A stretch of DNA of 64,000 bases from Stenotrophomonas maltophilia (GTDB lineage Bacteria > Pseudomonadota > Gammaproteobacteria > Xanthomonadales > Xanthomonadaceae). Positions 1 through 64,000 of this stretch are shown one piece after another. Every line of letters begins with the position of its first letter. The first letter of the stretch is position 1. Location of the stretch: positions 3,728,750 through 3,792,749 of the forward strand of contig NZ_CP033877.1 in NCBI RefSeq assembly GCF_006970445.1, given 5' to 3'. Below the pieces are notes generated by a model, which saw nothing but the letters and a program-made list of their open reading frames with translations, had not been told where the DNA came from and did not search any database. The position numbers were made by a program, and so were the translations under genes.

Positions 1-111
1 CGATGACTTCCGGCACTGCGACCCCGGCCACCCGGCAGCTGATGCTCTGGGCGCGCCGCCGGCCTCCGGCACCGGTAAAATGGCCGGCCCACTGCGCTGG
101 ATTTGAACCTC

Positions 112-759
112 ATGACGATTGATTACGCCCACGCCCGCGAACTGATGGTGGAACAGCAGATCCGTCCCTGGGACGTGCTGGACATCAAGGTGCTCGACGT
201 CCTGGCCCGCCTGCCGCGCGAGGCCTTTGTCGCCGACGCGCACCGGGCACTGGCCTACGCCGATGTCGAACTGCCGATCGGCCACGGCCAGAAGATGATG
301 AAGCCGGTCATCGAGGGCCGTACCCTGCAGGCGCTGGACCTGCAGCCGGGTGACGAAGTGCTGGAAATCGGCACCGGCAGCGGCTTCCTGTCGGCCTGCA
401 TCGGCGCGCTGGCGCGCGACGTGCTGAGCCTGGAGATCGACCCGGAGCTGGCTGCCGCCGCACGCGCCCGCCTGGATGCCTCCGGCCTGGGCACGAATGT
501 CCGCGTGGAAGTGGCCGACGCCCTGACCTGGCAGACCGAACGCCGCTTTGACGTGATCTGTGTCACTGGTGCGGTCGACGTGGTGCCGTCACAGTTCGCT
601 TCGTGGCTGCGTCCGGGTGGTCGCCTGTTCGTGATCCATGGCCGTTCGCCGGCGATGGAGGCCCTGCTGGTCAAGGCCGACGGCAGCAGCGAGTCCCTGT
701 TCGAGACCGATATCGATTACCTGCGTGGTGCCGCCCCGGCCCCCCAGTTCCACCTCTGA
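112..759 (+). CDS. Protein-L-isoaspartate O-methyltransferase family protein
   Basis: A 215-residue soluble SAM-dependent methyltransferase. The motif I glycine loop VLEIGTGSGF lies at residues 83-92, in the form typical of the PCMT (protein-repair isoaspartyl methyltransferase) family. The usual PCMT segment around GQTIS-P is replaced here by GHGQKMMKP (residues 58-66), so the enzyme belongs to a divergent branch and isoaspartate repair is not assured. I chose the ATG at 112; a TTG at 103 would add three residues. It ends 16 bp before tolC and is probably co-transcribed with it. Family assignment is firm, substrate is inferred only. Confidence 0.82.
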   Translation: MTIDYAHARELMVEQQIRPWDVLDIKVLDVLARLPREAFVADAHRALAYADVELPIGHGQKMMKPVIEGRTLQALDLQPGDEVLEIGTGSGFLSACIGALARDVLSLEIDPELAAAARARLDASGLGTNVRVEVADALTWQTERRFDVICVTGAVDVVPSQFASWLRPGGRLFVIHGRSPAMEALLVKADGSSESLFETDIDYLRGAAPAPQFHL

Positions 760-775
760 GTCCAAGGAAGCCGCA

Positions 776-2134
776 ATGATCCGCCGATCCCTCGCTGTTG
801 CGCTGGCCACTGCCCTGCTGCCGTTGTCCGCCCATGCCGCCGACCTGCTGCAGGTCTACGAAATGGCGCGTAATGGCGATCCGCAGCTGTCCGCCGCCGA
901 ATCGACCCGGCTGTATGACAAGGAAGGCGCCGTGCAGGCGCGCGCCGCGCTGCTGCCGCAGATCAACGGCCAGGCCACGCTGAACCGCTCGCGCAGCGAG
1001 GCGAACCATGACGCCAACTCCGGCACCGTGACCAGCAAGCGCCGCAACTACACGATCGACGGCAGCCAGACGCTGTTCAACTGGACCCAGATCAACAACC
1101 TGCGCTCGCAGCGCGAGCTGAGCAAGGCGGCGGACTTCACCCTCGATTCGGCCAACGACAGCCTGATCGTGCGCACCTCGGCGGCCTACTTCAACGTGCT
1201 GGTGGCGATCGAATCGCTGAACGCCGCACAGACCAATGAAGCGGCCGCGAAGAAGCAGTTCGACTTCGCCGACAAGCGCCTGGAAGTGGGCCTGGCGCCG
1301 ATCACCGACGTGCACGAAGCACGCGCCCAGTACGATCAGGCGCGCGCCAACACCATCGTTGCGCAGAACACCCTGGCCGATAACTACCAGGCCCTGACCG
1401 AACTGACCGGCCAGCCGGTGGTGAACCTGCGCGGCCTACCGGCCGACTTCCGTCCGGAAGTGCCGGCCAACCGCGGCAACATCGACGAGCTGGTGCGCCA
1501 GGCGAGCTCGCAGAATCCGGCGCTGAAGGCTCAGGAACTCAAGGTCAGCGCCGCCGAAGCCGGCGTGCAGGCTGCTCGTGGCGGCCATTACCCGACCCTG
1601 TCGCTGGGCGGCAGCTGGGGCAAGAGCGCGACCTGGGGTGACAGCACCGGCGCCGGATCGTTGTCGCCGGATGCACGCACCAACAGCATCGGCCTGACCC
1701 TGAGCGTGCCGATCTTCTCCGGTGGTGCCACCCAGTCCGGCGTGCGCCAGGCACTGGCCCAGCGTGACATCGCACAGGACGGCTACGAGCAGCAGAAGCG
1801 CGCCCTGGACCGCAACACCCGCAATGCCTACCAGACCCTGGTACAGGGCATCAGCGAAGTGGAAGCCCGCCGCCTCGCGGTGGTCTCGGCACAGAGCGCC
1901 TACGACGCGTCGCAGGTCGGCCTGGAAGTCGGCACCCGTACCGTGCTGGACGTGATCCAGAACCAGCGCATCCTGTTCTCGGCGCAGCTGGATTACGCCA
2001 ACGCCCGCTACACCTTCCTGCAGAACCGCCTGCTGCTGAGCCAGTCGCTGGGCGCGCTGGACGTGGCCGAGCTGCAGGACGTCAACCGCCTGCTGACCCA
2101 GGACGCGGGCAACCCGTCGACGACCACGCACTGA
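776..2134 (+). CDS. tolC: TolC family outer-membrane channel protein
   Basis: A 452-residue outer-membrane efflux protein. It starts with a Sec signal peptide (MIRRSLAVALATALLPLSAHA) followed by the two OEP repeats, including the second-repeat region with LTLSVPIFSGG near residue 310. TolC forms the trimeric outer-membrane exit duct for RND/ABC/MFS pumps and type I secretion. The open frame runs upstream into the methyltransferase gene in another frame; the ATG at 776 is preferred because it directly precedes the signal peptide and follows an AAGGAAG ribosome-binding sequence. A strong hairpin terminator follows at 2161. Confidence 0.93.
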   Translation: MIRRSLAVALATALLPLSAHAADLLQVYEMARNGDPQLSAAESTRLYDKEGAVQARAALLPQINGQATLNRSRSEANHDANSGTVTSKRRNYTIDGSQTLFNWTQINNLRSQRELSKAADFTLDSANDSLIVRTSAAYFNVLVAIESLNAAQTNEAAAKKQFDFADKRLEVGLAPITDVHEARAQYDQARANTIVAQNTLADNYQALTELTGQPVVNLRGLPADFRPEVPANRGNIDELVRQASSQNPALKAQELKVSAAEAGVQAARGGHYPTLSLGGSWGKSATWGDSTGAGSLSPDARTNSIGLTLSVPIFSGGATQSGVRQALAQRDIAQDGYEQQKRALDRNTRNAYQTLVQGISEVEARRLAVVSAQSAYDASQVGLEVGTRTVLDVIQNQRILFSAQLDYANARYTFLQNRLLLSQSLGALDVAELQDVNRLLTQDAGNPSTTTH

Positions 2135-2160
2135 GTCGTCGCCCTGCCGGCAACGAAGAA

Positions 2161-2184
2161 GCCACCCGCAAGGGTGGCTTTTTT
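2161..2184 (+). terminator. Rho-independent terminator of tolC
   Basis: A 7-bp perfect stem GCCACCC / GGGTGGC with a GCAA loop is followed by a run of six T. It lies 26 bp after the tolC stop, in the tail-to-tail gap with the permease gene. Confidence 0.9.
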
Positions 2185-2230
2185 GTAGGCGGTGCATCCA
2201 CACGCCCCCATGGAGTGGCCCCACGAACCG

Positions 2231-3478
2231 TCAGCCCGGCCATGCCCGCAGGCGTTCCAGCGCCGCAAGCACGCACAGCGCGGCTGCCAGGGGCGCCAGC
2301 ATCGGCATCATCAGCTCGCGTCCGGCTGCGCCTTGCCCGGTGTCATCCCGTCGCCGCAACACCGCCAGGCACAGCGCCGCCATCACCACCAGCGTCGCCG
2401 CACCCGGTAGCGCCGGCAGGGTGCCCTGAGGCAGCCACAGCACCAGCATCACCGCCGGAAGCCCGACCACCACTGCACTCAGGCCCGTGCCGGATCGTCT
2501 CACCGCATCAGCTGCGCGGGGCCACAACGACGTGGCCAGCCGCACGGCAATCATCAGCAGCACCAGCTGCAGGGCGGCCAGGCCCGCTGCCCCGGCCAGC
2601 GGCAACAACGGCAGCATCCACTGCAGCTGCGGATGCACCTGCAGCGCCACCGACAGTGGCCGGGTACTGGCCAGCGCGGAAAACTCGACCAGCCCGGCCT
2701 GCAGTGCTGCCAGCACGATCAGCAGCAACATCGCCAGCAACGAGACCAGCGCCAGCACCGCCGGCTGCCACATCGCACCCTGGCGGCGCAGCGCAGGAAA
2801 GCCCAGTGCCAAGCCTACGCTGGCAAATACCCCCAGCAGCGGTACTGCAGCCGCCAGCACACCGCCCAGCCCGAAGCGATACGGCGCGGTCGCCGCTGGC
2901 AGCCAGGGAATCCAATGCGCGTAGTGCACATGACGTGCCGCCAGCGCCAGCAGCAACACCCCCACGCCGATCTTCACCGTCAGCAGGGCACAGGCCGCCA
3001 ATGCCACACCCCGTGGCGGCAGCAACGCCAGCGCACCCAACATCAGCAACCCCACCGCCGCCGTTACCTGCTCGGGCAGCCAGTTGCTGGCCTGGAGGCC
3101 TCCCGCAGCCAGCACCGCGTGTACATGGTGGGCCATGGACTGCGCCGCACCCGCCGTGGTCGCCACCAGCTCAAACAACAGAATCGTGCCCAGAACGGCG
3201 GCCACCCGTGGCCCCCAGCTGGCGGCCAGCAGCCCATGCAGGCCTTCGGCCGCCGGCAGTCGCAGCACCAGATCCTGCAGGCAGCACAGCACCAGGCCGG
3301 CCCCCAGTGCGGCCAGCAACAGGCTCAGCACGATGGCCGGGCCGGCCTGCGCCGCCGTGTGCTGGCCCACCAGCGCGATCACGCTGCCGCCCACCAGCAG
3401 CGTCAGCGCCACCACCGCCAGATGGTCCATCCCCAGCCGCGCCCCACCGGTGCCATCCCTACCCCTGTCGCCGTCCAT
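2231..3478 (-). CDS. APC-type amino acid permease-like membrane protein
   Basis: A 415-residue, very hydrophobic protein with about a dozen predicted membrane segments and almost no soluble domain. The N-terminal part (QHTAAQAGPAIVLSLLLAALGAGL) resembles the second helix region of cationic amino-acid transporters of the APC superfamily (AQHAGPA-VLSF). The usual GTGIF signature of helix 1 is replaced by GGSVIAL, so substrate cannot be named. The start at 3478 gives a hydrophilic leader of 16 residues; an in-frame ATG (MDHLAVV) 48 bp downstream could be the true start. It stands alone, 220 bp beyond the end of waaA on the same strand. Confidence 0.7.
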   Translation of the reverse strand: MDGDRGRDGTGGARLGMDHLAVVALTLLVGGSVIALVGQHTAAQAGPAIVLSLLLAALGAGLVLCCLQDLVLRLPAAEGLHGLLAASWGPRVAAVLGTILLFELVATTAGAAQSMAHHVHAVLAAGGLQASNWLPEQVTAAVGLLMLGALALLPPRGVALAACALLTVKIGVGVLLLALAARHVHYAHWIPWLPAATAPYRFGLGGVLAAAVPLLGVFASVGLALGFPALRRQGAMWQPAVLALVSLLAMLLLIVLAALQAGLVEFSALASTRPLSVALQVHPQLQWMLPLLPLAGAAGLAALQLVLLMIAVRLATSLWPRAADAVRRSGTGLSAVVVGLPAVMLVLWLPQGTLPALPGAATLVVMAALCLAVLRRRDDTGQGAAGRELMMPMLAPLAAALCVLAALERLRAWPG

Positions 3479-3701
3479 CGCAAGTTCCCTTGATACCCGC
3501 CCAAGCGCGGTCGACAGCAGGCTGGCAGCCTGCGTCGCGCTGCGGAATCAGAATCGGTGCCGTGTGCGCCACGATGTGATGGCAGGCACGCTGCCATCGG
3601 CAAGGTCGGTCCAGCAACGACAGAAAAATCGTCGCTAAGCAGAATTGATGAAGTTGATCACGACAGCACTCGTCTGCGACACCGAAGCTGCGCTGCCGGG
3701 A

Positions 3702-5000
3702 TCACTCGCGCGGCGGCGGCAGGTGCGGCGCAACCAGGGCAAGCGTGCGCTGCAGCGCACCGCGGCCATTGCTGACCAGCGTGCAGCCCGCACGCGCCAT
3801 GTCTTCGCGGGCCTGGGCATCGTCGAGCAGGTGCTGCAGCAGATCGCCCACCGCCTGCGCATCCTCGCCGATCAGCAGCGCACCGGCCTCGCGCATGCGC
3901 CGGGAGATTTCCGCGAAGTTGTGCAGGTGCGGGCCGGTCACCGCCGCCGTTCCCATCGCGGCGGGCTCCAGCAGGTTGTGGCCACCGATGGCCTGCAGGC
4001 TGCCGCCGACGAAGGCGACCTGGGCACAGGCGTAGAACGGCATCAGCTCGCCGAGGGTATCGATGACGAACACGTCGGTGGCGGCGTGCGGCCACTGGTC
4101 CACGCGGCGGGTCGCCACGCTCCAGCCCTGCTCGCGTGCCAGCGCTTCCACCTTCGGGAAGCGCTCGGGATGGCGCGGTGCCCACAGCAGCAGCAGTTCC
4201 GGATGCTGCTGGCGCAGGCGCCGGTGCAGGTCGATCACCGCCTGCTCTTCGCCATCATGGGTACTGGCGGCGATCCACACCGGGCGCGCGCCCGGCACCC
4301 GTGCATGGAACTGTTCGACGAAGCCCTGCACGTCCGGCGTGGTGATATCGAACTTCAGGTTGCCCAGGGCCTGCACCTGGCCGGGCTCCGCCCCCAGCTG
4401 CACGAAGCGCTCGGCATCGTCCTGCGACTGCGCGGCCACGCAGGTGACGGTGCGCAGCGCGCGGCGGATCAGTGCGGCCAGCAGCCGGTAGCCGCGCAGC
4501 GAACGCGCCGACAACCGGGCATTGAGGATGTAGACCGGAATACCGCGGTCACGGCAGCCGAACAGCATGTTCGGCCACAGCTCGGTTTCCAGGATCAGCG
4601 CCAGGCTGGGCTGGAAATGGCCGAGGAAGCGGTTGACGCTGCCCGGCACGTCGTACGGCAGATAGACATGGTCCAGTGCGTCGCCCCAGAGCGCACGCAC
4701 ACGCTCGGAGCCGGTCGGAGTGATGGTGGTGATGACCCAGCGGATGTCCGGGCGCTGCTTGCGCAGGGCATTGACCAATGGCGCGGCGGCATTGACCTCG
4801 CCCACCGAGACCGCGTGCAGCCACACCCGCGGCTGGCCGGTCGGCTGCGGATAGGAGGCGTAGCGTTCATCCCAGCGCCGGAAGTATTCACGGACCCGGA
4901 AGCCGCGCCAGACCAGGTGGTACACGGTGATCGGCAGCAGGATGTAGAGCACGACCGAGTACAGGCCGCGCAGGATCCATTCGACAGGGTCTTTACGCAT
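3702..5000 (-). CDS. waaA: 3-deoxy-D-manno-octulosonic acid (Kdo) transferase
   Basis: A 432-residue GT30 enzyme that adds Kdo from CMP-Kdo to lipid IVA at the cytoplasmic face of the inner membrane. It has an N-terminal membrane anchor (residues 11-30), then the GT30 signature HAVSVGEVNA with the candidate catalytic base Glu68, and a C-terminal GT-B half containing VGGSLQAIGGHNLLEPA. Length matches the family (about 420-430). It diverges from the acyltransferase at 5061, leaving only 60 bp for both promoters, which suggests shared control of two successive lipid A steps. Confidence 0.95.
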   Translation of the reverse strand: MRKDPVEWILRGLYSVVLYILLPITVYHLVWRGFRVREYFRRWDERYASYPQPTGQPRVWLHAVSVGEVNAAAPLVNALRKQRPDIRWVITTITPTGSERVRALWGDALDHVYLPYDVPGSVNRFLGHFQPSLALILETELWPNMLFGCRDRGIPVYILNARLSARSLRGYRLLAALIRRALRTVTCVAAQSQDDAERFVQLGAEPGQVQALGNLKFDITTPDVQGFVEQFHARVPGARPVWIAASTHDGEEQAVIDLHRRLRQQHPELLLLWAPRHPERFPKVEALAREQGWSVATRRVDQWPHAATDVFVIDTLGELMPFYACAQVAFVGGSLQAIGGHNLLEPAAMGTAAVTGPHLHNFAEISRRMREAGALLIGEDAQAVGDLLQHLLDDAQAREDMARAGCTLVSNGRGALQRTLALVAPHLPPPRE

Positions 5001-5060
5001 GCCGCAAGGATACGGGAGCCCCCCGGGAAAGACACGCGGCCGCCTTGGTAGAATGGCCCC

Positions 5061-5978
5061 ATGTCAGATGCCTCCACCGCCGTCCGCCCGTCGCTGCGCG
5101 ATCCGCGCAACTGGCCGATGTTCGCCGCCATGTTCGGTGCCTTCGCCATCGCCCGCCTGCCGTGGATGCTGCAGCGCGCGCTGGGCCGGGGCGTCGGCTG
5201 GATCACCTGGCGCCTGCTCGGCAGCCGCCGCCGCGCCGCCGAGGTCAACCTGCAGCTGTGCTTTCCCGAAAAGGATGAAGCCTGGCGGCAACGCCTGGTG
5301 CGCGACAGTTTCGATGCGCTGGGCGTTGGCGTATTCGAGTGCATCCGCGCCTGGTGGGGCAGCATCGACAGCATCCGCCCGCAGGTACGGATCGAAGGCC
5401 TGGAACACCTGCGGCAGATGCAAGCCGAAGGCCGCGGCGTGCTGCTGGTCTCCGGCCACTTCATGACCCTGGAAATGTGCGGCCGCCTGCTGTGCGACTA
5501 CGTCGACCTGTCCGGCATGTACCGCAGGCACAAGAACCCGGTGTACGAGTGGGCGGTGAAGTTCGGCCGCCTGCGCTATGCCAAGGCGATGTTCGCCAAC
5601 GAGGACATCCGCGCGACCGTGCGCCACCTGAAGAAGGGCGGCTTCCTCTGGTACGCGCCTGACCAGGACATGCGAGGCAAGGACACCGTGTTCGTGCCGT
5701 TCTTCGGCCACACCGCTTCGACCATCACCGCGACCCACCAGCTGGCGCGGATGACCGGTTGTGCGGTGATTCCGTACTTCCACCGCCGCGAAGGCGGAAG
5801 GTACGTGCTGAAGATCGGCGCACCGCTGGAGAACTTCCCCAGCGAGGACGTGGAAGCCGATACCACGCGGGTCAACCAGGCCATCGAAGAGATGGTGCGC
5901 GAAGCCCCCGACCAGTACCTGTGGATCCACCGCCGCTTCAAGCGCCAGCCCGGCGGCCGGAGTGATTTCTACAAATAA
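5061..5978 (+). CDS. Lipid A biosynthesis late acyltransferase (LpxL/HtrB family)
   Basis: A 305-residue membrane-bound acyltransferase that adds a secondary acyl chain to Kdo2-lipid IVA. The catalytic HX4E motif is present as HFMTLE (His133, Glu138), followed by SGMYRRHKNPVYEW and the DQDMRGKDTVFVPFFG region typical of LpxL. Length matches E. coli LpxL (306). It is divergent from waaA. LpxL versus LpxM/LpxP specificity cannot be settled from sequence alone. Confidence 0.93.
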   Translation: MSDASTAVRPSLRDPRNWPMFAAMFGAFAIARLPWMLQRALGRGVGWITWRLLGSRRRAAEVNLQLCFPEKDEAWRQRLVRDSFDALGVGVFECIRAWWGSIDSIRPQVRIEGLEHLRQMQAEGRGVLLVSGHFMTLEMCGRLLCDYVDLSGMYRRHKNPVYEWAVKFGRLRYAKAMFANEDIRATVRHLKKGGFLWYAPDQDMRGKDTVFVPFFGHTASTITATHQLARMTGCAVIPYFHRREGGRYVLKIGAPLENFPSEDVEADTTRVNQAIEEMVREAPDQYLWIHRRFKRQPGGRSDFYK

Positions 5979-6010
5979 CCGGATGCGGTGGAAGGGCCGG
6001 CATGCTCGTG

Positions 6011-6082
6011 GTAGTCGCCAACCTTGGTTGGCGCCGATGAACCGAGGCCGGTCCCGGGGAGCCAACCAAGGTTGGCGACTAC
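6011..6082. repeat. SMAG-type palindromic repeat dimer
   Basis: Two inverted copies of a short palindrome: GTAGTCGCCAACCTTGGTTG on the plus strand and its reverse complement ending in CTAC. The GTAG head and imperfect hairpin are the hallmarks of SMAG elements. It lies between two convergent genes, and its right end overlaps the stop codon of the O-antigen ligase-like gene. Confidence 0.88.
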
Positions 6083-7410
6083 TGCATCGGCGGAGATTCG
6101 TCCGATTCGCGGGCCAGCAGGCTGCCGGCGAACAGGGCCGCCAGCAGCACGGTCAGGCCACCCCAGAACGCGGAATAGAACGCCAGGTGCGTATTGAGCG
6201 GGAACACCGTGACCGCCAGCGCCAGCATCGCCGGTCGGGCGCGATCACGCGCAGCCGGCGGAGCATAGCGCCAGGCCCGCCAGGCCTGCGCCACTGCCGC
6301 CAACCACAGCAGCAGGCCCAACACGCCGGTCTCGGCAAGGACTTCCAGCACGATCTGGTGGGCGTGCAATGCCGGTTGGTTGCCCCACACGGCGGGGCCC
6401 TCGTCGGCCACGCAGGCCGGATACGCATCGCGGAAGCCGCGCGCACCGACACCGTTGACCGGATGCTCCTCGATCATGCACACGGCCGCCTTCCAGATCC
6501 GCGCGCGTCCCGAAAGCGCCTCGTCAACGCCCTGCCCGTCTTCGTTCCATGCCTGTGCCGTGCGCGCAACGCGCTCGCGCAGCTGCGGCACGCCCGCTGT
6601 CAGTGCGGCCGTACCCAGCGCTGCCACCAGGGCCAGCAGCAGCAGCCGCTTCCAGCCGAACTGGCGCACGCCGCTGTAGGCCAGCACCAGCACAAAGGTG
6701 ATCCACGAGGCACGCGAACCGGCCAGCAGCAGCACGCATCCCAGTGCGGCAGCGGCCAGCAACCACCCTGCGCTACCGAAACGCCGCGCCATCGGCAGCA
6801 GCAGGAACGGTGACAGGCTGGCCAGCACCTGGCCGAATTTCAGATTGCAGGGCCCGAGCGCGCCACTGAGGCGGTCGGCCAGTGCGGCTTCGTCGGCCGG
6901 GCACAGCGCGTGGCCACTCACGGCCAGCTTCAGGTGCTCCAGCGACCAGAACCACGGGCTGGTGCCGGCCAGCGCCTGCACCAGCGCGTCCAGCGTCCAC
7001 GCCGCGGTGATCAGCGCCAGGCCGCCGAAGGTCAGCCGCCGCCGTTCCGGCGTGGCCACCGCGATCGCCACCAGCCACATGAAAGGCAGGTAGCGCAGGC
7101 CGGCGGCAGCCTTGGTCCACGAGGCCGAAGGATCGATCGCATCGATGGCCGAGAACGCCTGCGGCAGCCAGTAGCCGAGGAACAGGATCGAGGTCAGCGC
7201 CCACGCCGCCGTGCTCAACAGGTGCGGGCGCCGCTGCAGCCGGCGCATGACCATGCGCGCGGCAGCATAGAGCGCGCCGAGGCCCAGTACGGTTTCGGCG
7301 ATGCCCGGCAACGGCCACATCGCCACGTACGCCAGCACCCACCAGGGCGCCCAGCGCCCGGCGCGGTCGTCACGCACGATGACAGCGGGGTCAGCCAGCG
7401 AGATCGGCAT
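6079..7410 (-). CDS. O-antigen ligase family (WaaL/Wzy_C-like) membrane protein
   Basis: A 443-residue polytopic protein with roughly ten or more hydrophobic segments and a large periplasmic loop near residues 280-350. The loop holds GSRASWITFVL and NGVGARGFRDAYP, matching the Wzy_C (PF04932) domain of ligases that transfer O-polysaccharide to lipid A-core. The open frame extends far upstream, but the ATG at 7410 (MPISLADP) fits: it overlaps the glycosyltransferase stop by 20 bp, implying translational coupling. The TAG stop is formed by the end of the adjoining SMAG repeat. Ligase and polymerase share this fold, so the exact role is inferred from LPS context. Confidence 0.82.
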   Translation of the reverse strand: MPISLADPAVIVRDDRAGRWAPWWVLAYVAMWPLPGIAETVLGLGALYAAARMVMRRLQRRPHLLSTAAWALTSILFLGYWLPQAFSAIDAIDPSASWTKAAAGLRYLPFMWLVAIAVATPERRRLTFGGLALITAAWTLDALVQALAGTSPWFWSLEHLKLAVSGHALCPADEAALADRLSGALGPCNLKFGQVLASLSPFLLLPMARRFGSAGWLLAAAALGCVLLLAGSRASWITFVLVLAYSGVRQFGWKRLLLLALVAALGTAALTAGVPQLRERVARTAQAWNEDGQGVDEALSGRARIWKAAVCMIEEHPVNGVGARGFRDAYPACVADEGPAVWGNQPALHAHQIVLEVLAETGVLGLLLWLAAVAQAWRAWRYAPPAARDRARPAMLALAVTVFPLNTHLAFYSAFWGGLTVLLAALFAGSLLARESDESPPMQ

Positions 7411-8506
7411 AGAGGCGGAGGGTATCGCGCTGCATGGCCTGCAGGGTAAACGGGATGCGGGTCGGCAAGGACGGCGGCTGCGCCAGCAGGGCCAGCGCAC
7501 GTTCACCCAGCGCGCGTGCATCACCGAGCGGCACCGCGCCGCTGGGCTGCAGTTGCTGCAGCAGTTCGCCGACGCCGCCGTGGTCCCAGCCCAGCACCGG
7601 GCGGCCGACCGACAGCGCCTCGACCACGGTGCGGCCAAAGGCTTCCGGCTTGTCCGACAGCTGCAGCACCAGATCGCTGACGGCGTAGGCCTGGGCGATG
7701 CGTGCGGTAGGCGTGCTGATCTGTACGGCCCCGGCCACACCCAGTGCCGCAGCCTGGCGGCGCAGGTCGGCCACGTAGGCCTCGCGCCCGGGTTCATCGG
7801 TGCCCAGCATCCACAGCTGGGCCGGCACGCCGGCGGCACGCACATCGGCCAGCAGGCGCAGCGCGTGGGCGTGGCCCTTCAGCCGGGTGCCGCGCCCGGG
7901 CAGCAGCAGCAGCGGGCCTTCAACCTGGGCCAGCCAGGGATAATCGGCCGCAAGGGCCAGTCGTGGTCGACGGTCGGCACGCGCTACGCGTGGGAACTGG
8001 CCGACATCGACACCACGGGGAATGACCTGCAGTTTCTCTTCCGGCACCGTCGGGTAGTGGCGTTGCACGTAGGCGCGCACGGTATTGGACACGCAGATCA
8101 CGCGTTCGCCACTGGTCATCACCGCGCTGTAGCGGCTGGGCGAATTCAACCCGTGCACGGTGGTCACCCAATGCGGACGCTGCGCGGCGGGCATGGCGCG
8201 GATCGCATACAGGCCCAACCAGGCCGGCAGCCGCGAACGCGCATGCACGATGTCCGCACCGACCTCGGCAAACAGCCGGCGCAGGGTCGGCAGATGGCGC
8301 AGGGTCAGCAGCGACTTGTGGCCGATGTCCAGCGTGAGGTGCTCGGCACCGCTGTCCAGCAGCGGCTGCACCAGGCGGCCACCCGCGGATACGACCAGCG
8401 CACGATGGCCGGCAGCAACCAGGGCCGCAGCAATTTCAAGGGTCGAGCGCTCGACACCACCGGAGTGCAGCGCCGGCAGCAACTGCACCACGGTCAATCG
8501 GCGCAT
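7391..8506 (-). CDS. GT4-family glycosyltransferase, probable LPS core enzyme
   Basis: A 371-residue GT-B glycosyltransferase. The N-terminal half begins LTVVQLLPALHSGGVERSTLE, the classic GT4 acceptor-side motif. The C-terminal half has LPGRGTRLKGH and the EX7E-type nucleotide-sugar site KPEAFGRTVVEALSVGRPVL. It overlaps the downstream O-antigen ligase-like gene by 20 bp, so the two are expressed together. The context (waaA, LpxL-type acyltransferase) points to lipopolysaccharide core assembly; donor and acceptor sugars are unknown. Confidence 0.88.
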   Translation of the reverse strand: MRRLTVVQLLPALHSGGVERSTLEIAAALVAAGHRALVVSAGGRLVQPLLDSGAEHLTLDIGHKSLLTLRHLPTLRRLFAEVGADIVHARSRLPAWLGLYAIRAMPAAQRPHWVTTVHGLNSPSRYSAVMTSGERVICVSNTVRAYVQRHYPTVPEEKLQVIPRGVDVGQFPRVARADRRPRLALAADYPWLAQVEGPLLLLPGRGTRLKGHAHALRLLADVRAAGVPAQLWMLGTDEPGREAYVADLRRQAAALGVAGAVQISTPTARIAQAYAVSDLVLQLSDKPEAFGRTVVEALSVGRPVLGWDHGGVGELLQQLQPSGAVPLGDARALGERALALLAQPPSLPTRIPFTLQAMQRDTLRLYADLAG

Positions 8507-8521
8507 CGAAGGGGCCGCCGT

Positions 8522-8719
8522 TTAGTCGGCCAGCACGAACACGGAACCGCAGTACGGGCACTGCGCTTCGCCGTTGGGCTCGTCTTCAATCGGCAGGTAC
8601 ACGCGCGGATGCGAGTTCCACAGCGCCATTTCCGGGGTCGGGCAGCTCAACGGCAGATCGCTGCGGTGCACGGTGTAGCGCTTCTCGGCGTTGGCGGGCG
8701 CGGTGGCGGTATGGCTCAT
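8522..8719 (-). CDS. Small CHCC-type zinc-finger protein
   Basis: A 65-residue protein. It has a Cys (LSCPTPEMALWNSHPRVYL, with the following His) and a C-terminal CPYCGSVFVL, fitting the zf-CHCC domain (PF10276) shared with the mitochondrial complex I subunit NDUFS6. The ATG at 8719 was chosen because residues before it in the longer frame are unrelated to the family. It is 15 bp upstream of the glycosyltransferase on the same strand and probably heads that operon. Function is unknown beyond zinc binding. Confidence 0.85.
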   Translation of the reverse strand: MSHTATAPANAEKRYTVHRSDLPLSCPTPEMALWNSHPRVYLPIEDEPNGEAQCPYCGSVFVLAD

Positions 8720-9140
8720 GGCGGATGTCGGTGAACGGGTTGCGAGGCCTGTGATTCTAGCATCTGGGCCGCACCGACATTGCGCCGCAACGGGCCTTTG
8801 CGCGCTCCCGCCACTGTCGCGCAGCTCCAGGCCGCACCCCTGGGCGTTGGCACCCAAGGGGATTCTGCGGTGGTTCCGGCAGGTTCCCTCGCCAGAATCG
8901 TCTCCAGCGATATTTCCCGCATTTGGATCGAACTAAATGGCACTTGTCAGCGCGCGGCGGCTGTTGCAGGATCGAGCCAGGTCGCACCCCGACCCCTCCA
9001 ATCCGACCCGATCGCATGGCCCGCCCCCACCGGACCGGCATCGCCTCTTCCACTGCCAGCCCGGCGGTCGGAGCGATGCTGTCCGTGGTGTCCGCCGATG
9101 CGGGTTCTGCCCGCCGCCAGCCCTTCCGGGAGACCCTTGC
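8720..9140. other. Divergent intergenic region, no gene seen
   Basis: 421 bp between the divergent zinc-protein and mannosidase genes. I find no convincing coding frame. An imperfect dyad around CCCCTGGG / CCCAAGGGG lies near 8837-8863. The last 15 bases carry a GGGAGA ribosome-binding sequence for the mannosidase ATG at 9141. Promoters for both directions should lie here, but no clear -35/-10 pair stands out. Confidence 0.5.
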
Positions 9141-12100
9141 ATGACCCTGTCCGATCCGCGCCGCGCCCTGCTTCCGCTCGCCCTGGCCCTGGCCTGTGCG
9201 ACCACTGCGATGCCGGTGCTGGCGCAGGGGCTGCAGACCTCGTTCGAACCGGGCGAACCTGCCCCGACGCAGACCGCGGGCGCGCTGCAGGTCACGATCG
9301 GCAATGGACCGGCCGCGCCCTACACCGCCAAGCGCAACGCCGGCTACAGCGGCCTGCATGCGCTGCGCTACAGCAGCGAGGGCGGCAGCGCGCGGCGCGA
9401 ACTGTTCAAGGCCGACCTGCCCATCGAGGCTGATACCACGCTGTCGTGGCTGGTGCTGCCGGAGATCGTCGGCAAGGACACTGTCGCCTCGACCTATGCA
9501 TCGCTGGACCTGCTGCTGGACGATGGCAGCCGCGTTTCGGCCGGTGCGGCGCGCGACCAGCATGGGGTGGCAATCGGCGCGCGCGCGCAGGGCGAGTCGA
9601 AGACGCTGTACCCGCAGCAGTGGGCGCGCAAGGCAGTGCGGCTGGGCGACGTGCCGGCGCTGAAGGGCCGCCGCGTGGTGGCGATCGAGCTGGAGGTGGC
9701 CAGCGCCGAGGGCGCGCCGGTCTCCGGCTGGATCGATGACGTGCACCTGGACACGGTGCCAAGGCAGCAGCCGCAGCGCGTCTCGGACTGGGTGCTGACC
9801 ACCCGCGGCACCCAGGCCAACGGCACCTTCTCGCGCGGCAACAATTTCCCGGCCACGGCGGTGCCGCACGGGTTCAACTTCTGGACCCCGGTGACCGATG
9901 CCGGCGCACTGAACTGGCTGTACCGCTGGAACGAGCAGAACGATGCGCAGAACCGTCCGCAGCTGCAGGCGCTTGCGCTGAGCCACCAGCCCAGCCCGTG
10001 GATGGGCGATCGCCAGACCTTCCAGGTGATGCCCTCGTCCAGCCGTGGCGCGCCGGACGCCGACCGCCGCAAGCGTGCGCTGTCGTTCGACGGCAGCCAT
10101 GAAAGCGCGCGCCCGTATCGCTACGACGTGCGCTTCGACAACGGCATCGCTGCCGCCATCGCACCGACCGATCATGCCGCACTGTTCCGCTTCGACTTCC
10201 CCGAAGACGGTGACGCCAACCTGCTGTTCGACAACGTCGATGCGCGTGGCGGCCTGACCCTGGACGCCACCACGCAGACGCTGTCCGGCTACACGGATAC
10301 GCGCAGCGGCCTGTCCAACGGCGCCAGCCGCATGTACGTGGTGGCCAGCTTCGACAAGCCCTGGCGCAGCAGCGGCCGCCTCGACACCGGCCGCCCGACC
10401 GGCTACATCAAGTTCGACGCCGGCAGCGACCGGCGGGTGACGATGCGCATCGCCACCTCGCTGATCTCGGTGGAGCAGGCGCGGCACAACCTGGCACTGG
10501 AGATCGCCGCCACCGATACGCTGGAGAGCGTGGCCGGCCGCGCGCAGGATGCATGGGACGCGCGCCTGGCCCGCTTCGACATCGGCGATGCCAGCGACGA
10601 CCAGAAGACCACGCTGTACTCCAGCCTGTACCGGCTGTACCTGTACCCCAATTCCGGCCACGAGAACGCGGGCAGCGCGGCCGCGCCGGACTGGCGCTAC
10701 GCCAACCAGGCCAGCGCCAGTGATGACAACACCGAGGGCAGCGCGAAGCGCAGCTTCACTGGCGTGCGCGATGGCAAGGTGTTCGTCAACAACGGCTTCT
10801 GGGACACTTTCCGCACCACCTGGCCGGCCTACGCACTGTTCACGCCCGACGATGCCGGGCAGATGGTGCAGGGCTTCATCGAGCAGTACCGCGCCGGTGG
10901 CTGGATCGCGCGCTGGTCGTCGCCGGGTTACGCCGACCTGATGGTCGGTACCAGCTCGGACGTGGCTTTCGCCGATGCGTGGCTGAAGGGCATCGGCGGC
11001 TTCGATCCGGCCGAGGCCTACGCCGCCGCGCTGAAGAACGCGACCGTGGTCCCGCCCGACCGCCATGTCGGCCGCAAGGGCATGGACCGTTCGACCTTCC
11101 GTGGCTACGCCAGCGCGGACGTGCACGAGGGCATGTCGTGGACGATGGAAGGCGCACTCAATGATTTCGGCATCGCCAACATGGCCGATGCGCTGGCCAA
11201 GCGCGCGACCACGCCGGCCGCACGCGAGCGCTACAGCACCGAGGCCGAGTACTTCCGCTATCGCGCCGCCAGCTACACGACGATGTTCGATCCGGCCGCC
11301 GGCTTCTTCCAGGGCCGCAATGCCGATGGCCACTGGCGCGTGGACGCCAAGGACTACGACCCGCGCGTGTGGGGCCACGACTACACCGAATCCAATGGCT
11401 GGACCTTCGCCTTCACCGCCGCCCACGATGGCGAAGGCCTGGCCGCGCTGTACGGTGGCCGCGACAAGCTGGCGGCGAAGCTGGATGCCTTCTTCGCCAC
11501 GCCGGAAACCGCGGACCCGGCACTGGCCGGCTCCTATGGCGGCACCATCCACGAGATGACCGAAGCGCGCGACGTGCGCATGGGCATGTACGCGCACAGC
11601 AACCAGCCGGCGCACCACATCCCGTGGATGTACTTGTACGCCGGGCAGCCGTGGAAGACCCAGCAGCACGTGCGCGAGATCCTGTCGCGACTGTACGTCG
11701 GCAGCGAGATCGGCCAGGGTTATCCAGGCGACGAGGACAACGGCGAGACCTCGGCGTGGTACGTATTGGCCTCGCTGGGCCTGTATCCGCTGCGCATGGG
11801 CGCGCCGGAGTACGTGATCGGTTCGCCGGCCTTCCAGCACGCGCGGGTGGAACTGCAGGGCGGCGCGGTGCTGACCGTGAACGCGGCCAACAATTCGCGC
11901 GAGAACGTGTACGTGCAATCGCTGAAGATCAACGGCACGCCCTGGACGAAGACCTGGGTGCCGCACGACCTGATCGCCAAGGGTGCGACGCTGGACTTCG
12001 TGATGGGCCCGCAGCCGTCGCGCTGGGGCAGCGGCGTGGATGATGTACCGCGCTCGTTGACCGCCCGTGGCCAGCGACCTCAGCTGCTGCACGACCTGCT

Positions 12101-12485
12101 CGGCAGCGGCGCGAAGGCAACACTGGCCGATGGCCGTGCCCTGCCAGCGCTGGTCGATGACGATGCGGCCACTACCGTGGGCCTGGGCGGCGGCGCGACC
12201 ATCGCGCTGACCGGCCTGAGCGACGGCGCGCCGACGATGTACACGCTCACCAGCGGTGACGGCCGCATCCAGGGTGGCGAATGGACGCTGGAAGCACGCA
12301 ACGGCGATGGCCGCTGGGTCGTGCTCGACCAGCGCAGCGGCGAAGCCTTCGAGTCTGCCCGCCAGACCCGACCGTTCCGCATCGCCAGGCCAGGCCACTA
12401 CGGCGAGTACCGGCTGCGCCTGACTGCCCCGGGCCGGCTGCCGCTGGCGGAGATCGAACTGTTGGCGCCCAGCGCCGTACAATGA
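9141..12485 (+). CDS. GH92 family alpha-mannosidase, secreted
   Basis: A 1114-residue exported glycoside hydrolase, probably a calcium-dependent exo-acting alpha-1,2-mannosidase as in GH92. A Sec signal peptide (cleavage after MPVLAQ) is followed by a jelly-roll region and the GH92 catalytic domain. Hallmarks in order: WDTFRTTWP near residue 553, GHDYTESNGWTF near 743, a HIPWMYLYAGQPWKTQ block near 830, and GDEDNGETSAWYV near 864. About 150 residues after the GH92 core form an extra C-terminal beta-type domain. The ATG at 9141 has a good upstream GGGAGA. Its stop overlaps the next ATG (ATGA), so a mannosidase and a metallopeptidase are co-translated. Confidence 0.93.
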   Translation: MTLSDPRRALLPLALALACATTAMPVLAQGLQTSFEPGEPAPTQTAGALQVTIGNGPAAPYTAKRNAGYSGLHALRYSSEGGSARRELFKADLPIEADTTLSWLVLPEIVGKDTVASTYASLDLLLDDGSRVSAGAARDQHGVAIGARAQGESKTLYPQQWARKAVRLGDVPALKGRRVVAIELEVASAEGAPVSGWIDDVHLDTVPRQQPQRVSDWVLTTRGTQANGTFSRGNNFPATAVPHGFNFWTPVTDAGALNWLYRWNEQNDAQNRPQLQALALSHQPSPWMGDRQTFQVMPSSSRGAPDADRRKRALSFDGSHESARPYRYDVRFDNGIAAAIAPTDHAALFRFDFPEDGDANLLFDNVDARGGLTLDATTQTLSGYTDTRSGLSNGASRMYVVASFDKPWRSSGRLDTGRPTGYIKFDAGSDRRVTMRIATSLISVEQARHNLALEIAATDTLESVAGRAQDAWDARLARFDIGDASDDQKTTLYSSLYRLYLYPNSGHENAGSAAAPDWRYANQASASDDNTEGSAKRSFTGVRDGKVFVNNGFWDTFRTTWPAYALFTPDDAGQMVQGFIEQYRAGGWIARWSSPGYADLMVGTSSDVAFADAWLKGIGGFDPAEAYAAALKNATVVPPDRHVGRKGMDRSTFRGYASADVHEGMSWTMEGALNDFGIANMADALAKRATTPAARERYSTEAEYFRYRAASYTTMFDPAAGFFQGRNADGHWRVDAKDYDPRVWGHDYTESNGWTFAFTAAHDGEGLAALYGGRDKLAAKLDAFFATPETADPALAGSYGGTIHEMTEARDVRMGMYAHSNQPAHHIPWMYLYAGQPWKTQQHVREILSRLYVGSEIGQGYPGDEDNGETSAWYVLASLGLYPLRMGAPEYVIGSPAFQHARVELQGGAVLTVNAANNSRENVYVQSLKINGTPWTKTWVPHDLIAKGATLDFVMGPQPSRWGSGVDDVPRSLTARGQRPQLLHDLLGSGAKATLADGRALPALVDDDAATTVGLGGGATIALTGLSDGAPTMYTLTSGDGRIQGGEWTLEARNGDGRWVVLDQRSGEAFESARQTRPFRIARPGHYGEYRLRLTAPGRLPLAEIELLAPSAVQ

Positions 12486-13225
12486 GCCCTATGCGCTACC
12501 GTCTGTTGCCTCTGGCCCTTGTTGCCCTTTCCTTCTCCAGCTTCGGCCAGACCCAGGCCTTTGATGCGCAGCTGACCCGCGACGGCGTGACGCTGAACTA
12601 CCAGGACGCCCGTGGCGCCCTGGCCGCGCCGCAGCGCAAGCGGGTGATCGATACGTTCTACTTCGCCTACCTGCGCGAACGTGCGGACTTCCACCCGGCC
12701 GCGCCGTCGATGGTGCGCATCGTGATCGATCCGGCCTACACCGGCATCGCCTTCGTCGGTGACAAGGACCAGGCGGCAACGATCACCATCAACCCGGGCT
12801 GGTTGGCGCAGCACCCGAACGACATCGACCTGGTCACCCATGAGGCCATGCACATCGTGCAGGGCTATCCGGGCTACGGCGACGCGCGGGTGCCGGGCTG
12901 GCTGGTGGAAGGCATCGCCGACTACGCACGCGACCGCTACGGCATGGACAATGCCGCCGCGGGCTGGGCACTGCCGGGCAAGGTCGAGAAGGGGCAGAAC
13001 TTCGACAGCGGCTACCGGGTCACCGGTGCGTTCCTGAAATGGGCCGACGCCGAACACCCGGGCCTGGTGCTGGCACTGGACAAGGCCCTGCGCGACGGCC
13101 GCTATGCACCGGCGCTGTGGCAGAAGCACACCGGCAAGGCACTGCCTGCGCTGTGGGCGCAGTACGCCAAGCCACGTTCGGATGCACCGCCGCCAGCCCC
13201 TGCACGCCGCGGCAAACGGCACTGA
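12482..13225 (+). CDS. Secreted basic secretory protein (BSP)-type zinc metallopeptidase
   Basis: A 247-residue exported protein with a signal peptide (cleavage near TQA-FD). The zinc motif HEAMHIVQGYPGY begins near residue 120, followed by PGWLVEGIADYARDRYG, the extended zinc and Glu region typical of the BSP family (PF04450), which also occurs in plants. The start overlaps the mannosidase stop by 4 bp; a second ATG at 12491 could also serve. The pairing suggests joint attack on mannosylated glycoproteins, which is an inference. Confidence 0.82.
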   Translation: MSPMRYRLLPLALVALSFSSFGQTQAFDAQLTRDGVTLNYQDARGALAAPQRKRVIDTFYFAYLRERADFHPAAPSMVRIVIDPAYTGIAFVGDKDQAATITINPGWLAQHPNDIDLVTHEAMHIVQGYPGYGDARVPGWLVEGIADYARDRYGMDNAAAGWALPGKVEKGQNFDSGYRVTGAFLKWADAEHPGLVLALDKALRDGRYAPALWQKHTGKALPALWAQYAKPRSDAPPPAPARRGKRH

Positions 13226-13244
13226 CACCTACGCACCACACGTT

Positions 13245-13267
13245 TGCCGGGCATTGCCCGACGCTAC
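13245..13267. repeat. SMAG-like palindrome monomer
   Basis: A single palindrome TGCCGGGCATTGCCCGACG ending in CTAC, i.e. GTAG-headed when read on the minus strand. It lies 20 bp after the metallopeptidase stop and may stabilise or terminate its mRNA. Confidence 0.65.
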
Positions 13268-13502
13268 CGCATCGCCGCCTCAGCGCGACTGCACGAAACC
13301 GGCGTACAGCGCGAACAGTTGCTGGAAATATCGCCGCGTCACTCGATTACGCATGACAGCCTCACCCATGGAAAGTTGGTCGGGCCCAGGGTGGGAAGGC
13401 CGGTCCGGTCCCTTCCCACGGCCGGGCCGCGTGGGCGTATTGGGCCGCAGCGGCGTTGCAGGGAAATGACCGGGTTGCGTAGCGCGTATGGCACAGACCG
13501 GG

Positions 13503-13577
13503 GTAGAGCCGGCCGCTGGCCGGCAACCCCAATGATGTCCAGGTACACGACGGCAGCCGGCCAGCGGCCGGCTCTAC
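13503..13577. repeat. SMAG repeat dimer
   Basis: GTAGAGCCGGCCGCTGGCCG at the left and its inverted copy ending GGCTCTAC at the right, about 30 bp apart. It sits in the 424-bp gap between the convergent metallopeptidase and maeB genes. Apart from the two SMAG units and a terminator hairpin I see nothing else in that gap. Confidence 0.88.
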
Positions 13578-13592
13578 CCGTTTCCGCTGTGC

Positions 13593-13621
13593 GGAAACAG
13601 AAACGCGCCCCTTGGGGCGCG
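13593..13621 (-). terminator. Probable terminator of maeB
   Basis: A perfect 8-bp palindrome CGCGCCCC/GGGGCGCG at 13604-13621 is followed, on the minus strand, by TTTCTGTTTCC. It lies 29 bp past the maeB stop. The T-run is interrupted, so strength is uncertain. Confidence 0.6.
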
Positions 13622-13649
13622 CTTCTGCAGCTCGAATCGGAAAGAAGGC

Positions 13650-15941
13650 TTATGCCTTCTTTTCCGCTTCCAGCTGCTTCCTGATCTGCGCATCGACCGC
13701 CGCAATCGCGGTCATGTTCAGGATCCGGCGCGAGGTCGCGCTGGTGGTCAGGATGTGCACCGGCTTGTTCACGCCCATCAGGATCGGACCGATCGCCACA
13801 CCGTCGGTGAACACACGCACCAGGTTGTAGGCGATGTTGGCCGCTTCCAGGTTCGGCAGCACGAACAGGTTGGCGCGGCCCTGCAGGGTCGAGCCCGGCA
13901 GCAGCTTCTGGCGCAGCGCTTCATCCCACGCGGTGTCGCCCTGCATTTCGCCGTCCACGTTCAGACGCGGGTTGCGCTTGAGCAGCAGCTCACGCACCTG
14001 GCGCATCTTCAGCGCGTCCTTCGAATCATGGCTGCCGAAGTTGGAGTGCGACAGCAGCGCCACCTTCGGCTCGATGCCGAACAGCTTCATGCGGTAGGCC
14101 GCCTGCAGGGTCGCTTCGCACAGCTGCTCGGCGGTCGGGTCTTCCTGCACGTGGGTGTCCACGAAGAAGAACACGCCCTGCTGGTTGATCACGCCGGTCA
14201 TCGCCGAGGTCGAGGTGACCTTCGGCTCCAGCGGCAGCACGCTGCGCACGTAGCCCAGCTTCTTGTGGAAGCGGCCGACGATGCCGGTCAGCATCGCATC
14301 GGCTTCGCCACGGGCGACCATCACTGCCGCGATCAGGGTCGGGCGCGAACGCATCAGGTTCTTCGCCGCGGCCACGGTCACGCCACGACGGCCGGTCAGG
14401 CCGTGGTAGTACTGCCAGTATTCGTTGAAGCGCGGGTCGTCGTTGATGTTGGTGACTTCAACGTTCTCGCCGATCTTCAGGCGCAGGCCGAGGCGCTCGA
14501 TGCGCGACTCGATCACTTCCGGGCGGCCGATCAGGATCGGGTGCGCCAGGCCGTCATCGACCACGTTCTGCACTGCCTGCAGCACCACTTCCTCTTCGCC
14601 TTCGGCGTACACCACGCGCTGCTTGTCGCTGCGCGCGCGGTCGTAGACCGGCTTCATCATCAGGCTGGTGCGGTAGACGAACTGGGCCAGCTTGTCGCGG
14701 TAGGCGCCCATGTCCTCGATCGGGCGCGAGGCCACGCCCGAGTCCATCGCGGCCTGGGCCACGGCGGCCGACAGCTCCACCAGCAGGCGGCGGTCGAACG
14801 GACGCGGGATCAGGTATTCACGGCCGAAGCTCGGGGTGTCGCCGCCATAGGCCGAGCCCATGTCGGTGGCGGCGCGGCGGGCCAGTGCAGCGATCGCACG
14901 CACGCAGGCGATCTTCATTTCCTCGTTGATCGCGGTGGCGCCCACGTCCAGCGCACCACGGAACAGGTACGGGAAGCACAGCACGTTGTTGACCTGGTTC
15001 GGGTAGTCCGAACGGCCGGTGCCGATGATCGCGTCCGGACGGGCGGCGCGCGCCAGTTCCGGCATGATTTCCGGGGTCGGGTTGGCCAGCGCGAAGATCA
15101 CCGGATCCGGCGCCATGGTCTTGACCATGTCGGCAGTCAGGATGCCCGGCGCCGACAGGCCCAGGAAGATGTCCGCGCCGTCGACGATCTCGGCCAGGGT
15201 GCGCTTGTCGGTGTCGCGCGCATAGCGCTGCTTTTCCGGGTCCAGGTCGGTACGACCGGTGTGGATCACGCCCTCGCGGTCGAAGGCCAGGATGTTCTCC
15301 GGCTTCAGGCCCAGCTGCACCAGCATGTTCACGCAGGAAATGCCGGCCGCGCCCATGCCCGTGGTCGCCAGCTTCACTTCCTCGATCTTCTTGCCGGTGA
15401 TCGCCATCGCGTTGAGCACGGCCGCGCCGACGATGATCGCCGTGCCGTGCTGGTCGTCATGGAACACCGGGATCTTCATGCGCTCGCGCAGCTTGCGCTC
15501 GACCACGAAGCATTCCGGCGCCTTGATGTCTTCCAGGTTGATGCCGCCGAAGGTCGGCTCCAGCGAGGCGATGATGTCGACCAGCTTGTCCGGGTCGGTC
15601 TCATCGACTTCGATGTCGAACACATCGATGCCGGCGAACTTCTGGAACAGCACGCCCTTGCCTTCCATCACCGGCTTGCCGGCCAATGCGCCGATGTTGC
15701 CCAGGCCCAGCACGGCGGTGCCGTTGGAGATCACCGCCACCAGGTTGCCGCGGGCGGTCAGCTCGCTGGCCTGCTGCGGGTCGGCCTTGATCGCTTCACA
15801 GGCGTACGCCACGCCCGGCGAATACGCCAGCGACAGGTCGCGCTGGGTCAGCATGGGCTTGGTAGCGGAAACCTTGATCTTTCCCGGCGGGGACATCCGG
15901 TGGTAATCGAGGGCGGCCTGTTTGAAATCTTCGTTGGACAT
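13650..15941 (-). CDS. maeB: NADP-dependent malic enzyme with phosphotransacetylase-like domain
   Basis: A 763-residue hybrid malic enzyme converting malate to pyruvate and CO2. Residues 1 to about 430 hold the malic and NAD-binding domains ([15 protein letters not shown], a Rossmann [10 protein letters not shown], and [19 protein letters not shown]). Residues 430-763 are the phosphate acetyltransferase-like domain, which in this family is usually regulatory. Full length agrees with E. coli MaeB (759). It is on the same strand as, and 230 bp downstream of, dctA, so import of C4-dicarboxylates and their conversion to pyruvate are neighbours. Confidence 0.96.
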
Positions 15942-16120
15942 CGATGTGGGTTACATGAATGGGCAGAAGGGACAGGGGATGATACCCCCGTTGGAGCGTC
16001 TGGACCTGTCGCTATCCTGTCGCAGGCATGCTGCGACCGCACAATTCCGTGCCGTATGCGACGGTACCGCGACACCAGCTTCGGCGCTGCCCATGACAGC
16101 CATGGGACGCCCTGAAACGC

Positions 16121-16155
16121 CGCGGGGCCGTACCACTGTCGTGACCGGCCCCGCG
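16121..16155 (-). terminator. Possible terminator of dctA
   Basis: A 10-bp perfect stem CGCGGGGCCG / CGGCCCCGCG with a 15-nt loop lies just past the dctA stop, before maeB. On the minus strand it is followed by GCGTTTC, a weak T-run, so it could be an attenuator rather than a full stop. Confidence 0.5.
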
Positions 16156-16171
16156 GTACCACACACCTGGA

Positions 16172-17515
16172 TCAGCCCTTGGCCGGCAGTGCCTCGGGCA
16201 GCGCATCGACCGGCGGCGGCAGTTCGCTTTCGCGGCCATCCAGCGCCAGCTTCAGGCGGTTGCGGTCCAGCGCGCCTTCCCAGCGCGAGACCACCACGGT
16301 GGCCACGGCATTGCCGATGAAGTTGGTCAGCGAGCGGCACTCGCTCATGAAGCGGTCCACGCCCAGGATCAGCGCCATGCCGGCCACCGGCACTTCCGGC
16401 ACCACCGCCAGGGTGGCGGCCAGGGTGATGAAGCCGGCACCGGTGACGCCGGCCGCGCCCTTGGAGCTGAGCATGGCGACCAGCAGCAGGGCGATCTGGT
16501 GGCCCAGGGTCAGTTCGGTGTTGGTGGCCTGGGCGATGAACAGCGCCGCCAGGGTCATGTAGATGTTGGTGCCGTCCAGGTTGAACGAGTAGCCGGTCGG
16601 GACCACCAGGCCCACCACCGACTTGCTGCAACCGGCACGCTCCATCTTCTCCATCAGCGACGGCAGTGCCGACTCCGACGAGGAGGTGCCCAGCACCAAA
16701 AGCAGTTCGGCCTTCAGGTAGCGCGCCAGCTTGAAGACCGAGAAGCCGCACAGGCGGCAGACCACACCGAGGATCACCGCCACGAACAGGAAGGCGGTGA
16801 GGTAGAACGAGCCGACCAGCCAGGCCAGGTTGATCAGTGAACCAACGCCGTACTTGCCGATGGTGAAGGCGATCGCACCAAAGGCGCCGATCGGGGCGGC
16901 CTTCATCAGGATGTGCACCAGCTTGAACACCGGGGCGACCAGCGCCTCCAGGAAGTTCAGCACCGGCTTGCCCTTCTCGCCCACCATCGCCAGCGCGATG
17001 CCGAACAGCACGGCCACGAACAGCACCTGCAGGATGTTGCCATCGACGAAGGCGCTGAGCAGCGTCTTCGGAATGATGTCCATCAGGAAGCCGACCAGGG
17101 TCAGGTCGTGCGACTTCTCGACGTAGCTGTGCACCGCGGTCTGGTCCAGCTCGGCCGGGTTGATGTTCATGCCGGCGCCGGGCTGCACCACGTGCGCCAC
17201 GATCATGCCGACGATCAGTGCCAGCGTGGAGAAGAACAGGAAGTACGCCATCGCCTTGGCGAACACCCGGCCCACCGTGCGCAGGTGGGTCATGCTGGCA
17301 ATGCCGGTGACGATGGTCAGGAAGATCACCGGCGCGATGATCATCTTCACCAGGTTGATGAAGGCATCGCCGAGCGGCTTCATCTTCTCGCCGACCAGCG
17401 GCTCGTAATGGCCGAGGATGGCGCCCAGGACGATCGCCACGATCACCTGGAAGTACAGCTGGCGATAGATCGGCAACGGCTTTGCAGGCACCGGTGCTGC
17501 GGTCGGGATGTGCAT
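16172..17515 (-). CDS. dctA: C4-dicarboxylate:cation symporter DctA
   Basis: A 447-residue inner-membrane symporter for succinate, fumarate and malate (DAACS family). Visible signatures are [32 protein letters not shown] (first part of the family block), [13 protein letters not shown] (the serine-rich re-entrant loop HP1) and [14 protein letters not shown] (TM7 ion site). The ATG at 17515 was chosen; about 38 further residues upstream in frame are not family-like. It is divergent from a porin gene across 332 bp, and near a DctB-like sensor kinase. Confidence 0.95.
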
Positions 17516-17847
17516 GGCGGACTCCGGAAGGGGCGTTTTCAGGCACGTACGGCCCCGGGACTGCACGGGAACCGTTACCGTGGAAACTGATCGCAGGCCC
17601 TGTGCAGCACGCACAGGGGGTGCGACCAATGGACGCCTTTGTACGCGCCAGGCACGCCGGCGCAGATAACCTATTGGTACTAGCCCCCCGGTTCAGGTGG
17701 CACAGGTGCCTACACTGGCGCCGCACCGCCCGATCCTGGGGAGGCTGGTGGCCCGAGCTGAACGGCTGGGCATGTCTTTGCGAAAGTTCCGGCCCTTGCG
17801 GCCGTTGATGTCCTGTCCACACGCAATCTGAGAGAGCCGCACCCAAC
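17516..17847. promoter_or_regulatory. Divergent dctA / porin control region
   Basis: 332 bp separating the starts of dctA and the OprO/P-type porin. No coding frame is convincing. An AT-richer patch at about 17668-17686 contains CCTATTGGTACTAG, a weak dyad (CTA...TAG) of the kind bound by NarL/LuxR-type regulators. It is a candidate site for the regulator at 22288, but this is only pattern resemblance. Confidence 0.35.
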
Positions 17848-19017
17848 ATGCGCCCGAATCCCACCTTGCTGGCCCTGTCGCTGGCCGCCCTTCCCGCCTT
17901 CGCCTCGGCCGCCGATTTCGACAACTGGCCGACCAAGTACACCTTCGGCGATGGCACCGAGCTGGCGGCCACCGCCAACATCGCCTACGACTACAACGAC
18001 TTCTCCTCGGCCAGTGGCCTTGAGGACGACGATGCCGTGCGCCGCAAGGAATTCGGCGCGACGCTGAAAAAGAAGGGCGTCTACGATGCGATGGTCTACT
18101 ACGACTTCCAGGCCGACACCTGGCTGGACGTGTTCGTGCGCTTCGAGAGCAAGGCCTTCTTCGGCCGTGACGTCGGCCGCTTCCGCTTCGGCTACATGAA
18201 GACCCCGGTCGGCCTGGATGCGAACACCTCTTCGCGTGCCGGCAGCTTCCTGGAAACCTCGCTGCCGGTGCAGGCCTTCTACGAAGGCCGCCGCACCGGT
18301 GTGGAGTGGGTGCTGGAGCGCCCGCAGTACCTGCTGCAGGCCGGCGCCTATGGCGGCAAGGACCTGCAGGGCGACAACCCCGGCACCACCCAGGCCGTGC
18401 GTGCGGTGTGGACGCCGGTGAAGGCACCGGGTGATGTGATCCACCTGGGCCTGGCCTACTCGCAGGAAAACCCGCGTGGCTACAGCGATGGCCGCGACGT
18501 GCACCACGAGGCCAGCGCCCGCCTGCGCGCGCGCCCGGAAGCCGGCCTGACCGACATCCGCTACGTCGATTCCGGTGCGCTGGTCACCGCTGACCAGATC
18601 CGCCGCACCGGCCTGGAAGGCATCTGGATCCGCGGCCCGTTCTCGCTGCAGGCCGAAGCGCTGCGCGCCACGGTCACCCGCCATGACGGCAAACCCGACT
18701 TCACCGGCAGCGGCCAGTACGCGATGGCCAGCTGGGTGCTGACCGGTGAGTCGCGCCCGTACAACGCCGGCGCGGTGGCCAACATCAAGCCGGCGCACAA
18801 CTACGGTGCGGTCGAACTGGTGGCGCGCTACAGCCGCCTGGACCTCGACGATGGCGACATCCTGGGTGGCCGCCAGCACGACCTCACCCTGGGTGCGAAC
18901 TGGTACCTGACCAGCCACTTCAAGTTCCAGGCCAACTACGTGAAGGTCGACGCCAGCCGTCGTGGCGTGCACAGCACGCCGGAGATCTTCGAACTGCGCG
19001 CGCAGATGCACTTCTGA
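17848..19017 (+). CDS. OprO/OprP-type outer-membrane porin (dicarboxylate block)
   Basis: A 389-residue beta-barrel porin. It has a signal peptide ending ASA-ADFDNW, alternating amphipathic strands, and a C-terminal aromatic ending (QMHF) for BAM insertion. It resembles the phosphate-selective porin O/P family (PF07396), e.g. RFGYMKTPVGLDANTSS. Position between dctA and the DctB-like kinase suggests it admits C4-dicarboxylates rather than phosphate. A paralogue lies at 26299 in the citrate block. Substrate is inferred from context. Confidence 0.85.
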   Translation: MRPNPTLLALSLAALPAFASAADFDNWPTKYTFGDGTELAATANIAYDYNDFSSASGLEDDDAVRRKEFGATLKKKGVYDAMVYYDFQADTWLDVFVRFESKAFFGRDVGRFRFGYMKTPVGLDANTSSRAGSFLETSLPVQAFYEGRRTGVEWVLERPQYLLQAGAYGGKDLQGDNPGTTQAVRAVWTPVKAPGDVIHLGLAYSQENPRGYSDGRDVHHEASARLRARPEAGLTDIRYVDSGALVTADQIRRTGLEGIWIRGPFSLQAEALRATVTRHDGKPDFTGSGQYAMASWVLTGESRPYNAGAVANIKPAHNYGAVELVARYSRLDLDDGDILGGRQHDLTLGANWYLTSHFKFQANYVKVDASRRGVHSTPEIFELRAQMHF

Positions 19018-19083
19018 CCCCTTCCACGTCAGACCCCGGCGGGCGTGCACGCCACGCCCGCCGGCCCTGCGTAGACTGCCGCC

Positions 19084-21726
19084 ATGTACTGGCTCAGCCG
19101 CCACCGGATGCTGTTGCTGACCATCCTGGTGATGGTCGGTGGCACCATGCTGTGCGCGGTCGCCGCTGGCCACTACGCCTGGCGGCGCGCGCTCGGCGAC
19201 GAAAGCAGCCAGGTGCAACGCCAGCTGCAGCTGTATGGCCAGGGCCTGCAACAGCGCATCGACCGCTTCGGTACCTTGCCGCAGGTGCTGGCGCTGGACC
19301 CGGATCTTCTGCACGCGCTGCGCGTGCCGCCCTCGCCCAGCGAACGGCAGCGGCTGAACCTCAAGCTGCAACGCGCCAATGAAGTCACCCGTGCCTCGAC
19401 CCTGACCCTGGTCGGCCACGACGGCGTGGCGGTGGCGGCCAGCAACTGGGACCAGCCGACCACCAACGTCGGCGAGAACTACAGCTACCGCCCCTACTAC
19501 CGCCAGGCGCTGGCGCAGGGCCGTGGCCGCTTCTACGGCATCGGCATGACCACCGGCGTGCCCGGCTATTACCTTTCACAGGCCATCGAAGAAGACGGAA
19601 AGCGGCTGGGTGTGGTGGTGATCAAGGTGGAGCTGTCCGCGCTGGAACAGGAATGGCTGAGCAGCCCCGACGTGGTGCTGGCCAGCGACGACCACGACGT
19701 GGTGTTCCTGGCCAACCGTGACAGCTGGCGCTACCGGCTGCTGCGCCCGCTGGGCACCGATGAACGCCGCGAGATGCTGGACGCCCGCCAGTACGCCGAC
19801 CGCACATTGCAACCGCTGCGCGCACGCACCGAAGACGTGCTGGCCGACGGCGGCCGCATGGTGCGCCTGCTGGATCCGGCACTGCCGCAGCCGATGCTGT
19901 GGCAGAGCCTGCCGCTGCCCGCCGAAGGCTGGAACCTGCACCTGCTGCACGACGCCAGTGCCGCCACCGCGGCCGGTCGCGCGGCGGCACTCACCGGCGG
20001 TGCCGCGTGGCTGGCACTGGGCTTCCTGGTGCTGTTCGTGCAGCAGCGCCGGCGCCTGGCCAAGCATCGCCTGCGCAGCCGCCGCGAGCTGGAGACGCTG
20101 CTCAAGCAGCATGCACAGGAACTGCGCACCGCACAGGATGGCCTGCTGCAGGCCGCCACCGATGCCGACAGCGGCCTCAGCCGCAGCCTCGAACACCTGC
20201 CCCAGGGCGTGGTGGTGATCGACCGCGAACTGCGCCTGGTCGCATGGAATTCGCGCTACCTGGAACTGTTCCGTTTCCCGCTGGACCTGGTGCGCGTGGG
20301 CCGGCCGATCGAGGAACTGTTCCGCTTCAACGCACGCCGTGGCCTGCTCGGTCCCGGCCCGGTGGACGAGGCCATCGAGCGCCGCCTGAACCACCTGCGC
20401 AGCGGCCGCCCGCACATGCGCGAGAGCGAAAAGGACGACGGCACGGTGCTGGAAATCCGTGGCAACCCCTTGCCCGATGGCGGCTTCGTTACCAGCTATG
20501 CCGACATCACCAGCTACAAGAACGCTGCGCGTGAACTGCGCTCGCTGGCCGATGCGCTGGAACACCGCATCGCCGAACGGACCCACGACCTGGACGAAGC
20601 ACGCCGCGAAGCCGAACAGGCCAACCGCTACAAGACCCGCTTCGTGGCCTCGGCGGTGCACGACCTGCTGCAACCGCTCAATGCGGCGCGCATGTTCGTC
20701 TCGGTGCTGCGCGGCAAGCTCAGCGACCCGGCGCAGCAGCAGACCAGCGACCACATCGACGCTGCACTGGCCGCGCAGGACGCGATCCTCAACAGCCTGC
20801 TGGATATTGCCCGGCTGGAATCGGGCAGCCTGCCGACCCGCGTGCAGGCATTCCGGCTGGGGCCGCTGCTGCAGACGCTGGCGCGTGAGTTCGGCATCGC
20901 CGCACAGTCGCGCGGGCTGGTGGTGGACTGGGTCGATACCGATGCGGTGGTGGTCAGCGATGAAGCGCTGCTGCGGCGCATCCTGCAGAACTTCCTGTCC
21001 AATGCACTGCGCTACAGCGAGCGCGGCCGCGTGCTGCTCGGCTGCCGTCGCCGCGAAGGCATGCTGTGGATCGAAGTGCACGATCAGGGCCCCGGCATTC
21101 CCGACGCGTTGCAGGGCGAGATCTTCGAGGAGTTCCGCCGCCTGCACGACGGGCAGCAGCGCGGCGCCGGCCTTGGCCTGGCCATTGTCGACCGCATCGG
21201 CCGCCTGCTGGGGCATCCGATCCGGCTGCGCTCGCAGCTGGGCCAGGGCAGCGTGTTCGCCGTAGGCGTGCCATTCGGTGAAGCCAGCGCGATTCCCGCC
21301 TCTGCACCCGCGCCGGTACTGGTGCAGGAACCGGCCGCGGACAATCCGCTGCGCGGGCGCCGGGTGTGGGTGATCGACGACGACCCGCACGTCTGCGCCG
21401 CCAGCCGCGCGCTGCTGGAGCGCTGGGGCTGCGAGGTGCTTCTGGCCGATGGCCCGCAGGCGGCGCTGCAGTTGGCCAGTGCAGCAACCGTGCCGGAGTT
21501 GGTGCTGCTGGATGTACGCATGGGCGATCACCACGGCCCGGTGCTGTATGAGACGTTGGCGGAGCTGTGGCAGGCACGCCCGCCAGTGGTGCTGGTCACC
21601 GCCGAACGCGATGCGGGATTGCGTGAGATGGCCGCCGAGCGTGGCTGGGGAATGATGGCCAAGCCAGTGAAGCCGCCGGCGCTGCGGGCGCTGATGAGTC
21701 AGTTGCTGGTCCGGCATCGCGGGTGA
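19084..21726 (+). CDS. Hybrid sensor kinase with DctB-like periplasmic sensor
   Basis: An 880-residue inner-membrane protein. TM1 is at residues 8-28, then a double-Cache-like sensor to about 295 that closely follows DctB (ASNWDQPTTNVGENYSYRPYY, GMTTGVPGYYLSQAI, DSWRYRLLRPL). TM2 is near 300-320. A coiled coil and PAS domain span about 325-480. The histidine box AVHDLLQPLNAAR has His526, a form found in hybrid kinases paired with LuxR-type regulators. HATPase follows (N box NFLSNALRYS), then a C-terminal receiver with Asp810. The output is not the NtrC-type DctD: the nearby NarL/LuxR-type regulator at 22288 is the likely partner. Confidence 0.9.
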   Translation: MYWLSRHRMLLLTILVMVGGTMLCAVAAGHYAWRRALGDESSQVQRQLQLYGQGLQQRIDRFGTLPQVLALDPDLLHALRVPPSPSERQRLNLKLQRANEVTRASTLTLVGHDGVAVAASNWDQPTTNVGENYSYRPYYRQALAQGRGRFYGIGMTTGVPGYYLSQAIEEDGKRLGVVVIKVELSALEQEWLSSPDVVLASDDHDVVFLANRDSWRYRLLRPLGTDERREMLDARQYADRTLQPLRARTEDVLADGGRMVRLLDPALPQPMLWQSLPLPAEGWNLHLLHDASAATAAGRAAALTGGAAWLALGFLVLFVQQRRRLAKHRLRSRRELETLLKQHAQELRTAQDGLLQAATDADSGLSRSLEHLPQGVVVIDRELRLVAWNSRYLELFRFPLDLVRVGRPIEELFRFNARRGLLGPGPVDEAIERRLNHLRSGRPHMRESEKDDGTVLEIRGNPLPDGGFVTSYADITSYKNAARELRSLADALEHRIAERTHDLDEARREAEQANRYKTRFVASAVHDLLQPLNAARMFVSVLRGKLSDPAQQQTSDHIDAALAAQDAILNSLLDIARLESGSLPTRVQAFRLGPLLQTLAREFGIAAQSRGLVVDWVDTDAVVVSDEALLRRILQNFLSNALRYSERGRVLLGCRRREGMLWIEVHDQGPGIPDALQGEIFEEFRRLHDGQQRGAGLGLAIVDRIGRLLGHPIRLRSQLGQGSVFAVGVPFGEASAIPASAPAPVLVQEPAADNPLRGRRVWVIDDDPHVCAASRALLERWGCEVLLADGPQAALQLASAATVPELVLLDVRMGDHHGPVLYETLAELWQARPPVVLVTAERDAGLREMAAERGWGMMAKPVKPPALRALMSQLLVRHRG

Positions 21727-21796
21727 TTCCAGCCAACGGCACAGCCCCTCCTGTGGGTGGTGTCTGGTTGCTCGTGAAAAGCAAAAGCCGTGGGTG

Positions 21797-21900
21797 GGCC
21801 GGTCGGGTTGGGTGCGCGGGGGACGCCGTGAATCCATCCCTGGAGGCTTGGCAGCCGCATCCATGCGGCTGACACCCCCGCGAACCCAACCCGACCGGCC
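21797..21900 (-). repeat. Long hairpin element A
   Basis: Arms 21797-21822 and 21875-21900 are complementary over 26 positions with one mismatch. The 52-nt loop contains, on the minus strand, the small palindrome GCCGCATGGATGCGGC followed by AAGCCTCCAGGGATGG and ACGGCGT. The strand given is that on which the core reads in the same sense as in copies B and D. Confidence 0.85.
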
Positions 21901-21979
21901 TCTGACAGATTTCGGTGGCCTGCCACCCACGGAGAAGAAAAAGAAGATCAAAAGCGGATCGCGCGCTGCGCTTGCTCGT

Positions 21980-22047
21980 GTAAAGCCGAGCCCATGCTCG
22001 GCTTCGCGGACCGGCCGCAAAGCAGCCGAGCGTGGGCTCGGCTCTAC
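21980..22047. repeat. SMAG-type dimer at the centre of module 1
   Basis: Left unit AAGCCGAGCCCATGCTCGGC preceded by GTA, right unit AGCCGAGCGTGGGCTCGGCT ending CTAC, inverted to each other about 25 bp apart. Confidence 0.8.
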
Positions 22048-22050
22048 AAA

Positions 22051-22072
22051 AGGCAGCCTGCCAGGCTGCCTT
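22051..22072 (+). terminator. Terminator-like hairpin in module 1
   Basis: Stem GGCAGCC / GGCTGCC with a 5-nt loop, preceded by AAAA and followed by TTTGCTTTT. It could stop transcription from both convergent genes. Confidence 0.7.
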
Positions 22073-22126
22073 TGCTTTTGATCTTCTTTTCTCTTCCGTG
22101 GATGGATGCGCACGGAACCTGTCCGT

Positions 22127-22230
22127 GGCCGGGCAGGTGGGCTGCGCAGGGGCGTGAGCCGCATGGATGCGGCGACCGAGCTTACATGGACGTACTTGCA
22201 GCGGCCCCTGCGCAGTCCACCTGCCCGGCC
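22127..22230 (+). repeat. Long hairpin element B
   Basis: Arms 22127-22153 and 22204-22230 (27 nt) pair with one mismatch (G-A). The 50-nt loop reads GCCGCATGGATGCGGC, then CCGAGCTTACATGGACG and TACTTGCAGCG. The arm sequence differs from those of copies A, C and D, although all are GC-rich with a GGnnGG rhythm. Confidence 0.85.
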
Positions 22231-22287
22231 TCACTCATGAACTACTCTACGTGTCCACCCACGAGGGGCTGCGCCGTTGGCTGGAAA

Positions 22288-22938
22288 CTACAACCCGATG
22301 CCCGCGTCGCCCTCAGGCTCCAGCGCCTTCACCAGCACCGCCGCCTGCGTTCGGCTATGGCACTCGAGTTTTTTCAGGATGGCGGTGACATGCACCTTCA
22401 CCGTGTTCTCGGCCAACCCCAGCGTATAAGCAATCTGCTTGTTGAGCAGGCCATCGGCCAGGCACAGCAGCACGCGGAACTGCTGCGGGGTCAGTTGGGC
22501 CAGGCGGCTGGCCAGCAGCGCGTCGGCCTCCGAACGCTCGGCGGCCATCGCCGGGAACCACAGGCCACCATCGAGCACCGCCTGCACGGCCTCGCCGATG
22601 GTCTCGGCCGGGGCCGACTTCGGGATGAAACCGGCCGCGCCGAACTGCTGCGCGCGGCGGATCACCCGCGGGTGGTCGTTGGACGAGAGGATCACCACCG
22701 GGATGTCCGGATGCGAGCCACGCACGTGCAGCAGCGCGGAAAAACCGTGCGCACCAGGCATCGTCAGGTCGAGCAGCACCAGGTCCACATCCGGGTGCGC
22801 GTCGAGGGCTTCGGCCAGCGCATCGGCGCTGGCGACCTCGCGCACCTGCGCCAGCGGCAGGCTCTGCCGCAAGGACTGCACCACCGCCGAGCGCAGCAGC
22901 GGATGGTCATCGGCGATCAGGATGGTGTATTCGCTCAT
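22288..22938 (-). CDS. NarL/LuxR-type response regulator
   Basis: A 216-residue regulator. The receiver domain carries acidic Asp10-Asp11, phospho-acceptor Asp57 (LVLLDLTMPG) and Lys in PKSAP. The C-terminal LuxR helix-turn-helix is LTPQQFRVLLCLADGLLNKQIAYTLGLAENTVKVHV. It ends opposite the hybrid kinase gene and is its likely partner. It also lies 28 bp after the solute-binding protein gene on the same strand, so it may be transcribed with the tctD-tctE cluster, linking the C4 and tricarboxylate systems. Confidence 0.9.
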   Translation of the reverse strand: MSEYTILIADDHPLLRSAVVQSLRQSLPLAQVREVASADALAEALDAHPDVDLVLLDLTMPGAHGFSALLHVRGSHPDIPVVILSSNDHPRVIRRAQQFGAAGFIPKSAPAETIGEAVQAVLDGGLWFPAMAAERSEADALLASRLAQLTPQQFRVLLCLADGLLNKQIAYTLGLAENTVKVHVTAILKKLECHSRTQAAVLVKALEPEGDAGIGL

Positions 22939-22966
22939 GCCGCCATTGTACGGGCAGGCCGGAGCC

Positions 22967-24022
22967 TCAGCGCCCCGCCGGCTCGACGCTGCTGCGCCAG
23001 GCGTCGAGGAACTGGCGGCGCTTGAGCGCGTCCAGGTACACCAGCAGACCCGGGCCGAGCTGGATCGGACGCCGGCTGCGGCCGGGCGCATCGTCGCCAC
23101 GTGCGTTGCCGGTCACGATCGGCATCAGCCGCGCCTCACGCGACAGCACCTGCTGGCCACGCGGCGACAGCAGGTAATCGAGGAAGCGCCGCGCTTCTTC
23201 CGGGTGTGGGCCGGTGCGGGGGATCACCGCGGTGCGCAGCACCACCAGCGTGTAGTCCTCGGGCTCGACGATGGCCAGTGGCGCGCCGGCATCGACACGT
23301 GCCTGCGCATAGGAGCCGAGCACGTTGTAGACCAGCGACAACTCGCCGCTGGCCACCTTGTCCAGCAGCACGCCGGTGCGCTCTTCGCGCACCACGTCGT
23401 TGTCGCCGAGCGCCCCCAGCAGCGCGCCGGCAATGCTGCCGCGCTGCGCATCCTGGGTTGCCAGCAGGTAGCCGACACTGCTGCGCTCAATGTCATAGGT
23501 GCCCACCTTTCCGCGTAGCGGTGCACCTTCAGCACGCAGCCGGTCGAGCAGCTGGCGGCGCGTGTGCGGCACCTTTGCCGAAGGCATCGCACGGGTGTTG
23601 TAGACCATCACCACCGGCTCATAGCTGATGCCGAACGCCTCGTTGCGCCACTGTGCCCAGGCCGGCAACGCAGCGGTCTGCGCCGAACGGTGCGGCAGCG
23701 CATGGCCATCGTTGACCAGCTTGGTCTGCAGGTCCATGCCACTGGAGATCAGCAGGTCCGGCGATGCCGGCCCGACGCGGTCGTGCAGGTACCGCGCGTA
23801 CAGGTCCTGGGTGATGATGTCCTCGTACACCACCTCAGTGCCCGGGTGCATGCGCTGGTAGTCGGCGATGACCACCGCGAACACTTCGATGTCGGTGGTG
23901 CCGTGGATGCGCAGCTGCTCGGTGGCGGCTCCCTGCGCAGGGAAACGGCGCACATCGCCCGGTGCGGCCAGCACCGGCAGGGCCAGCAGCAGGGCAACGG
24001 CCGTGGCGAACAGGCGGATCAT
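22967..24022 (-). CDS. Periplasmic solute-binding protein (type 2, AfuA/FbpA-like)
   Basis: A 351-residue exported binding protein with signal peptide MIRLFATAVALLLALPVLAA. The central part has the extracellular solute-binding fold (YEDIITQDLYARYL, DLLISSGMDLQTKLV, FGISYEPVVMVYNTRAM, ending SPRGQQVLSREARLMPI). Its ATG overlaps the kinase stop (ATGA), so it is translated with the sensor. No ABC permease or ATPase is encoded nearby. A role as ligand-presenting partner of the TctE-like kinase, rather than transport, is therefore plausible. Confidence 0.85.
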   Translation of the reverse strand: MIRLFATAVALLLALPVLAAPGDVRRFPAQGAATEQLRIHGTTDIEVFAVVIADYQRMHPGTEVVYEDIITQDLYARYLHDRVGPASPDLLISSGMDLQTKLVNDGHALPHRSAQTAALPAWAQWRNEAFGISYEPVVMVYNTRAMPSAKVPHTRRQLLDRLRAEGAPLRGKVGTYDIERSSVGYLLATQDAQRGSIAGALLGALGDNDVVREERTGVLLDKVASGELSLVYNVLGSYAQARVDAGAPLAIVEPEDYTLVVLRTAVIPRTGPHPEEARRFLDYLLSPRGQQVLSREARLMPIVTGNARGDDAPGRSRRPIQLGPGLLVYLDALKRRQFLDAWRSSVEPAGR

Positions 24023-25422
24023 GAACTGCTCCGTGGCAGGCGGATGGTGGCGATCAGCCCGCCCTGCGGGCGGTTGCTGAGGTCGATGCGGCCGCCATGG
24101 CTGTCGACCACGCGCTTGACGATGGCCAGGCCCAGCCCGGCACCGCCGGATGGCGCGCCTTCGCCACGCGCGAAACGTTCGAATACGCGCTCGGCATCGG
24201 CGGCCGCGATGCCGGCGCCATGGTCGGCGATGGTCAGCACGGCCTGCCCGCCTTCCACGGTCAGGGCGATCTGCAACGGGCCGTCGCCGCCATACTTCAA
24301 TGCGTTGTCGACCAGATTCTTGATCGCCTCGCGCAGCAGCAGTGCATCGCCGTGCACCTGCACAGGTTCGGCGGTCATCGCCAGCTGCACGCGCGGCGCC
24401 GGGCCGGCCTGCGGCAGCGCTTCATGCAGGGCCTGGTGCACGGTCTCGGCCAGGTCCACCGCCGCAAAGCGCTGCAGGTGCGAACGATGGATCACGCTGG
24501 CATCGCTGAGCAGCTGGTTGAGCAGCCGGCTCATGTGGGTGGCGTTACGCTCGATCGCCTGCAGGCTGCGTCGCATGTCCTCCGGGTCGTCGTCGTCCAG
24601 CGCCAACTGCGCCTGTGCACGCAATGCCGCCAACGGCGTACGCATCTGGTGTGCGGCCTCGGCCATGAACGCGCGCAGTGTCTCGTTGCTGCTGGACAGG
24701 CGTTCCATGAAGCGATTCAACGCGGCCACCATCTGGTCCATCTCACGCGGCACGCGGGCATCCAGCGGCTTCAGGTCGGACGGTTCCCGTCGCGACAGCT
24801 CGCGCTCCACCCGCACCAGCGGCCGGAATGCGCGATGCACGCCGAACGCCACCAGCGCCAGCAGCAGCCCGGACAACACACCGATCGCCAACAGCGCGCG
24901 ATTGACCATGTCCTGCGCGACGGCTTCCCGTGCACGCCGGGTCTGGCCAACCTGGACCTGTACCTCGCCCTGCGCCGAGGCGGCGGCGAAGCTGCGGCCG
25001 ACCACCACGAAGCGCACGGTCTCGCCGCTGTAGGGGGCGTCGAACAACTGCGGCTGCGTGCCGGGCCGGCGCGGCGGTGCCGGCAGGTCGCCGTAGCCGG
25101 TGATCAGGTTGCCTCGGTTGTCGGCCACCCGGTAGAACACGCGGTCTTCCGGCGCCATCGCCAGCAGGTCCAGCGCCGCATACGGCAGATCGACCTGCCA
25201 CTGGCCATCGACCAGGGCCACCGAATCGGCAATGGACAGCGCCGAGGACACCAGCAGGTGATCGTAGGATCGGTTGGCGGCGCGCTGGCCATAATCGCGC
25301 GCGGCAAACAGCAGGGCCACTGCGAACACCGCCAGCAGCACGCCGAGGTAGAGCAGCAGCGTGCGCCGCAGCGAACCCGGGGCGGCAGTGGCAGCGCGCG
25401 CGTCAGCCATCGGCGTCGGCAT
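24019..25422 (-). CDS. TctE-like sensor histidine kinase
   Basis: A 467-residue inner-membrane kinase. TM1 is at about 21-41, then a short periplasmic 2CSK-type N-terminal domain (residues 42-175, with ALSIADSVALVDGQWQVDLPYAAL typical of TctE), TM2 at about 178-195 and a HAMP-like linker. The phospho-acceptor is His258 (AEAAHQMRTPLAALRAQ), followed by HATPase motifs (IKNLVDNALKYG, ADHGAGI, GAGLGLAIV). It overlaps the regulator gene by 20 bp and the binding-protein gene by 4 bp. The likely signal is a tricarboxylate such as citrate. Confidence 0.9.
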   Translation of the reverse strand: MPTPMADARAATAAPGSLRRTLLLYLGVLLAVFAVALLFAARDYGQRAANRSYDHLLVSSALSIADSVALVDGQWQVDLPYAALDLLAMAPEDRVFYRVADNRGNLITGYGDLPAPPRRPGTQPQLFDAPYSGETVRFVVVGRSFAAASAQGEVQVQVGQTRRAREAVAQDMVNRALLAIGVLSGLLLALVAFGVHRAFRPLVRVERELSRREPSDLKPLDARVPREMDQMVAALNRFMERLSSSNETLRAFMAEAAHQMRTPLAALRAQAQLALDDDDPEDMRRSLQAIERNATHMSRLLNQLLSDASVIHRSHLQRFAAVDLAETVHQALHEALPQAGPAPRVQLAMTAEPVQVHGDALLLREAIKNLVDNALKYGGDGPLQIALTVEGGQAVLTIADHGAGIAAADAERVFERFARGEGAPSGGAGLGLAIVKRVVDSHGGRIDLSNRPQGGLIATIRLPRSSS

Positions 25423-26092
25423 GGGTATCGCTGGCTTCCAACAGGTAGCCGACGCCGCGCACCGTGGTGATGCGCAGCGGCGCGCCGGCCAGCTTCTTTC
25501 TCAGGCGGCCAACGTACAACTCGATGGCATTCGGGCCCGCTTCGTCATCGAAGCCGAACAGGCCGTTGCCGATCTCGTCCTTGCCGACCACCTGGCCGAG
25601 ACGGCCGACCAGGATCTCCAGCAGGCGGTACTCGCGGTTGGGCAGTTCGATCGGTTCGCCGTCGAGGCTGACCCGGTGCGCAGCGTTGTCGAACTGGAAG
25701 CCGCCGATCTGCACCACTTCGCTGGCCTGGCCTCGCGCACGCCGCAGCAGCACGCGGCAGCGCGCTTCGAACTCGCGGAAATCGAACGGCTTGCCCAGAT
25801 AGTCGTCGGCCCCCACATCCAGCGCCTGCACGCGATCTTCGATGCCATCACGCGCGGTCAACATCAACACTGGCGTGCTGTCACCGCGCTCGCGCATGCC
25901 AGCCAGCACGCGCAGGCCATCGAGCTTGGGCAGGCCGATATCCAGCACCACCAGGTCGAAGCTCTGGTAACGCAGCACGCTGGCGGCGGCCAGTCCATCG
26001 GCCTGCCAGTCCACGGCGTGCCCGCTGCGGCGCATCCGGCGGATGATCGCATCGGCCAGATCCGGATTGTCTTCGACCAGCAGCAGGCGCAT
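25403..26092 (-). CDS. TctD-like OmpR-family response regulator
   Basis: A 229-residue regulator: receiver (acidic ED at residues 7-8, phospho-acceptor Asp51 in LVVLDIGLPKLDGL, Lys in GKPFDFREFEAR) plus winged-helix DNA-binding domain (ELYVGRLRKKLAGAPLRITTVRGVGYLLE). The ATG at 26092 is preferred; upstream residues in frame are not receiver-like. It diverges from the porin-CitMHS operon, which it probably controls, as TctD does for citrate uptake in enterobacteria and pseudomonads. Confidence 0.91.
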   Translation of the reverse strand: MRLLLVEDNPDLADAIIRRMRRSGHAVDWQADGLAAASVLRYQSFDLVVLDIGLPKLDGLRVLAGMRERGDSTPVLMLTARDGIEDRVQALDVGADDYLGKPFDFREFEARCRVLLRRARGQASEVVQIGGFQFDNAAHRVSLDGEPIELPNREYRLLEILVGRLGQVVGKDEIGNGLFGFDDEAGPNAIELYVGRLRKKLAGAPLRITTVRGVGYLLEASDTHADADG

Positions 26093-26298
26093 GGGCACAC
26101 GGGCGGGAGGGGAACCGAATGCTACCGCATGCTGCCTCCGCGCTCGCCGGGCATGGCATGGCGAGCGCAGCGGCCCGCTTTTCGCTGCACCGCACAATCC
26201 GTTGACAGGACGATGACAGCTTGCCCGACCCAGACTGCGGCCGCGCACCGTCCGGTGCCCACGATTGCCGCGCGCCTGGCGCGCACCTGGGAGGGTTT

Positions 26299-27474
26299 GT
26301 GGAATTCACGTTTGCCTGGCGGCGTCCTGCCGCCATGATGGCGCTGGCCGCCCTGTCGGCGCCGGCCTTTGCCGCTGAAGACGACCGTCCGGTCACCGCC
26401 ACCCTCGGTGGCCGCCTGCACCTGGACTTCGCCACCTTCGACAACGACAACCGCGGCACCCCGAACAAGGACGACACCGAGATCCGCCGTGCCTGGCTGG
26501 ACGTGTCGGGCAAGTTCTTCGTGGTCGACTACAAGCTGGAGGCCGACTTCTCCGGCGACCGCGTCGAGGCCAAGGACGTCTACCTGGCACGCAGCTTCGG
26601 CAAGGCCGGCAAGCTGACCGTGGGCCAGTTCAAGCAGTACTTCTCGCTGGATGACCGCACCAGCTCCAACTACGGCAGCTTCCTGGAGCGCGGCAACGCC
26701 GGCACCACGCTGGCGCCGCTGTACCGCCTGGGTGCGTCCTGGCAGGCCAACCCGGGTGACTTCACCTGGGCGGCCAGCCTCTACAGCCTGGAGAGCATCG
26801 ACGCGTGGCAGGTGAAGGGCCGCGCGGCGGGTGGTCGCGTCACCTGGGCGCCCTCGCCCAGCGACGGTGACGTGCTGCACCTGGGCCTGTCGCTGGCCCG
26901 CGAGGCCTACGACAACCCCGGCGCCAATGGCACCCCCGGCCTGAAGATCCGACCACGCCCGGCCGGCCACCTGTCCGACGAAAGCCGCCTGACCCTGGTC
27001 GACTTCTCCGCCGGCCGCGATACCGACGTCAACAAGTGGTCGCTGGAATACGCGCAGGTGCGCGGCCCGCTGTCGTGGCAGGGCGAGTTCAGTGGCGCCA
27101 CCTTCGATGACGGCGCCCAGCGCGGCGACGTGATGGCCGCCTACGGCATGCTCAGCTGGTTCGTCACCGGCGAAAGCCGCGCCTATGACCGCAAGACCGG
27201 CCGCTTCGCGCGGGTGAAGGACATCCGCCACAAGGCCGGTGCCTTCGAAGTGGCGCTGCGCTACGACCAGATGTGGGGCGCGCAGCACCTTGATGGCGCT
27301 CCGGACCTGCGCCGCGGTAGCACCGAAGCGTGGACGCTGGGTGGCAACTGGTACCTGCGCGACAACCTGCGCTTCATGCTCAACGTGATCGAAAGCCGCA
27401 ACCGCGACCGCCTGGCCGGGGTCACGGTGGACCGCACGCGCGCGGTCACCGGACGCCTGCAGTACGACTTCTAA
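26299..27474 (+). CDS. OprO/OprP-type porin (citrate block)
   Basis: A beta-barrel porin of about 390 residues, paralogous to the one at 17848. Features are signal peptide residues ending APAFA-AEDDRP, the OprP-like segment LTVGQFKQYFSLDDRTSS, and a C-terminal aromatic ending (QYDF). The start is uncertain: GTG at 26299 gives a good signal peptide (MEFTFAWRRPAAMM...) but its GGAGGG is only 3 nt away; ATG at 26335 gives a very short leader. It is divergent from tctD and 72 bp upstream of the CitMHS gene. Confidence 0.82.
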   Translation: MEFTFAWRRPAAMMALAALSAPAFAAEDDRPVTATLGGRLHLDFATFDNDNRGTPNKDDTEIRRAWLDVSGKFFVVDYKLEADFSGDRVEAKDVYLARSFGKAGKLTVGQFKQYFSLDDRTSSNYGSFLERGNAGTTLAPLYRLGASWQANPGDFTWAASLYSLESIDAWQVKGRAAGGRVTWAPSPSDGDVLHLGLSLAREAYDNPGANGTPGLKIRPRPAGHLSDESRLTLVDFSAGRDTDVNKWSLEYAQVRGPLSWQGEFSGATFDDGAQRGDVMAAYGMLSWFVTGESRAYDRKTGRFARVKDIRHKAGAFEVALRYDQMWGAQHLDGAPDLRRGSTEAWTLGGNWYLRDNLRFMLNVIESRNRDRLAGVTVDRTRAVTGRLQYDF

Positions 27475-27546
27475 GCCCCACATCCCGGGCACGTCGCCCG
27501 GGCCCCTTCCACTCCCCCACATCCTGTTTTTGCAAGGAGTCCGCAG

Positions 27547-28878
27547 ATGATGCTGAGCATCCTCGGCTTTGGCATGGTCATTACGTTCATGTACTTGATC
27601 ATGAGCAAGCGCCTGTCGCCGCTCGTCGCCCTGATCACCATCCCCATCCTGTTCGCGCTGATCGGTGGCTTCGGCGCCGGCCTCGACGAGATGATGCTGG
27701 AGGGCATCAAGAAGATCGCGCCGACCGGCGTGATGCTGATGTTCGCCATCCTCTACTTCGGGGTCATGATCGATGCCGGCCTGTTCGATCCGCTGGTGCG
27801 GATCATCCTGCGCTTCGTCAAGGGCGATCCGATGAAGATCGTGCTCGGCACCGCCGTGCTGGCGATGCTGATCTCGCTCGATGGTGATGGCTCGACGACC
27901 TACATGATCACCGTCTCGGCGATGCTGCCGCTGTACCAGCGGCTGGGCATGAACGCGCTGAACATGACCTGCGTGACCATCCTCGCCGGCGGCGTGATGA
28001 ACCTGACCCCGTGGGGCGGCCCGACCGCACGCGCGGCCACCGCGCTGCACGTGGACCCGGCCGATGTGTTCGTGCCGCTGATCCCGTCGATGGTGATCGC
28101 CTGTGCCGGCGTGCTGCTGCTGGCCTGGTACCTGGGCCTGAAGGAACGCCGTCGCCTCGGCGTGGTGACCCTGCCCAAGGGCGGCAGCTGGATGGACAAC
28201 AGCGTGTCCGACGACAGCAACCCGCTGCCGACCGTGGAAGACGCCGAAGACATCAAGCGTCCGAAGCTGCTGTGGGTCAACCTGGCCCTGACCGTGGCAC
28301 TGATGACCGCGCTGATCATCGGCGTGCTGCCGATGCCGGTGCTGTTCATGGTCGGCTTCGCCATCGCGCTGGTGATCAACTACCCGAACCTGGCCGAGCA
28401 GCGCCGCCGCGTGGTCAACCACGCCGGCAACGTGCTGTCGGTGGTGTCGCTGATCTTCGCCGCAGGCATCTTCACCGGCATCCTCAACAACACCGGCATG
28501 GTCGAAGCGATGTCGCACAGCTTCCTGGCGGTGATTCCGGAATCCTGGGGCCCGTACCTGGCGGTGATCACGGCCGTGGCATCGATGCCGTTCACCTTCT
28601 TCATGTCCAACGACGCGTTCTACTTCGGCGTGCTGCCGATCCTGTCAGAGGCCGCCGGCAACTACGGCATCACCCCGGTGGAAATGGCGCGCGCCTCGCT
28701 GGCCGGCCAGCCGGTGCACCTGCTCAGCCCGCTGGTGCCGTCCACCTACCTGCTGGTGGGCCTGGCCAAGGTCGAATTCGCCGACCACCAGAAGTTCACC
28801 CTGAAGTGGGCCATCGCCATCTCGATGCTGCTGATGATCGGCAGCCTGCTGTTCGGCCTGTATCCCCTCGCCGCCTGA
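27547..28878 (+). CDS. CitMHS-family citrate:metal-proton symporter
   Basis: A 443-residue inner-membrane transporter for citrate complexed with a divalent metal. About 12 hydrophobic segments are visible, with family signatures SLDGDGSTTYMITVSAMLPL, GGVMNLTPWGGPTARA and MPFTFFMSNDAFYFGVLP. An AAGGAGT ribosome site precedes the ATG. The porin upstream and TctDE-like pair make a complete citrate uptake unit; related xanthomonad transporters have been called CitH. Metal preference cannot be read from sequence. Confidence 0.93.
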   Translation: MMLSILGFGMVITFMYLIMSKRLSPLVALITIPILFALIGGFGAGLDEMMLEGIKKIAPTGVMLMFAILYFGVMIDAGLFDPLVRIILRFVKGDPMKIVLGTAVLAMLISLDGDGSTTYMITVSAMLPLYQRLGMNALNMTCVTILAGGVMNLTPWGGPTARAATALHVDPADVFVPLIPSMVIACAGVLLLAWYLGLKERRRLGVVTLPKGGSWMDNSVSDDSNPLPTVEDAEDIKRPKLLWVNLALTVALMTALIIGVLPMPVLFMVGFAIALVINYPNLAEQRRRVVNHAGNVLSVVSLIFAAGIFTGILNNTGMVEAMSHSFLAVIPESWGPYLAVITAVASMPFTFFMSNDAFYFGVLPILSEAAGNYGITPVEMARASLAGQPVHLLSPLVPSTYLLVGLAKVEFADHQKFTLKWAIAISMLLMIGSLLFGLYPLAA

Positions 28879-28902
28879 CCCCTTACCCAGGAGCCTTCTG
28901 CA

Positions 28903-29643
28903 ATGACGCTTCGAATCGCTTACGTCACCAGCGGCATGGGCAGTGTCGGTACTGCCATCTGCCAGAGCCTGGCCCGCAGCGGCCACACCGTGGTTGCCGG
29001 CTGCGCGCCGAACTCGCCGCGCAAGGCCAACTGGCTGCGCGAGCAGCGCGAACAGGGCTTCGACTTCATCGCCTCCGAAGGCAACGCGACCGACTGGGCC
29101 TCGACCAGCGCCGCGTTCGCCAAGGTGCGCGCCGAAGTCGGTGAAGTGGATGTACTGGTCAACAACTCCGGCGGCAGCCGCGACCTGCTGTTCCGGCAGA
29201 TGACGGTGGAGGACTGGAACGCGGTGATCGCCTCCAACCTCAATTCGCTGTTCAACCTGACCAAGCAGGTGGTCGACGGCATGGCCACGCGCGGCTGGGG
29301 CCGCATCATCAACATCGGTTCGGTCAGTGCCCACAAGGGCCAGATCGGGCAGGTGAACTACGCCACCGCCAAGGCCGCGATGCATGGCTTCAGCCGTGCG
29401 CTGGCGGCGGAAGTGGCCTCGCGCGGGGTCACCGTCAACACGCTGTCGCCGGGCTACATCGCCAGCCAGGCGATCAGCAGCTTCCCGCCGGACGTGCTGG
29501 ACCGGCTGGCCGCGTCGGTGCCGGTGCGCCGCCTCGGCCGCCCCGAGGAAGTGGCCGGCCTGTGCGCGTGGCTGGCTTCGGACGAAGCCTCGTACGTGAC
29601 CGGCGCCGACTATCCGGTCAACGGTGGCCTGTACATGGGTTGA
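28903..29643 (+). CDS. Acetoacetyl-CoA reductase-like short-chain dehydrogenase
   Basis: A 246-residue classical SDR, about 45% of which is recognisable PhaB/PhbB-type pattern by eye: nucleotide-binding TSGMGSVGT (a variant of TGGxGGIG), NNSGG in place of NNAG, catalytic Ser in NIGSVSAHKGQIGQVNYATAK (Tyr-x3-Lys) and VNTLSPGYI. Such enzymes reduce acetoacetyl-CoA with NADPH for polyhydroxybutyrate. It follows the citrate transporter by 24 bp and shares its operon and terminator. No PHB synthase is in the window, so the substrate is an inference. Confidence 0.82.
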   Translation: MTLRIAYVTSGMGSVGTAICQSLARSGHTVVAGCAPNSPRKANWLREQREQGFDFIASEGNATDWASTSAAFAKVRAEVGEVDVLVNNSGGSRDLLFRQMTVEDWNAVIASNLNSLFNLTKQVVDGMATRGWGRIINIGSVSAHKGQIGQVNYATAKAAMHGFSRALAAEVASRGVTVNTLSPGYIASQAISSFPPDVLDRLAASVPVRRLGRPEEVAGLCAWLASDEASYVTGADYPVNGGLYMG

Positions 29644-29689
29644 GCCCGCCTCCACGCAACGCGTGGACCGCCTCCCCCACGGAGTGCGC

Positions 29690-29735
29690 GGGGCCGGTGA
29701 ACCTTCGCTTGCGAGGGGGATCCGGCCCCTTTTTT
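29690..29735 (+). terminator. Strong Rho-independent terminator of the citrate operon
   Basis: Stem GGGGCCGG / CCGGCCCC with an inner TCGC/GCGA pairing, followed by six T. It lies 46 bp after the SDR stop. Confidence 0.9.
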
Positions 29736-29851
29736 GTTTCTGCATTTTCGGGACGCATTGCCCGATACATCGGCAGAACCGGTGCTATACCTGCCAACGC
29801 TCGCTGAGCCCGATGGATGAACGGCCGGAATCGCGGATCAAGGAGGTTGGC

Positions 29852-30376
29852 ATGCGTGCATTGCTGAGTGCGCTTCTTGTGGTCGCCACCCCGCCACTGG
29901 CGGCCACCCCACCTGCTGCCAGTGCGGATGAGGCGGATGCAACATGGCGGCTGGTGGAGCGCTGGTCCTTGCAGCTGTCACGCTCTGACCTTGTCGCGCA
30001 GCTATCACCTCTGGTCCCGGTCGGCTCGCGTTCGGAAGCAAGAATGGGCCGGGGCGACAGCGCCACCATCGATCTGGCGCCATTCGTGGTCGCTGGGAGG
30101 ATCAAGGGGCCTTCTGGCCAGATCTACACCGATGCGTCGGGGCGAATCATCAAAGGCATCACGCTGTCGCTGGGCGGCGCCTGCATCTCGCGAAGGCAGA
30201 TGGGTCGTCGCTACCCCGACTTCAACGTCCTTTCCGTCCCGTCCGGGCATAGTCTGGACGAGTCGACGGTGTTCGGCACGGTAGTGAACGGCATCCAGAT
30301 CGGGTTCTCATTCTCCGAACATGATCGTGACTGCATGGACCAGCTCAAATTCGGCTGGCCCGGTGAGCGCTTCTGA
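29852..30376 (+). CDS. Exported protein of unknown function
   Basis: A 174-residue protein I do not recognise. It starts with a Sec signal peptide (MRALLSALLVVATPPLAATPPAASA) after a strong AAGGAGG ribosome site 6 nt upstream. The mature part has two cysteines (GGACIS and RDCMDQ) that could form a periplasmic disulfide. It stands alone between the citrate operon and the TonB receptor. Confidence 0.75.
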   Translation: MRALLSALLVVATPPLAATPPAASADEADATWRLVERWSLQLSRSDLVAQLSPLVPVGSRSEARMGRGDSATIDLAPFVVAGRIKGPSGQIYTDASGRIIKGITLSLGGACISRRQMGRRYPDFNVLSVPSGHSLDESTVFGTVVNGIQIGFSFSEHDRDCMDQLKFGWPGERF

Positions 30377-30465
30377 TTCCCACCGGCATACCGCCATGAC
30401 GAACATGTTGCAGGACACGCACCACCGCCCTGCACCGTTCGTTGGTTTTTCGTAAAGAAGGTTTC

Positions 30466-30555
30466 ATGTTCCGTTCGCATAGTGGCCATGCACCGCGCAC
30501 CCGTGCCGGTGACCACCCCCAATGCAACGGACCACCATGCAGACCCGACACCTGA
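30466..30555 (+). CDS. Candidate 29-residue leader ORF overlapping the receptor start
   Basis: Reads MFRSHSGHAPRTRAGDHP and ends at TGA 30553-30555. It has a good ribosome site AAGAAGG 5 nt before its ATG, whereas the receptor ATGs at 30522 and 30537 have none. Ribosomes finishing this frame would terminate 16-33 nt past the receptor start and could re-initiate. This may be a translational coupling device or chance. Confidence 0.3.
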   Translation: MFRSHSGHAPRTRAGDHPQCNGPPCRPDT

Positions 30556-32834
30556 CGATCGCCGTGGCGATCGCGCTCTCCGCCGCCGCCAGCGCCCACG
30601 CCGCCACCACCGCCGATACCGGCGCCAGCACCGATGCCGCGCTGAGCGCGCAGACGCTGGATACCGTCTCCGTGATCGGCCAGGGCGAGACCCGCCAGGT
30701 GCAGCGCATCACCACCGTCGACAAGCAGGTGCTGCCGCCTGGCACCAGTGGCCAGAAGATCCTCGACCGCCTGCCGGGCGTGTCGGTGCAGTCCAATGAT
30801 GCCTTCGGTGCCAACGAGGAATCGCAGACCATCAGCCTGCGTGGCTTCGACAAGAGCCGCCTCGGCTACACGCTGGACGGCATCCCGCTGGGCGACAACA
30901 GCTACGGCAACTACAACGGCCTGAGCATTTCCCGCGCGATCATCGCCGAGAACCTGGCTGGCGCCGAACTGTCGCAGGGCATCGGCTCGCTGGGCGTGGC
31001 CTCGACCAGCAACCTGGGTGGCACCATCCAGTATTTCTCGATGGACCCGTCCACCGAATTCGGTGGCCGCGCCAGCGTCACCGTCGGCGACAACAGCCAG
31101 CGCCGTGGCTATCTGCGCGTGGACACCGGCGACATCAACGGCTTCTCGGCCTATGTGTCCGGCGTGCACCAGGACCAGGACATGTGGGCCGCGCCGTACC
31201 AGAACCAGACCACCCGCCAGTTCAATGCCAAGGCGGTGTGGAATGTCGGCGACCACCGCTTCGGTGCGTTCGTGGCGACCTCGCGCGCCAGCCAGGCCAA
31301 CTACGCATACCTGTCCAAGGACATGCTGGCCCGCGGCCTGGGCTATGACTGGAACATCTACGCGCCGGACTGGGACCGCGCCGTCGCTGCCGCGTACTGC
31401 GCGCCGGGCACCTACAACAAGGCGCGCTGCGCGTTCAGCGGCGGCGTCAACAGCATCGACGATGCGTACTACCAGAGCCGTGCGCTGCGCGACGACAACC
31501 TGTACTCGGTCGATGCCGACCTGCGCCTGGGCGAGCAGGGCCGCCTGAAGCTGCTGGCCTACCATCACGACAACCGTGGCCAGGGCCACTGGTGGGCACC
31601 GGGCCAGCCGTCCTACCCGGGCACCGACAAGATGCTGCCGATCTCGATCCGCAGCACCAACTACACGATCAACCGCGATGGCCTGACCGCCGCACTGTCG
31701 TGGACGGTGGGCATCCACGAGCTGGAAGCCGGCCTGTGGTACGAGCAGAACGACCATAACGTGTCGCGCAACTTCTACTACATCAGCGGCCCGTTCCTGG
31801 ACGACCTGTACCTGAAGAACCCGGACCGCCTGCTGTTCAACCAGGACTTCGACATCCGCACGCGCCAGTTCTACGTGCAGGACCGCATGCGCTTCCTGGA
31901 CCAGCGCCTGACCGTGGACGTGGGCATCAAGAGCCCCAACACCCGCATGCGCGCCACCGCGCAGCCCGGTGTGGAAACCAGCATTGCATCAGGCACGCTG
32001 ACCGCCAAGGAATCGGTGCTGCCGCAGGTGGGCCTGGGCTTCAAGCTCAACGCCAACAATGAGCTGTTTGCCTCCTACGCCGAGAACATCGCCGCCTTCG
32101 TCGGCGGTGGCAGCGGCGGCCCGCTGCAGGTGTCGCCGGAATCGTTCGCGGCCAGCGCCGGGCTGGAGCCGGAGAAGTCCAAGAGCCTGGAAGCCGGCTT
32201 CCGTACCTTCGGCGAGAAGTACCAGGCGTCGATCGCGGCCTACAACGTCAAGTTCGACAACCGCCTGCTGTCGCTGAACCCGTGCTCGAGCATCGAGGTC
32301 GGCACGCGTCCGGAGTGCGTGACGCGCTTCATCAACGTCGGTTCGGTGAAGAGCTACGGCGCAGAACTGACCTTCATCTTCAAGCCGATCGATGGCCTGC
32401 AGTGGTACAACGCGCTGTCCTGGAACAAGACCACCTACGAGGACGACTACCTGTCCGGCGGCGCGGTGGTGCCGGTGGCCGGCAAGATCACGGTGGATAC
32501 GCCGCAGCGCATGGCCTCCAGTGAGATCAGCTGGAACCGCGACGGTTTCTTCGCCAGCCTGCGTGCCAAGTACACCGGCAAGCGCTACTACACCTACACC
32601 AACGACCAGTCGGTGCCGGGCGTGACCACCTTCGACGCCGGTGCGGGCTACGATTTCGGCCCGGGCCTGGGCCTGCGCAACGTGCGGGTGTCGTTGAACG
32701 CGACCAACCTGACCAACAAGCGCTACGCCGGCCAGCTGAGCTCGTTCGCACCGACCGATCCGAAGGGCACGCGCTATGCGATCCATGCGAGCGCACCGCG
32801 GCAGCTGTTCATGACGGTGGCGGCGGAGTTCTAG
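30537..32834 (+). CDS. TonB-dependent outer-membrane receptor
   Basis: A 765-residue receptor. It has a signal peptide (MQTRHLTIAVAIALSAAASAHA), a TonB-box-like stretch (LDTVSVIG), a plug domain (LPGVSVQSNDAFGANEESQTISLRGFDKSRL, in family form) and a 22-strand-type barrel ending in the aromatic VAAEF. The ATG at 30537 gives the clean signal peptide; ATG at 30522 adds five residues. No Fur-like box or substrate-processing genes sit beside it, so the ligand is unknown. An 8-bp hairpin (32847-32878) and composite repeat module 2 follow. Confidence 0.92.
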   Translation: MQTRHLTIAVAIALSAAASAHAATTADTGASTDAALSAQTLDTVSVIGQGETRQVQRITTVDKQVLPPGTSGQKILDRLPGVSVQSNDAFGANEESQTISLRGFDKSRLGYTLDGIPLGDNSYGNYNGLSISRAIIAENLAGAELSQGIGSLGVASTSNLGGTIQYFSMDPSTEFGGRASVTVGDNSQRRGYLRVDTGDINGFSAYVSGVHQDQDMWAAPYQNQTTRQFNAKAVWNVGDHRFGAFVATSRASQANYAYLSKDMLARGLGYDWNIYAPDWDRAVAAAYCAPGTYNKARCAFSGGVNSIDDAYYQSRALRDDNLYSVDADLRLGEQGRLKLLAYHHDNRGQGHWWAPGQPSYPGTDKMLPISIRSTNYTINRDGLTAALSWTVGIHELEAGLWYEQNDHNVSRNFYYISGPFLDDLYLKNPDRLLFNQDFDIRTRQFYVQDRMRFLDQRLTVDVGIKSPNTRMRATAQPGVETSIASGTLTAKESVLPQVGLGFKLNANNELFASYAENIAAFVGGGSGGPLQVSPESFAASAGLEPEKSKSLEAGFRTFGEKYQASIAAYNVKFDNRLLSLNPCSSIEVGTRPECVTRFINVGSVKSYGAELTFIFKPIDGLQWYNALSWNKTTYEDDYLSGGAVVPVAGKITVDTPQRMASSEISWNRDGFFASLRAKYTGKRYYTYTNDQSVPGVTTFDAGAGYDFGPGLGLRNVRVSLNATNLTNKRYAGQLSSFAPTDPKGTRYAIHASAPRQLFMTVAAEF

Positions 32835-32846
32835 GTCGAAAGCGTT

Positions 32847-32878
32847 GCCCCGCGGCGTCTTGATTATCGTCGCGGGGC
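32847..32878 (+). terminator. Hairpin after the TonB receptor gene
   Basis: Stem GCCCCGCG / CGCGGGGC with a 16-nt loop, 13 bp after the stop. There is no T-run, so termination would need the following repeat module. Confidence 0.5.
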
Positions 32879-32982
32879 AGGGCCGGATGGGCCGGCGCAG
32901 GACACGCCGTAAACCCATCCATGGGGGCTCGATGGCGCCATCCATGGCGCCAACGGTCCTGCGCCGGCCCATCCGACCCTGC
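32877..32982 (-). repeat. Long hairpin element C
   Basis: Arms 32877-32902 and 32957-32982 (26 nt) pair throughout except one G-T wobble. On the minus strand the 54-nt loop reads GGCGCCATGGATGGCGCC, then GAGCCCCCATGGATGG and TTTACGGCGTG, homologous to copies A, B and D. Confidence 0.85.
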
Positions 32983-33017
32983 TCGACGGTTTCCCGCGCC
33001 ACGGTGCGGAGGGCAAA

Positions 33018-33072
33018 GAAGAGCAAAAGCAAAGAGCCGGGCAATGCCCGGCTCTTTGCTTTTCAAGCTCTT
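33018..33072. terminator. Central bidirectional hairpin of module 2
   Basis: GAGCCGGGC AAT GCCCGGCTC flanked by AGCAAAAGCAAA on the left and TTTGCTTTTC on the right, so both strands show a GC stem followed by T-rich DNA. It lies between convergent genes and between hairpins C and D. The gap 32835-33270 holds these elements and no gene I can support. Confidence 0.8.
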
Positions 33073-33124
33073 CAAGCGCAATCCCTCTGGTGGACTGCTG
33101 GCCGTCTCGCGGGAAATTGTCTGG

Positions 33125-33228
33125 AGCGGGGGGCTTGCGCTGGCTAGGACCGTCTACGGCATGGATGCCGTGGCCGAGCCTACAGGGACGTACTTGCGGC
33201 GTGTCCTGGCCAGCGCAAGCCCCCCGCT
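33125..33228 (+). repeat. Long hairpin element D
   Basis: Arms 33125-33150 and 33203-33228 (26 nt) pair except one T-G wobble. The 52-nt loop reads ACGGCATGGATGCCGT, then CCGAGCCTACAGGGACG and TACTTGCGGCGT. It is inverted relative to element C. Confidence 0.85.
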
Positions 33229-33270
33229 CTCCCCGATATCAATCGAGACGCCACAGGCCGCCAACGCATT

Positions 33271-34524
33271 TCATTCCGGCGCCAGCTGGTCCATCCGTAT
33301 CCGGTTGGCAAACAGCGAGAACGCCAGCATGCCGGCCAGGCCGTTCGCCCGGCTCACCCAGTGCGGCAGCCAGCGCGGCGGCTTCAGCACTCCCGCCTCG
33401 AACAGCGGCGCGAATGCAATCGCATCGGCCAGGCTCATCTTGCCGGCAAACAACCAGCGGCAGACCTGCAGGCGATCCTCGGCCAGCATGTGGCGGAAGA
33501 AGGTGTGCACCGACACCAGGCCGCGCAGGTACACCGTGTCCTTGGTGAAGGCAAGGCCGCCACTGGGCGGCACGCCGCGGAACACGCGCTGCGCCGAAGC
33601 GAAGCTCTCTTCCGCGTTCTGCCCGGCATCGCAGAAGTAGCGGAACACTTCGATGAAATCGGCGCCTTCGCGTGCCATGGCAATCGCTTCGGTACGCAGG
33701 CTGATGCGCTTGAGGCGCTCGATGTCGATGCTGCCGGTGATCTGTTCGGCGAAAGTGGCCAGCCCTTCCTGGGTTGCCGTCACCCGTGGCGAGGACAATG
33801 CCAGGCTCGGCAACACCGGCTGTTCGCGGCCGTTCAACGCGGTCAGCGAATGCACCAGCGCTTCATGGTGGAACAGCTGCGCGCGGTCGTAGGCACTGAA
33901 GCGCGCGCTGGTACGCAGGCGGATGCGGGTCGGGCCGGCGGCGGCCTTGGACACCAGCTCCGGATCCAGCTGCACCTGGATGATGCGTGATTCGAAGAAA
34001 GCGTCCAGATCGTTCTGCAACTGCAGCTGCAGTGCGATGGCCGAGACCGGCACCTGCTCCTCCGGCGCCAGCAGTTCGTGGTCCAGTTCGGCGGCAATCT
34101 GGATGAAGTGCCGCGCCGCTTCGCGCGTGCTCGGGCCATTGCCCGGCAGCGGCTGCTCCGGCGCACCGAACAGCTGCACCGAACAGGTATCAACGGCGGC
34201 GGTACCCAGCCCCTCAAGCAGCTGCGCGGCCAGGTCCCAGCTCTGCGCCGACTGCCGCACGTAGTGGCCCAGCGGATGGCCTTCATCGCAGTCGGCAGCG
34301 ATCGCGGCCAACGCACGGCGTTCTTCGCTGAAGTCGAGCCGTGGGTAATCCACCTTCGGCAGCACCGGCTGGCCACGCGCCACGCTGTCCAGGAACGGTG
34401 CCTGCAGCGTTGCCGGCCAGCTGGTCAGGCCCAGCAGGCGGATGCCTCCCACGGCCTCGACCAGGCGCGCATCGAGCGCTGCATGGTGGGCCACCTCACG
34501 GTCCAGCGTCGCGGTCGGTTCCAT
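33271..34524 (-). CDS. QEGLA-motif protein, HExxxH metallopeptidase family (DUF1704)
   Basis: A 417-residue protein of the family annotated as flavohemoglobin-expression-modulating QEGLA motif protein (PF08014). The zinc motif HEALVH is at residues 220-225 and the QEGLA motif at 252-256, matching the HExxxH plus downstream Glu arrangement of the eukaryotic MATCAP/TMCP tyrosine carboxypeptidases of tubulin. A bacterial substrate is not known to me. The ATG at 34524 gives the family start. It is a single gene, downstream of rsgA on the same strand with repeats in between. Confidence 0.85.
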   Translation of the reverse strand: MEPTATLDREVAHHAALDARLVEAVGGIRLLGLTSWPATLQAPFLDSVARGQPVLPKVDYPRLDFSEERRALAAIAADCDEGHPLGHYVRQSAQSWDLAAQLLEGLGTAAVDTCSVQLFGAPEQPLPGNGPSTREAARHFIQIAAELDHELLAPEEQVPVSAIALQLQLQNDLDAFFESRIIQVQLDPELVSKAAAGPTRIRLRTSARFSAYDRAQLFHHEALVHSLTALNGREQPVLPSLALSSPRVTATQEGLATFAEQITGSIDIERLKRISLRTEAIAMAREGADFIEVFRYFCDAGQNAEESFASAQRVFRGVPPSGGLAFTKDTVYLRGLVSVHTFFRHMLAEDRLQVCRWLFAGKMSLADAIAFAPLFEAGVLKPPRWLPHWVSRANGLAGMLAFSLFANRIRMDQLAPE

Positions 34525-34555
34525 GCGCGGACTATAACGCCCTGCCCGCGCGTTG

Positions 34556-34631
34556 GTAGGTGCCAACCTGGGTTGGCATCCGCCGGCGGCGGGCTTCGAA
34601 CACATCCGTGCCAACCAAGGTTGGCACCTAC
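34556..34631. repeat. SMAG repeat dimer
   Basis: GTAGGTGCCAACCTGGGTTG at the left, inverted copy CCAACCAAGGTTGGCACCTAC-like unit at the right. It lies 32 bp upstream of the QEGLA gene, one of the few palindromes here not at a tail-to-tail junction. Confidence 0.87.
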
Positions 34632-34680
34632 CAGGCGCCGGCCGTTGGCACCTGCCCGAAGCGGGCAGAGGCGGGTTCAT

Positions 34681-34726
34681 TGCAGGGGTCAGAGCCCATT
34701 GCGGCGCAATGGGATCCGACCCTGCG
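34681..34726. repeat. GGGTCRGAKCCC-type hairpin repeat, likely rsgA terminator
   Basis: Left GGGGTCAGAGCCCATT and right AATGGGATCCGACCC form an imperfect stem with a short GC loop, 8 bp after the rsgA stop. A related unit lies at 59527-59562, also at a gene end. Confidence 0.65.
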
Positions 34727-34733
34727 GTACCGA

Positions 34734-35834
34734 TCAGCGCCGGCGCGGCTTGCCAGCCGGGCGGAACTGCTGGCCCTTGCCCTTCTTGCCGCCGCGCTCC
34801 TGCGCGGTCTCGGCCTGGCGAACCGCCAGCTTGGCGGCAGCGGCAGCCACTTCTTCCTTCAGCTTGAAGTAGTTCAGCAGCCGGCTCTCTTCGATCTCGC
34901 CAGCGTCGATCGCTGCGCGAACAGCACAGCCCGGTTCCTGCTGGTGCTTGCAGTCGTTGAAGCGGCACTGTGCGGCCAGCGCTTCGATGTCGGCGAAGCC
35001 ACCTTCGGACAGCGTTTCTTCGCCGGTCGGCTTCAACTCGCGCATGCCGGGAGTGTCGATCAGGCAGGCGCCCATCGGCAGCGGCATCAGCGCGCGGTGG
35101 GTGGTGGTGTGGCGGCCACGCGAATCGTTGGCGCGCACCGCGTTGGTCTTCATTCGCTGCTCGCCGAGCAGGGTGTTGGTCAGCGTGGATTTGCCGGCAC
35201 CCGACGAACCCACCAGCACCACCGTGCGGCCCGGGCCCAGCCACGGCTGCAGCACGGCTACGCTGTCGGCATCCAGGCCATTGATCGCATGCAGCGCGAT
35301 GCCCTGCATCTCCAGCTCTTCCAGCACCGCCAGCGCATCCTCGCTGTACTCGGTCTGGTCGGCCTTGGTCAGCACCACCACCGGTTCGGCACCACCACCG
35401 CCGACCAGCAGCAGATAGCGTTCGATGCGCCTCGGATTGAAGTCGGCATCCAGGCCGCAGACGATGAACACCGTATCGATGTTGGCCGCGATCACCTGCT
35501 GGTGGTAGTGCTCACCGGCGGCGCCACGCTTGATCGCGGTGCGGCGTGGCAGCAGCGCGACGATGCGGATGCCGTCCAGCAGCACCCAGTCACCCACGGC
35601 CGGCCGCTCGTGGCTGGGGAAGCGCGGTCGCTGCCATTCCGGCAGCGACTCGGCCTTGATCGCCGCATCCGGGCCATCGGCAACCACGTAGTGGGTACGG
35701 TGCTGTTCGATCACCCGCGCCGGGCGGGCCTGCGGGTGCGCGGCCATCACGGCCTGCCAGTCGGCCTGCTGCGCCGGGCCCGGCCAGGGCCAGCCGATGG
35801 TCTGCAGGGCGATGAAATCGGGGGTCTGGGTCAT
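34734..35834 (-). CDS. rsgA: Ribosome small-subunit-dependent GTPase RsgA
   Basis: A 366-residue circularly permuted GTPase that aids late 30S maturation. In order: OB-fold (residues 40-110), G4 TKAD (156-159), G1 GSSGAGKS (209-216), G3 DTPG (260-263) and a zinc cluster Cys290, Cys295, His297, Cys303. G4 before G1 is the family hallmark. The C-terminus is a basic tail (GKKGKGQQFRPAGKPRRR). ATG at 35834 is used; ATG at 35843 would add MAA. Confidence 0.95.
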   Translation of the reverse strand: MTQTPDFIALQTIGWPWPGPAQQADWQAVMAAHPQARPARVIEQHRTHYVVADGPDAAIKAESLPEWQRPRFPSHERPAVGDWVLLDGIRIVALLPRRTAIKRGAAGEHYHQQVIAANIDTVFIVCGLDADFNPRRIERYLLLVGGGGAEPVVVLTKADQTEYSEDALAVLEELEMQGIALHAINGLDADSVAVLQPWLGPGRTVVLVGSSGAGKSTLTNTLLGEQRMKTNAVRANDSRGRHTTTHRALMPLPMGACLIDTPGMRELKPTGEETLSEGGFADIEALAAQCRFNDCKHQQEPGCAVRAAIDAGEIEESRLLNYFKLKEEVAAAAAKLAVRQAETAQERGGKKGKGQQFRPAGKPRRR

Positions 35835-35933
35835 CGCCGCCATTCTACCTGTGACCGCCCCCTGCCAGCCCAGCAATGACAAGCCCGGAGCCCTTGCCAT
35901 GCACTGCAGCAATTCCGGTAGGATGGAATCCCC

Positions 35934-37232
35934 ATGCCTTTTGACGGCCCAGCCCCCATGTCCACCATCTCGCCCAAGCCCCTGGCCATCCGCGAGCGCC
36001 TTTCCGAAGTGCGCTACGAAATCCGCGGAGAACTGGCGCGGCGAGCCCGGGAGCTGGAGGCGCAGGGCCGCAAGCTGATCAAGCTCAACATCGGCAATCC
36101 GGGCAACTTCGGTTTCCGCGCGCCCGAGCACCTGCAGCGCGCGATCGCCGACGACATGGGCCGCACCGACCCGTACACCCACCAGCAGGGCCTGCCGGTG
36201 GCACGCGAGGCCATCGCCGATTACTACGCCCGCCGTGGCGCACCGGATGCACACCCGGACCGCATGTTCGTCGGCAACGGCGTCAGCGAGCTGATCGACC
36301 TGTCGCTGCGCGCGCTGCTCAATCCGGGCGATGAAGTGCTGGTGCCTTCGCCGGACTATCCGCTGTGGTCGGCCTCGACCATCCTCAACGATGGCCGCCC
36401 GGTGTACTACCGCTGCGCCGCCGAGAACGGCTTCCAGCCGGACCCGAGCGAGATCGAGACGCTGGTGTCGTCACGTACCCGCGCCATCGTGCTGATCAAC
36501 CCGAACAACCCCAGCGGCGCCAGCTACCCGCGCGAACTGCTGGAGCGCGTGGTCGAGATCGCACGACGCCACAACCTGCTGTTGCTGGTCGATGAGATCT
36601 ACGACCAGATCCTGTACGACGATGCGGTGTTCCAGCCGGTCGCGCCGCTGGCCGGCGACCACCCGTGCCTGACCTTCAGCGGCCTGAGCAAGGTGCACCG
36701 TGCCTGCGGCTGGCGCGTGGGCTGGGCCCACCTCAGCGGCGACGATGCGCGCCTGGGCGACTTCCGCGCCGCGCTGGACCTGCTCGGCGCGCTGCGCCTG
36801 TGCGCCAACGTGCCGGGCCAGTACGCCATCGAGGCCGCGGTGAACGGCCCGGACACCATCTCCGAACTGTGCACCCCCGGTGGCCGCCTGTATGAAACCC
36901 GCCGCGCGGTGATCGAAGCCTGCGAAGCCAGCGAGCACCTGTCGCTGGTCGCGCCGGCCGGCGCGCTGTATGCGTTCCCGGCGGTGGTCGGTGCTGCCGC
37001 CAAGGGCTTTGACGACCACAACTTCGCGCTGGACCTGATGAACAACGAAGGCGTGCTGGTGGTACCGGGTTCCAGCTTCAACGTGCCCTACCGCCATCAT
37101 TTCCGCGTGACCCTGCTGCCGGAAGCCTCGGTGATGCGCGATGTGTTCGCCCGCATCGACCGCGTGCTGGCCCGCCGCGCCGAGGACGCGACCAAGGTCG
37201 TACCGTTGAAGCCACGCCGTTCGGTGGCCTGA
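35934..37232 (+). CDS. AlaA-like pyridoxal-phosphate aminotransferase
   Basis: A fold-type I aminotransferase of 432 residues. The class I/II pattern is clear: LNIGNPGNFGF, DPYTHQQGLP, INPNNPSGASY, LVDEIYDQILYD and the PLP lysine in SGLSKVHRACGWRVGW (Lys253 with this start). It matches the glutamate-pyruvate aminotransferase AlaA group, which makes alanine. ATG at 35934 has GGATGG 7 nt upstream; ATG at 35958 would give a 424-residue form nearer the family start. Three plus-strand genes follow with 3-4-bp gaps. Confidence 0.88.
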   Translation: MPFDGPAPMSTISPKPLAIRERLSEVRYEIRGELARRARELEAQGRKLIKLNIGNPGNFGFRAPEHLQRAIADDMGRTDPYTHQQGLPVAREAIADYYARRGAPDAHPDRMFVGNGVSELIDLSLRALLNPGDEVLVPSPDYPLWSASTILNDGRPVYYRCAAENGFQPDPSEIETLVSSRTRAIVLINPNNPSGASYPRELLERVVEIARRHNLLLLVDEIYDQILYDDAVFQPVAPLAGDHPCLTFSGLSKVHRACGWRVGWAHLSGDDARLGDFRAALDLLGALRLCANVPGQYAIEAAVNGPDTISELCTPGGRLYETRRAVIEACEASEHLSLVAPAGALYAFPAVVGAAAKGFDDHNFALDLMNNEGVLVVPGSSFNVPYRHHFRVTLLPEASVMRDVFARIDRVLARRAEDATKVVPLKPRRSVA

Positions 37233-37235
37233 GCC

Positions 37236-37853
37236 GTGGCGCTGTCCTACCTGGCGCTGGGCGACTCGTACACCATCGGTGAAGCCGTTGCGGTCGAAGG
37301 CCGCTGGCCGCACCAGCTCGCCGCCGCCCTGCGTGCGCAGGACGTGGCGCTGGCCGACCCACAGACCATCGCCACCACCGGCTGGACCACCGACGAACTG
37401 GACGCTGGCATCGATGCGGCCGCACCGCAGGGCCCGTTCGATTTCGTCAGCCTGCTGATCGGCGTCAACAACCAGTACCGCGGCCGCCCGCTGGACGAGT
37501 ACCGCCTCCAGTTCGAGGCCCTGCTGCAGCGGGCGATCGGCTTTGCCGGTGGTCGCCCCGCGCGTGTGCTGGTGCTGTCCTTCCCCGACTGGGGCGCGAC
37601 GCCGTTCGGTGCCGGCAGTGGCCGCGACCTGGCCACCATCGAGATCGAGACCGACGAATTCAATGCGGCCGCCGAGGTGATCAGCACCCAGCAGGGCGTG
37701 GCCTTCGTCGACATCACCGACATCAGCCGTGACCACGGTAACGACCCGGCGATGATCGCCGAGGACGGCCTGCACCCGTCGGCGCGGATGTACGCGCTGT
37801 GGAGCGCACGCGCGCTGCCGGTCGCCGCACACCTGCTCGGCGGAACGGACTGA
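37236..37853 (+). CDS. SGNH/GDSL hydrolase
   Basis: A 205-residue hydrolase without signal peptide. Block I LALGDSYTIG has the nucleophile Ser11; block III is LIGVNNQYRG with Asn; block V DGLHPS supplies the Asp-His pair. It starts with GTG only 3 bp after the aminotransferase stop, so coupled translation is likely. It is probably a cytoplasmic esterase or acyl thioesterase; substrate unknown. Confidence 0.88.
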   Translation: MALSYLALGDSYTIGEAVAVEGRWPHQLAAALRAQDVALADPQTIATTGWTTDELDAGIDAAAPQGPFDFVSLLIGVNNQYRGRPLDEYRLQFEALLQRAIGFAGGRPARVLVLSFPDWGATPFGAGSGRDLATIEIETDEFNAAAEVISTQQGVAFVDITDISRDHGNDPAMIAEDGLHPSARMYALWSARALPVAAHLLGGTD

Positions 37854-37857
37854 GGCG

Positions 37858-38577
37858 ATGGATGGCACGCCACGGAACGGCTCGCCCCTGCCCTGCACAC
37901 CGCTGACCGCCCCGCAGGCCCGCGCGATCGCCGAGGCGTTCCGCCCGGCACAGGCCTGGGGCAGCCGCCGCGACTACTACTACACCCGCGGCAAGCTCGG
38001 CAGCGACCCGCTGTACGACGGCGTTCTGCAGCATCTGCCCGACGACGGACGGGCGTTGCTGGACCTGGGCTGCGGGCTGGGCCTGTTCGCCCATGTACTG
38101 CGCCAGCGCGGTGGCGCCCAACCCTACCTCGGCGTGGACGTGGACGCCGGCAAGATCCGCCGCGCCCAGCGTGCCGCCACCGGCCTGCTCGATGTGCGCT
38201 TCGATTGCCTGGACGTGCAGGCGCCGCTACCGGCGCAGGCCGGGCACGTCCTGCTGCTGGATGTGCTGCAGTACCTGGATGCGGGCCCACAGCAGGCACT
38301 GCTGCGTGCGGCCAGCGCACGGGTCGCTCCCGGCGGCCGCCTGCTGCTGCGCACGCCGCTGGCCACCGGCGATGGCCGCGACCGCACCACCCGGGTGGCG
38401 GATCGGCTGGCCTGGCTGGTCGGCTGGATGGGCACGCGACCGCGCCACTATCCCGACCCGCAGGTGCTGCAGGCGACACTGACCGAAGCGGGATTGCAGG
38501 TGACAGCGCCGCGCCCCCTGCATGGACGCACGCCCTTCAACAGCTGGCTACTGGTGGCCGAACGCCCTGCGCAGTAA
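37858..38577 (+). CDS. Class I SAM-dependent methyltransferase
   Basis: A 239-residue soluble methyltransferase. Motif I is LLDLGCGLGLFAHVL (about residues 67-81), motif II LGVDVD, and LLLDVLQYLD marks motif IV. It begins 4 bp after the hydrolase stop and ends in a short convergent gap with a deacetylase gene. The acceptor is unknown. Confidence 0.85.
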   Translation: MDGTPRNGSPLPCTPLTAPQARAIAEAFRPAQAWGSRRDYYYTRGKLGSDPLYDGVLQHLPDDGRALLDLGCGLGLFAHVLRQRGGAQPYLGVDVDAGKIRRAQRAATGLLDVRFDCLDVQAPLPAQAGHVLLLDVLQYLDAGPQQALLRAASARVAPGGRLLLRTPLATGDGRDRTTRVADRLAWLVGWMGTRPRHYPDPQVLQATLTEAGLQVTAPRPLHGRTPFNSWLLVAERPAQ

Positions 38578-38602
38578 TGCCGAGCCCATGCCCGGCTGCT
38601 CC
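38578..38602. repeat. Degenerate SMAG-like palindrome
   Basis: GCCGAGCCCATGCCCGGCTG right after the methyltransferase stop resembles the SMAG core seen at 21980, without its GTAG head. It fills most of the 44-bp convergent gap. Confidence 0.45.
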
Positions 38603-38621
38603 AAGCGACCAGAACCCGGAG

Positions 38622-39416
38622 TTACAGGGCCGGCAGCTGGGCCTTCAGCCCGCGCTCGTCCAGCGCCTGCAGCACGCGCTCGATGATCGCCAGGTTGTGG
38701 CCGTGGGCGGCACCCTCATGCAGCAGCACGATGGCGCCCGGGCGCAGGTCCGGCAGCAGCCGGTCGAGCACGCCCTGCACCGTGCAGCCGATACCGTCGA
38801 AGCCGCGCGCGCTCCAGCCGACCCGGACCAGGCCCAGCCGCTGCAGTACCGGTGCCACGAACGGATTGGTCATGCCCACCACCGAACGGTACCAGCGCAC
38901 CGGGCGGCCGCTCACCGCCTGCAGGGCATGCTGGCAGCCCTCGATCTCGGTGCGCATCGCCGCCGGGCCCAACCGCCAGAAGCGTGCCTGCGGGTGGCTG
39001 TGGCTGTGGTTGCCCAGGTCGTGGCCGCGGCGCAGGATCTCCTGCACCAGGTCCGGCTGCGCCAGTGCACGCTCGCCCACCAGGAAGAAGGTGGCGCGGG
39101 CCTGGTGGCGGTCCAGCAGGTCGAGCACCGCACGGGTCTCCGGGCCAGGACCGTCATCGATGGTCAACCAGACGCTGTTGCCGGCATCCGGCATCCGGCT
39201 CAGCACCGGCGCGTAGAAACGGCTGTTGGGCAGGAACACCGGCACCATGAACAGTGCGTGGCTGGCCACCATCAGCGGCAGCCCCCAGTGCCAGCCGGCC
39301 AGGGCCCAGACCAGGATCACAACCAGCTGCGACGCCACCAGCCAGGGCAGCCAGCGCCAGGGGCGGGTCGGGATGCGATGCAATGTTCCTGCGTTGCTCA
39401 TCCCCCATGATGCCAT
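38622..39416 (-). CDS. Polysaccharide deacetylase (NodB-homology) protein
   Basis: A 264-residue protein with one or two N-terminal membrane segments (residues about 20-62) and a NodB domain. Motif 1 is LTIDDGPG (catalytic Asp, metal Asp), motif 2 is the HSHSH stretch with metal His residues. The missing GT partner domain and the membrane anchor suggest action on a cell-surface or undecaprenyl-linked sugar. The frame allows ATG at 39416 or 39401 (MSNAGT). It diverges from the glutaredoxin fusion gene across 44 bp. Confidence 0.85.
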   Translation of the reverse strand: MASWGMSNAGTLHRIPTRPWRWLPWLVASQLVVILVWALAGWHWGLPLMVASHALFMVPVFLPNSRFYAPVLSRMPDAGNSVWLTIDDGPGPETRAVLDLLDRHQARATFFLVGERALAQPDLVQEILRRGHDLGNHSHSHPQARFWRLGPAAMRTEIEGCQHALQAVSGRPVRWYRSVVGMTNPFVAPVLQRLGLVRVGWSARGFDGIGCTVQGVLDRLLPDLRPGAIVLLHEGAAHGHNLAIIERVLQALDERGLKAQLPAL

Positions 39417-39460
39417 GAGGGTTAGAATTGATGATTCGAATTCCCGGAACCCCGACGTCC

Positions 39461-40387
39461 ATGTCCCTCGATACCGCCCTGCGTTCGCGCATCGAATCCA
39501 TCCTCAACGCCAACCGCGTCGTGCTGTTCATGAAGGGCCAGCCGTCGATGCCGCAGTGTGGCTTCTCGGCCAAGGCCGTGGGCGCCCTGCAGGACCTCGG
39601 CGTCGAGTTCGCCCACGTCAACGTGCTGGCCGACCAGGAAATCCGTGAAGGCATCAAGGCCTATGGCGACTGGCCGACCATCCCGCAGCTGTACATCGAC
39701 GGCGAACTGGTCGGCGGCAGCGACATCGTGCTGCAGATGGCCGCCAGCGGCGAGCTGAGCAGCGTGCTGGGCCTGGCTGCGCCGGACCGTACCCCGCCGA
39801 GCATCACCGTCACCCCGGCAGCCGTGGAAATGCTCAAGGGCGCGCTGGCCGATGCCCCGGGCGCGGCCCTGCAGCTGTCCATCGACGCCGGTTTCCAGCC
39901 GAACTTCCAGCTGGCCCCGCACGACGAAGGCGCCATCGCCGCCGAGTCCAACGGCCTGCGCGTGCAGTTCGACCTGGCCAGCGCCCGTCGCGCCAACGGC
40001 ATCACCATCGACTGGGTGGACGACATCCGTGGCAAGGGCCTGGCCATCGACAACCCGAATGCGCCCAAGCCGGTGCAGGAAATCAGCGTGCGCGATGCCG
40101 ACGACCTGGTGCGTGCCGGCAACATCACCCTGGTGGACGTGCGCCCGGCCGACGAGCGTGAAATCGCCGCCGTGGGCGTGCCGTTCAAGACCTTCGACGG
40201 CACCGGCCGCGCCGCGCTGGAAGCCCTGCCCAAGGACACCGCGCTGGCCTTCATGTGCCACCACGGTGGCCGCAGCGCGCAGGCCGCCGAGCAGTTCCGC
40301 ACCCTGGGCTTCACCAAGGTGTTCAACGTCACCGGCGGCATCAATGCCTGGTCGGAAGACGTCGACAACGGCGTGCCGAAGTACTGA
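39461..40387 (+). CDS. Monothiol glutaredoxin - HesB-like - rhodanese fusion
   Basis: A 308-residue three-domain protein. Residues 1-105 are a Grx4/GrxD-type monothiol glutaredoxin with CGFS at 33-36 and WPTIPQLYIDGELVGGSDI. Residues about 110-195 resemble an A-type (IscA/HesB) carrier but contain no cysteine, so they cannot ligate a cluster in the usual way. Residues about 205-308 are a rhodanese with active Cys266 (CHHGGRS). Such a fusion suits Fe-S or sulfur trafficking. ATG at 39461 fits the Grx start; ATG 39431 adds ten residues. Confidence 0.9.
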   Translation: MSLDTALRSRIESILNANRVVLFMKGQPSMPQCGFSAKAVGALQDLGVEFAHVNVLADQEIREGIKAYGDWPTIPQLYIDGELVGGSDIVLQMAASGELSSVLGLAAPDRTPPSITVTPAAVEMLKGALADAPGAALQLSIDAGFQPNFQLAPHDEGAIAAESNGLRVQFDLASARRANGITIDWVDDIRGKGLAIDNPNAPKPVQEISVRDADDLVRAGNITLVDVRPADEREIAAVGVPFKTFDGTGRAALEALPKDTALAFMCHHGGRSAQAAEQFRTLGFTKVFNVTGGINAWSEDVDNGVPKY

Positions 40388-40395
40388 TCGACACT

Positions 40396-40463
40396 GAAAA
40401 AGGGGACGGAGGGGATTAAGTCGTTTTGCCACAAACGACTTAATCCCCTCCGTCCCCTTTTTC
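40396..40463. repeat. Perfect 31-bp inverted repeat, bidirectional terminator
   Basis: Arms 40396-40426 and 40433-40463 are exact complements with a 6-nt loop: GAAAAAGGGGACGGAGG... and its complement ending CCTTTTTC. It fills the gap between two convergent genes and touches the DUF924 stop codon. A second copy with the same arm sequence is at 54897. Confidence 0.9.
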
Positions 40464-41006
40464 TTAGCCGGCGAAACCGCCTTCGGCCAGGTAGTCCAGT
40501 TCCTCCGGCGAGGGAATACGCCCCAGCACGGCGTTGCGGTGCGGGAAGCGACCGAAGCGGCGGATGATGTCGCGGTGCAGCTCGGCGTACTGAAGGTATT
40601 CCTTGTCGCCCAGCACATCGAACATCGCCACCGAACGGTCCTGGTCCAGCGGGTCCTCGGAGTGCTCGAACGGCAGGTAGATGAAGGCGCGCAGCTTGGG
40701 CACCAGCTGCAGGTCCAGGCCTTCCTCGATGGCGCGCATGGCGTAGTGCCGGGCGAGGCCATCGGTGGCATAGGAATGGGCGCTACCGCGGAAACAATTA
40801 CGCGGGAACTGGTCCAGCAGCAGCATCAGCGCCAGTGCGCCCTCGGCACTGCCCAGCCAGTGTTCACGCGCACGCGAAGCGGCCGCGAAATGCTCATCCA
40901 GGAACAACTGGCGGAACTGCGCGTCGAACGCGTCGTCGCGGGCGAACCACTTCGCAGGGCCCGCCTCTTTCCAGAAATCCACCACTTGCGCGGCAACATC
41001 CATCAC
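40464..41006 (-). CDS. DUF924 family protein
   Basis: A 180-residue protein matching the DUF924 pattern: VVDFWKEAGPAKWFARDDAFD, LLLDQFPRNCFRGSAHSYATD, IYLPFEHSEDPLDQDRSV and RFPHRNAVLGR. The helical fold is related to TPR-like proteins. Function is unknown. It follows the AMP nucleosidase gene by 40 bp on the same strand, with its stop abutting the palindrome at 40396. Confidence 0.88.
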   Translation of the reverse strand: MMDVAAQVVDFWKEAGPAKWFARDDAFDAQFRQLFLDEHFAAASRAREHWLGSAEGALALMLLLDQFPRNCFRGSAHSYATDGLARHYAMRAIEEGLDLQLVPKLRAFIYLPFEHSEDPLDQDRSVAMFDVLGDKEYLQYAELHRDIIRRFGRFPHRNAVLGRIPSPEELDYLAEGGFAG

Positions 41007-41046
41007 CTACTCCCCAGGGCCGGCGCGCCGCGCCAGGCCATCATCA

Positions 41047-41823
41047 TCATTCGTCGAAGCGCAGGTGGCGGACCGACTTGCCGTTGCGCCGGATAAGCTT
41101 AAGCGCCTCGATACCGATCTGGATATGGTTTTCCACGAACTGGGAGCTGACCTTGGCATCGGACGCCTCGGTCTTGACCCCATCGGGGATCATCGGCTGG
41201 TCCGATACCAGCAGCAGCGCGCCGCTGGGGATGTGGTTGGCGAAGCCGGCCGCGAACACGGTGGCGGTTTCCATGTCGATGGCCATGCAGCGCATCGCCC
41301 GCAGCCGCTCCTTGAAGGCCTCGTCGTGCTCCCAGACCCGGCGGTTGGTGGTGTAGACGGTGCCGGTCCAGTAGTCGTGGCCGAGGTCGCGGATCATGGT
41401 CGAGACCGCACGCTGCAGCGCGAACGCCGGCAAGGCCGGCACTTCCGGCGGCAGGTAGTCGCCCGAGGTGCCCTCGCCGCGGATCGCCGCGATCGGCAGC
41501 ACCAGGTCACCCAGCTGGTTCTTGCGCTTGAGGCCACCGCACTTGCCCAGGAACAGCACCGCCTTGGGCATCACCGCCGACAGCAGGTCCATGATGATCG
41601 CGGCATTGGGGCTGCCCATGCCGAAGTTGATCATGGTGATGCCGTCGATGGTGGCACTGGCCATCGGCCGGTCCAGGCCGATGACGGGGGCGCCGGTCAG
41701 CTCGGAAAAGGTATGCAGGTAGCCCCCGAAGTTGGTCAGCAGGATGTGCTGGCCGAACTGGTCCAGGGGCACGCCGGTATAACGCGGCAGCCAGTTGTCG
41801 ACGATTTCCTGCTTGCTCTTCAT
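41047..41823 (-). CDS. amn: AMP nucleosidase, short form
   Basis: A 258-residue enzyme hydrolysing AMP to adenine and ribose 5-phosphate. It carries the nucleoside phosphorylase fold (INFGMGSPNAAIIMDLL, FLGKCGGLKRKNQLGDLVLPIAAIRGEGTS) and the purine-site MAIDMETATVFA. E. coli Amn has about 484 residues because of an extra N-terminal regulatory domain, which is absent here. This short form is an intact family variant, not a truncation. Confidence 0.87.
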   Translation of the reverse strand: MKSKQEIVDNWLPRYTGVPLDQFGQHILLTNFGGYLHTFSELTGAPVIGLDRPMASATIDGITMINFGMGSPNAAIIMDLLSAVMPKAVLFLGKCGGLKRKNQLGDLVLPIAAIRGEGTSGDYLPPEVPALPAFALQRAVSTMIRDLGHDYWTGTVYTTNRRVWEHDEAFKERLRAMRCMAIDMETATVFAAGFANHIPSGALLLVSDQPMIPDGVKTEASDAKVSSQFVENHIQIGIEALKLIRRNGKSVRHLRFDE

Positions 41824-41975
41824 GGGCGGTCCGGTACGGCGTGGGGACCGGCTATTTTCGGCCAGCCGGGCGGTGCCGTCGAGCCGTCGGCGACCGGCCT
41901 GTGAAGAAGGTCACTTGGCAGCCCGCCAGCGCCCGGCTAGCGTCGGCGGTTGGATCACGCCGCAAGGGGAACTGC

Positions 41976-43385
41976 ATGGCATCGACGTTGTTGCGCGCCG
42001 GGGTGGCACTGGCGCTGCTTTCATTGAGCACGGCACCGGCGGTGGGCGCCTCGCGCTTCGTTGCCGATCCGTACCCCAGCACCTACCAGGCGCATCCCGA
42101 TGCGCCGGTGCTGATCCAGAACGCCACCGTGCTGACCGGCACCGGCCAACGCCTGGACAACGCCGACGTGCTGCTGCGCGATGGCCGTATCGTTGCCGTC
42201 GGGCCCCGGCTGCAGGCCGATGCCGGTGTCACCCGCATCGATGCGCAGGGCAAGTGGGTCACCCCGGGCCTGATCGACGTGCACTCGCACCTGGGCGTGT
42301 ATCCCAGCCCGGGCGTCGGCGCGCACAGCGACGGCAACGAGATGACCGCGCCGGTCACCGCCAACGTCTGGGCCGAACACTCGGTGTGGCCGCAGGACCC
42401 GGGCTTCGCCACCGCACTGGCCGGCGGCGTGACCAGCATGCAGGTGCTGCCGGGCTCGGCCAACCTGGTCGGTGGCCGTGGCGTGACCCTGAAGAACGTA
42501 CCGGCCATCACCTACCAGGCGATGAAGTTTCCCGGCGCACCGTGGGGGCTGAAAATGGCCTGCGGCGAGAACCCGAAGCGGGTCTACGGCGAAGGCAAGG
42601 GCGTCGCGCCGGCCACGCGGATGGGCAATGTTGCCGCCTACCGCGCCGCCTTCATCGACGCCGCCGACTACATCGCCAAGAACAAACCCAAGCCGGCCAA
42701 GCGCACGGGCTGGTTCGGCAGCGACAAGGGCGACAGCGCCGGTGATGCCGGCGGCAAGCGCGATCTCAAACTGGACACGCTGGCCGGCGCGATCGAAGGC
42801 GACATCCGCGTGCATATCCACTGCTACCGTGCCGACGAGATGGCCACCATGCTCGACCTGGCCAAGGAATTCGGCTTCAAGGTGGCCGGCTTCCACCACG
42901 GCGTGGAGGCTTACAAGCTGGCCGACCGGCTGGCCGCCGACGGCGTCTGTGGTGCGCTGTGGGCCGACTGGTGGGGCTTCAAGATGGAAGCCTTCGACGG
43001 CATTCCGGAGAACATCGCACTGGTCGACCGGCCGAAGAACAGCTGCGCCATCGTCCATTCCGATTCACCCGAAGGCATCCAGCGCCTGAACCAGGAAGCG
43101 GCCAAGGTGATCGCCGCTGCGCGCCGCGCGCACATGCCGGAGATCACCCCCGAACACGCCATCACCTGGATGACCGCCAACGCCGCCAAGGCGCTGGGCA
43201 TTGAAGGCCAGACCGGCACCCTGGAGGCCGGCAAGATGGCCGATGTGGTGGTGTGGAATGGCAACCCCTTCAGTTCGTACGCACTGGCTGAGCAGGTCTT
43301 CATCGATGGCCGCAGGCTGTACGACCGCCGCGCACCGGCGGCGACACCACGTTCCGATTTCCAGCTTGGCCAGGAGGTGCACTGA
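41976..43385 (+). CDS. Secreted amidohydrolase-family protein (metal-binding partner)
   Basis: A 469-residue exported protein with signal peptide ending VGA-SRFV. The amidohydrolase fold begins with PVLIQNATVLTGTGQRLDNADVLLRDGRI, and the metal motif DVHSH (His103, His105) is present in GLIDVHSHLGVY. Later parts include VHIHCYRADEM and SPEGIQRLNQEA, ending with the TGTLEAGKMADVVVWNGNPF block. A GGGGA ribosome site precedes the ATG. It overlaps the second amidohydrolase by one base (TGATG). Substrate (peptide-, imidazolone- or prolidase-like) is not determinable. Confidence 0.88.
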   Translation: MASTLLRAGVALALLSLSTAPAVGASRFVADPYPSTYQAHPDAPVLIQNATVLTGTGQRLDNADVLLRDGRIVAVGPRLQADAGVTRIDAQGKWVTPGLIDVHSHLGVYPSPGVGAHSDGNEMTAPVTANVWAEHSVWPQDPGFATALAGGVTSMQVLPGSANLVGGRGVTLKNVPAITYQAMKFPGAPWGLKMACGENPKRVYGEGKGVAPATRMGNVAAYRAAFIDAADYIAKNKPKPAKRTGWFGSDKGDSAGDAGGKRDLKLDTLAGAIEGDIRVHIHCYRADEMATMLDLAKEFGFKVAGFHHGVEAYKLADRLAADGVCGALWADWWGFKMEAFDGIPENIALVDRPKNSCAIVHSDSPEGIQRLNQEAAKVIAAARRAHMPEITPEHAITWMTANAAKALGIEGQTGTLEAGKMADVVVWNGNPFSSYALAEQVFIDGRRLYDRRAPAATPRSDFQLGQEVH

Positions 43386-44647
43386 TGGGCGCGTTGAACA
43401 AGCGTCGCCGGGCATGGCTTGGCGCTACGCTCATGGTGCTGGCCTGCATCTCCGCATCCGCACAGGCGCAGGACCTGCTGGTGCGCAACGCCACCGTGCA
43501 TACCGCCGGCGCGCGCGGCAGCCTGCAGCACGCCGACGTACTGGTGCAGGGCGGGATCATCCGCGCGGTCGGCAGCGGGCTGTCCGCCCCGGCCGGGGCC
43601 AGCGTGATCGAGGCCGATGGCCGCCCGCTGACGCCGGCGCTGTTCGGTGGCATCACCGAGATCGGCATCGAAGAGGTTTCCGGTGAAGCGAGTACGGTCG
43701 ACAGCACGTTGAAGATCGGCGAACAGCCGTTGCGCCCCGAATTCGATGTCACCCTGGCCTACAACCCGGCCTCGGTGCTGATCCCGGTGGCGCGCCTGGA
43801 CGGCATCGGCTTCACCGCCCTGGGGGCCGCCACCGGTGGCGGCTTCGTTGCAGGCCAGGGCGGCGTGATGCGGCTGGACGGCAGCGCCGATCCACTCGGG
43901 CCGCGCGCGCTGTTCCTGCGCCTGGGCTCGGCGGCGGTGGAGCTGACCGGACATTCGCGCGCGGCGCAATGGATGCTGCTGCAGCAGATGGTGGACGAGG
44001 CGCGTGGCCAGGTCGCTGCGGACTCACCGCATGCGCTGCTGACGCCGGCCGGGCGCCGCACGCTGGGCAGGTACCTGGCGGGCCAGGGCCGCATCGTGGT
44101 GGAGGTGGACCGCGCGGCGGACATACGCCAGCTGCTGCGCTGGGCCGCCCGCGAAAAGGTGAAGATCGCCATTGCCGGTGGCAGCGAAGCCTGGCAGCTG
44201 GCGCCGGAGCTGGCGGCCGCGCAGGTGCCGGTGTTCGTCGATGTGCTGTCCAACCTGCCGGCCAGCTTCGACCAGATCGGTGCCACGCTGGAAAATGCGG
44301 CACGCCTGCAACGTTCCGGCGTGGCGGTTTCGTTCGTGCAACGTGGCGACGCCTCGCACAACGCACGCAAGATGCGCCAGCTGGCGGGCAATGCCGTGGC
44401 CAATGGCCTGCCCTGGGCCGACGGTCTGGCCGGCCTGACCCGGGTACCGGCGCAGGCGTTCGGCGTGGCCGACCAGATCGGCAGCATCGAGCCGGGCAAG
44501 CGTGGCGACCTGGTGCTGTGGGAGGGCGACCCGCTGGACGTAGCGCACTATGCCGAGCAGGTCTGGCTGGGCGGCCGGGCGATGCCGATGCGCTCGCGCC
44601 AGACCGAGCTGCGCGACCGCTACCTGCAGCGCAACGCGCAGCCTTGA
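43385..44647 (+). CDS. Secreted amidohydrolase-like protein lacking the HxH metal motif
   Basis: A 420-residue exported protein (signal peptide ending AQA-QDLL) with amidohydrolase ends: LLVRNATVHTAGARGSLQHADVLVQGGIIRAVG and GSIEPGKRGDLVLWEGDPLD. Where the family has GLID-H-H it reads LTPALFGGITEIGIEEV, so both metal histidines are missing. A catalytic role is doubtful; it may be a non-catalytic partner of the upstream protein. Translational coupling (TGATG) supports a complex of the two. Confidence 0.85.
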   Translation: MGALNKRRRAWLGATLMVLACISASAQAQDLLVRNATVHTAGARGSLQHADVLVQGGIIRAVGSGLSAPAGASVIEADGRPLTPALFGGITEIGIEEVSGEASTVDSTLKIGEQPLRPEFDVTLAYNPASVLIPVARLDGIGFTALGAATGGGFVAGQGGVMRLDGSADPLGPRALFLRLGSAAVELTGHSRAAQWMLLQQMVDEARGQVAADSPHALLTPAGRRTLGRYLAGQGRIVVEVDRAADIRQLLRWAAREKVKIAIAGGSEAWQLAPELAAAQVPVFVDVLSNLPASFDQIGATLENAARLQRSGVAVSFVQRGDASHNARKMRQLAGNAVANGLPWADGLAGLTRVPAQAFGVADQIGSIEPGKRGDLVLWEGDPLDVAHYAEQVWLGGRAMPMRSRQTELRDRYLQRNAQP

Positions 44648-44866
44648 GTGGAACCGCGCCCCTTCCGGCCGTACAGCCGGTGGGGGTGGCCCCCCCCTTC
44701 GCGTCCACATTCAAGGACGCGGCGCTTGGTTGGATTCCAACCACGCAATGCTGCAATCCGCGCACCTCGCAGGCATCTCCAACGGCCCCGGCAGGTAGAT
44801 TGAGGGTGGCTGCGGCATCTGCCGCGCGTCCGCGACCTGCGTCCTCTCCGAACAGGAACCTCTGCA

Positions 44867-45499
44867 ATGGCTACGCTGCGCTGGTATTTCGACTTCATCT
44901 CGCCGTACTCCTACCTGCACTGGCAGAAGCTGAAGCAGCTGCCCCAGTTCGCACAGATCCAGACCGTGCCGATCGCCTTCGGTGCCGTGCTGCATCACCT
45001 GGGCAACCTCGGGCCGGCCGAGATTCCGGCCAAGCGCCGTTTCATCTACCGCCAGCTGCTGTGGACTGCGCAGGCCGAAGGCACACCGCTGCGGTTCCCG
45101 CCGGGCCACCCGTTCAACCCGTTGTCGGCGCTGCGCCTGTGCCTGGCAGCCGGTGCCAGCGTGCAGGCGGTGGACGTGCTGTTCGACTGGATATGGCGCG
45201 AGGGCCATGCGGCCGACAGCCCTGAGGCCCTGCGCGAACCGGCTGCGCAGCTGGGTATCGAGGATGTCGCCAGTGCCATCGCCGACCCGGCGGTCAAGGA
45301 GCAACTGCGGCGCAACACCGAGGCGGCCATCGCTGCCGGCGTGTTCGGCGTACCCACCCTGGCCATCGATGACGAGCTGTTCTGGGGCAATGACGCCCAT
45401 CCGCTGATGGCAGCGGTGCTGGCCGACCCGGAACTGCTGCAGCAGCCCGAATGGCAGCGCCTGGCCGAGCTCCCGGTGGCTGTGCAGCGCAGTCGCTGA
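44867..45499 (+). CDS. 2-hydroxychromene-2-carboxylate isomerase-like DsbA-fold protein
   Basis: A 210-residue thioredoxin-fold protein without CXXC. It begins WYFDFISPYSYLHW, with Ser at the position used to bind glutathione in HCCA isomerase and kappa-class GST, and ends with FGVPTLAIDDELFWGND. HCCA isomerases act in naphthalene-type degradation, but no other genes of that route are nearby. A general glutathione-dependent isomerase is likelier. Confidence 0.85.
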   Translation: MATLRWYFDFISPYSYLHWQKLKQLPQFAQIQTVPIAFGAVLHHLGNLGPAEIPAKRRFIYRQLLWTAQAEGTPLRFPPGHPFNPLSALRLCLAAGASVQAVDVLFDWIWREGHAADSPEALREPAAQLGIEDVASAIADPAVKEQLRRNTEAAIAAGVFGVPTLAIDDELFWGNDAHPLMAAVLADPELLQQPEWQRLAELPVAVQRSR

Positions 45500-45503
45500 A
45501 CAG

Positions 45504-45541
45504 GGCGTGGCGCGTTTCCCTCGCGCGCCACGCCAGGTTTT
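45504..45541 (+). terminator. Terminator-like hairpin
   Basis: Perfect 11-bp stem GGCGTGGCGCG / CGCGCCACGCC with a 9-nt loop, followed by AGGTTTT. It lies 4 bp after the isomerase stop. Confidence 0.7.
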
Positions 45542-45594
45542 GAGATAGATTTCACGTTTCCGAACCTACAACCGCCCTGGAGGGGGAGCCGCGG

Positions 45595-46536
45595 ATGCGC
45601 ATCGGAATCGTCGTCGACTCGGCCTGCGACCTGCCGCAGGACTTCATTGCCGAGCACAACATCGTGCTGCTGCCGATCACCGTACGGATCGGCGAAGCCG
45701 TGCTGGCCGATCATCGCGATGAGCAGGCCACCCTGAGTTTCCTGCACGCGCATGTGGCCGAACATGGCGCCGAAGCGGAGACCATCCCCTTCAGCGTCAA
45801 CCAGATCCGCGACCTGTTCCTGCAGCAGCTGGTGATCGATTACGACCACGTGTTCTGCATGACCATCACCAAGACCCGCAGCCCGATCCACGACAACGCG
45901 CTGCAGGCCAGCTTCGCCATCCTCAACGATTACAAGCCGGTGCGGCAGGCAGCGGGCTACAACTCGCCGTTCGCGCTGCGCGTGCTCGATACCCAGAACC
46001 TGTTCGCCGCGCAGGCCGTGACCGCGGTGGAGGCGGTTCGCCTGCGTGACAGTGGCGCCAGCGTGCAGCAGATCCGCGAACGGCTGGAAGAACTGGCCGG
46101 CAACGTGCACGGCTACATGATCACCCGCGACCTGTATTACATGCGCGCACGCGCACGGCACAAGGGTGACCGCAGCGTCGGCCTGCTCAGCGCGGCGCTG
46201 GGCAGTGCGCTGGACATCAAGCCGGTGCTGCACGGTTACCGGGGCGAGACCGGGCCGGTGGCCAAGATCAAGGGCTTCGACAGTGCCGTGCAGAAGCTGT
46301 TCGCGGTGGTCGGCCAGCGCGTGCGGGCCGGGCTGATGACGCCCACGGTGTGCGTCAGCTACGGCGGCGAACTGGACGAGCTGCGCACCCTGCCCGGCTA
46401 TACACAGATGAAGGAAGTCTGCGCCGGCCATGGCGTGACCGTGTACGAATCGGTGATGAGCCTGACCGGCATGGTCAACGTCGGCAAGGGCGCGGTCACC
46501 GTGGGCTTTGCCGATGGGCCGCATCGGTTCGAATGA
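45595..46536 (+). CDS. DegV family fatty-acid-binding protein
   Basis: A 313-residue DegV protein: IGIVVDSACDLPQDFI at the N-terminus with the ligand-contact Ser, then TITKTRSPIHDNAL and VLDTQNLFAAQAV, and the lid domain with LSAALGSALDIKPVLHGYRGE. In Firmicutes DegV/FakB proteins present fatty acids to a kinase FakA; no FakA homologue is visible here. A strong GGAGGGGGAG ribosome site precedes the ATG. Confidence 0.9.
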   Translation: MRIGIVVDSACDLPQDFIAEHNIVLLPITVRIGEAVLADHRDEQATLSFLHAHVAEHGAEAETIPFSVNQIRDLFLQQLVIDYDHVFCMTITKTRSPIHDNALQASFAILNDYKPVRQAAGYNSPFALRVLDTQNLFAAQAVTAVEAVRLRDSGASVQQIRERLEELAGNVHGYMITRDLYYMRARARHKGDRSVGLLSAALGSALDIKPVLHGYRGETGPVAKIKGFDSAVQKLFAVVGQRVRAGLMTPTVCVSYGGELDELRTLPGYTQMKEVCAGHGVTVYESVMSLTGMVNVGKGAVTVGFADGPHRFE

Positions 46537-46613
46537 GCGCTGGCCACGGCCGGAATCTGCACATCGATTCCACCGCGACTGTGCCAGCCTTGCCGCACTT
46601 CAAGGAGAACTCC

Positions 46614-46952
46614 ATGCCTGCGCAGTACCACATCAGCCTGCCCGACCCGTCCAAGGCCCGCGGCAACGACCCTGACCTGTCCTTCCATTCGCAGGGCGCC
46701 GCCGGTTTCGCCGAGGAGCTGCAGGACGCCCTGCGCAGCGGCACGCTGTTCGAGCGCTGGAAGGCCAAGCAACCCGACCCGGATGCGGTGGAACCGCAAT
46801 GGGGCGTGACCGATCCGGAGGCCACCGTGACCGGCGAGCAGAAGGATCTGCGCATCAACCTGGTCGCCACCACCCGCATCGACAGTGACGTGTTCAAGCA
46901 GCGCCTGCGCCTGCTGGCCGGCCACCACTGGGAACTGCGCGACGTGCGTTGA
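46614..46952 (+). CDS. Conserved small protein of unknown function
   Basis: A 112-residue soluble protein I do not assign to a named family. It starts MPAQYHISLPDPSKARGNDP after a good AAGGAG site and has an acidic middle (KQPDPDAVEPQWGVTDPEATVTG). It has no membrane segment. It follows DegV by 77 bp and ends at the first of two SMAG dimers. Confidence 0.75.
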   Translation: MPAQYHISLPDPSKARGNDPDLSFHSQGAAGFAEELQDALRSGTLFERWKAKQPDPDAVEPQWGVTDPEATVTGEQKDLRINLVATTRIDSDVFKQRLRLLAGHHWELRDVR

Positions 46953-46964
46953 GGCCCCGTTCTG

Positions 46965-47024
46965 GTAGATGCCAACCTTGGTTGGCGCTTCTTAAAAAAG
47001 CTGCCAACCAAGGTTGGCAACTAC
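46965..47024. repeat. SMAG repeat dimer (first of two adjacent)
   Basis: GTAGATGCCAACCTTGGTTG and its inverted partner ending CTAC, separated by an A-rich spacer. It begins 12 bp after the small protein gene. Confidence 0.88.
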
Positions 47025-47035
47025 CGGGGCACACG

Positions 47036-47100
47036 GTAGTGCCGGCCGCTGGCCGGCAACCGCAACATCCATGGAGGTGCCGGCCAGCGGCCGGCACTAC
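47036..47100. repeat. SMAG repeat dimer (second), overlapping a stop codon
   Basis: GTAGTGCCGGCCGCTGGCCG at the left and the inverted unit ending GCACTAC at the right. Its last four bases contain the TAG stop of the outer-membrane efflux gene, read on the minus strand. Confidence 0.9.
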
Positions 47101-48509
47101 CAGCCGCCGCCCAGCGCGCGGTACAGCTCCACCCGCGCGATCGCGGCCGTGGCCTGGCTGTTGGCGAGCGCGGCCTGGTTGTCCAGCGCGATGCGCTGGG
47201 TGGTCAGCACATCCAGCATGTCGACCACGCCGGCCTGGTACTGCCGGCGCGCCGCGCTCAGTGCGGTCTCGCTCTCGTCCACCGCCACATGCAGCTGCAC
47301 AGTGCGCTGCTGCTCGGCACTGTAGCCATCCATGGCATCGTCCACCTCATGCCAGGCCTGCAACACCGTACGGCGGAACTGCAGCGACGACTGTTGCTGC
47401 TGCAGCCGGCTCAGCGCGAGGTTGGCCTTCAGCCTTCCGCCCTGGAAGATCGGCAGGCTGATCGACGGCCCGATGCTGAAACGGTGCGCGTTCCAACCGT
47501 CCAGATCATCGAGCTGCTTGGCCTGGAAACCAGCGTCGCCATTCAAGGTGATGCGCGGCAGGAAACTGGCTTTGGCCACGCCGATGCCGGCCGTTGCAGC
47601 ATGCAGTGCCGCTTCGGCACGACGGATGTCCGGGCGACGCTCGGCCAGTTCACTCGGCAGACCCACCGCCACCGCTGGCAACGCCGGCCAATCACGGCGT
47701 GCATCCTGCAGCTGCGCGTCCAGCGCCTGCGGCGGCTGTGCCAGCAGGAACGCCAGCGCGTTGCGCAGCTGGGATTCGCGATGCCGCAGCGGCGCAATGC
47801 GGGCCTGCAGCGATGCCACCTGCGCGGCCGCACTGGACACCTGCAGCGTGCTGGCCACGCCCTGGCGCTGGCGTGCTTCGGTCAGCCGCTTGATGTCGTG
47901 GGCGATGCTGAGGTTGTCCTCGGTGATCGCCAGCAGTTGCCGCGTCGCACGCAGCTGCAGGTAGTCACGCGCGGTTTCCGCCAGCAGCGCGGTGCGCACC
48001 GCGTGTGCATCTTCCTCGGCCATCTGCACGCGCGCGTCGGCCGCTTCCACCTGGCGGCGCACGCGGCCCCACAGGTCCAGCTCCCAGCTCAAGCCGATAC
48101 CGGCCTGGAACAGGCCGTAGTCATCACGGCCGCCGTTGCCGGACGGATCGTTCAGGCCCACTTCGCTGTTGCGTGCACGCACGCCACTGGCGCTCGCGCT
48201 GACGCTGGGCAGGCGATCGGCGGCGGTGATGCCGCGTGCAGCTCGGCTCTGCTGCACCCGGTTGGCCGCCAGCTGCAGATCCAGGTTGGCCGCCAGCACC
48301 TGGTTGGCCAGCTGCCCCAGCAGCGGATCGTCGAAACCGGCCCACCATGCGGCGTCCCGATCGATGGCGTTGCCGGCGACAGCCTCACCCTGCCAGTGGC
48401 CGGGCAGCTCCGCCTGCGGGCGTACGAAGTCCGGACCCATCGTGCAGGCAGCCAGGGCCGTGCACAGGGTGGCCGCAACGATGGTGCGGAACACGGTGGC
48501 GGCGCTCAT
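47097..48509 (-). CDS. NodT-family outer-membrane efflux lipoprotein
   Basis: A 470-residue outer-membrane factor. The signal peptide ends in a lipobox LAAC with Cys22 as lipidation site. Two OEP domains are present with typical ISWELDLWGRVRR-like text (IGLSWELDLWGRVRRQVEAA) and ISLPIFQGGRLKANL. It is the third gene of an MFS - adaptor - channel operon; its ATG overlaps the adaptor stop (ATGA). Drug or organic-acid export is likely; substrate unknown. Its TAG stop lies inside a SMAG repeat. Confidence 0.92.
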   Translation of the reverse strand: MSAATVFRTIVAATLCTALAACTMGPDFVRPQAELPGHWQGEAVAGNAIDRDAAWWAGFDDPLLGQLANQVLAANLDLQLAANRVQQSRAARGITAADRLPSVSASASGVRARNSEVGLNDPSGNGGRDDYGLFQAGIGLSWELDLWGRVRRQVEAADARVQMAEEDAHAVRTALLAETARDYLQLRATRQLLAITEDNLSIAHDIKRLTEARQRQGVASTLQVSSAAAQVASLQARIAPLRHRESQLRNALAFLLAQPPQALDAQLQDARRDWPALPAVAVGLPSELAERRPDIRRAEAALHAATAGIGVAKASFLPRITLNGDAGFQAKQLDDLDGWNAHRFSIGPSISLPIFQGGRLKANLALSRLQQQQSSLQFRRTVLQAWHEVDDAMDGYSAEQQRTVQLHVAVDESETALSAARRQYQAGVVDMLDVLTTQRIALDNQAALANSQATAAIARVELYRALGGGW

Positions 48510-49588
48510 GCGCCCTCCCCGCCCTTGTGGCCCGGTCCGTGCTGCACGCTCTGTGCGCGTGCGCGGCTGCCCAGGTCAACGCTGGCTTCCACCGACATGC
48601 CGGCACGCAGCTGGTCCAGCAGCGGCTGGCCCGGCTCCAGCACGATCTTCACCGGAATACGCTGCACCACCTTGGTGAAGTTGCCGGTCGCGTTTTCCGG
48701 CGCGACGGCTGCAAAGGTGACGCCGGTGGCCGGCGCGATGCTGTCGATGTGCCCGCGCAGCGGCGTGCCTGGGAACACGTCCACCTTCAGTTCGACCTGC
48801 TGGCCGGCCTGCATGCGGGTCATCTGCGTTTCCTGGAAGTTGGCGACCACGAAGGCGCGCTTCAGCGGCACCACCGCAGCCACCGGCGTCCCCGGGGTCA
48901 GGTAGGCACCCACGCGCACTGCACGACGACCGACCATGCCATCGATCGGCGCGCGCAGCACGGTGTGCGACAGATCCAGTTCGGCGCGTGCCTGCGCCGC
49001 TTCTGCGCGCTGCACCGCCGCCTGCGCGGCCTGCACGCCGGCGGTCAGGATGTCGGTGCGCTGGCGTGCGGTCGACAGTGCGGCCTGGCCTTGCTGCAGA
49101 TGGGCACTGGCCACGGCCTGCTTCGATTGCGCCTGCTGCGCGTTCTGTACGGTACCGGCGCCGTCGCGGGCCAGTTCGCGGTAGCGCTGCTGGTCGGCGC
49201 TGGCCAGGGTCAGTTCGGACCGGCTGACATCGACACTGGCCCTGGCCTGCTCGATCAGCGAGTCCTGCTGGGCCAGTGCAGCCTGTGCGTTGGCCAGCTG
49301 TGCACGGGCATTGGCGAGGTCGGCGCGGGCTGCCTGCAGGGCCACCTGGTAGTCGCGGTCGTCGATGCGGGCGAGCACGTCGCCGGCCTTCACCGACTGG
49401 TTGTCTTCCACCTCCACGGCACTGACGAAGCCGGCCACCTTCGGTGCGACCACGGTGAAATCCGCATTGACGTAGGCGTTGTCGGTGCGCTGGTAGCGCG
49501 AGTCGCGCAGCAGCAGCCAGCTGCCGATCGCCAGGGCCAGCACGCCCAGGACAAGGCCGGTGTTGAGGGTTGTCTTGTTGAGGCTCAT
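48506..49588 (-). CDS. EmrA/HlyD-type membrane-fusion (adaptor) protein
   Basis: A 360-residue periplasmic adaptor with one N-terminal membrane helix (residues about 11-28). Then comes the biotinyl-lipoyl half-motif (VAPKVAGFVSAVEVEDNQSVKAGDVLARID), a long alpha-hairpin rich in Ala, Gln and Arg (residues 80-190) and the second half-motif LRAPIDGMVGRRAVRVGAYLTPG. It connects the MFS pump to the outer-membrane factor. ATG 49588 has AAGGACT upstream and lies 23 bp after the pump gene. Confidence 0.92.
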   Translation of the reverse strand: MSLNKTTLNTGLVLGVLALAIGSWLLLRDSRYQRTDNAYVNADFTVVAPKVAGFVSAVEVEDNQSVKAGDVLARIDDRDYQVALQAARADLANARAQLANAQAALAQQDSLIEQARASVDVSRSELTLASADQQRYRELARDGAGTVQNAQQAQSKQAVASAHLQQGQAALSTARQRTDILTAGVQAAQAAVQRAEAAQARAELDLSHTVLRAPIDGMVGRRAVRVGAYLTPGTPVAAVVPLKRAFVVANFQETQMTRMQAGQQVELKVDVFPGTPLRGHIDSIAPATGVTFAAVAPENATGNFTKVVQRIPVKIVLEPGQPLLDQLRAGMSVEASVDLGSRARAQSVQHGPGHKGGEGA

Positions 49589-49611
49589 GGGGGAGTCCTT
49601 ACGGGTGAGGG

Positions 49612-51138
49612 TCAGGCCACGGCACGTGGCGGATGGACACGGGTGGCCCACGGCAGCAGCGGCAGGCAGCCCAGGGACACCAGCGCGACCAGCCAGTACA
49701 GATCCGCCGAGGTGAGCGCCTGTACCTGAGCGTGCAGGCGCGCGGGCAGATCGGCGCTGGCGGACAACCACGGCTGGTTGCCCAGGTGGTCGACCAGCGC
49801 GGTGGAATGGAGGTGGCGCCGTGACTGTCCGACCGCATCAAGCACGCCACCGGCAAACACCGCCGAAAAGCCTTTCACGGTGTTGAACCAGGCCGAGGCA
49901 TAGGGACCGTCCTGCGGCGCCAGGCCGGTGGTCGCCAACAGCAGCAACGGCAATACCGCCATTGGCTGCGCCACGACCTGCAGCAGTTGCACCCACAGGA
50001 AGGTGTCGCGGTTCCATTGCACATCCAGATGTGCCCCCATGAAGCACGCCGCCGCCAGCAGCAGCAGCCCGGCCGCCTGCACCCAGCGGCAATCCACCGC
50101 ACGCTGGTTCATCAGCGCAGCCACCAGCGGCAACGCAATCGCCTGCGGCAGCGCCACCCACAACAACATCGGCGCGGTCTGCAGCGGGCGGTAGCCCTGC
50201 ACGCTGGCCAGGAAACCGGAGGGGATGGCGATGACCGCCAGCAGTACGAACAACACGCCCACGCAGGTGACCAGCGAATAGCTGAGATTGCGATGGGCCA
50301 AAAGTTGCAGCTTGAAGAACGGCAGCGGGTGGAACCACTCGTTGATGAAGAACAACGCCAGCAGGCCGGTGCCGCCGCCCAGTAGCACCGCGATCAGCGG
50401 TGAATCGAACCAGTTCAGGCGTGCGCCCTGGGTCAGGCCCAGCACCAGCATCACCAGCGCCGGCAGCCCCAGGGCCAGGCCCACGCCGTTGAACTGGGCA
50501 AAGCGCTCCAGGCGCACCGGGTCCTGCGGCAGGCCCCAGCCGACCATCACCATGCCGGCCATGCAGAACGGCACGATCTGCCAGAACGCGAACTGCCAAC
50601 CCGCGTGCTCGACCCATAGCGCGGCCAGCGGCGTGCCCATGCTCGGCCCGAATGTTGCGGTGAGCGCGTAGCCCGCCAGGCCATACAACTTGATGCCCGG
50701 CGGCAGGAAGCGCAGCGCCACGCTCATCAGCAGCGGCGGCAACGCACCACCGGCCAGGCCCTGCAATGCACGCAGCAGCAGGAAGGTCGGCAGGTTCGGC
50801 GCCAGCGGGCACAGCACGCCCAGCACCATGAAGGCGGCGATCATCACCAGGCCGAAGCGGCGCAGCGAAAAGGTGGCCGCACACCAGGGAGCGAAGGCCA
50901 TCGCGCTGACCGACATGGCGCTGTAGATGCCGGTGATCCAGTTGCCGTCATCGGCACTGAATCCCATCGCGCCGCGGATGTCGGCCAGCGCGACCTTGGT
51001 GACGTTTTCGTTGAAGCCCGACAGCAACACCACCAGCAGCACGCCGCACAAGCCGACCACGATGCGGCGATCGAAGGTGGGGGCAAGCGGCGCGGCCGAG
51101 GATGGGACCGGGGCCTGCGGCAGGGTGATCGCGCTCAT
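49612..51138 (-). CDS. DHA2-type MFS efflux transporter
   Basis: A 508-residue inner-membrane transporter with about 14 hydrophobic segments, as in EmrB/DHA2 pumps. The pattern NVTKVALADIRGAMGFSADDGNWITGIYSAM corresponds to TM1-TM2 of the family, and RALQGLAGGALPPLLM to motif near TM4. The ATG at 51138 (MSAITLPQ) precedes TM1 by about 25 residues. The pump-adaptor-channel order differs from the described emrCAB order (channel first), so I give no S. maltophilia pump name. Confidence 0.9.
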   Translation of the reverse strand: MSAITLPQAPVPSSAAPLAPTFDRRIVVGLCGVLLVVLLSGFNENVTKVALADIRGAMGFSADDGNWITGIYSAMSVSAMAFAPWCAATFSLRRFGLVMIAAFMVLGVLCPLAPNLPTFLLLRALQGLAGGALPPLLMSVALRFLPPGIKLYGLAGYALTATFGPSMGTPLAALWVEHAGWQFAFWQIVPFCMAGMVMVGWGLPQDPVRLERFAQFNGVGLALGLPALVMLVLGLTQGARLNWFDSPLIAVLLGGGTGLLALFFINEWFHPLPFFKLQLLAHRNLSYSLVTCVGVLFVLLAVIAIPSGFLASVQGYRPLQTAPMLLWVALPQAIALPLVAALMNQRAVDCRWVQAAGLLLLAAACFMGAHLDVQWNRDTFLWVQLLQVVAQPMAVLPLLLLATTGLAPQDGPYASAWFNTVKGFSAVFAGGVLDAVGQSRRHLHSTALVDHLGNQPWLSASADLPARLHAQVQALTSADLYWLVALVSLGCLPLLPWATRVHPPRAVA

Positions 51139-51363
51139 CGATGCGGGCCGATCCGTGCAGCGCACGGCAGGTGAAGCGACATGGCGTGCGCTCCGTGAAT
51201 GTGGGGAGCGCAGTCTAGGTCGGCCGACTACTGCAACAAATGGCGTGATCGCGATGTCAGGCGTGCGCTGGACGCACGGGTGATCCCAGTTGCCCGGCGC
51301 GACGCTTCGAGAGTGCCGACCGGAGGTTGGCACGTCCTTCGATGCAGTTGCGCACGCGCGGCG

Positions 51364-52272
51364 CTACACAGCGTCGGCGTCGCACATGCTCTTGATCGCA
51401 CGGCGCAGCCAGCGGTGCGCCGGGTCGTTGTCCATACGCGGATGCCAGGCCTGCACCAGCGCCACCGTGCGTACTGGCACAGGCAACGGAAACATGCGCA
51501 GTGGCAGCCCCATGTAGGCGATGCGATCAAGCATCACGCTGGGCATCTGCGGCAGCACCAGGTCCGAGGCGGCTGCAGCAAAGATCGCGCCGTGGAAGGT
51601 GGGGATGACCATCGCCACCCGCCGCTGTAGGCCCAGCTGTGCCAGTTCGTCGTCGATCGGCCCATGCGCGATGCCGCGCCGCGAGACGGCGATGTGGTCA
51701 CAGGCGGCAAACCGTTCGGCGGTGATATCGCCGTCGAACAGCGGATGATCCTTGCGCGCAGCGCCCAGCAGTGCCGTGGTGAACAGGTTCTGCACCTTGG
51801 TTTCCTGCGTATGCTTGCCGGCGGTGCTGATATACAGATCGATCCGCCCCTGCACCATCGCGTCGTCGTCGGTATCGCCTTCGGGCATGAACCGCAGCGT
51901 GCAGCCTGGCGCCTGCTGGCGGAACACTTCCCGCAGGCGGCCGCCGTAGCTGCCGATGAACACGTCGTTGGCGCGGATGCTGAAGGTATGTTCCAGGGTC
52001 TGGATGTCCACCTCACGCCCATCGTTGAACACCCGATGGGCCTGCTCGATCACATCGCGTACCTGCTCGCGCAGTTCCAGCGCGCGCGGCGTCGGCGCCA
52101 GGCCGCGACCGGCGCGTACCAGCACCGGGTCGCCCAACGCGTCGCGGATCCGGCCCAGCGTTCGGCTCATGGCCGGCGCGCTCAGATTCATGCGCCGAGC
52201 CGCTCCGGCGACGCTGCCTTCGTCCAGCAGGACATCCAGGGCGAGCAGCAGGTTGAGGTCGGGCAGGGGCAT
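51364..52272 (-). CDS. LysR-type regulator upstream of the efflux operon
   Basis: A 302-residue LysR protein: N-terminal winged helix (PDLNLLLALDVLLDEGSVAGAARRMNLSAPAMSRTLGRIRDALGDPVLVRAGRGLAPTP) in NodD/LinR-like form, then an effector domain. It lies upstream of the pump gene on the same strand, with 225 bp between, and diverges from a universal stress gene across 141 bp. It could control either. Confidence 0.9.
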   Translation of the reverse strand: MPLPDLNLLLALDVLLDEGSVAGAARRMNLSAPAMSRTLGRIRDALGDPVLVRAGRGLAPTPRALELREQVRDVIEQAHRVFNDGREVDIQTLEHTFSIRANDVFIGSYGGRLREVFRQQAPGCTLRFMPEGDTDDDAMVQGRIDLYISTAGKHTQETKVQNLFTTALLGAARKDHPLFDGDITAERFAACDHIAVSRRGIAHGPIDDELAQLGLQRRVAMVIPTFHGAIFAAAASDLVLPQMPSVMLDRIAYMGLPLRMFPLPVPVRTVALVQAWHPRMDNDPAHRWLRRAIKSMCDADAV

Positions 52273-52413
52273 GGCAGTCTCCAATGGATGAAATGACTCT
52301 ACGACACTCCAGGTAAAAGTTAATTGCATGTGGCGCACGCATTGCCTGCACCGCACGGCATGGGTGCGCGCGGAGACATCGGCGACCATCCCCGGCCTGC
52401 CAAGGAGACATCC

Positions 52414-52860
52414 ATGTTCAACACCCTGCTGGTCGCCCTGGACGGCGGCCCCCAGCACGCACGCGTGCTGGACCTGGCCGCGGCCATCGCCGGCCCGCGT
52501 AGCCGCCTGCACCTGCTGTGCGTGCTCGACCCCGAATTCGCGCTGGCCGCCGATGCCAGCGAAGCCGACCGCCGCGAGTATCCGGAAGCCGCGCGGCAGC
52601 GCTCACAGGCCGAGGCGGTGCTGGCTGAAGCCCTGGCCGAGCTGCGCGAGCGCGGCGTCGATGCCATCGCACAGATTCCCTCCGGCGACCCCGGCGAAGT
52701 GATCAGCGAGCAGGCGCGGCGCCTGAAGTGCGACCTCATCGTCATCGGTCATCGTCACCTGTCCCGGCTGGAACGCCTGTTCGAACCCTCGATCGGGCAA
52801 TGGACCATCGACCACGCGCCCTGCCCCGTGCTGGTGGAAACCCGCGACCCGCAACCCTAG
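52414..52860 (+). CDS. Universal stress protein, single domain
   Basis: A 148-residue UspA-fold protein starting MFNTLLVALDGGPQHARVLDLAAAIA and ending APCPVLVETRD. The usual ATP motif G-2x-G-9x-G(S/T) reads GHRHLSRLERLFEPSIGQ, with the second glycine and the phosphate-contact GS altered, so ATP binding is doubtful. A clear AAGGAGA site precedes the ATG. Confidence 0.88.
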   Translation: MFNTLLVALDGGPQHARVLDLAAAIAGPRSRLHLLCVLDPEFALAADASEADRREYPEAARQRSQAEAVLAEALAELRERGVDAIAQIPSGDPGEVISEQARRLKCDLIVIGHRHLSRLERLFEPSIGQWTIDHAPCPVLVETRDPQP

Positions 52861-52865
52861 CCCCC

Positions 52866-53336
52866 ATGGCCTCACGATCCCCGTTGTTTCCTACCCGCGT
52901 CAGCTATCGCGCCTTCGGCCGCCAGTTCGGCCACGGCGAGCAGGCGCTGCTGGGCGCGCTCCGCCAGCTGCACGATCCCGATCTGCAGCCCGACGGCGTC
53001 GCCCAGCTGAGCGCGCTCGGGCTCGACCCGGAGGGCTGCGACGCCTTCATCGGCCTGGTGCCGCTGCTGGCCACGCCCGCCGCCCCCATCGATCTGCTGC
53101 CGGCTGGCTCGCCGTTCATTGCCGCCAGCGAACTGGACCTGCTGGTCTGCCTGCTGCGCATCGCGCAATGGCGGCATGCAAGGCCCCGCGAAGACGACAC
53201 GCTGGCACCATTGCGCCAGCAGTTGGCGCGCTGTGCGATGGCCGTGCAGGCAGCACATCTGCCGTTGCGGCAGCGCTCATTGTCCCCGGTCGGGCTGAGG
53301 CTGCTCGATCCCAGCGGTTGGGTGCGGCAGCGATGA
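52866..53336 (+). CDS. Hypothetical protein
   Basis: A 156-residue soluble protein I do not recognise. It begins MASRSPLFPTRVSYRAFGRQFGHGEQALLG and is rich in Leu, Ala and Arg, with predicted helices. It starts 5 bp after the stress-protein stop and is probably co-transcribed. It could be a lineage-specific partner of that protein. Confidence 0.65.
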   Translation: MASRSPLFPTRVSYRAFGRQFGHGEQALLGALRQLHDPDLQPDGVAQLSALGLDPEGCDAFIGLVPLLATPAAPIDLLPAGSPFIAASELDLLVCLLRIAQWRHARPREDDTLAPLRQQLARCAMAVQAAHLPLRQRSLSPVGLRLLDPSGWVRQR

Positions 53337-53388
53337 CCCGGTCGCGGCCCCATGCGCAATCACACGCAGGCCCGGGCACCTGGCGCGC

Positions 53389-54834
53389 TCAGCAGTCCAT
53401 CCTGCCGTGTGCGCTGCCTTCGTCGTCCAGCACGTGCGCATGCAGGATCACCTGGTTGCGGCCGGCACGCTTGGCGGCATACAGGCCGGCATCGGCATCC
53501 GCCAGCAACTGATCGGCGCTGGCCAGCGCCGGCGGGTGCAGGTAGCCGACGCCGATGCTGATACTGACTGATCCTTCCGGCAACGGCAGCGCTTCCACCG
53601 CCTCGCGCAGGCGCTCGGCCAGCGCCAGAACGCCCGACAGCGCACTTCCGGGCACGATCACCGCAAATTCCTCGCCGCCATAACGCGCGACGCTGTCGCC
53701 GGCGCGACCGGCGCTCGTCTTCAGCACCGCAGCCACGGCCTGCAGGCAGCGGTCGCCGGCAGGATGGCCGTGGCGGTCGTTGAAGACCTTGAAGTGATCG
53801 ATATCCAGCAGCAGCAGGCCCAGCTCGGTGCCGCTGCGCCGTGCGCGGTTCCATTCGGCCAACAGCAACGCATCGAACTCGCGGCGGTTGGCCACCCCGG
53901 TCAGGCCATCCTGCCGCGCCAGCTGGTCCAGTGAGGCCTGCCGTTCCATCAGGTCCACCTGCAGCAGGATGCTGCGCAGGCCAAAGCCCAGCGTTGCCAC
54001 CACGAAACCGGTGACCGCCAGAGGCCGCGCGTGGTCGACCACCAGGGTGCCGACCACCAGCAGCAGCAACGGCAGGATCATCGGACCCGCCGCCTGTACC
54101 GTGCGCGCCATCCGCGGATGCGGCACGAACACCGGCGCGGGCGCCTGGCTCAGCGCCAGCAACGCCAGCAGCAGGAACGGCAGATCGATCAGCAGATCGT
54201 TGTAGGCGCCGAACGCATCCCCCGACGTGTAGTGGTTGATGTAGTACGCCACGATCAGGTAGGCCACGGCGTAGATCGCCAACGCGCGGAAGAAGGTGCG
54301 TCGCTCCGGCACGTCACCGACCAGCCAGCGCACCACCGCGAACCCGGCAATGCACAGATTCTGGATATCGAACATGCGTTGCATGTTGGACAGCGCGTGG
54401 TCGTCGATGTCCACGCGGTCGGCGAACGACTGCGCATGCACGAAGAACAGCACGCCCAGCAACGCCGCCATCGCCGCATCGATCAGGCTGATGCTGAGCC
54501 GCTCGCGTCGCGCCCGGGCGAGGATGAACACCAGCGGCACGCCATACAGCACGTAGAGGAACAGGCTCGCCTGTGGGGTGACATCGGCGCGGCCGGCCCC
54601 CACTGCGTCGATCATGTTGACCGCCATGCCACCGGCCCATAGCAACAGCGCCATGGCGGTGGCGCGCCAGCCGAGCGCAGCACGGTCGCGACGCGCCCGC
54701 CACAGGCAGGCGGCCGCCGCCAGCAACGGTGCACCGGTCAGGAACACGAAGGATCCCGCCCCGGCGGGGCCCGGCCACAGGGTCAGCGCCAGGCCATGAC
54801 ACAGCACATACAGCAGCGCCAGCACTACCGGCAT
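53389..54834 (-). CDS. Membrane diguanylate cyclase (GGDEF)
   Basis: A 481-residue protein with an N-terminal domain of about eight membrane helices (residues 1-300) and a C-terminal GGDEF domain. DGLTGVANRREFD opens the domain; the active site is GGEEF; the inhibitory I-site RAGD lies exactly five residues before it, so product feedback by c-di-GMP is expected. The frame is open to a GTG at 54894, but that codon abuts an inverted repeat and has no ribosome site. ATG 54834 has GGGGGA upstream and is preferred. Confidence 0.9.
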   Translation of the reverse strand: MPVVLALLYVLCHGLALTLWPGPAGAGSFVFLTGAPLLAAAACLWRARRDRAALGWRATAMALLLWAGGMAVNMIDAVGAGRADVTPQASLFLYVLYGVPLVFILARARRERLSISLIDAAMAALLGVLFFVHAQSFADRVDIDDHALSNMQRMFDIQNLCIAGFAVVRWLVGDVPERRTFFRALAIYAVAYLIVAYYINHYTSGDAFGAYNDLLIDLPFLLLALLALSQAPAPVFVPHPRMARTVQAAGPMILPLLLLVVGTLVVDHARPLAVTGFVVATLGFGLRSILLQVDLMERQASLDQLARQDGLTGVANRREFDALLLAEWNRARRSGTELGLLLLDIDHFKVFNDRHGHPAGDRCLQAVAAVLKTSAGRAGDSVARYGGEEFAVIVPGSALSGVLALAERLREAVEALPLPEGSVSISIGVGYLHPPALASADQLLADADAGLYAAKRAGRNQVILHAHVLDDEGSAHGRMDC

Positions 54835-54896
54835 GCATCCCCCGATCCACAAGGCCGTACGCGCGCACCATAGCCCCGCCCGCGCCACGGCCACGT

Positions 54897-54975
54897 AAAA
54901 AAAAAAGGGGACGGAGGGGATTAAGTCGTTTGCGGCACAACGGCAAATGCGACTTAATCCCCTCCGTCACCTTTT
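54897..54975. repeat. Second copy of the GGGGACGGAGGGG inverted repeat
   Basis: Left arm AAAAGGGGACGGAGGGGATT... and right arm ending CCCCTCCGTCACCTTTTC share the sequence of the palindrome at 40396, with a longer, imperfect apex. It lies 7 bp past the fghA stop and is probably its terminator. Confidence 0.85.
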
Positions 54976-54982
54976 CAGGCGG

Positions 54983-55813
54983 TCAGCTGCGCAGGGCGCG
55001 GGCGTGGTGCGCGACGTGCTCGCCGATGAAACTGGCGATGAAATAGTAGCTGTGGTCGTAGCCCGGCTGCAGGCGCAGGGTCAGCGGATGGCCGGCGGCA
55101 TCGCAGGCCTCCTGCAGGCGCTGCGGCTGCAGCTGGGTCTGCAGGAACTCGTCCGCCTCGCCCTGGTCGACCAGCAACGGCAGGCGCTCGCTGGCCGCCG
55201 CCAGCAGCGCGCAGGCGTCCCACTGCGCCCAGTCGGCTGGATTGTCGCCCAGGTAGGCGGCGAACGCCTTCTGCCCCCATGGCACGTGGCTGGGCGCGAC
55301 GATCGGCGAGAACGCCGACACGCTGCGGTAGCGCCCCGGATTGCGCAGCGCGATCACCAACGCACCGTGCCCACCCATCGAGTGGCCGCTGATGCCACGC
55401 GCCTCGGTGACCGGGAAGTTCGCCTCGATCAGCGCGGGCAGTTCCTGCGCCACATAGTCGTGCATGCGATAGTGCTTCGCCCACGGTGCACGGGTGGCGT
55501 TTAGATAGAACCCCGCCCCCTTGCCCAAGTCGTAGCCCTCGGCATCGGCCACGTCATCACCGCGCGGGCTCGTGTCAGGCGCGACGATGATCACACCGTG
55601 CTCGGCTGCATAGCGCTGCGCGCCGGCCTTGGTGATGACGTTCTGCTCGGTGCAGGTCAGCCCGCTCAGCCAGTACAGCACCGGCAGTTCCTGCGTTTCC
55701 GCCTGTGGCGGCAGGTACACGGCGAACTGCATGTCGCAGCCCAGCGTGGTCGAACGATGGCGATAGACATCCTGCCAGCCGCCGAAACAGGCGCGGTGTT
55801 CAATGCGTTCCAT
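54983..55813 (-). CDS. fghA: S-formylglutathione hydrolase
   Basis: A 276-residue esterase-D-type hydrolase, last step of glutathione-dependent formaldehyde oxidation. The nucleophile is Ser145 in GHSMGGHGA; Cys54 in [10 protein letters not shown] and the C-terminal [10 protein letters not shown] histidine are as in the family. ATG 55813 (MERIEHR) is preferred to the GTG/ATG further upstream. It follows the dehydrogenase gene by 50 bp. Confidence 0.94.
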
Positions 55814-55863
55814 GGGTTCCTCCCGGGGGGCGGCAGGCACGGCAGCCTGCCGCCCGGCGTGGA

Positions 55864-57307
<1,444 letters not shown>

Positions 57308-57326
57308 GGCGAGGCCACCTCGGAAC

Positions 57327-57345
57327 TATACTGGGGGATAGTATA
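57327..57345. promoter_or_regulatory. Probable FrmR operator
   Basis: TATACTGGGGGATAGTATA: a G-tract flanked by inverted TACT/AGTA, the layout of RcnR and FrmR-type operators. It lies 20 bp before the frmR start, where binding would block the promoter. Confidence 0.8.
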
Positions 57346-57378
57346 CAAGCCACAGCCTCGGACTCAATCCCGGCCGGC

Positions 57379-58296
57379 TCAATCGAACAATCCCTCGCCC
57401 GCCAGCCGCGCCAGCTCATCCACCACATAGCGAACCTTCGGCCGCAGGTGCCGGGTTGGCGGCCACAGCGCATGGATGTCGATGTGCCGCTGCATGTGTT
57501 CGTCCAGCACCGATTGCAGCGCACCGGACTCCAGGTGGCGGCGCACCAGTGAAATGGGCATCTGGCAGATGCCCAGCCCGGCGATGGCCGCTTCGATCAC
57601 CGCGTCGCCGTCGTTGAGCTGGTAGGCGGCGTTCGGGATGAACGTTCCCTCCGCATCGTCACTGCCAATCCGCCACCACACCGGCTGCCCGTGGCGGAAG
57701 CCGACGATGCTGCGGTGTTGTGCCAGTTCCTCCACGGTGGCTGGCACGCCATGCGCCTGCAGGTACTCCGGCGATGCGCAGGTGACCAGGCGTTGGCGAC
57801 CCAGCCGACGCGCGACCAGGTGCTCTGCGTGGTGCAGCCCGCCGAAACGGATCAGCAGGTCGATGCCCTCTTCGACCGGATCGACGAAGTGATCGGTGAA
57901 GGTCATCGTCAGCTGCAGGTCCGGGTACTGCCGGCACAGGCGCAACAGCACCGGCAGCACCACCAGCCGCCCGAACGAGGACGGCATGTCGATGCGCAGC
58001 CGTCCGCTGGGCAGGCCGGCCGAACCCAGGCAGGCCTCGGCCGCGGAGATCTCTTCGATCGCCGCCGCACACGATGCGTAGTACGCCTCGCCATCGGTGG
58101 TCAGCGCGATGCGCCGCGTGGTGCGGTGGAACAGGCGCACCCCCAGCCGTGTTTCCAGGCGGGCGATGGCCTTGCCCACCGCCGAGCGCGAGATGCCCAG
58201 CGCGTCGGCGGCTTCGGTGAAGCTGCCCGAGCGGGCCGTGGTAACGAAGGTCACCAGGCCATTCAACGATTCCAGCGGCAGCATCCTCGACTCCAC
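57379..58296 (-). CDS. LysR-type regulator (divergent from an alkene reductase)
   Basis: A 305-residue LysR protein with N-terminal HTH (FVTTARSGSFTEAADALGISRSAVGKAIARLETRLG) and an effector domain (ELPS-type GRLRIDMPSSFGRLVVLPVLL). It diverges from the Old Yellow Enzyme gene across 109 bp, a layout typical of self- and neighbour-regulation. ATG 58296 or 58284 may be the start. Confidence 0.92.
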   Translation of the reverse strand: MESRMLPLESLNGLVTFVTTARSGSFTEAADALGISRSAVGKAIARLETRLGVRLFHRTTRRIALTTDGEAYYASCAAAIEEISAAEACLGSAGLPSGRLRIDMPSSFGRLVVLPVLLRLCRQYPDLQLTMTFTDHFVDPVEEGIDLLIRFGGLHHAEHLVARRLGRQRLVTCASPEYLQAHGVPATVEELAQHRSIVGFRHGQPVWWRIGSDDAEGTFIPNAAYQLNDGDAVIEAAIAGLGICQMPISLVRRHLESGALQSVLDEHMQRHIDIHALWPPTRHLRPKVRYVVDELARLAGEGLFD

Positions 58297-58405
58297 ATTG
58301 GGGACAAATAGTCCCGCACCGAGGGAGATCGAAGCGCTTTATGCGCCTGCATGTCAACTCCATCCTGTGTGCATCGCGCCGCTGGCGCCCCTCCACCGCA
58401 CCGAG

Positions 58406-59518
<1,113 letters not shown>

Positions 59519-59526
59519 TCCCGCAC

Positions 59527-59562
59527 GGGGTCGGATCCCCGCCACAGGTGGGGCTCCGACCC
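59527..59562. repeat. GGGTCGGATCCCC-type hairpin repeat
   Basis: Left GGGGTCGGATCCCC and right GGGGCTCCGACCC around a 9-nt loop, in the 49-bp gap between two convergent genes. It resembles the unit at 34681-34726 and probably ends both transcripts. Confidence 0.65.
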
Positions 59563-59567
59563 TTGGT

Positions 59568-60245
59568 TCAGGCGTCCTCGCGCACGTAGCCGAACGACTC
59601 GTCCAACCGCTCGAAGCCGATCACTTCAGCGACGATGGCCTGTGCATCGTCTTCGCTGAAGTTTCCTTCTTCAATATCGGCAACGCGGGCGAACAGCCGC
59701 TGCAACGTCGCGTACTGGTCGTCGCGCAGGAAGGAATGATGGGTCTGCAGCCAGCGCTGCAGATTCCCGGCCAGCTCGCCATGCGACAGCAGCGTGTATG
59801 GCCGCTGGTAGTCGGCAACCGCTTCGACCATCTTGCGGAACAGGAAATCCTGGTAGCTGGCGGCCAGCAGATCGGCACGGTCGTCGTCATGCCACACCAT
59901 CACCACCGGCGGTTCGCTGAAACCGGGCGCGTTGCTCCAGAAGCAGTAGTTGTCACCCGCGCCGGTCCGCGCAAAGGGCAGCAACTGCAGGTCAGTGCGC
60001 ACGGGATTGTAATGATCCTCCGCGGTCAGCTCCTGCCACGCCTCGAGCAGCGCATCATGCTCCAGCGGCTCATAGTCCTGGGCGTACAGCAGCACCGGTG
60101 GATCCGCCTGCAACACCGGGAATACCACCTCGGACCATTCCGGATGAGGAGTACCCCAGCTCAACCGACCCGCTGCATGCAACTGCTTGAACAGGGGCGG
60201 GAAGGTCTGGCCGGTGGCCTGTTCGATGCTGGATAGCGCGCTCAT
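59568..60245 (-). CDS. SMI1/KNR4 (SUKH)-like protein
   Basis: A 225-residue soluble acidic protein. The N-terminus SSIEQATGQTFPPLFKQLHAAGRLSW and the middle AQDYEPLEHDALLEAWQELTAED match the SMI1/KNR4 superfamily by pattern. Many such proteins are immunity factors for polymorphic toxins, but there is no toxin, VgrG or Rhs gene in the window. Role therefore unknown. Confidence 0.7.
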   Translation of the reverse strand: MSALSSIEQATGQTFPPLFKQLHAAGRLSWGTPHPEWSEVVFPVLQADPPVLLYAQDYEPLEHDALLEAWQELTAEDHYNPVRTDLQLLPFARTGAGDNYCFWSNAPGFSEPPVVMVWHDDDRADLLAASYQDFLFRKMVEAVADYQRPYTLLSHGELAGNLQRWLQTHHSFLRDDQYATLQRLFARVADIEEGNFSEDDAQAIVAEVIGFERLDESFGYVREDA

Positions 60246-60359
60246 GGATGTCCTTGTCGATAGAGACCAACCAGCTTGCCCGAATCCGCGCAGCAGATGA
60301 ACCGGCAGCAGCACGCGGCAGGACTAGACTGCGACCACCGGATGCCGCCCATCGCTGCC

Positions 60360-60776
60360 ATGAACGCCACTGCCCACAGCTTCATCGTCAACCTCGACGT
60401 GCCCGACCTGGCCGCCGCCGAGGCCTTCTACACGGAAGCCTTCGGCCTGCGCATCGGGCGCCGCCTCGGGCCGGATGCGGTGGAGCTTCTCGGTGGACCC
60501 GCGCCGCTGTATCTGTTGAAGAACGAACCCGGCAGCGCCGCCACCGAGGACGGCGACGTGCGCGACTACGAGCGCCACTGGACGCCACTGCACCTGGACT
60601 GGGTGGTGGATGACATCAACGCCGCGCTGGTACGTGCAGTTGCAGCCGGGGCGACACTTGAGCAATCCGTGCGCGAGCGTCGCTGGGGTCGCATCGCCGT
60701 GCTGGCCGATCCGTTCGGCCACGGCTTCTGCCTGATCCAGTTCAGTGCTGAAGGCTACGACGCGCTGGTCGAATGA
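60360..60776 (+). CDS. VOC/glyoxalase superfamily protein
   Basis: A 138-residue vicinal-oxygen-chelate protein with two beta-alpha-beta-beta-beta modules: FIVNLDVPDLAAAEAFYTEAFGLRIGRR and LDWVVDDINAALVRAVAAGATLEQ, ending in ADPFGHGFCLIQF. A longer frame starts at 60276, but the ATG at 60360 gives the family start. Substrate unknown; it is divergent from the SUKH gene. Confidence 0.87.
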   Translation: MNATAHSFIVNLDVPDLAAAEAFYTEAFGLRIGRRLGPDAVELLGGPAPLYLLKNEPGSAATEDGDVRDYERHWTPLHLDWVVDDINAALVRAVAAGATLEQSVRERRWGRIAVLADPFGHGFCLIQFSAEGYDALVE

Positions 60777-60788
60777 CCGGCGCGACGT

Positions 60789-61484
60789 TCACCACGGCAA
60801 CGGCACTGCTTCGCCGTTGGCACGCTCGCCGTAGTACAGCGACGGCAGCAGTCGCGAGAGGAAACTGAACTCCGTGTAGCAATGCTTGAGCAGGCCCAGG
60901 CCGACCGCGTCTCCGGCCTCGCGCTGCGGATCGGAACTATCCAGGCCGAGCACGAAGCGGCTGCGCAGCACACAGCCAAACGGCGTATCGCGCGCCACGT
61001 GCAGCATCTGACCGTCGCAGGGGTCGCCCTGTGCATCCAGGCGCACGCAATCACCGAAGCCGATGCGCGCGGCGATCACCGCCGATACATCGCCTGCATC
61101 CTGTGCCGCCTGCAGGCGCTCGGTCACCAGCAGCGTGCGCGGGTCATGGAACTTCAGGCGCGCCGCCACCGGCGGAATGTCGGCCAGTGATTCCACGGCA
61201 TGGATGCTGGCGCCGTGATAGCTGCGTCCACGCTGCCAGGCCGCGTCCCAGCCGCGATGCTCGACATGATCGACCGGATGCCACCAGCGGATGTGCTGGG
61301 TGGTCTCGAAGAAGGTGAACCACCAGTCCAGCATGCGACCCTTGCAGCCGTGCAGATCGGTGCGCACCGCCACCAGCAGGCTGCCATCTTCGCGGCGCTG
61401 GATGCCGGTCTCCAGGTGCATCGGCGCCGGGTCCAGCAGATCGTGGTGGTCCAGCCAGGCGCGAGCGTTCACAGCGGTATCCAT
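60789..61484 (-). CDS. PhlG-like (DAPG/phloretin hydrolase family) protein
   Basis: A 231-residue soluble protein. The stretch MLDWWFTFFETTQHIRWWHPVDH and YHGASIHAVESL resemble the zinc-binding core of PhlG, the C-C hydrolase of 2,4-diacetylphloroglucinol. The match is by motif memory only. It is divergent from a tetR gene with a clear operator dyad, so it is probably induced by an aromatic compound that the regulator senses. Confidence 0.6.
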   Translation of the reverse strand: MDTAVNARAWLDHHDLLDPAPMHLETGIQRREDGSLLVAVRTDLHGCKGRMLDWWFTFFETTQHIRWWHPVDHVEHRGWDAAWQRGRSYHGASIHAVESLADIPPVAARLKFHDPRTLLVTERLQAAQDAGDVSAVIAARIGFGDCVRLDAQGDPCDGQMLHVARDTPFGCVLRSRFVLGLDSSDPQREAGDAVGLGLLKHCYTEFSFLSRLLPSLYYGERANGEAVPLPW

Positions 61485-61518
61485 GGGGGTCTCCTACGGG
61501 TTGGGAGACTCGACAATA

Positions 61519-61538
61519 CGGAAACGCTTACCGTTTCG
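61519..61538. promoter_or_regulatory. Probable TetR operator
   Basis: The dyad CGGAAACGCTTACCGTTTCG (GAAACG / CGTTTC around a 5-nt centre) lies midway in the 84-bp gap between the divergent PhlG-like and tetR genes, as expected for a regulator controlling both. Confidence 0.7.
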
Positions 61539-61568
61539 CAATTGGCCGGATGCGGTAAGATGGGCGTA

Positions 61569-62222
61569 ATGAACAGCACGACCCTGCCCGAGCCCACAAC
61601 GCCGACCCGCCGCCGCGGCCGCCCTGCGCGCCCGGAGGCGGAAGTCCGCCACGCGGTACTGCAGGCCACGCTGGAGCTGCTGCTGGCACAGGGTTACGAG
61701 GCCACCACCATCGAAGCGGTGGCGGCGCACGCCGGGGTGGCGAAGAAGACGGTGTATCGCCACGCCAGCAATCGCGAGGAACTGGTTGGGCTTGCGGTGC
61801 GCGAGTGGACCGACGGCTTCGCGCCGCAACTGCAGCGCGATGCGCGGGATGCCGACGAGGTGATGCCGTTGCTGCAGGCCATCCTGCACGCGGTATGCGC
61901 ACAGGCGCTGTCGGCGCAGGCGGTGCAGGTGTTCCGCCTGCTGGCCACCGAATTTCCCGGCAAGGACGCGCTGCTGCAGGCCTATCTGGACAACGGCATC
62001 GAACGCGGCCGTGCGCTGCTGGCCGACTGGCTGGCGCGCCAGCAGCAGCGTGGGCTGCTGCGCGAGGGAGATCCGGTGCGCATGGCGCGGCTACTGCTGG
62101 CGATGGCCGTGGCCGAACCGCTGCGCGAACGCGTGATCGGCGTGGTGGCCGAGGATGCACCGGTGGAGGTGCACCTGCGTGATTGCCTGGTGTTGTTGGG
62201 GCCGGTGTTGCAGGCGCCGTAA
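61569..62222 (+). CDS. TetR-family regulator
   Basis: A 217-residue TetR protein. A basic N-terminal arm (PTRRRGRPARPEAE) precedes the HTH (EATTIEAVAAHAGVAKKTVYRHASNREELV), and a C-terminal TetR_C-like domain follows. ATG 61569 is 84 bp from the divergent PhlG-like gene, which it most probably represses. Confidence 0.9.
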   Translation: MNSTTLPEPTTPTRRRGRPARPEAEVRHAVLQATLELLLAQGYEATTIEAVAAHAGVAKKTVYRHASNREELVGLAVREWTDGFAPQLQRDARDADEVMPLLQAILHAVCAQALSAQAVQVFRLLATEFPGKDALLQAYLDNGIERGRALLADWLARQQQRGLLREGDPVRMARLLLAMAVAEPLRERVIGVVAEDAPVEVHLRDCLVLLGPVLQAP

Positions 62223-62230
62223 GGTTGCTC

Positions 62231-62335
62231 CATCCACGCGTGGCGTGGATCTACTGTGTGCGACGGCGTCCATGCATCGCGGGGGTCAACATCTCCATGC
62301 GGCGATGGTCAGTAGATCCACGCCATGCGTGGATG
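62231..62335. repeat. Pair of SMAG units, tail-out arrangement
   Basis: Unit 1 (62231-62254) is CATCCACGCGTGGCGTGGAT followed by CTAC; unit 2 (62312-62335) is GTAGATCCACGCCATGCGTGG. The GTAG heads face each other, opposite to the other SMAG dimers here. It fills the gap between convergent tetR and lysR genes. Confidence 0.8.
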
Positions 62336-62349
62336 CGATCCACCACGAT

Positions 62350-63234
62350 TCACTCCCGCAGCATATCCACGAACGCGCGCAGCGCACCCGGCATCTGCCG
62401 CTGCTTCGGGTAGTACAGCGCGAAGCCGGCGAACGGTTCGCTCCAGTCTTCCAGCACCGCCACCATCTGCCCGGATTCGATGTACGGCCTTGCCGTGTCT
62501 TCCAGCACGTAGGCCAGGCCGATGCCATCGAGTACCGCGCCGACCACGGTGCCCTGCTCGCCCAGCGTGAGCCGTCCGGGCACGTCGATCTCCAGTGCCT
62601 GCCCACCGCGCTCGAACTGCCACTTGTACAGGTGCCCGCTGGCGAAGCGGAAGCGGATGCATTCGTGCGCGGCCAGGTCGCGCGGATGCTGTGGCGCCGG
62701 ATGCCGCCGCAGGTAGTCCGGCGAGCCGACGATCAGACCGCGCAGTGGTGGCCCCATCGGCACCGCCACCATGTCCTCGGGCACGAACTCATGCAGGCGC
62801 ACGCCGGCGTCGTAACCCTCGGCGACGATGTCGACCAGACCATCGTTCTCGGTCAGTTCCACCCGCACGTCGGGATGGGCGTGCAGGAAGCGCGCCAGCC
62901 GCGGCCCCAGCTGGGTCGACACCGCCGCACGGGTGGCGTTGATGCGCAGCAGGCCCGCCGGGACGGCGCGGAACTGGTTCATCTCCTCCAGTGCTTCGTG
63001 CACCTGCCCCAGCGCCGGCTGCAACCGCTCCAGCAGCCGCTGCCCGGCCTCGGTCAGGGCCACGCTGCGGGTGGTGCGATGGAACAGGCCCACGCCCAAC
63101 CGTTCTTCCAGCGCGCGGATCGCATAGCTCACCGCCGAGGTCGACAGCGCCAGCTCCGCACCGGCACGGCGGAAGCTGCGGTGGCGGGCGACCGCAGCGA
63201 ACGCGGCCAGGTGGGAGAGGTTGTCAGTGGCCAC
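62350..63234 (-). CDS. LysR-type regulator (divergent from an alcohol dehydrogenase)
   Basis: A 294-residue LysR protein of the CrgA/AaeR-like type: HTH FAAVARHRSFRRAGAELALSTSAVSYAIRALEERLGVGLFHRTTRSVALTEAG, then an effector domain beginning GLLRINATRAA. It is divergent from the dehydrogenase at 63342 across 107 bp and probably regulates it. Confidence 0.93.
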   Translation of the reverse strand: MATDNLSHLAAFAAVARHRSFRRAGAELALSTSAVSYAIRALEERLGVGLFHRTTRSVALTEAGQRLLERLQPALGQVHEALEEMNQFRAVPAGLLRINATRAAVSTQLGPRLARFLHAHPDVRVELTENDGLVDIVAEGYDAGVRLHEFVPEDMVAVPMGPPLRGLIVGSPDYLRRHPAPQHPRDLAAHECIRFRFASGHLYKWQFERGGQALEIDVPGRLTLGEQGTVVGAVLDGIGLAYVLEDTARPYIESGQMVAVLEDWSEPFAGFALYYPKQRQMPGALRAFVDMLRE

Positions 63235-63341
63235 GATTGTGCAGTTTCACTTGATGAATCATGCCGATATCCGGGCTTCTGGCCGCTGGGTACGGGGCGT
63301 ATTGTAAAGCGCCTTTCGACAAACCCTGCCAAGGATTCCCC

Positions 63342-64000
63342 ATGTCCCTCGCCCGTGGTTACGCCGCCCATTCACATACCGACCCGCTGATCCCCTACGA
63401 ATTCGAACGCCGCGCGGTCGGCCCGGACGATGTGCGCATCGAGATCCTCTACAGCGGCATCTGCCATTCCGACCTGCACCAGGCCCGCGACGACTGGGGT
63501 GGCTCGATCTACCCGATGGTGCCCGGCCACGAGATCATCGGCCGCGTCACCGAGGTCGGCAGCAACGTCACCCGCTTCAAGGTCGGCGACCACGCCGGCG
63601 TGGGCTGCATGGTCGACTCGTGCCGCCACTGCGACGCCTGCGAGCACGACCTGGAGCAGTACTGCGCCGAAGGCGCGACCTGGACCTACAACGGCCGTGA
63701 ACGCGAAAGCGGCGCGCCGACCTACGGCGGCTATTCCGACCACGTGGTGGTCGAACAGCGCTTCGTGGTGAAGGTGTCCGAAACGCTGGACCTGAAGGCC
63801 GCCGCCCCGCTGCTGTGCGCCGGCATCACCACCTGGTCGCCGCTGCGCCACTGGAAGGTCGGCCCGGGCCAGAAGGTCGGCGTGATCGGCCTCGGTGGCC
63901 TCGGCCACATGGGCGTGAAGTTCGCCAAGGCGCTCGGCGCGCACGTGGTGATGATCACCACCACGCCGGAAAAGGGTGCCGACGCCAAGCGCCTGGGCGC
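63342..64000 (+). CDS. NADP-dependent zinc alcohol dehydrogenase, C-terminus beyond window
   Basis: The first 219 residues of a cinnamyl-alcohol/YahK-type dehydrogenase, cut by the window end. Visible parts: catalytic zinc site GICHSDLHQARDDWGGSIYP and PGHEIIGRV, structural cysteines CRHCDACEHDLEQYC, and the nucleotide fold GVIGLGGLGHMGVKFAKALG. An AAGGATT ribosome site lies 5 nt before the ATG. Such enzymes detoxify aldehydes with NADPH; the divergent LysR gene is its likely regulator. Confidence 0.93.
   Translation, partial: MSLARGYAAHSHTDPLIPYEFERRAVGPDDVRIEILYSGICHSDLHQARDDWGGSIYPMVPGHEIIGRVTEVGSNVTRFKVGDHAGVGCMVDSCRHCDACEHDLEQYCAEGATWTYNGRERESGAPTYGGYSDHVVVEQRFVVKVSETLDLKAAAPLLCAGITTWSPLRHWKVGPGQKVGVIGLGGLGHMGVKFAKALGAHVVMITTTPEKGADAKRLG

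Follow-up and report, generated by a model that had tools for sequence, protein, structure and literature searches.

Four long hairpins lie between genes in a 64,000-nucleotide stretch of Stenotrophomonas maltophilia DNA (hereafter, the window). The apical part of the hairpins is shared, and their arms differ from copy to copy. The question raised by this locus is what kind of element retains its pairing in this way, on which strand it acts, and what might recognise it.

Four hairpins in two divergent pairs

All four hairpins named in the preliminary description were recovered where it had placed them, with arms of 26-27 bp, one imperfect pair each, and homologous loops of approximately 50-54 nt. 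In the element as a whole, a core of about 52 nt, itself composed of two hairpins, H1 and H2, is closed by a paired arm with a length of about 25-30 bp. On one strand, here called R, both loops contain GGA, and the H1 loop reads ANGGAY closed by C-G. RNA folding z-scores of the four copies range from -8.2 to -10.2 on both strands, and 0 of 200 shuffles were as good. The imperfect pairs had been described as two mismatches and two G-T wobbles; this holds on the plus strand but not on the GGA-loop strand, where G-T is found in three of the four (E2, E3, and E4) and T-C in E1.

The first divergent pair is formed by E1 (21797..21900, R on the minus strand, covariance model match G000:C1:3750546-3750649) and E2 (22127..22230, R on the plus strand, match 3750876-3750979). 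In plus-strand coordinates, the arms of E1 occupy 21797-21822 and 21875-21900, with the H2 loop at 21859-21864 and the H1 loop at 21836-21841. The E2 loops, on the plus strand, are ATGGAT (H2, 22163-22168) and ATGGAC (H1, 22186-22191), which places GGA at 22165 and 22188, a spacing of 23 nt. The spacer of this pair (21901..22126) contains a palindrome pair at 21984-22043 that we take to be SMAG-like. Outer flanks, E1, spacer, and E2 make up a composite unit between two gene ends (21727..22288), and similar units exist elsewhere in genomes of the genus, for example at G000:C1:3858245-3858769 (query positions 528-1089). The second divergent pair is formed by E3 (32877..32982, R minus, match 3761627-3761730), with plus-strand loop coordinates of 32917-32922 for H1 and 32940-32945 for H2, and E4 (33125..33228, R plus, match 3761874-3761977), in which GGA at 33163-33165 (H2) and 33186-33188 (H1) is again spaced by 23 nt. 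A near-perfect palindrome at 33024-33064 is located in their spacer (32983..33124).

Size and distribution of the family

Copies were found in related genomes. A covariance model scan detected at least 130 copies in the S. maltophilia genome itself, and the family is present in 75 of 91 Stenotrophomonas genomes and in 80 of 370 genomes of the class, extending to many gammaproteobacterial genera. The copy numbers of each scan are lower bounds, with 150, 43, and 12 candidates scored in the own-genome, genus, and class scans, respectively; the 274 misses of the phylum scan were pooled and not split by class. No Rfam family reached its gathering cut-off in the window and 10 further loci scanned, and permissive matches to microRNA, Ysr224, and PrrB_RsmZ lay so far under the curated scores that they were taken as chance. 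In the text of open-access papers, no published name for the family was found, and the exact core strings of the element had no match there.

Conservation of pairing and strand asymmetry

Covariation was assessed by counting changes at paired positions in the alignment. Both sides had changed at 25 of 29 arm pairs among 59 sequences. In a set of 34 copies, for which shuffles were added, 30 of 40 pairs had changed on both sides, with a covariation score of 0.554 versus 0.169 when shuffled; this set was taken from 38 distinct copies (the first 30 loci and the window), the four with broken arms being left out. Such two-sided change supports the earlier proposal that the pairing, rather than the arm sequence, is kept. 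The accompanying statement that the arms differ strongly is correct between genera, where they look unrelated, but not within the own genome, where a small number of arm subfamilies takes in many of them. Simple duplication does not account for the arms, as the differences at one locus in related genomes are mainly two-sided (680 two-sided versus 180 one-sided paired positions in 120 comparisons of 16 distinct arms, pairwise counts being non-independent events). In a comparison of five genomes that are 89-100% identical to the window along a query of 1.6 kb, as many as 12 of 27 paired positions differ between the arms of one locus. Whether the folded molecule is RNA or single-stranded DNA, the family is a clear example of evolution preserving pairing over sequence.

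The imperfect arm pairs tend to be G-U on R and A-C on the opposite strand. Named records outside Stenotrophomonas show this bias at 71 to 11, the own genome at 65 to 13, and a third set including Stenotrophomonas records at 141 to 18; another count on R, 96 G-T versus 16 A-C, derives partly from a model favouring G-U on R. It can be seen in both orientations of the element and in both halves of the chromosome. Because the imperfect pairs are of the G-U type on R, this strand appears to fold as a single strand, either RNA or single-stranded DNA, and the RNA scaffold first suggested, or at least a single-strand function, fits the data. An initial core structure on the other strand, a 4-bp helix whose G-U pairs favoured the non-R strand, was dropped because alignment A2 supports a different helix on R (GCY with RGC, including a C-G to U-A change) and because the arm test favours R.

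The element had also been considered too long for a simple terminator and unlike SMAG, and both views are upheld. The 8 nt that immediately follow the R arm include at least 5 T in 0 of 105 own copies and in 1 of 48 copies outside Stenotrophomonas. The element is about 104 nt long, and no GTAG was present at the ends of the copies read.

GGA loops and their register

GGA was found in the loop of 70 of 71 distinct H2 hairpins with a search pattern that left this loop free, and in 44 of 45 from named records outside Stenotrophomonas. With H1 left free, GGA at loop positions 3-5 and a spacing of 23 nt between the two GGA are seen, respectively, in 109 of 111 and 108 of 110 copies of the own genome, 39 of 40 and 39 of 40 of the genus, 11 of 11 and 10 of 11 of the family, and 83 of 83 and 81 of 83 of the class/phylum, among loci detected by models built from GGA-bearing copies.

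According to PMC7652899, the SELEX consensus of CsrA/RsmA is RUACARGGAUGU in six-nt loops closed by AC/GU, and one dimer bridges sites 10-63 nt apart, a range that includes the 23-nt spacing of the element. In sequence, the loops resemble the CsrA/RsmA consensus in a fixed register. Counting against a CsrA reading, the AC/GU of SELEX is replaced by CC/GG in 26 of 59 H1 stems; very stable stems may also disfavour CsrA, as noted in PMC7652899. In RsmU, RsmA binding remained after all four GGA were changed (PMC7694677), so that the presence of GGA motifs is not in itself sufficient evidence of binding. The csrA gene is present in all 91 genus genomes, including the 16 without the element.

A possible reservoir of CsrA/RsmA sites

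In Gammaproteobacteria, CsrA/RsmA is a global regulator that is usually checked by single sRNA genes. The family, its structure, strand bias, motifs, and register can be read directly from the genomes, and the best explanation for them, at close to an even chance, is that the element is a dispersed structured RNA made from the R strand and holding one CsrA/RsmA dimer. Transcription, binding, and titration or tethering are the steps that we infer. The long arm would close a core presenting two GGA loops 23 nt apart; transcription in the R direction would most likely arise by read-through from neighbouring genes, and one dimer would then bridge both loops. About 130 copies could jointly titrate CsrA/RsmA, and each copy could tether the protein to an untranslated region. 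Where two copies diverge, one R copy would be produced whichever side the read-through comes from. It is possible, albeit rather doubtful, that scores of intergenic copies with one dimer each constitute an unnamed dispersed system, a genome-wide CsrA/RsmA sponge, in which arm turnover would be free because only pairing matters. If true, such a family of two-site docking repeats would be a CsrA/RsmA antagonist dispersed over the chromosome, a form that has not been looked for.

Genomic context and alternative explanations

Among 96 elements, Stenotrophomonas records included, orientation showed no bias with respect to genes (29 sense, 28 antisense, 28 convergent, and 11 divergent contexts, with gene positions from our own codon-bias gene caller). 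All 43 own-genome pairs are divergent, forming inverted doublets; paired copies in named records outside Stenotrophomonas comprise 4 divergent and 4 tandem. Three more spacings measure 450-5000 bp. An 872-bp pair at locus L121 was rejected as an autonomous element, as it encloses a gene, presumably that of KDPG aldolase.

The uniform doublets and the independence from gene direction suit the main rival, a mobile DNA hairpin, which is unlikely but the most serious of the alternatives. Here, folded R-strand single-stranded DNA would be recognised by some mobilising enzyme, with the GGA loops as recognition letters and the Stenotrophomonas divergent pair as the mobile unit, as in REPIN. Many copies, patchy presence, and near-identical cores with different outer arms in several genomes are in agreement with this, and single-stranded DNA also fits the tolerance of G-T. 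However, the REP-type (Y1/RAYT) transposase origin once suggested is not borne out: a strong element match was found at 0 of 32 Y1 loci (two from the own genome and 30 from the genus, which holds further Y1 matches), the best reaching 21.8 bits (E 0.04), and 20 of the 32 carry GGGGTCAGA repeats. The lack of a Y1 link leaves room for another enzyme, but no gene family stands out among 740 neighbouring proteins, and just 3 stretches with the element occur in 2.9 million viral contigs. A blastn search of plasmids and phages gave no match, a weak test with a single 64-base core as query. Moreover, two-sided arm change occurs in place at one locus, and the single missing copy inspected looks like a loss by deletion across short repeats rather than an empty site. 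Should the single-stranded DNA reading be right, the family would be mobile and widespread, with no enzyme known to move it.

Single-strand bias and a duplex of about 25-30 bp per copy would suit any RNA role, including that of a stabiliser of read-through transcripts, or of an RNase III substrate within them, with GGA loops that serve another protein or a loop contact. Such an RNA element without CsrA/RsmA is improbable, since two GGA loops at one spacing are left unexplained. The large excess of two-sided over one-sided arm change might also reflect templated self-correction that keeps a neutral palindrome perfect, with the core as a passenger; this is very improbable, as neither the conserved core nor a strand bias holding in both orientations and both chromosome halves is explained. 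The least credible is a duplex DNA site or the protein-bound cruciform proposed earlier, for example in chromosome organisation, which the long palindromes and a 484-kb stretch devoid of copies (p ~0.006) might favour, but which is disfavoured because a cruciform would expose both strands equally and the observed asymmetry is at least about 6 to 1.

Comparison with known systems

The candidate CsrA/RsmA-holding RNA shares with CsrB/CsrC, RsmX/Y/Z, and RsmU the GGA in hairpin loops and a spacing that one dimer can bridge. Whereas these sequestering sRNAs carry many GGA in one sRNA gene, the element is dispersed in many copies, each with two GGA in a closed three-way core. No Rfam match over cut-off was obtained for it in the loci scanned. 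RF00166, the RsmZ-type model, was over cut-off in 0 of 41 genus genomes, and likewise in none of the control genomes. The Csr sRNAs of Alcanivorax and Pseudoalteromonas described in PMC9788540 and PMC9927453 are different RNAs.

Intergenic palindromes in many copies and inverted doublets are common to the element and to REP, SMAG, and REPIN with RAYT. However, REP/SMAG repeats are 20-40 bp with a GTAG tag and flank a Y1 gene, features not seen in the far longer element with its structured core. The TIR repeats of TIRYT genes in S. maltophilia (PMC3733652) are similarly self-complementary, often close together, and from the same genus, but it is the GGGGTCAGA repeats, not the element, that accompany 20 of the 32 fetched Y1 loci. 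That the 1152 family of PMC3733652 is the element is unlikely. Finally, MITEs such as ERIC and NEMIS are, like the element, intergenic and non-coding, and of a comparable size (70-300 bp). Their terminal repeats are conserved between copies, whereas the element conserves its core and is variable in its arms.

Hairpin family and its distribution

The four long intergenic hairpins that the preliminary description placed in the window, E1 (21797-21900), E2 (22127-22230), E3 (32877-32982) and E4 (33125-33228), are present as described. They belong to a widespread element family of hairpins folded from one strand, whose arms are free to vary and whose two GGA loops keep a fixed register, and this family has no name so far as the literature search reached. 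As RNA, E1 to E4 fold far more stably than shuffled sequence on both strands (z = -8.2 to -10.2). Strand R, on which imperfect arm pairs are mostly G-U and the loops of the two core hairpins, H1 and H2, show GGA, is the more stable in 3 of the 4: E2 (-80.5 against -76.4 kcal/mol on the other strand), E3 (-85.8 against -81.2) and E4 (-81.9 against -72.1), with E1 as the exception (-79.8 against -81.0). Another hairpin, at window 62237-62329, pairs about 20 bp around a loop of 53 nt and is by eye unlike the family.

The source genome (a single contig of 4,549,249 bases, with the window at 3,728,750-3,792,749) contains the core pattern at 85 places and the reversed pattern, used as a control, at none. 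A covariance model built from 34 of 38 copies found at least 130 places there (150 candidates scored), from which 5 of the 85 are missing. The model search of related genomes proposed in the preliminary description yielded further copies. Within the genus, 75 of 91 genomes carry the element; the family sample has it in 13 of 60 genomes and the class sample in 80 of 370, spread over 68 of 272 genera. All 25 positive genomes among the 299 of the phylum sample belong to the class of the source genome. At least 119 stretches matched the pattern in named genomes, and the 80 listed include stretches from Stenotrophomonas, Xanthomonas, Marinobacter, Halopseudomonas, Rheinheimera, Alteromonas, Shewanella, Moritella, Idiomarina, Microbulbifer, Methylotuvimicrobium, and Ectothiorhodospira. 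Among the matches listed, 49 of 66 in named records outside Stenotrophomonas have good arms, so a pattern match need not equal a whole element. Three stretches were found in 2.9 million viral contigs.

Folding of one strand

If it is as a single strand that the fold is important, imperfect arm pairs are expected to be G-U on that strand, not A-C. Each distinct arm entered the count a single time, and 254 of 296 good-arm copies were used. Read on the strand opposite to R, imperfect pairs are A-C in 65 and G-T in 13 cases in the source genome; genus loci give 10 and 2, and family-sample and named-genome loci 141 and 18 (p 8e-25; named-genome matches being those listed). The 49 arms from named records outside Stenotrophomonas, among the matches listed, gave 71 and 11 (p 7e-12). 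Mismatches on R in the family-sample and listed named loci, 99 purine-purine and 18 pyrimidine-pyrimidine, agree in direction. Replication-strand mutation bias does not account for this, since the asymmetry appears in both orientations and both chromosome halves of the source genome (A-C/G-T 20/5, 15/6, 15/2, and 26/2; 106 distinct arms, one element dropped). R is therefore folded as one strand, with both RNA and single-stranded DNA compatible with the test.

On R, the outer order is 5' arm, Y-G-U, H2, C-R-A, H1, G-Y, 3' arm, and H1 reads GCY-YMC, loop ANGGAY, GKR, a five-nt bulge YUYRC, and RGC. Covarying pairs, a count also proposed earlier, were scored in an R alignment of 59 sequences, Stenotrophomonas included (58 of 60 collected plus one window copy). 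Two-sided change occurs in 25 of 29 pairs, and 94.6% of cells are paired. The covariation score of 0.829 compares with 0.206 for shuffles and a maximum of 0.140 for slid partners. Two of five measures are level with the shuffles, which preserve highly variable columns (25 two-sided pairs where shuffles give 23.5; 81 further pair types where they give 77.8). Of the 59 sequences, 41 have C-G at pair Y15-R44 and 18 have U-A.

Arrangement and evolution at single loci

Outward pairing is strong only in Stenotrophomonas. Clustering of the 130 places gives 43 pairs and 44 singles (87 clusters in all). R strands point outward in all 43 pairs, with spacers of 79-229 bp in 42 and 872 bp in one. As to position relative to genes, likewise raised earlier, own gene calls place 16 pairs in convergent, 22 in co-directional, and 5 in divergent contexts; in the R frame, 96 copies in the named records listed are sense 29, antisense 28, convergent 28, and divergent 11. 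The divergent arrangement recurs, with 19 of 19 at genus loci and 22 of 23 at ortholog loci. Named records outside Stenotrophomonas show 4 divergent and 4 tandem arrangements among the matches listed, and class/phylum loci 1 and 6, four of these tandem ones coming from a single array in genome G665 (locus L507, G665:C1:94000-96100; six copies head-to-tail, period about 227 bp). The inner flanks of the source-genome pairs have GACAG / CTGTC in common, the outer flanks of many share CATTCCGTGGGAT and its inverse, and the spacers contain SMAG-like and GGGGTCAGA palindromes. A stretch of 484 kb (G000:C1:2132709-2616522 of the source genome) is copy-free (with 87 clusters, a largest gap of this size has p about 0.006) and is perhaps the terminus region.

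The E3/E4 gap was compared across 30 loci of the genus. Its two element positions hold 24 copies with 16 distinct arm pairs (slot A) and 23 with 15 (slot B); at paired positions, 120 comparisons in slot A gave 680 two-sided and 180 one-sided differences, and 105 in slot B gave 584 and 212. At the E1/E2 gap, an E1-like arm sits in slot B of loci L366, L368, L374, and L377, which we read as inversion of the pair. E2 is absent from L371-L373, apparently lost by a deletion between nearly identical repeats of 9 bp. In L005, L008, L369, L370, and L376, H2 and the 3' arm are swapped for another hairpin beginning CTTGCTCG; L376 looks like fused halves of E1 and E2. In other genomes, core identity between copies is 79-98%; five genomes have outer-arm identities of 40-71%, and two (G665 and G473) have 90-98%.

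Neighboring genes and other repeats

In a published account (PMC3733652), S. maltophilia REP and TIR repeats are tied to Y1 (REP-type) transposases, and Y1 loci were examined for this reason. The source genome has two Y1 genes. No strong element match was found at any of the 32 Y1 loci examined, which speaks against the earlier suggestion that such a transposase copies the element. When 740 proteins beside the element were compared with one another, ordinary families ranked top, the largest being ABC-transporter-like as read from sequence (9 loci). The GGGGTCAGA palindromes occur in 20 of the 32 Y1 loci (the source genome's two and L391-L420) and in element pair spacers; these repeats and the element are two families nested in the same intergenic sites. 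Palindromes containing CGGAGGGGATTAAGTCGTTT lie at window 40407-40452 and 54910-54968, and this sequence also flanks the Y1 gene at G000:C1:4342806. Five further GC-rich palindromes of the window (6013-6080, 13505-13575, 34559-34628, 46967-47022, and 47039-47097) resemble SMAG-type REPs.

GGA loops and CsrA/RsmA

The R strand probably works as RNA and holds a dimer of the global RNA-binding regulator CsrA/RsmA. H2 was unconstrained in the pattern search, and the H1 loop was also left free for the H1 count. The predicted H2 loop contains GGA in 70 of 71 distinct hairpins from family-sample and listed named loci (taken as outside records), 44 of 45 in named records outside Stenotrophomonas among the matches listed, and 26 of 27 distinct source-genome copies. 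In the H1 loop, GGA occupies positions 3-5 in 109 of 111 copies from the source genome, 39 of 40 from the genus, 11 of 11 from the family, and 83 of 83 from class/phylum loci. Every one of these 245 loops begins with A and position 2 is variable, with ANGGAY fitting 107, 39, 11, and 79 copies, respectively. The spacing from one GGA start to the other is 23 nt in 108 of 110, 39 of 40, 10 of 11, and 81 of 83.

All 91 genomes of the genus have csrA. RsmZ-type RNA over the cut-off was found in 0 of 41 genus genomes and likewise in 0 of 14 control genomes. CsrA scores about 89 bits in 14 of 16 element-free genus genomes and in four one-copy genomes, and 91.3 in most others. The low-scoring genomes are probably one clade, so the association is confounded by descent.

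According to a paper on RsmU (PMC7694677), this Xanthomonas campestris 3'-UTR RNA outside known families binds RsmA, and binding persists when all four of its GGA are mutated; motifs alone would thus be a poor guide to binding. A review of CsrA (PMC7652899) gives the SELEX consensus RUACARGGAUGU, with loops mostly of six nt, AC/GU closure, and a variable N, and describes a dimer that bridges sites separated by 10 to 63 nt (optimum above 18). Compared with this site as given there, the element loops are a close match, yet CC/GG replaces AC/GU in 26 of 59 H1 stems.
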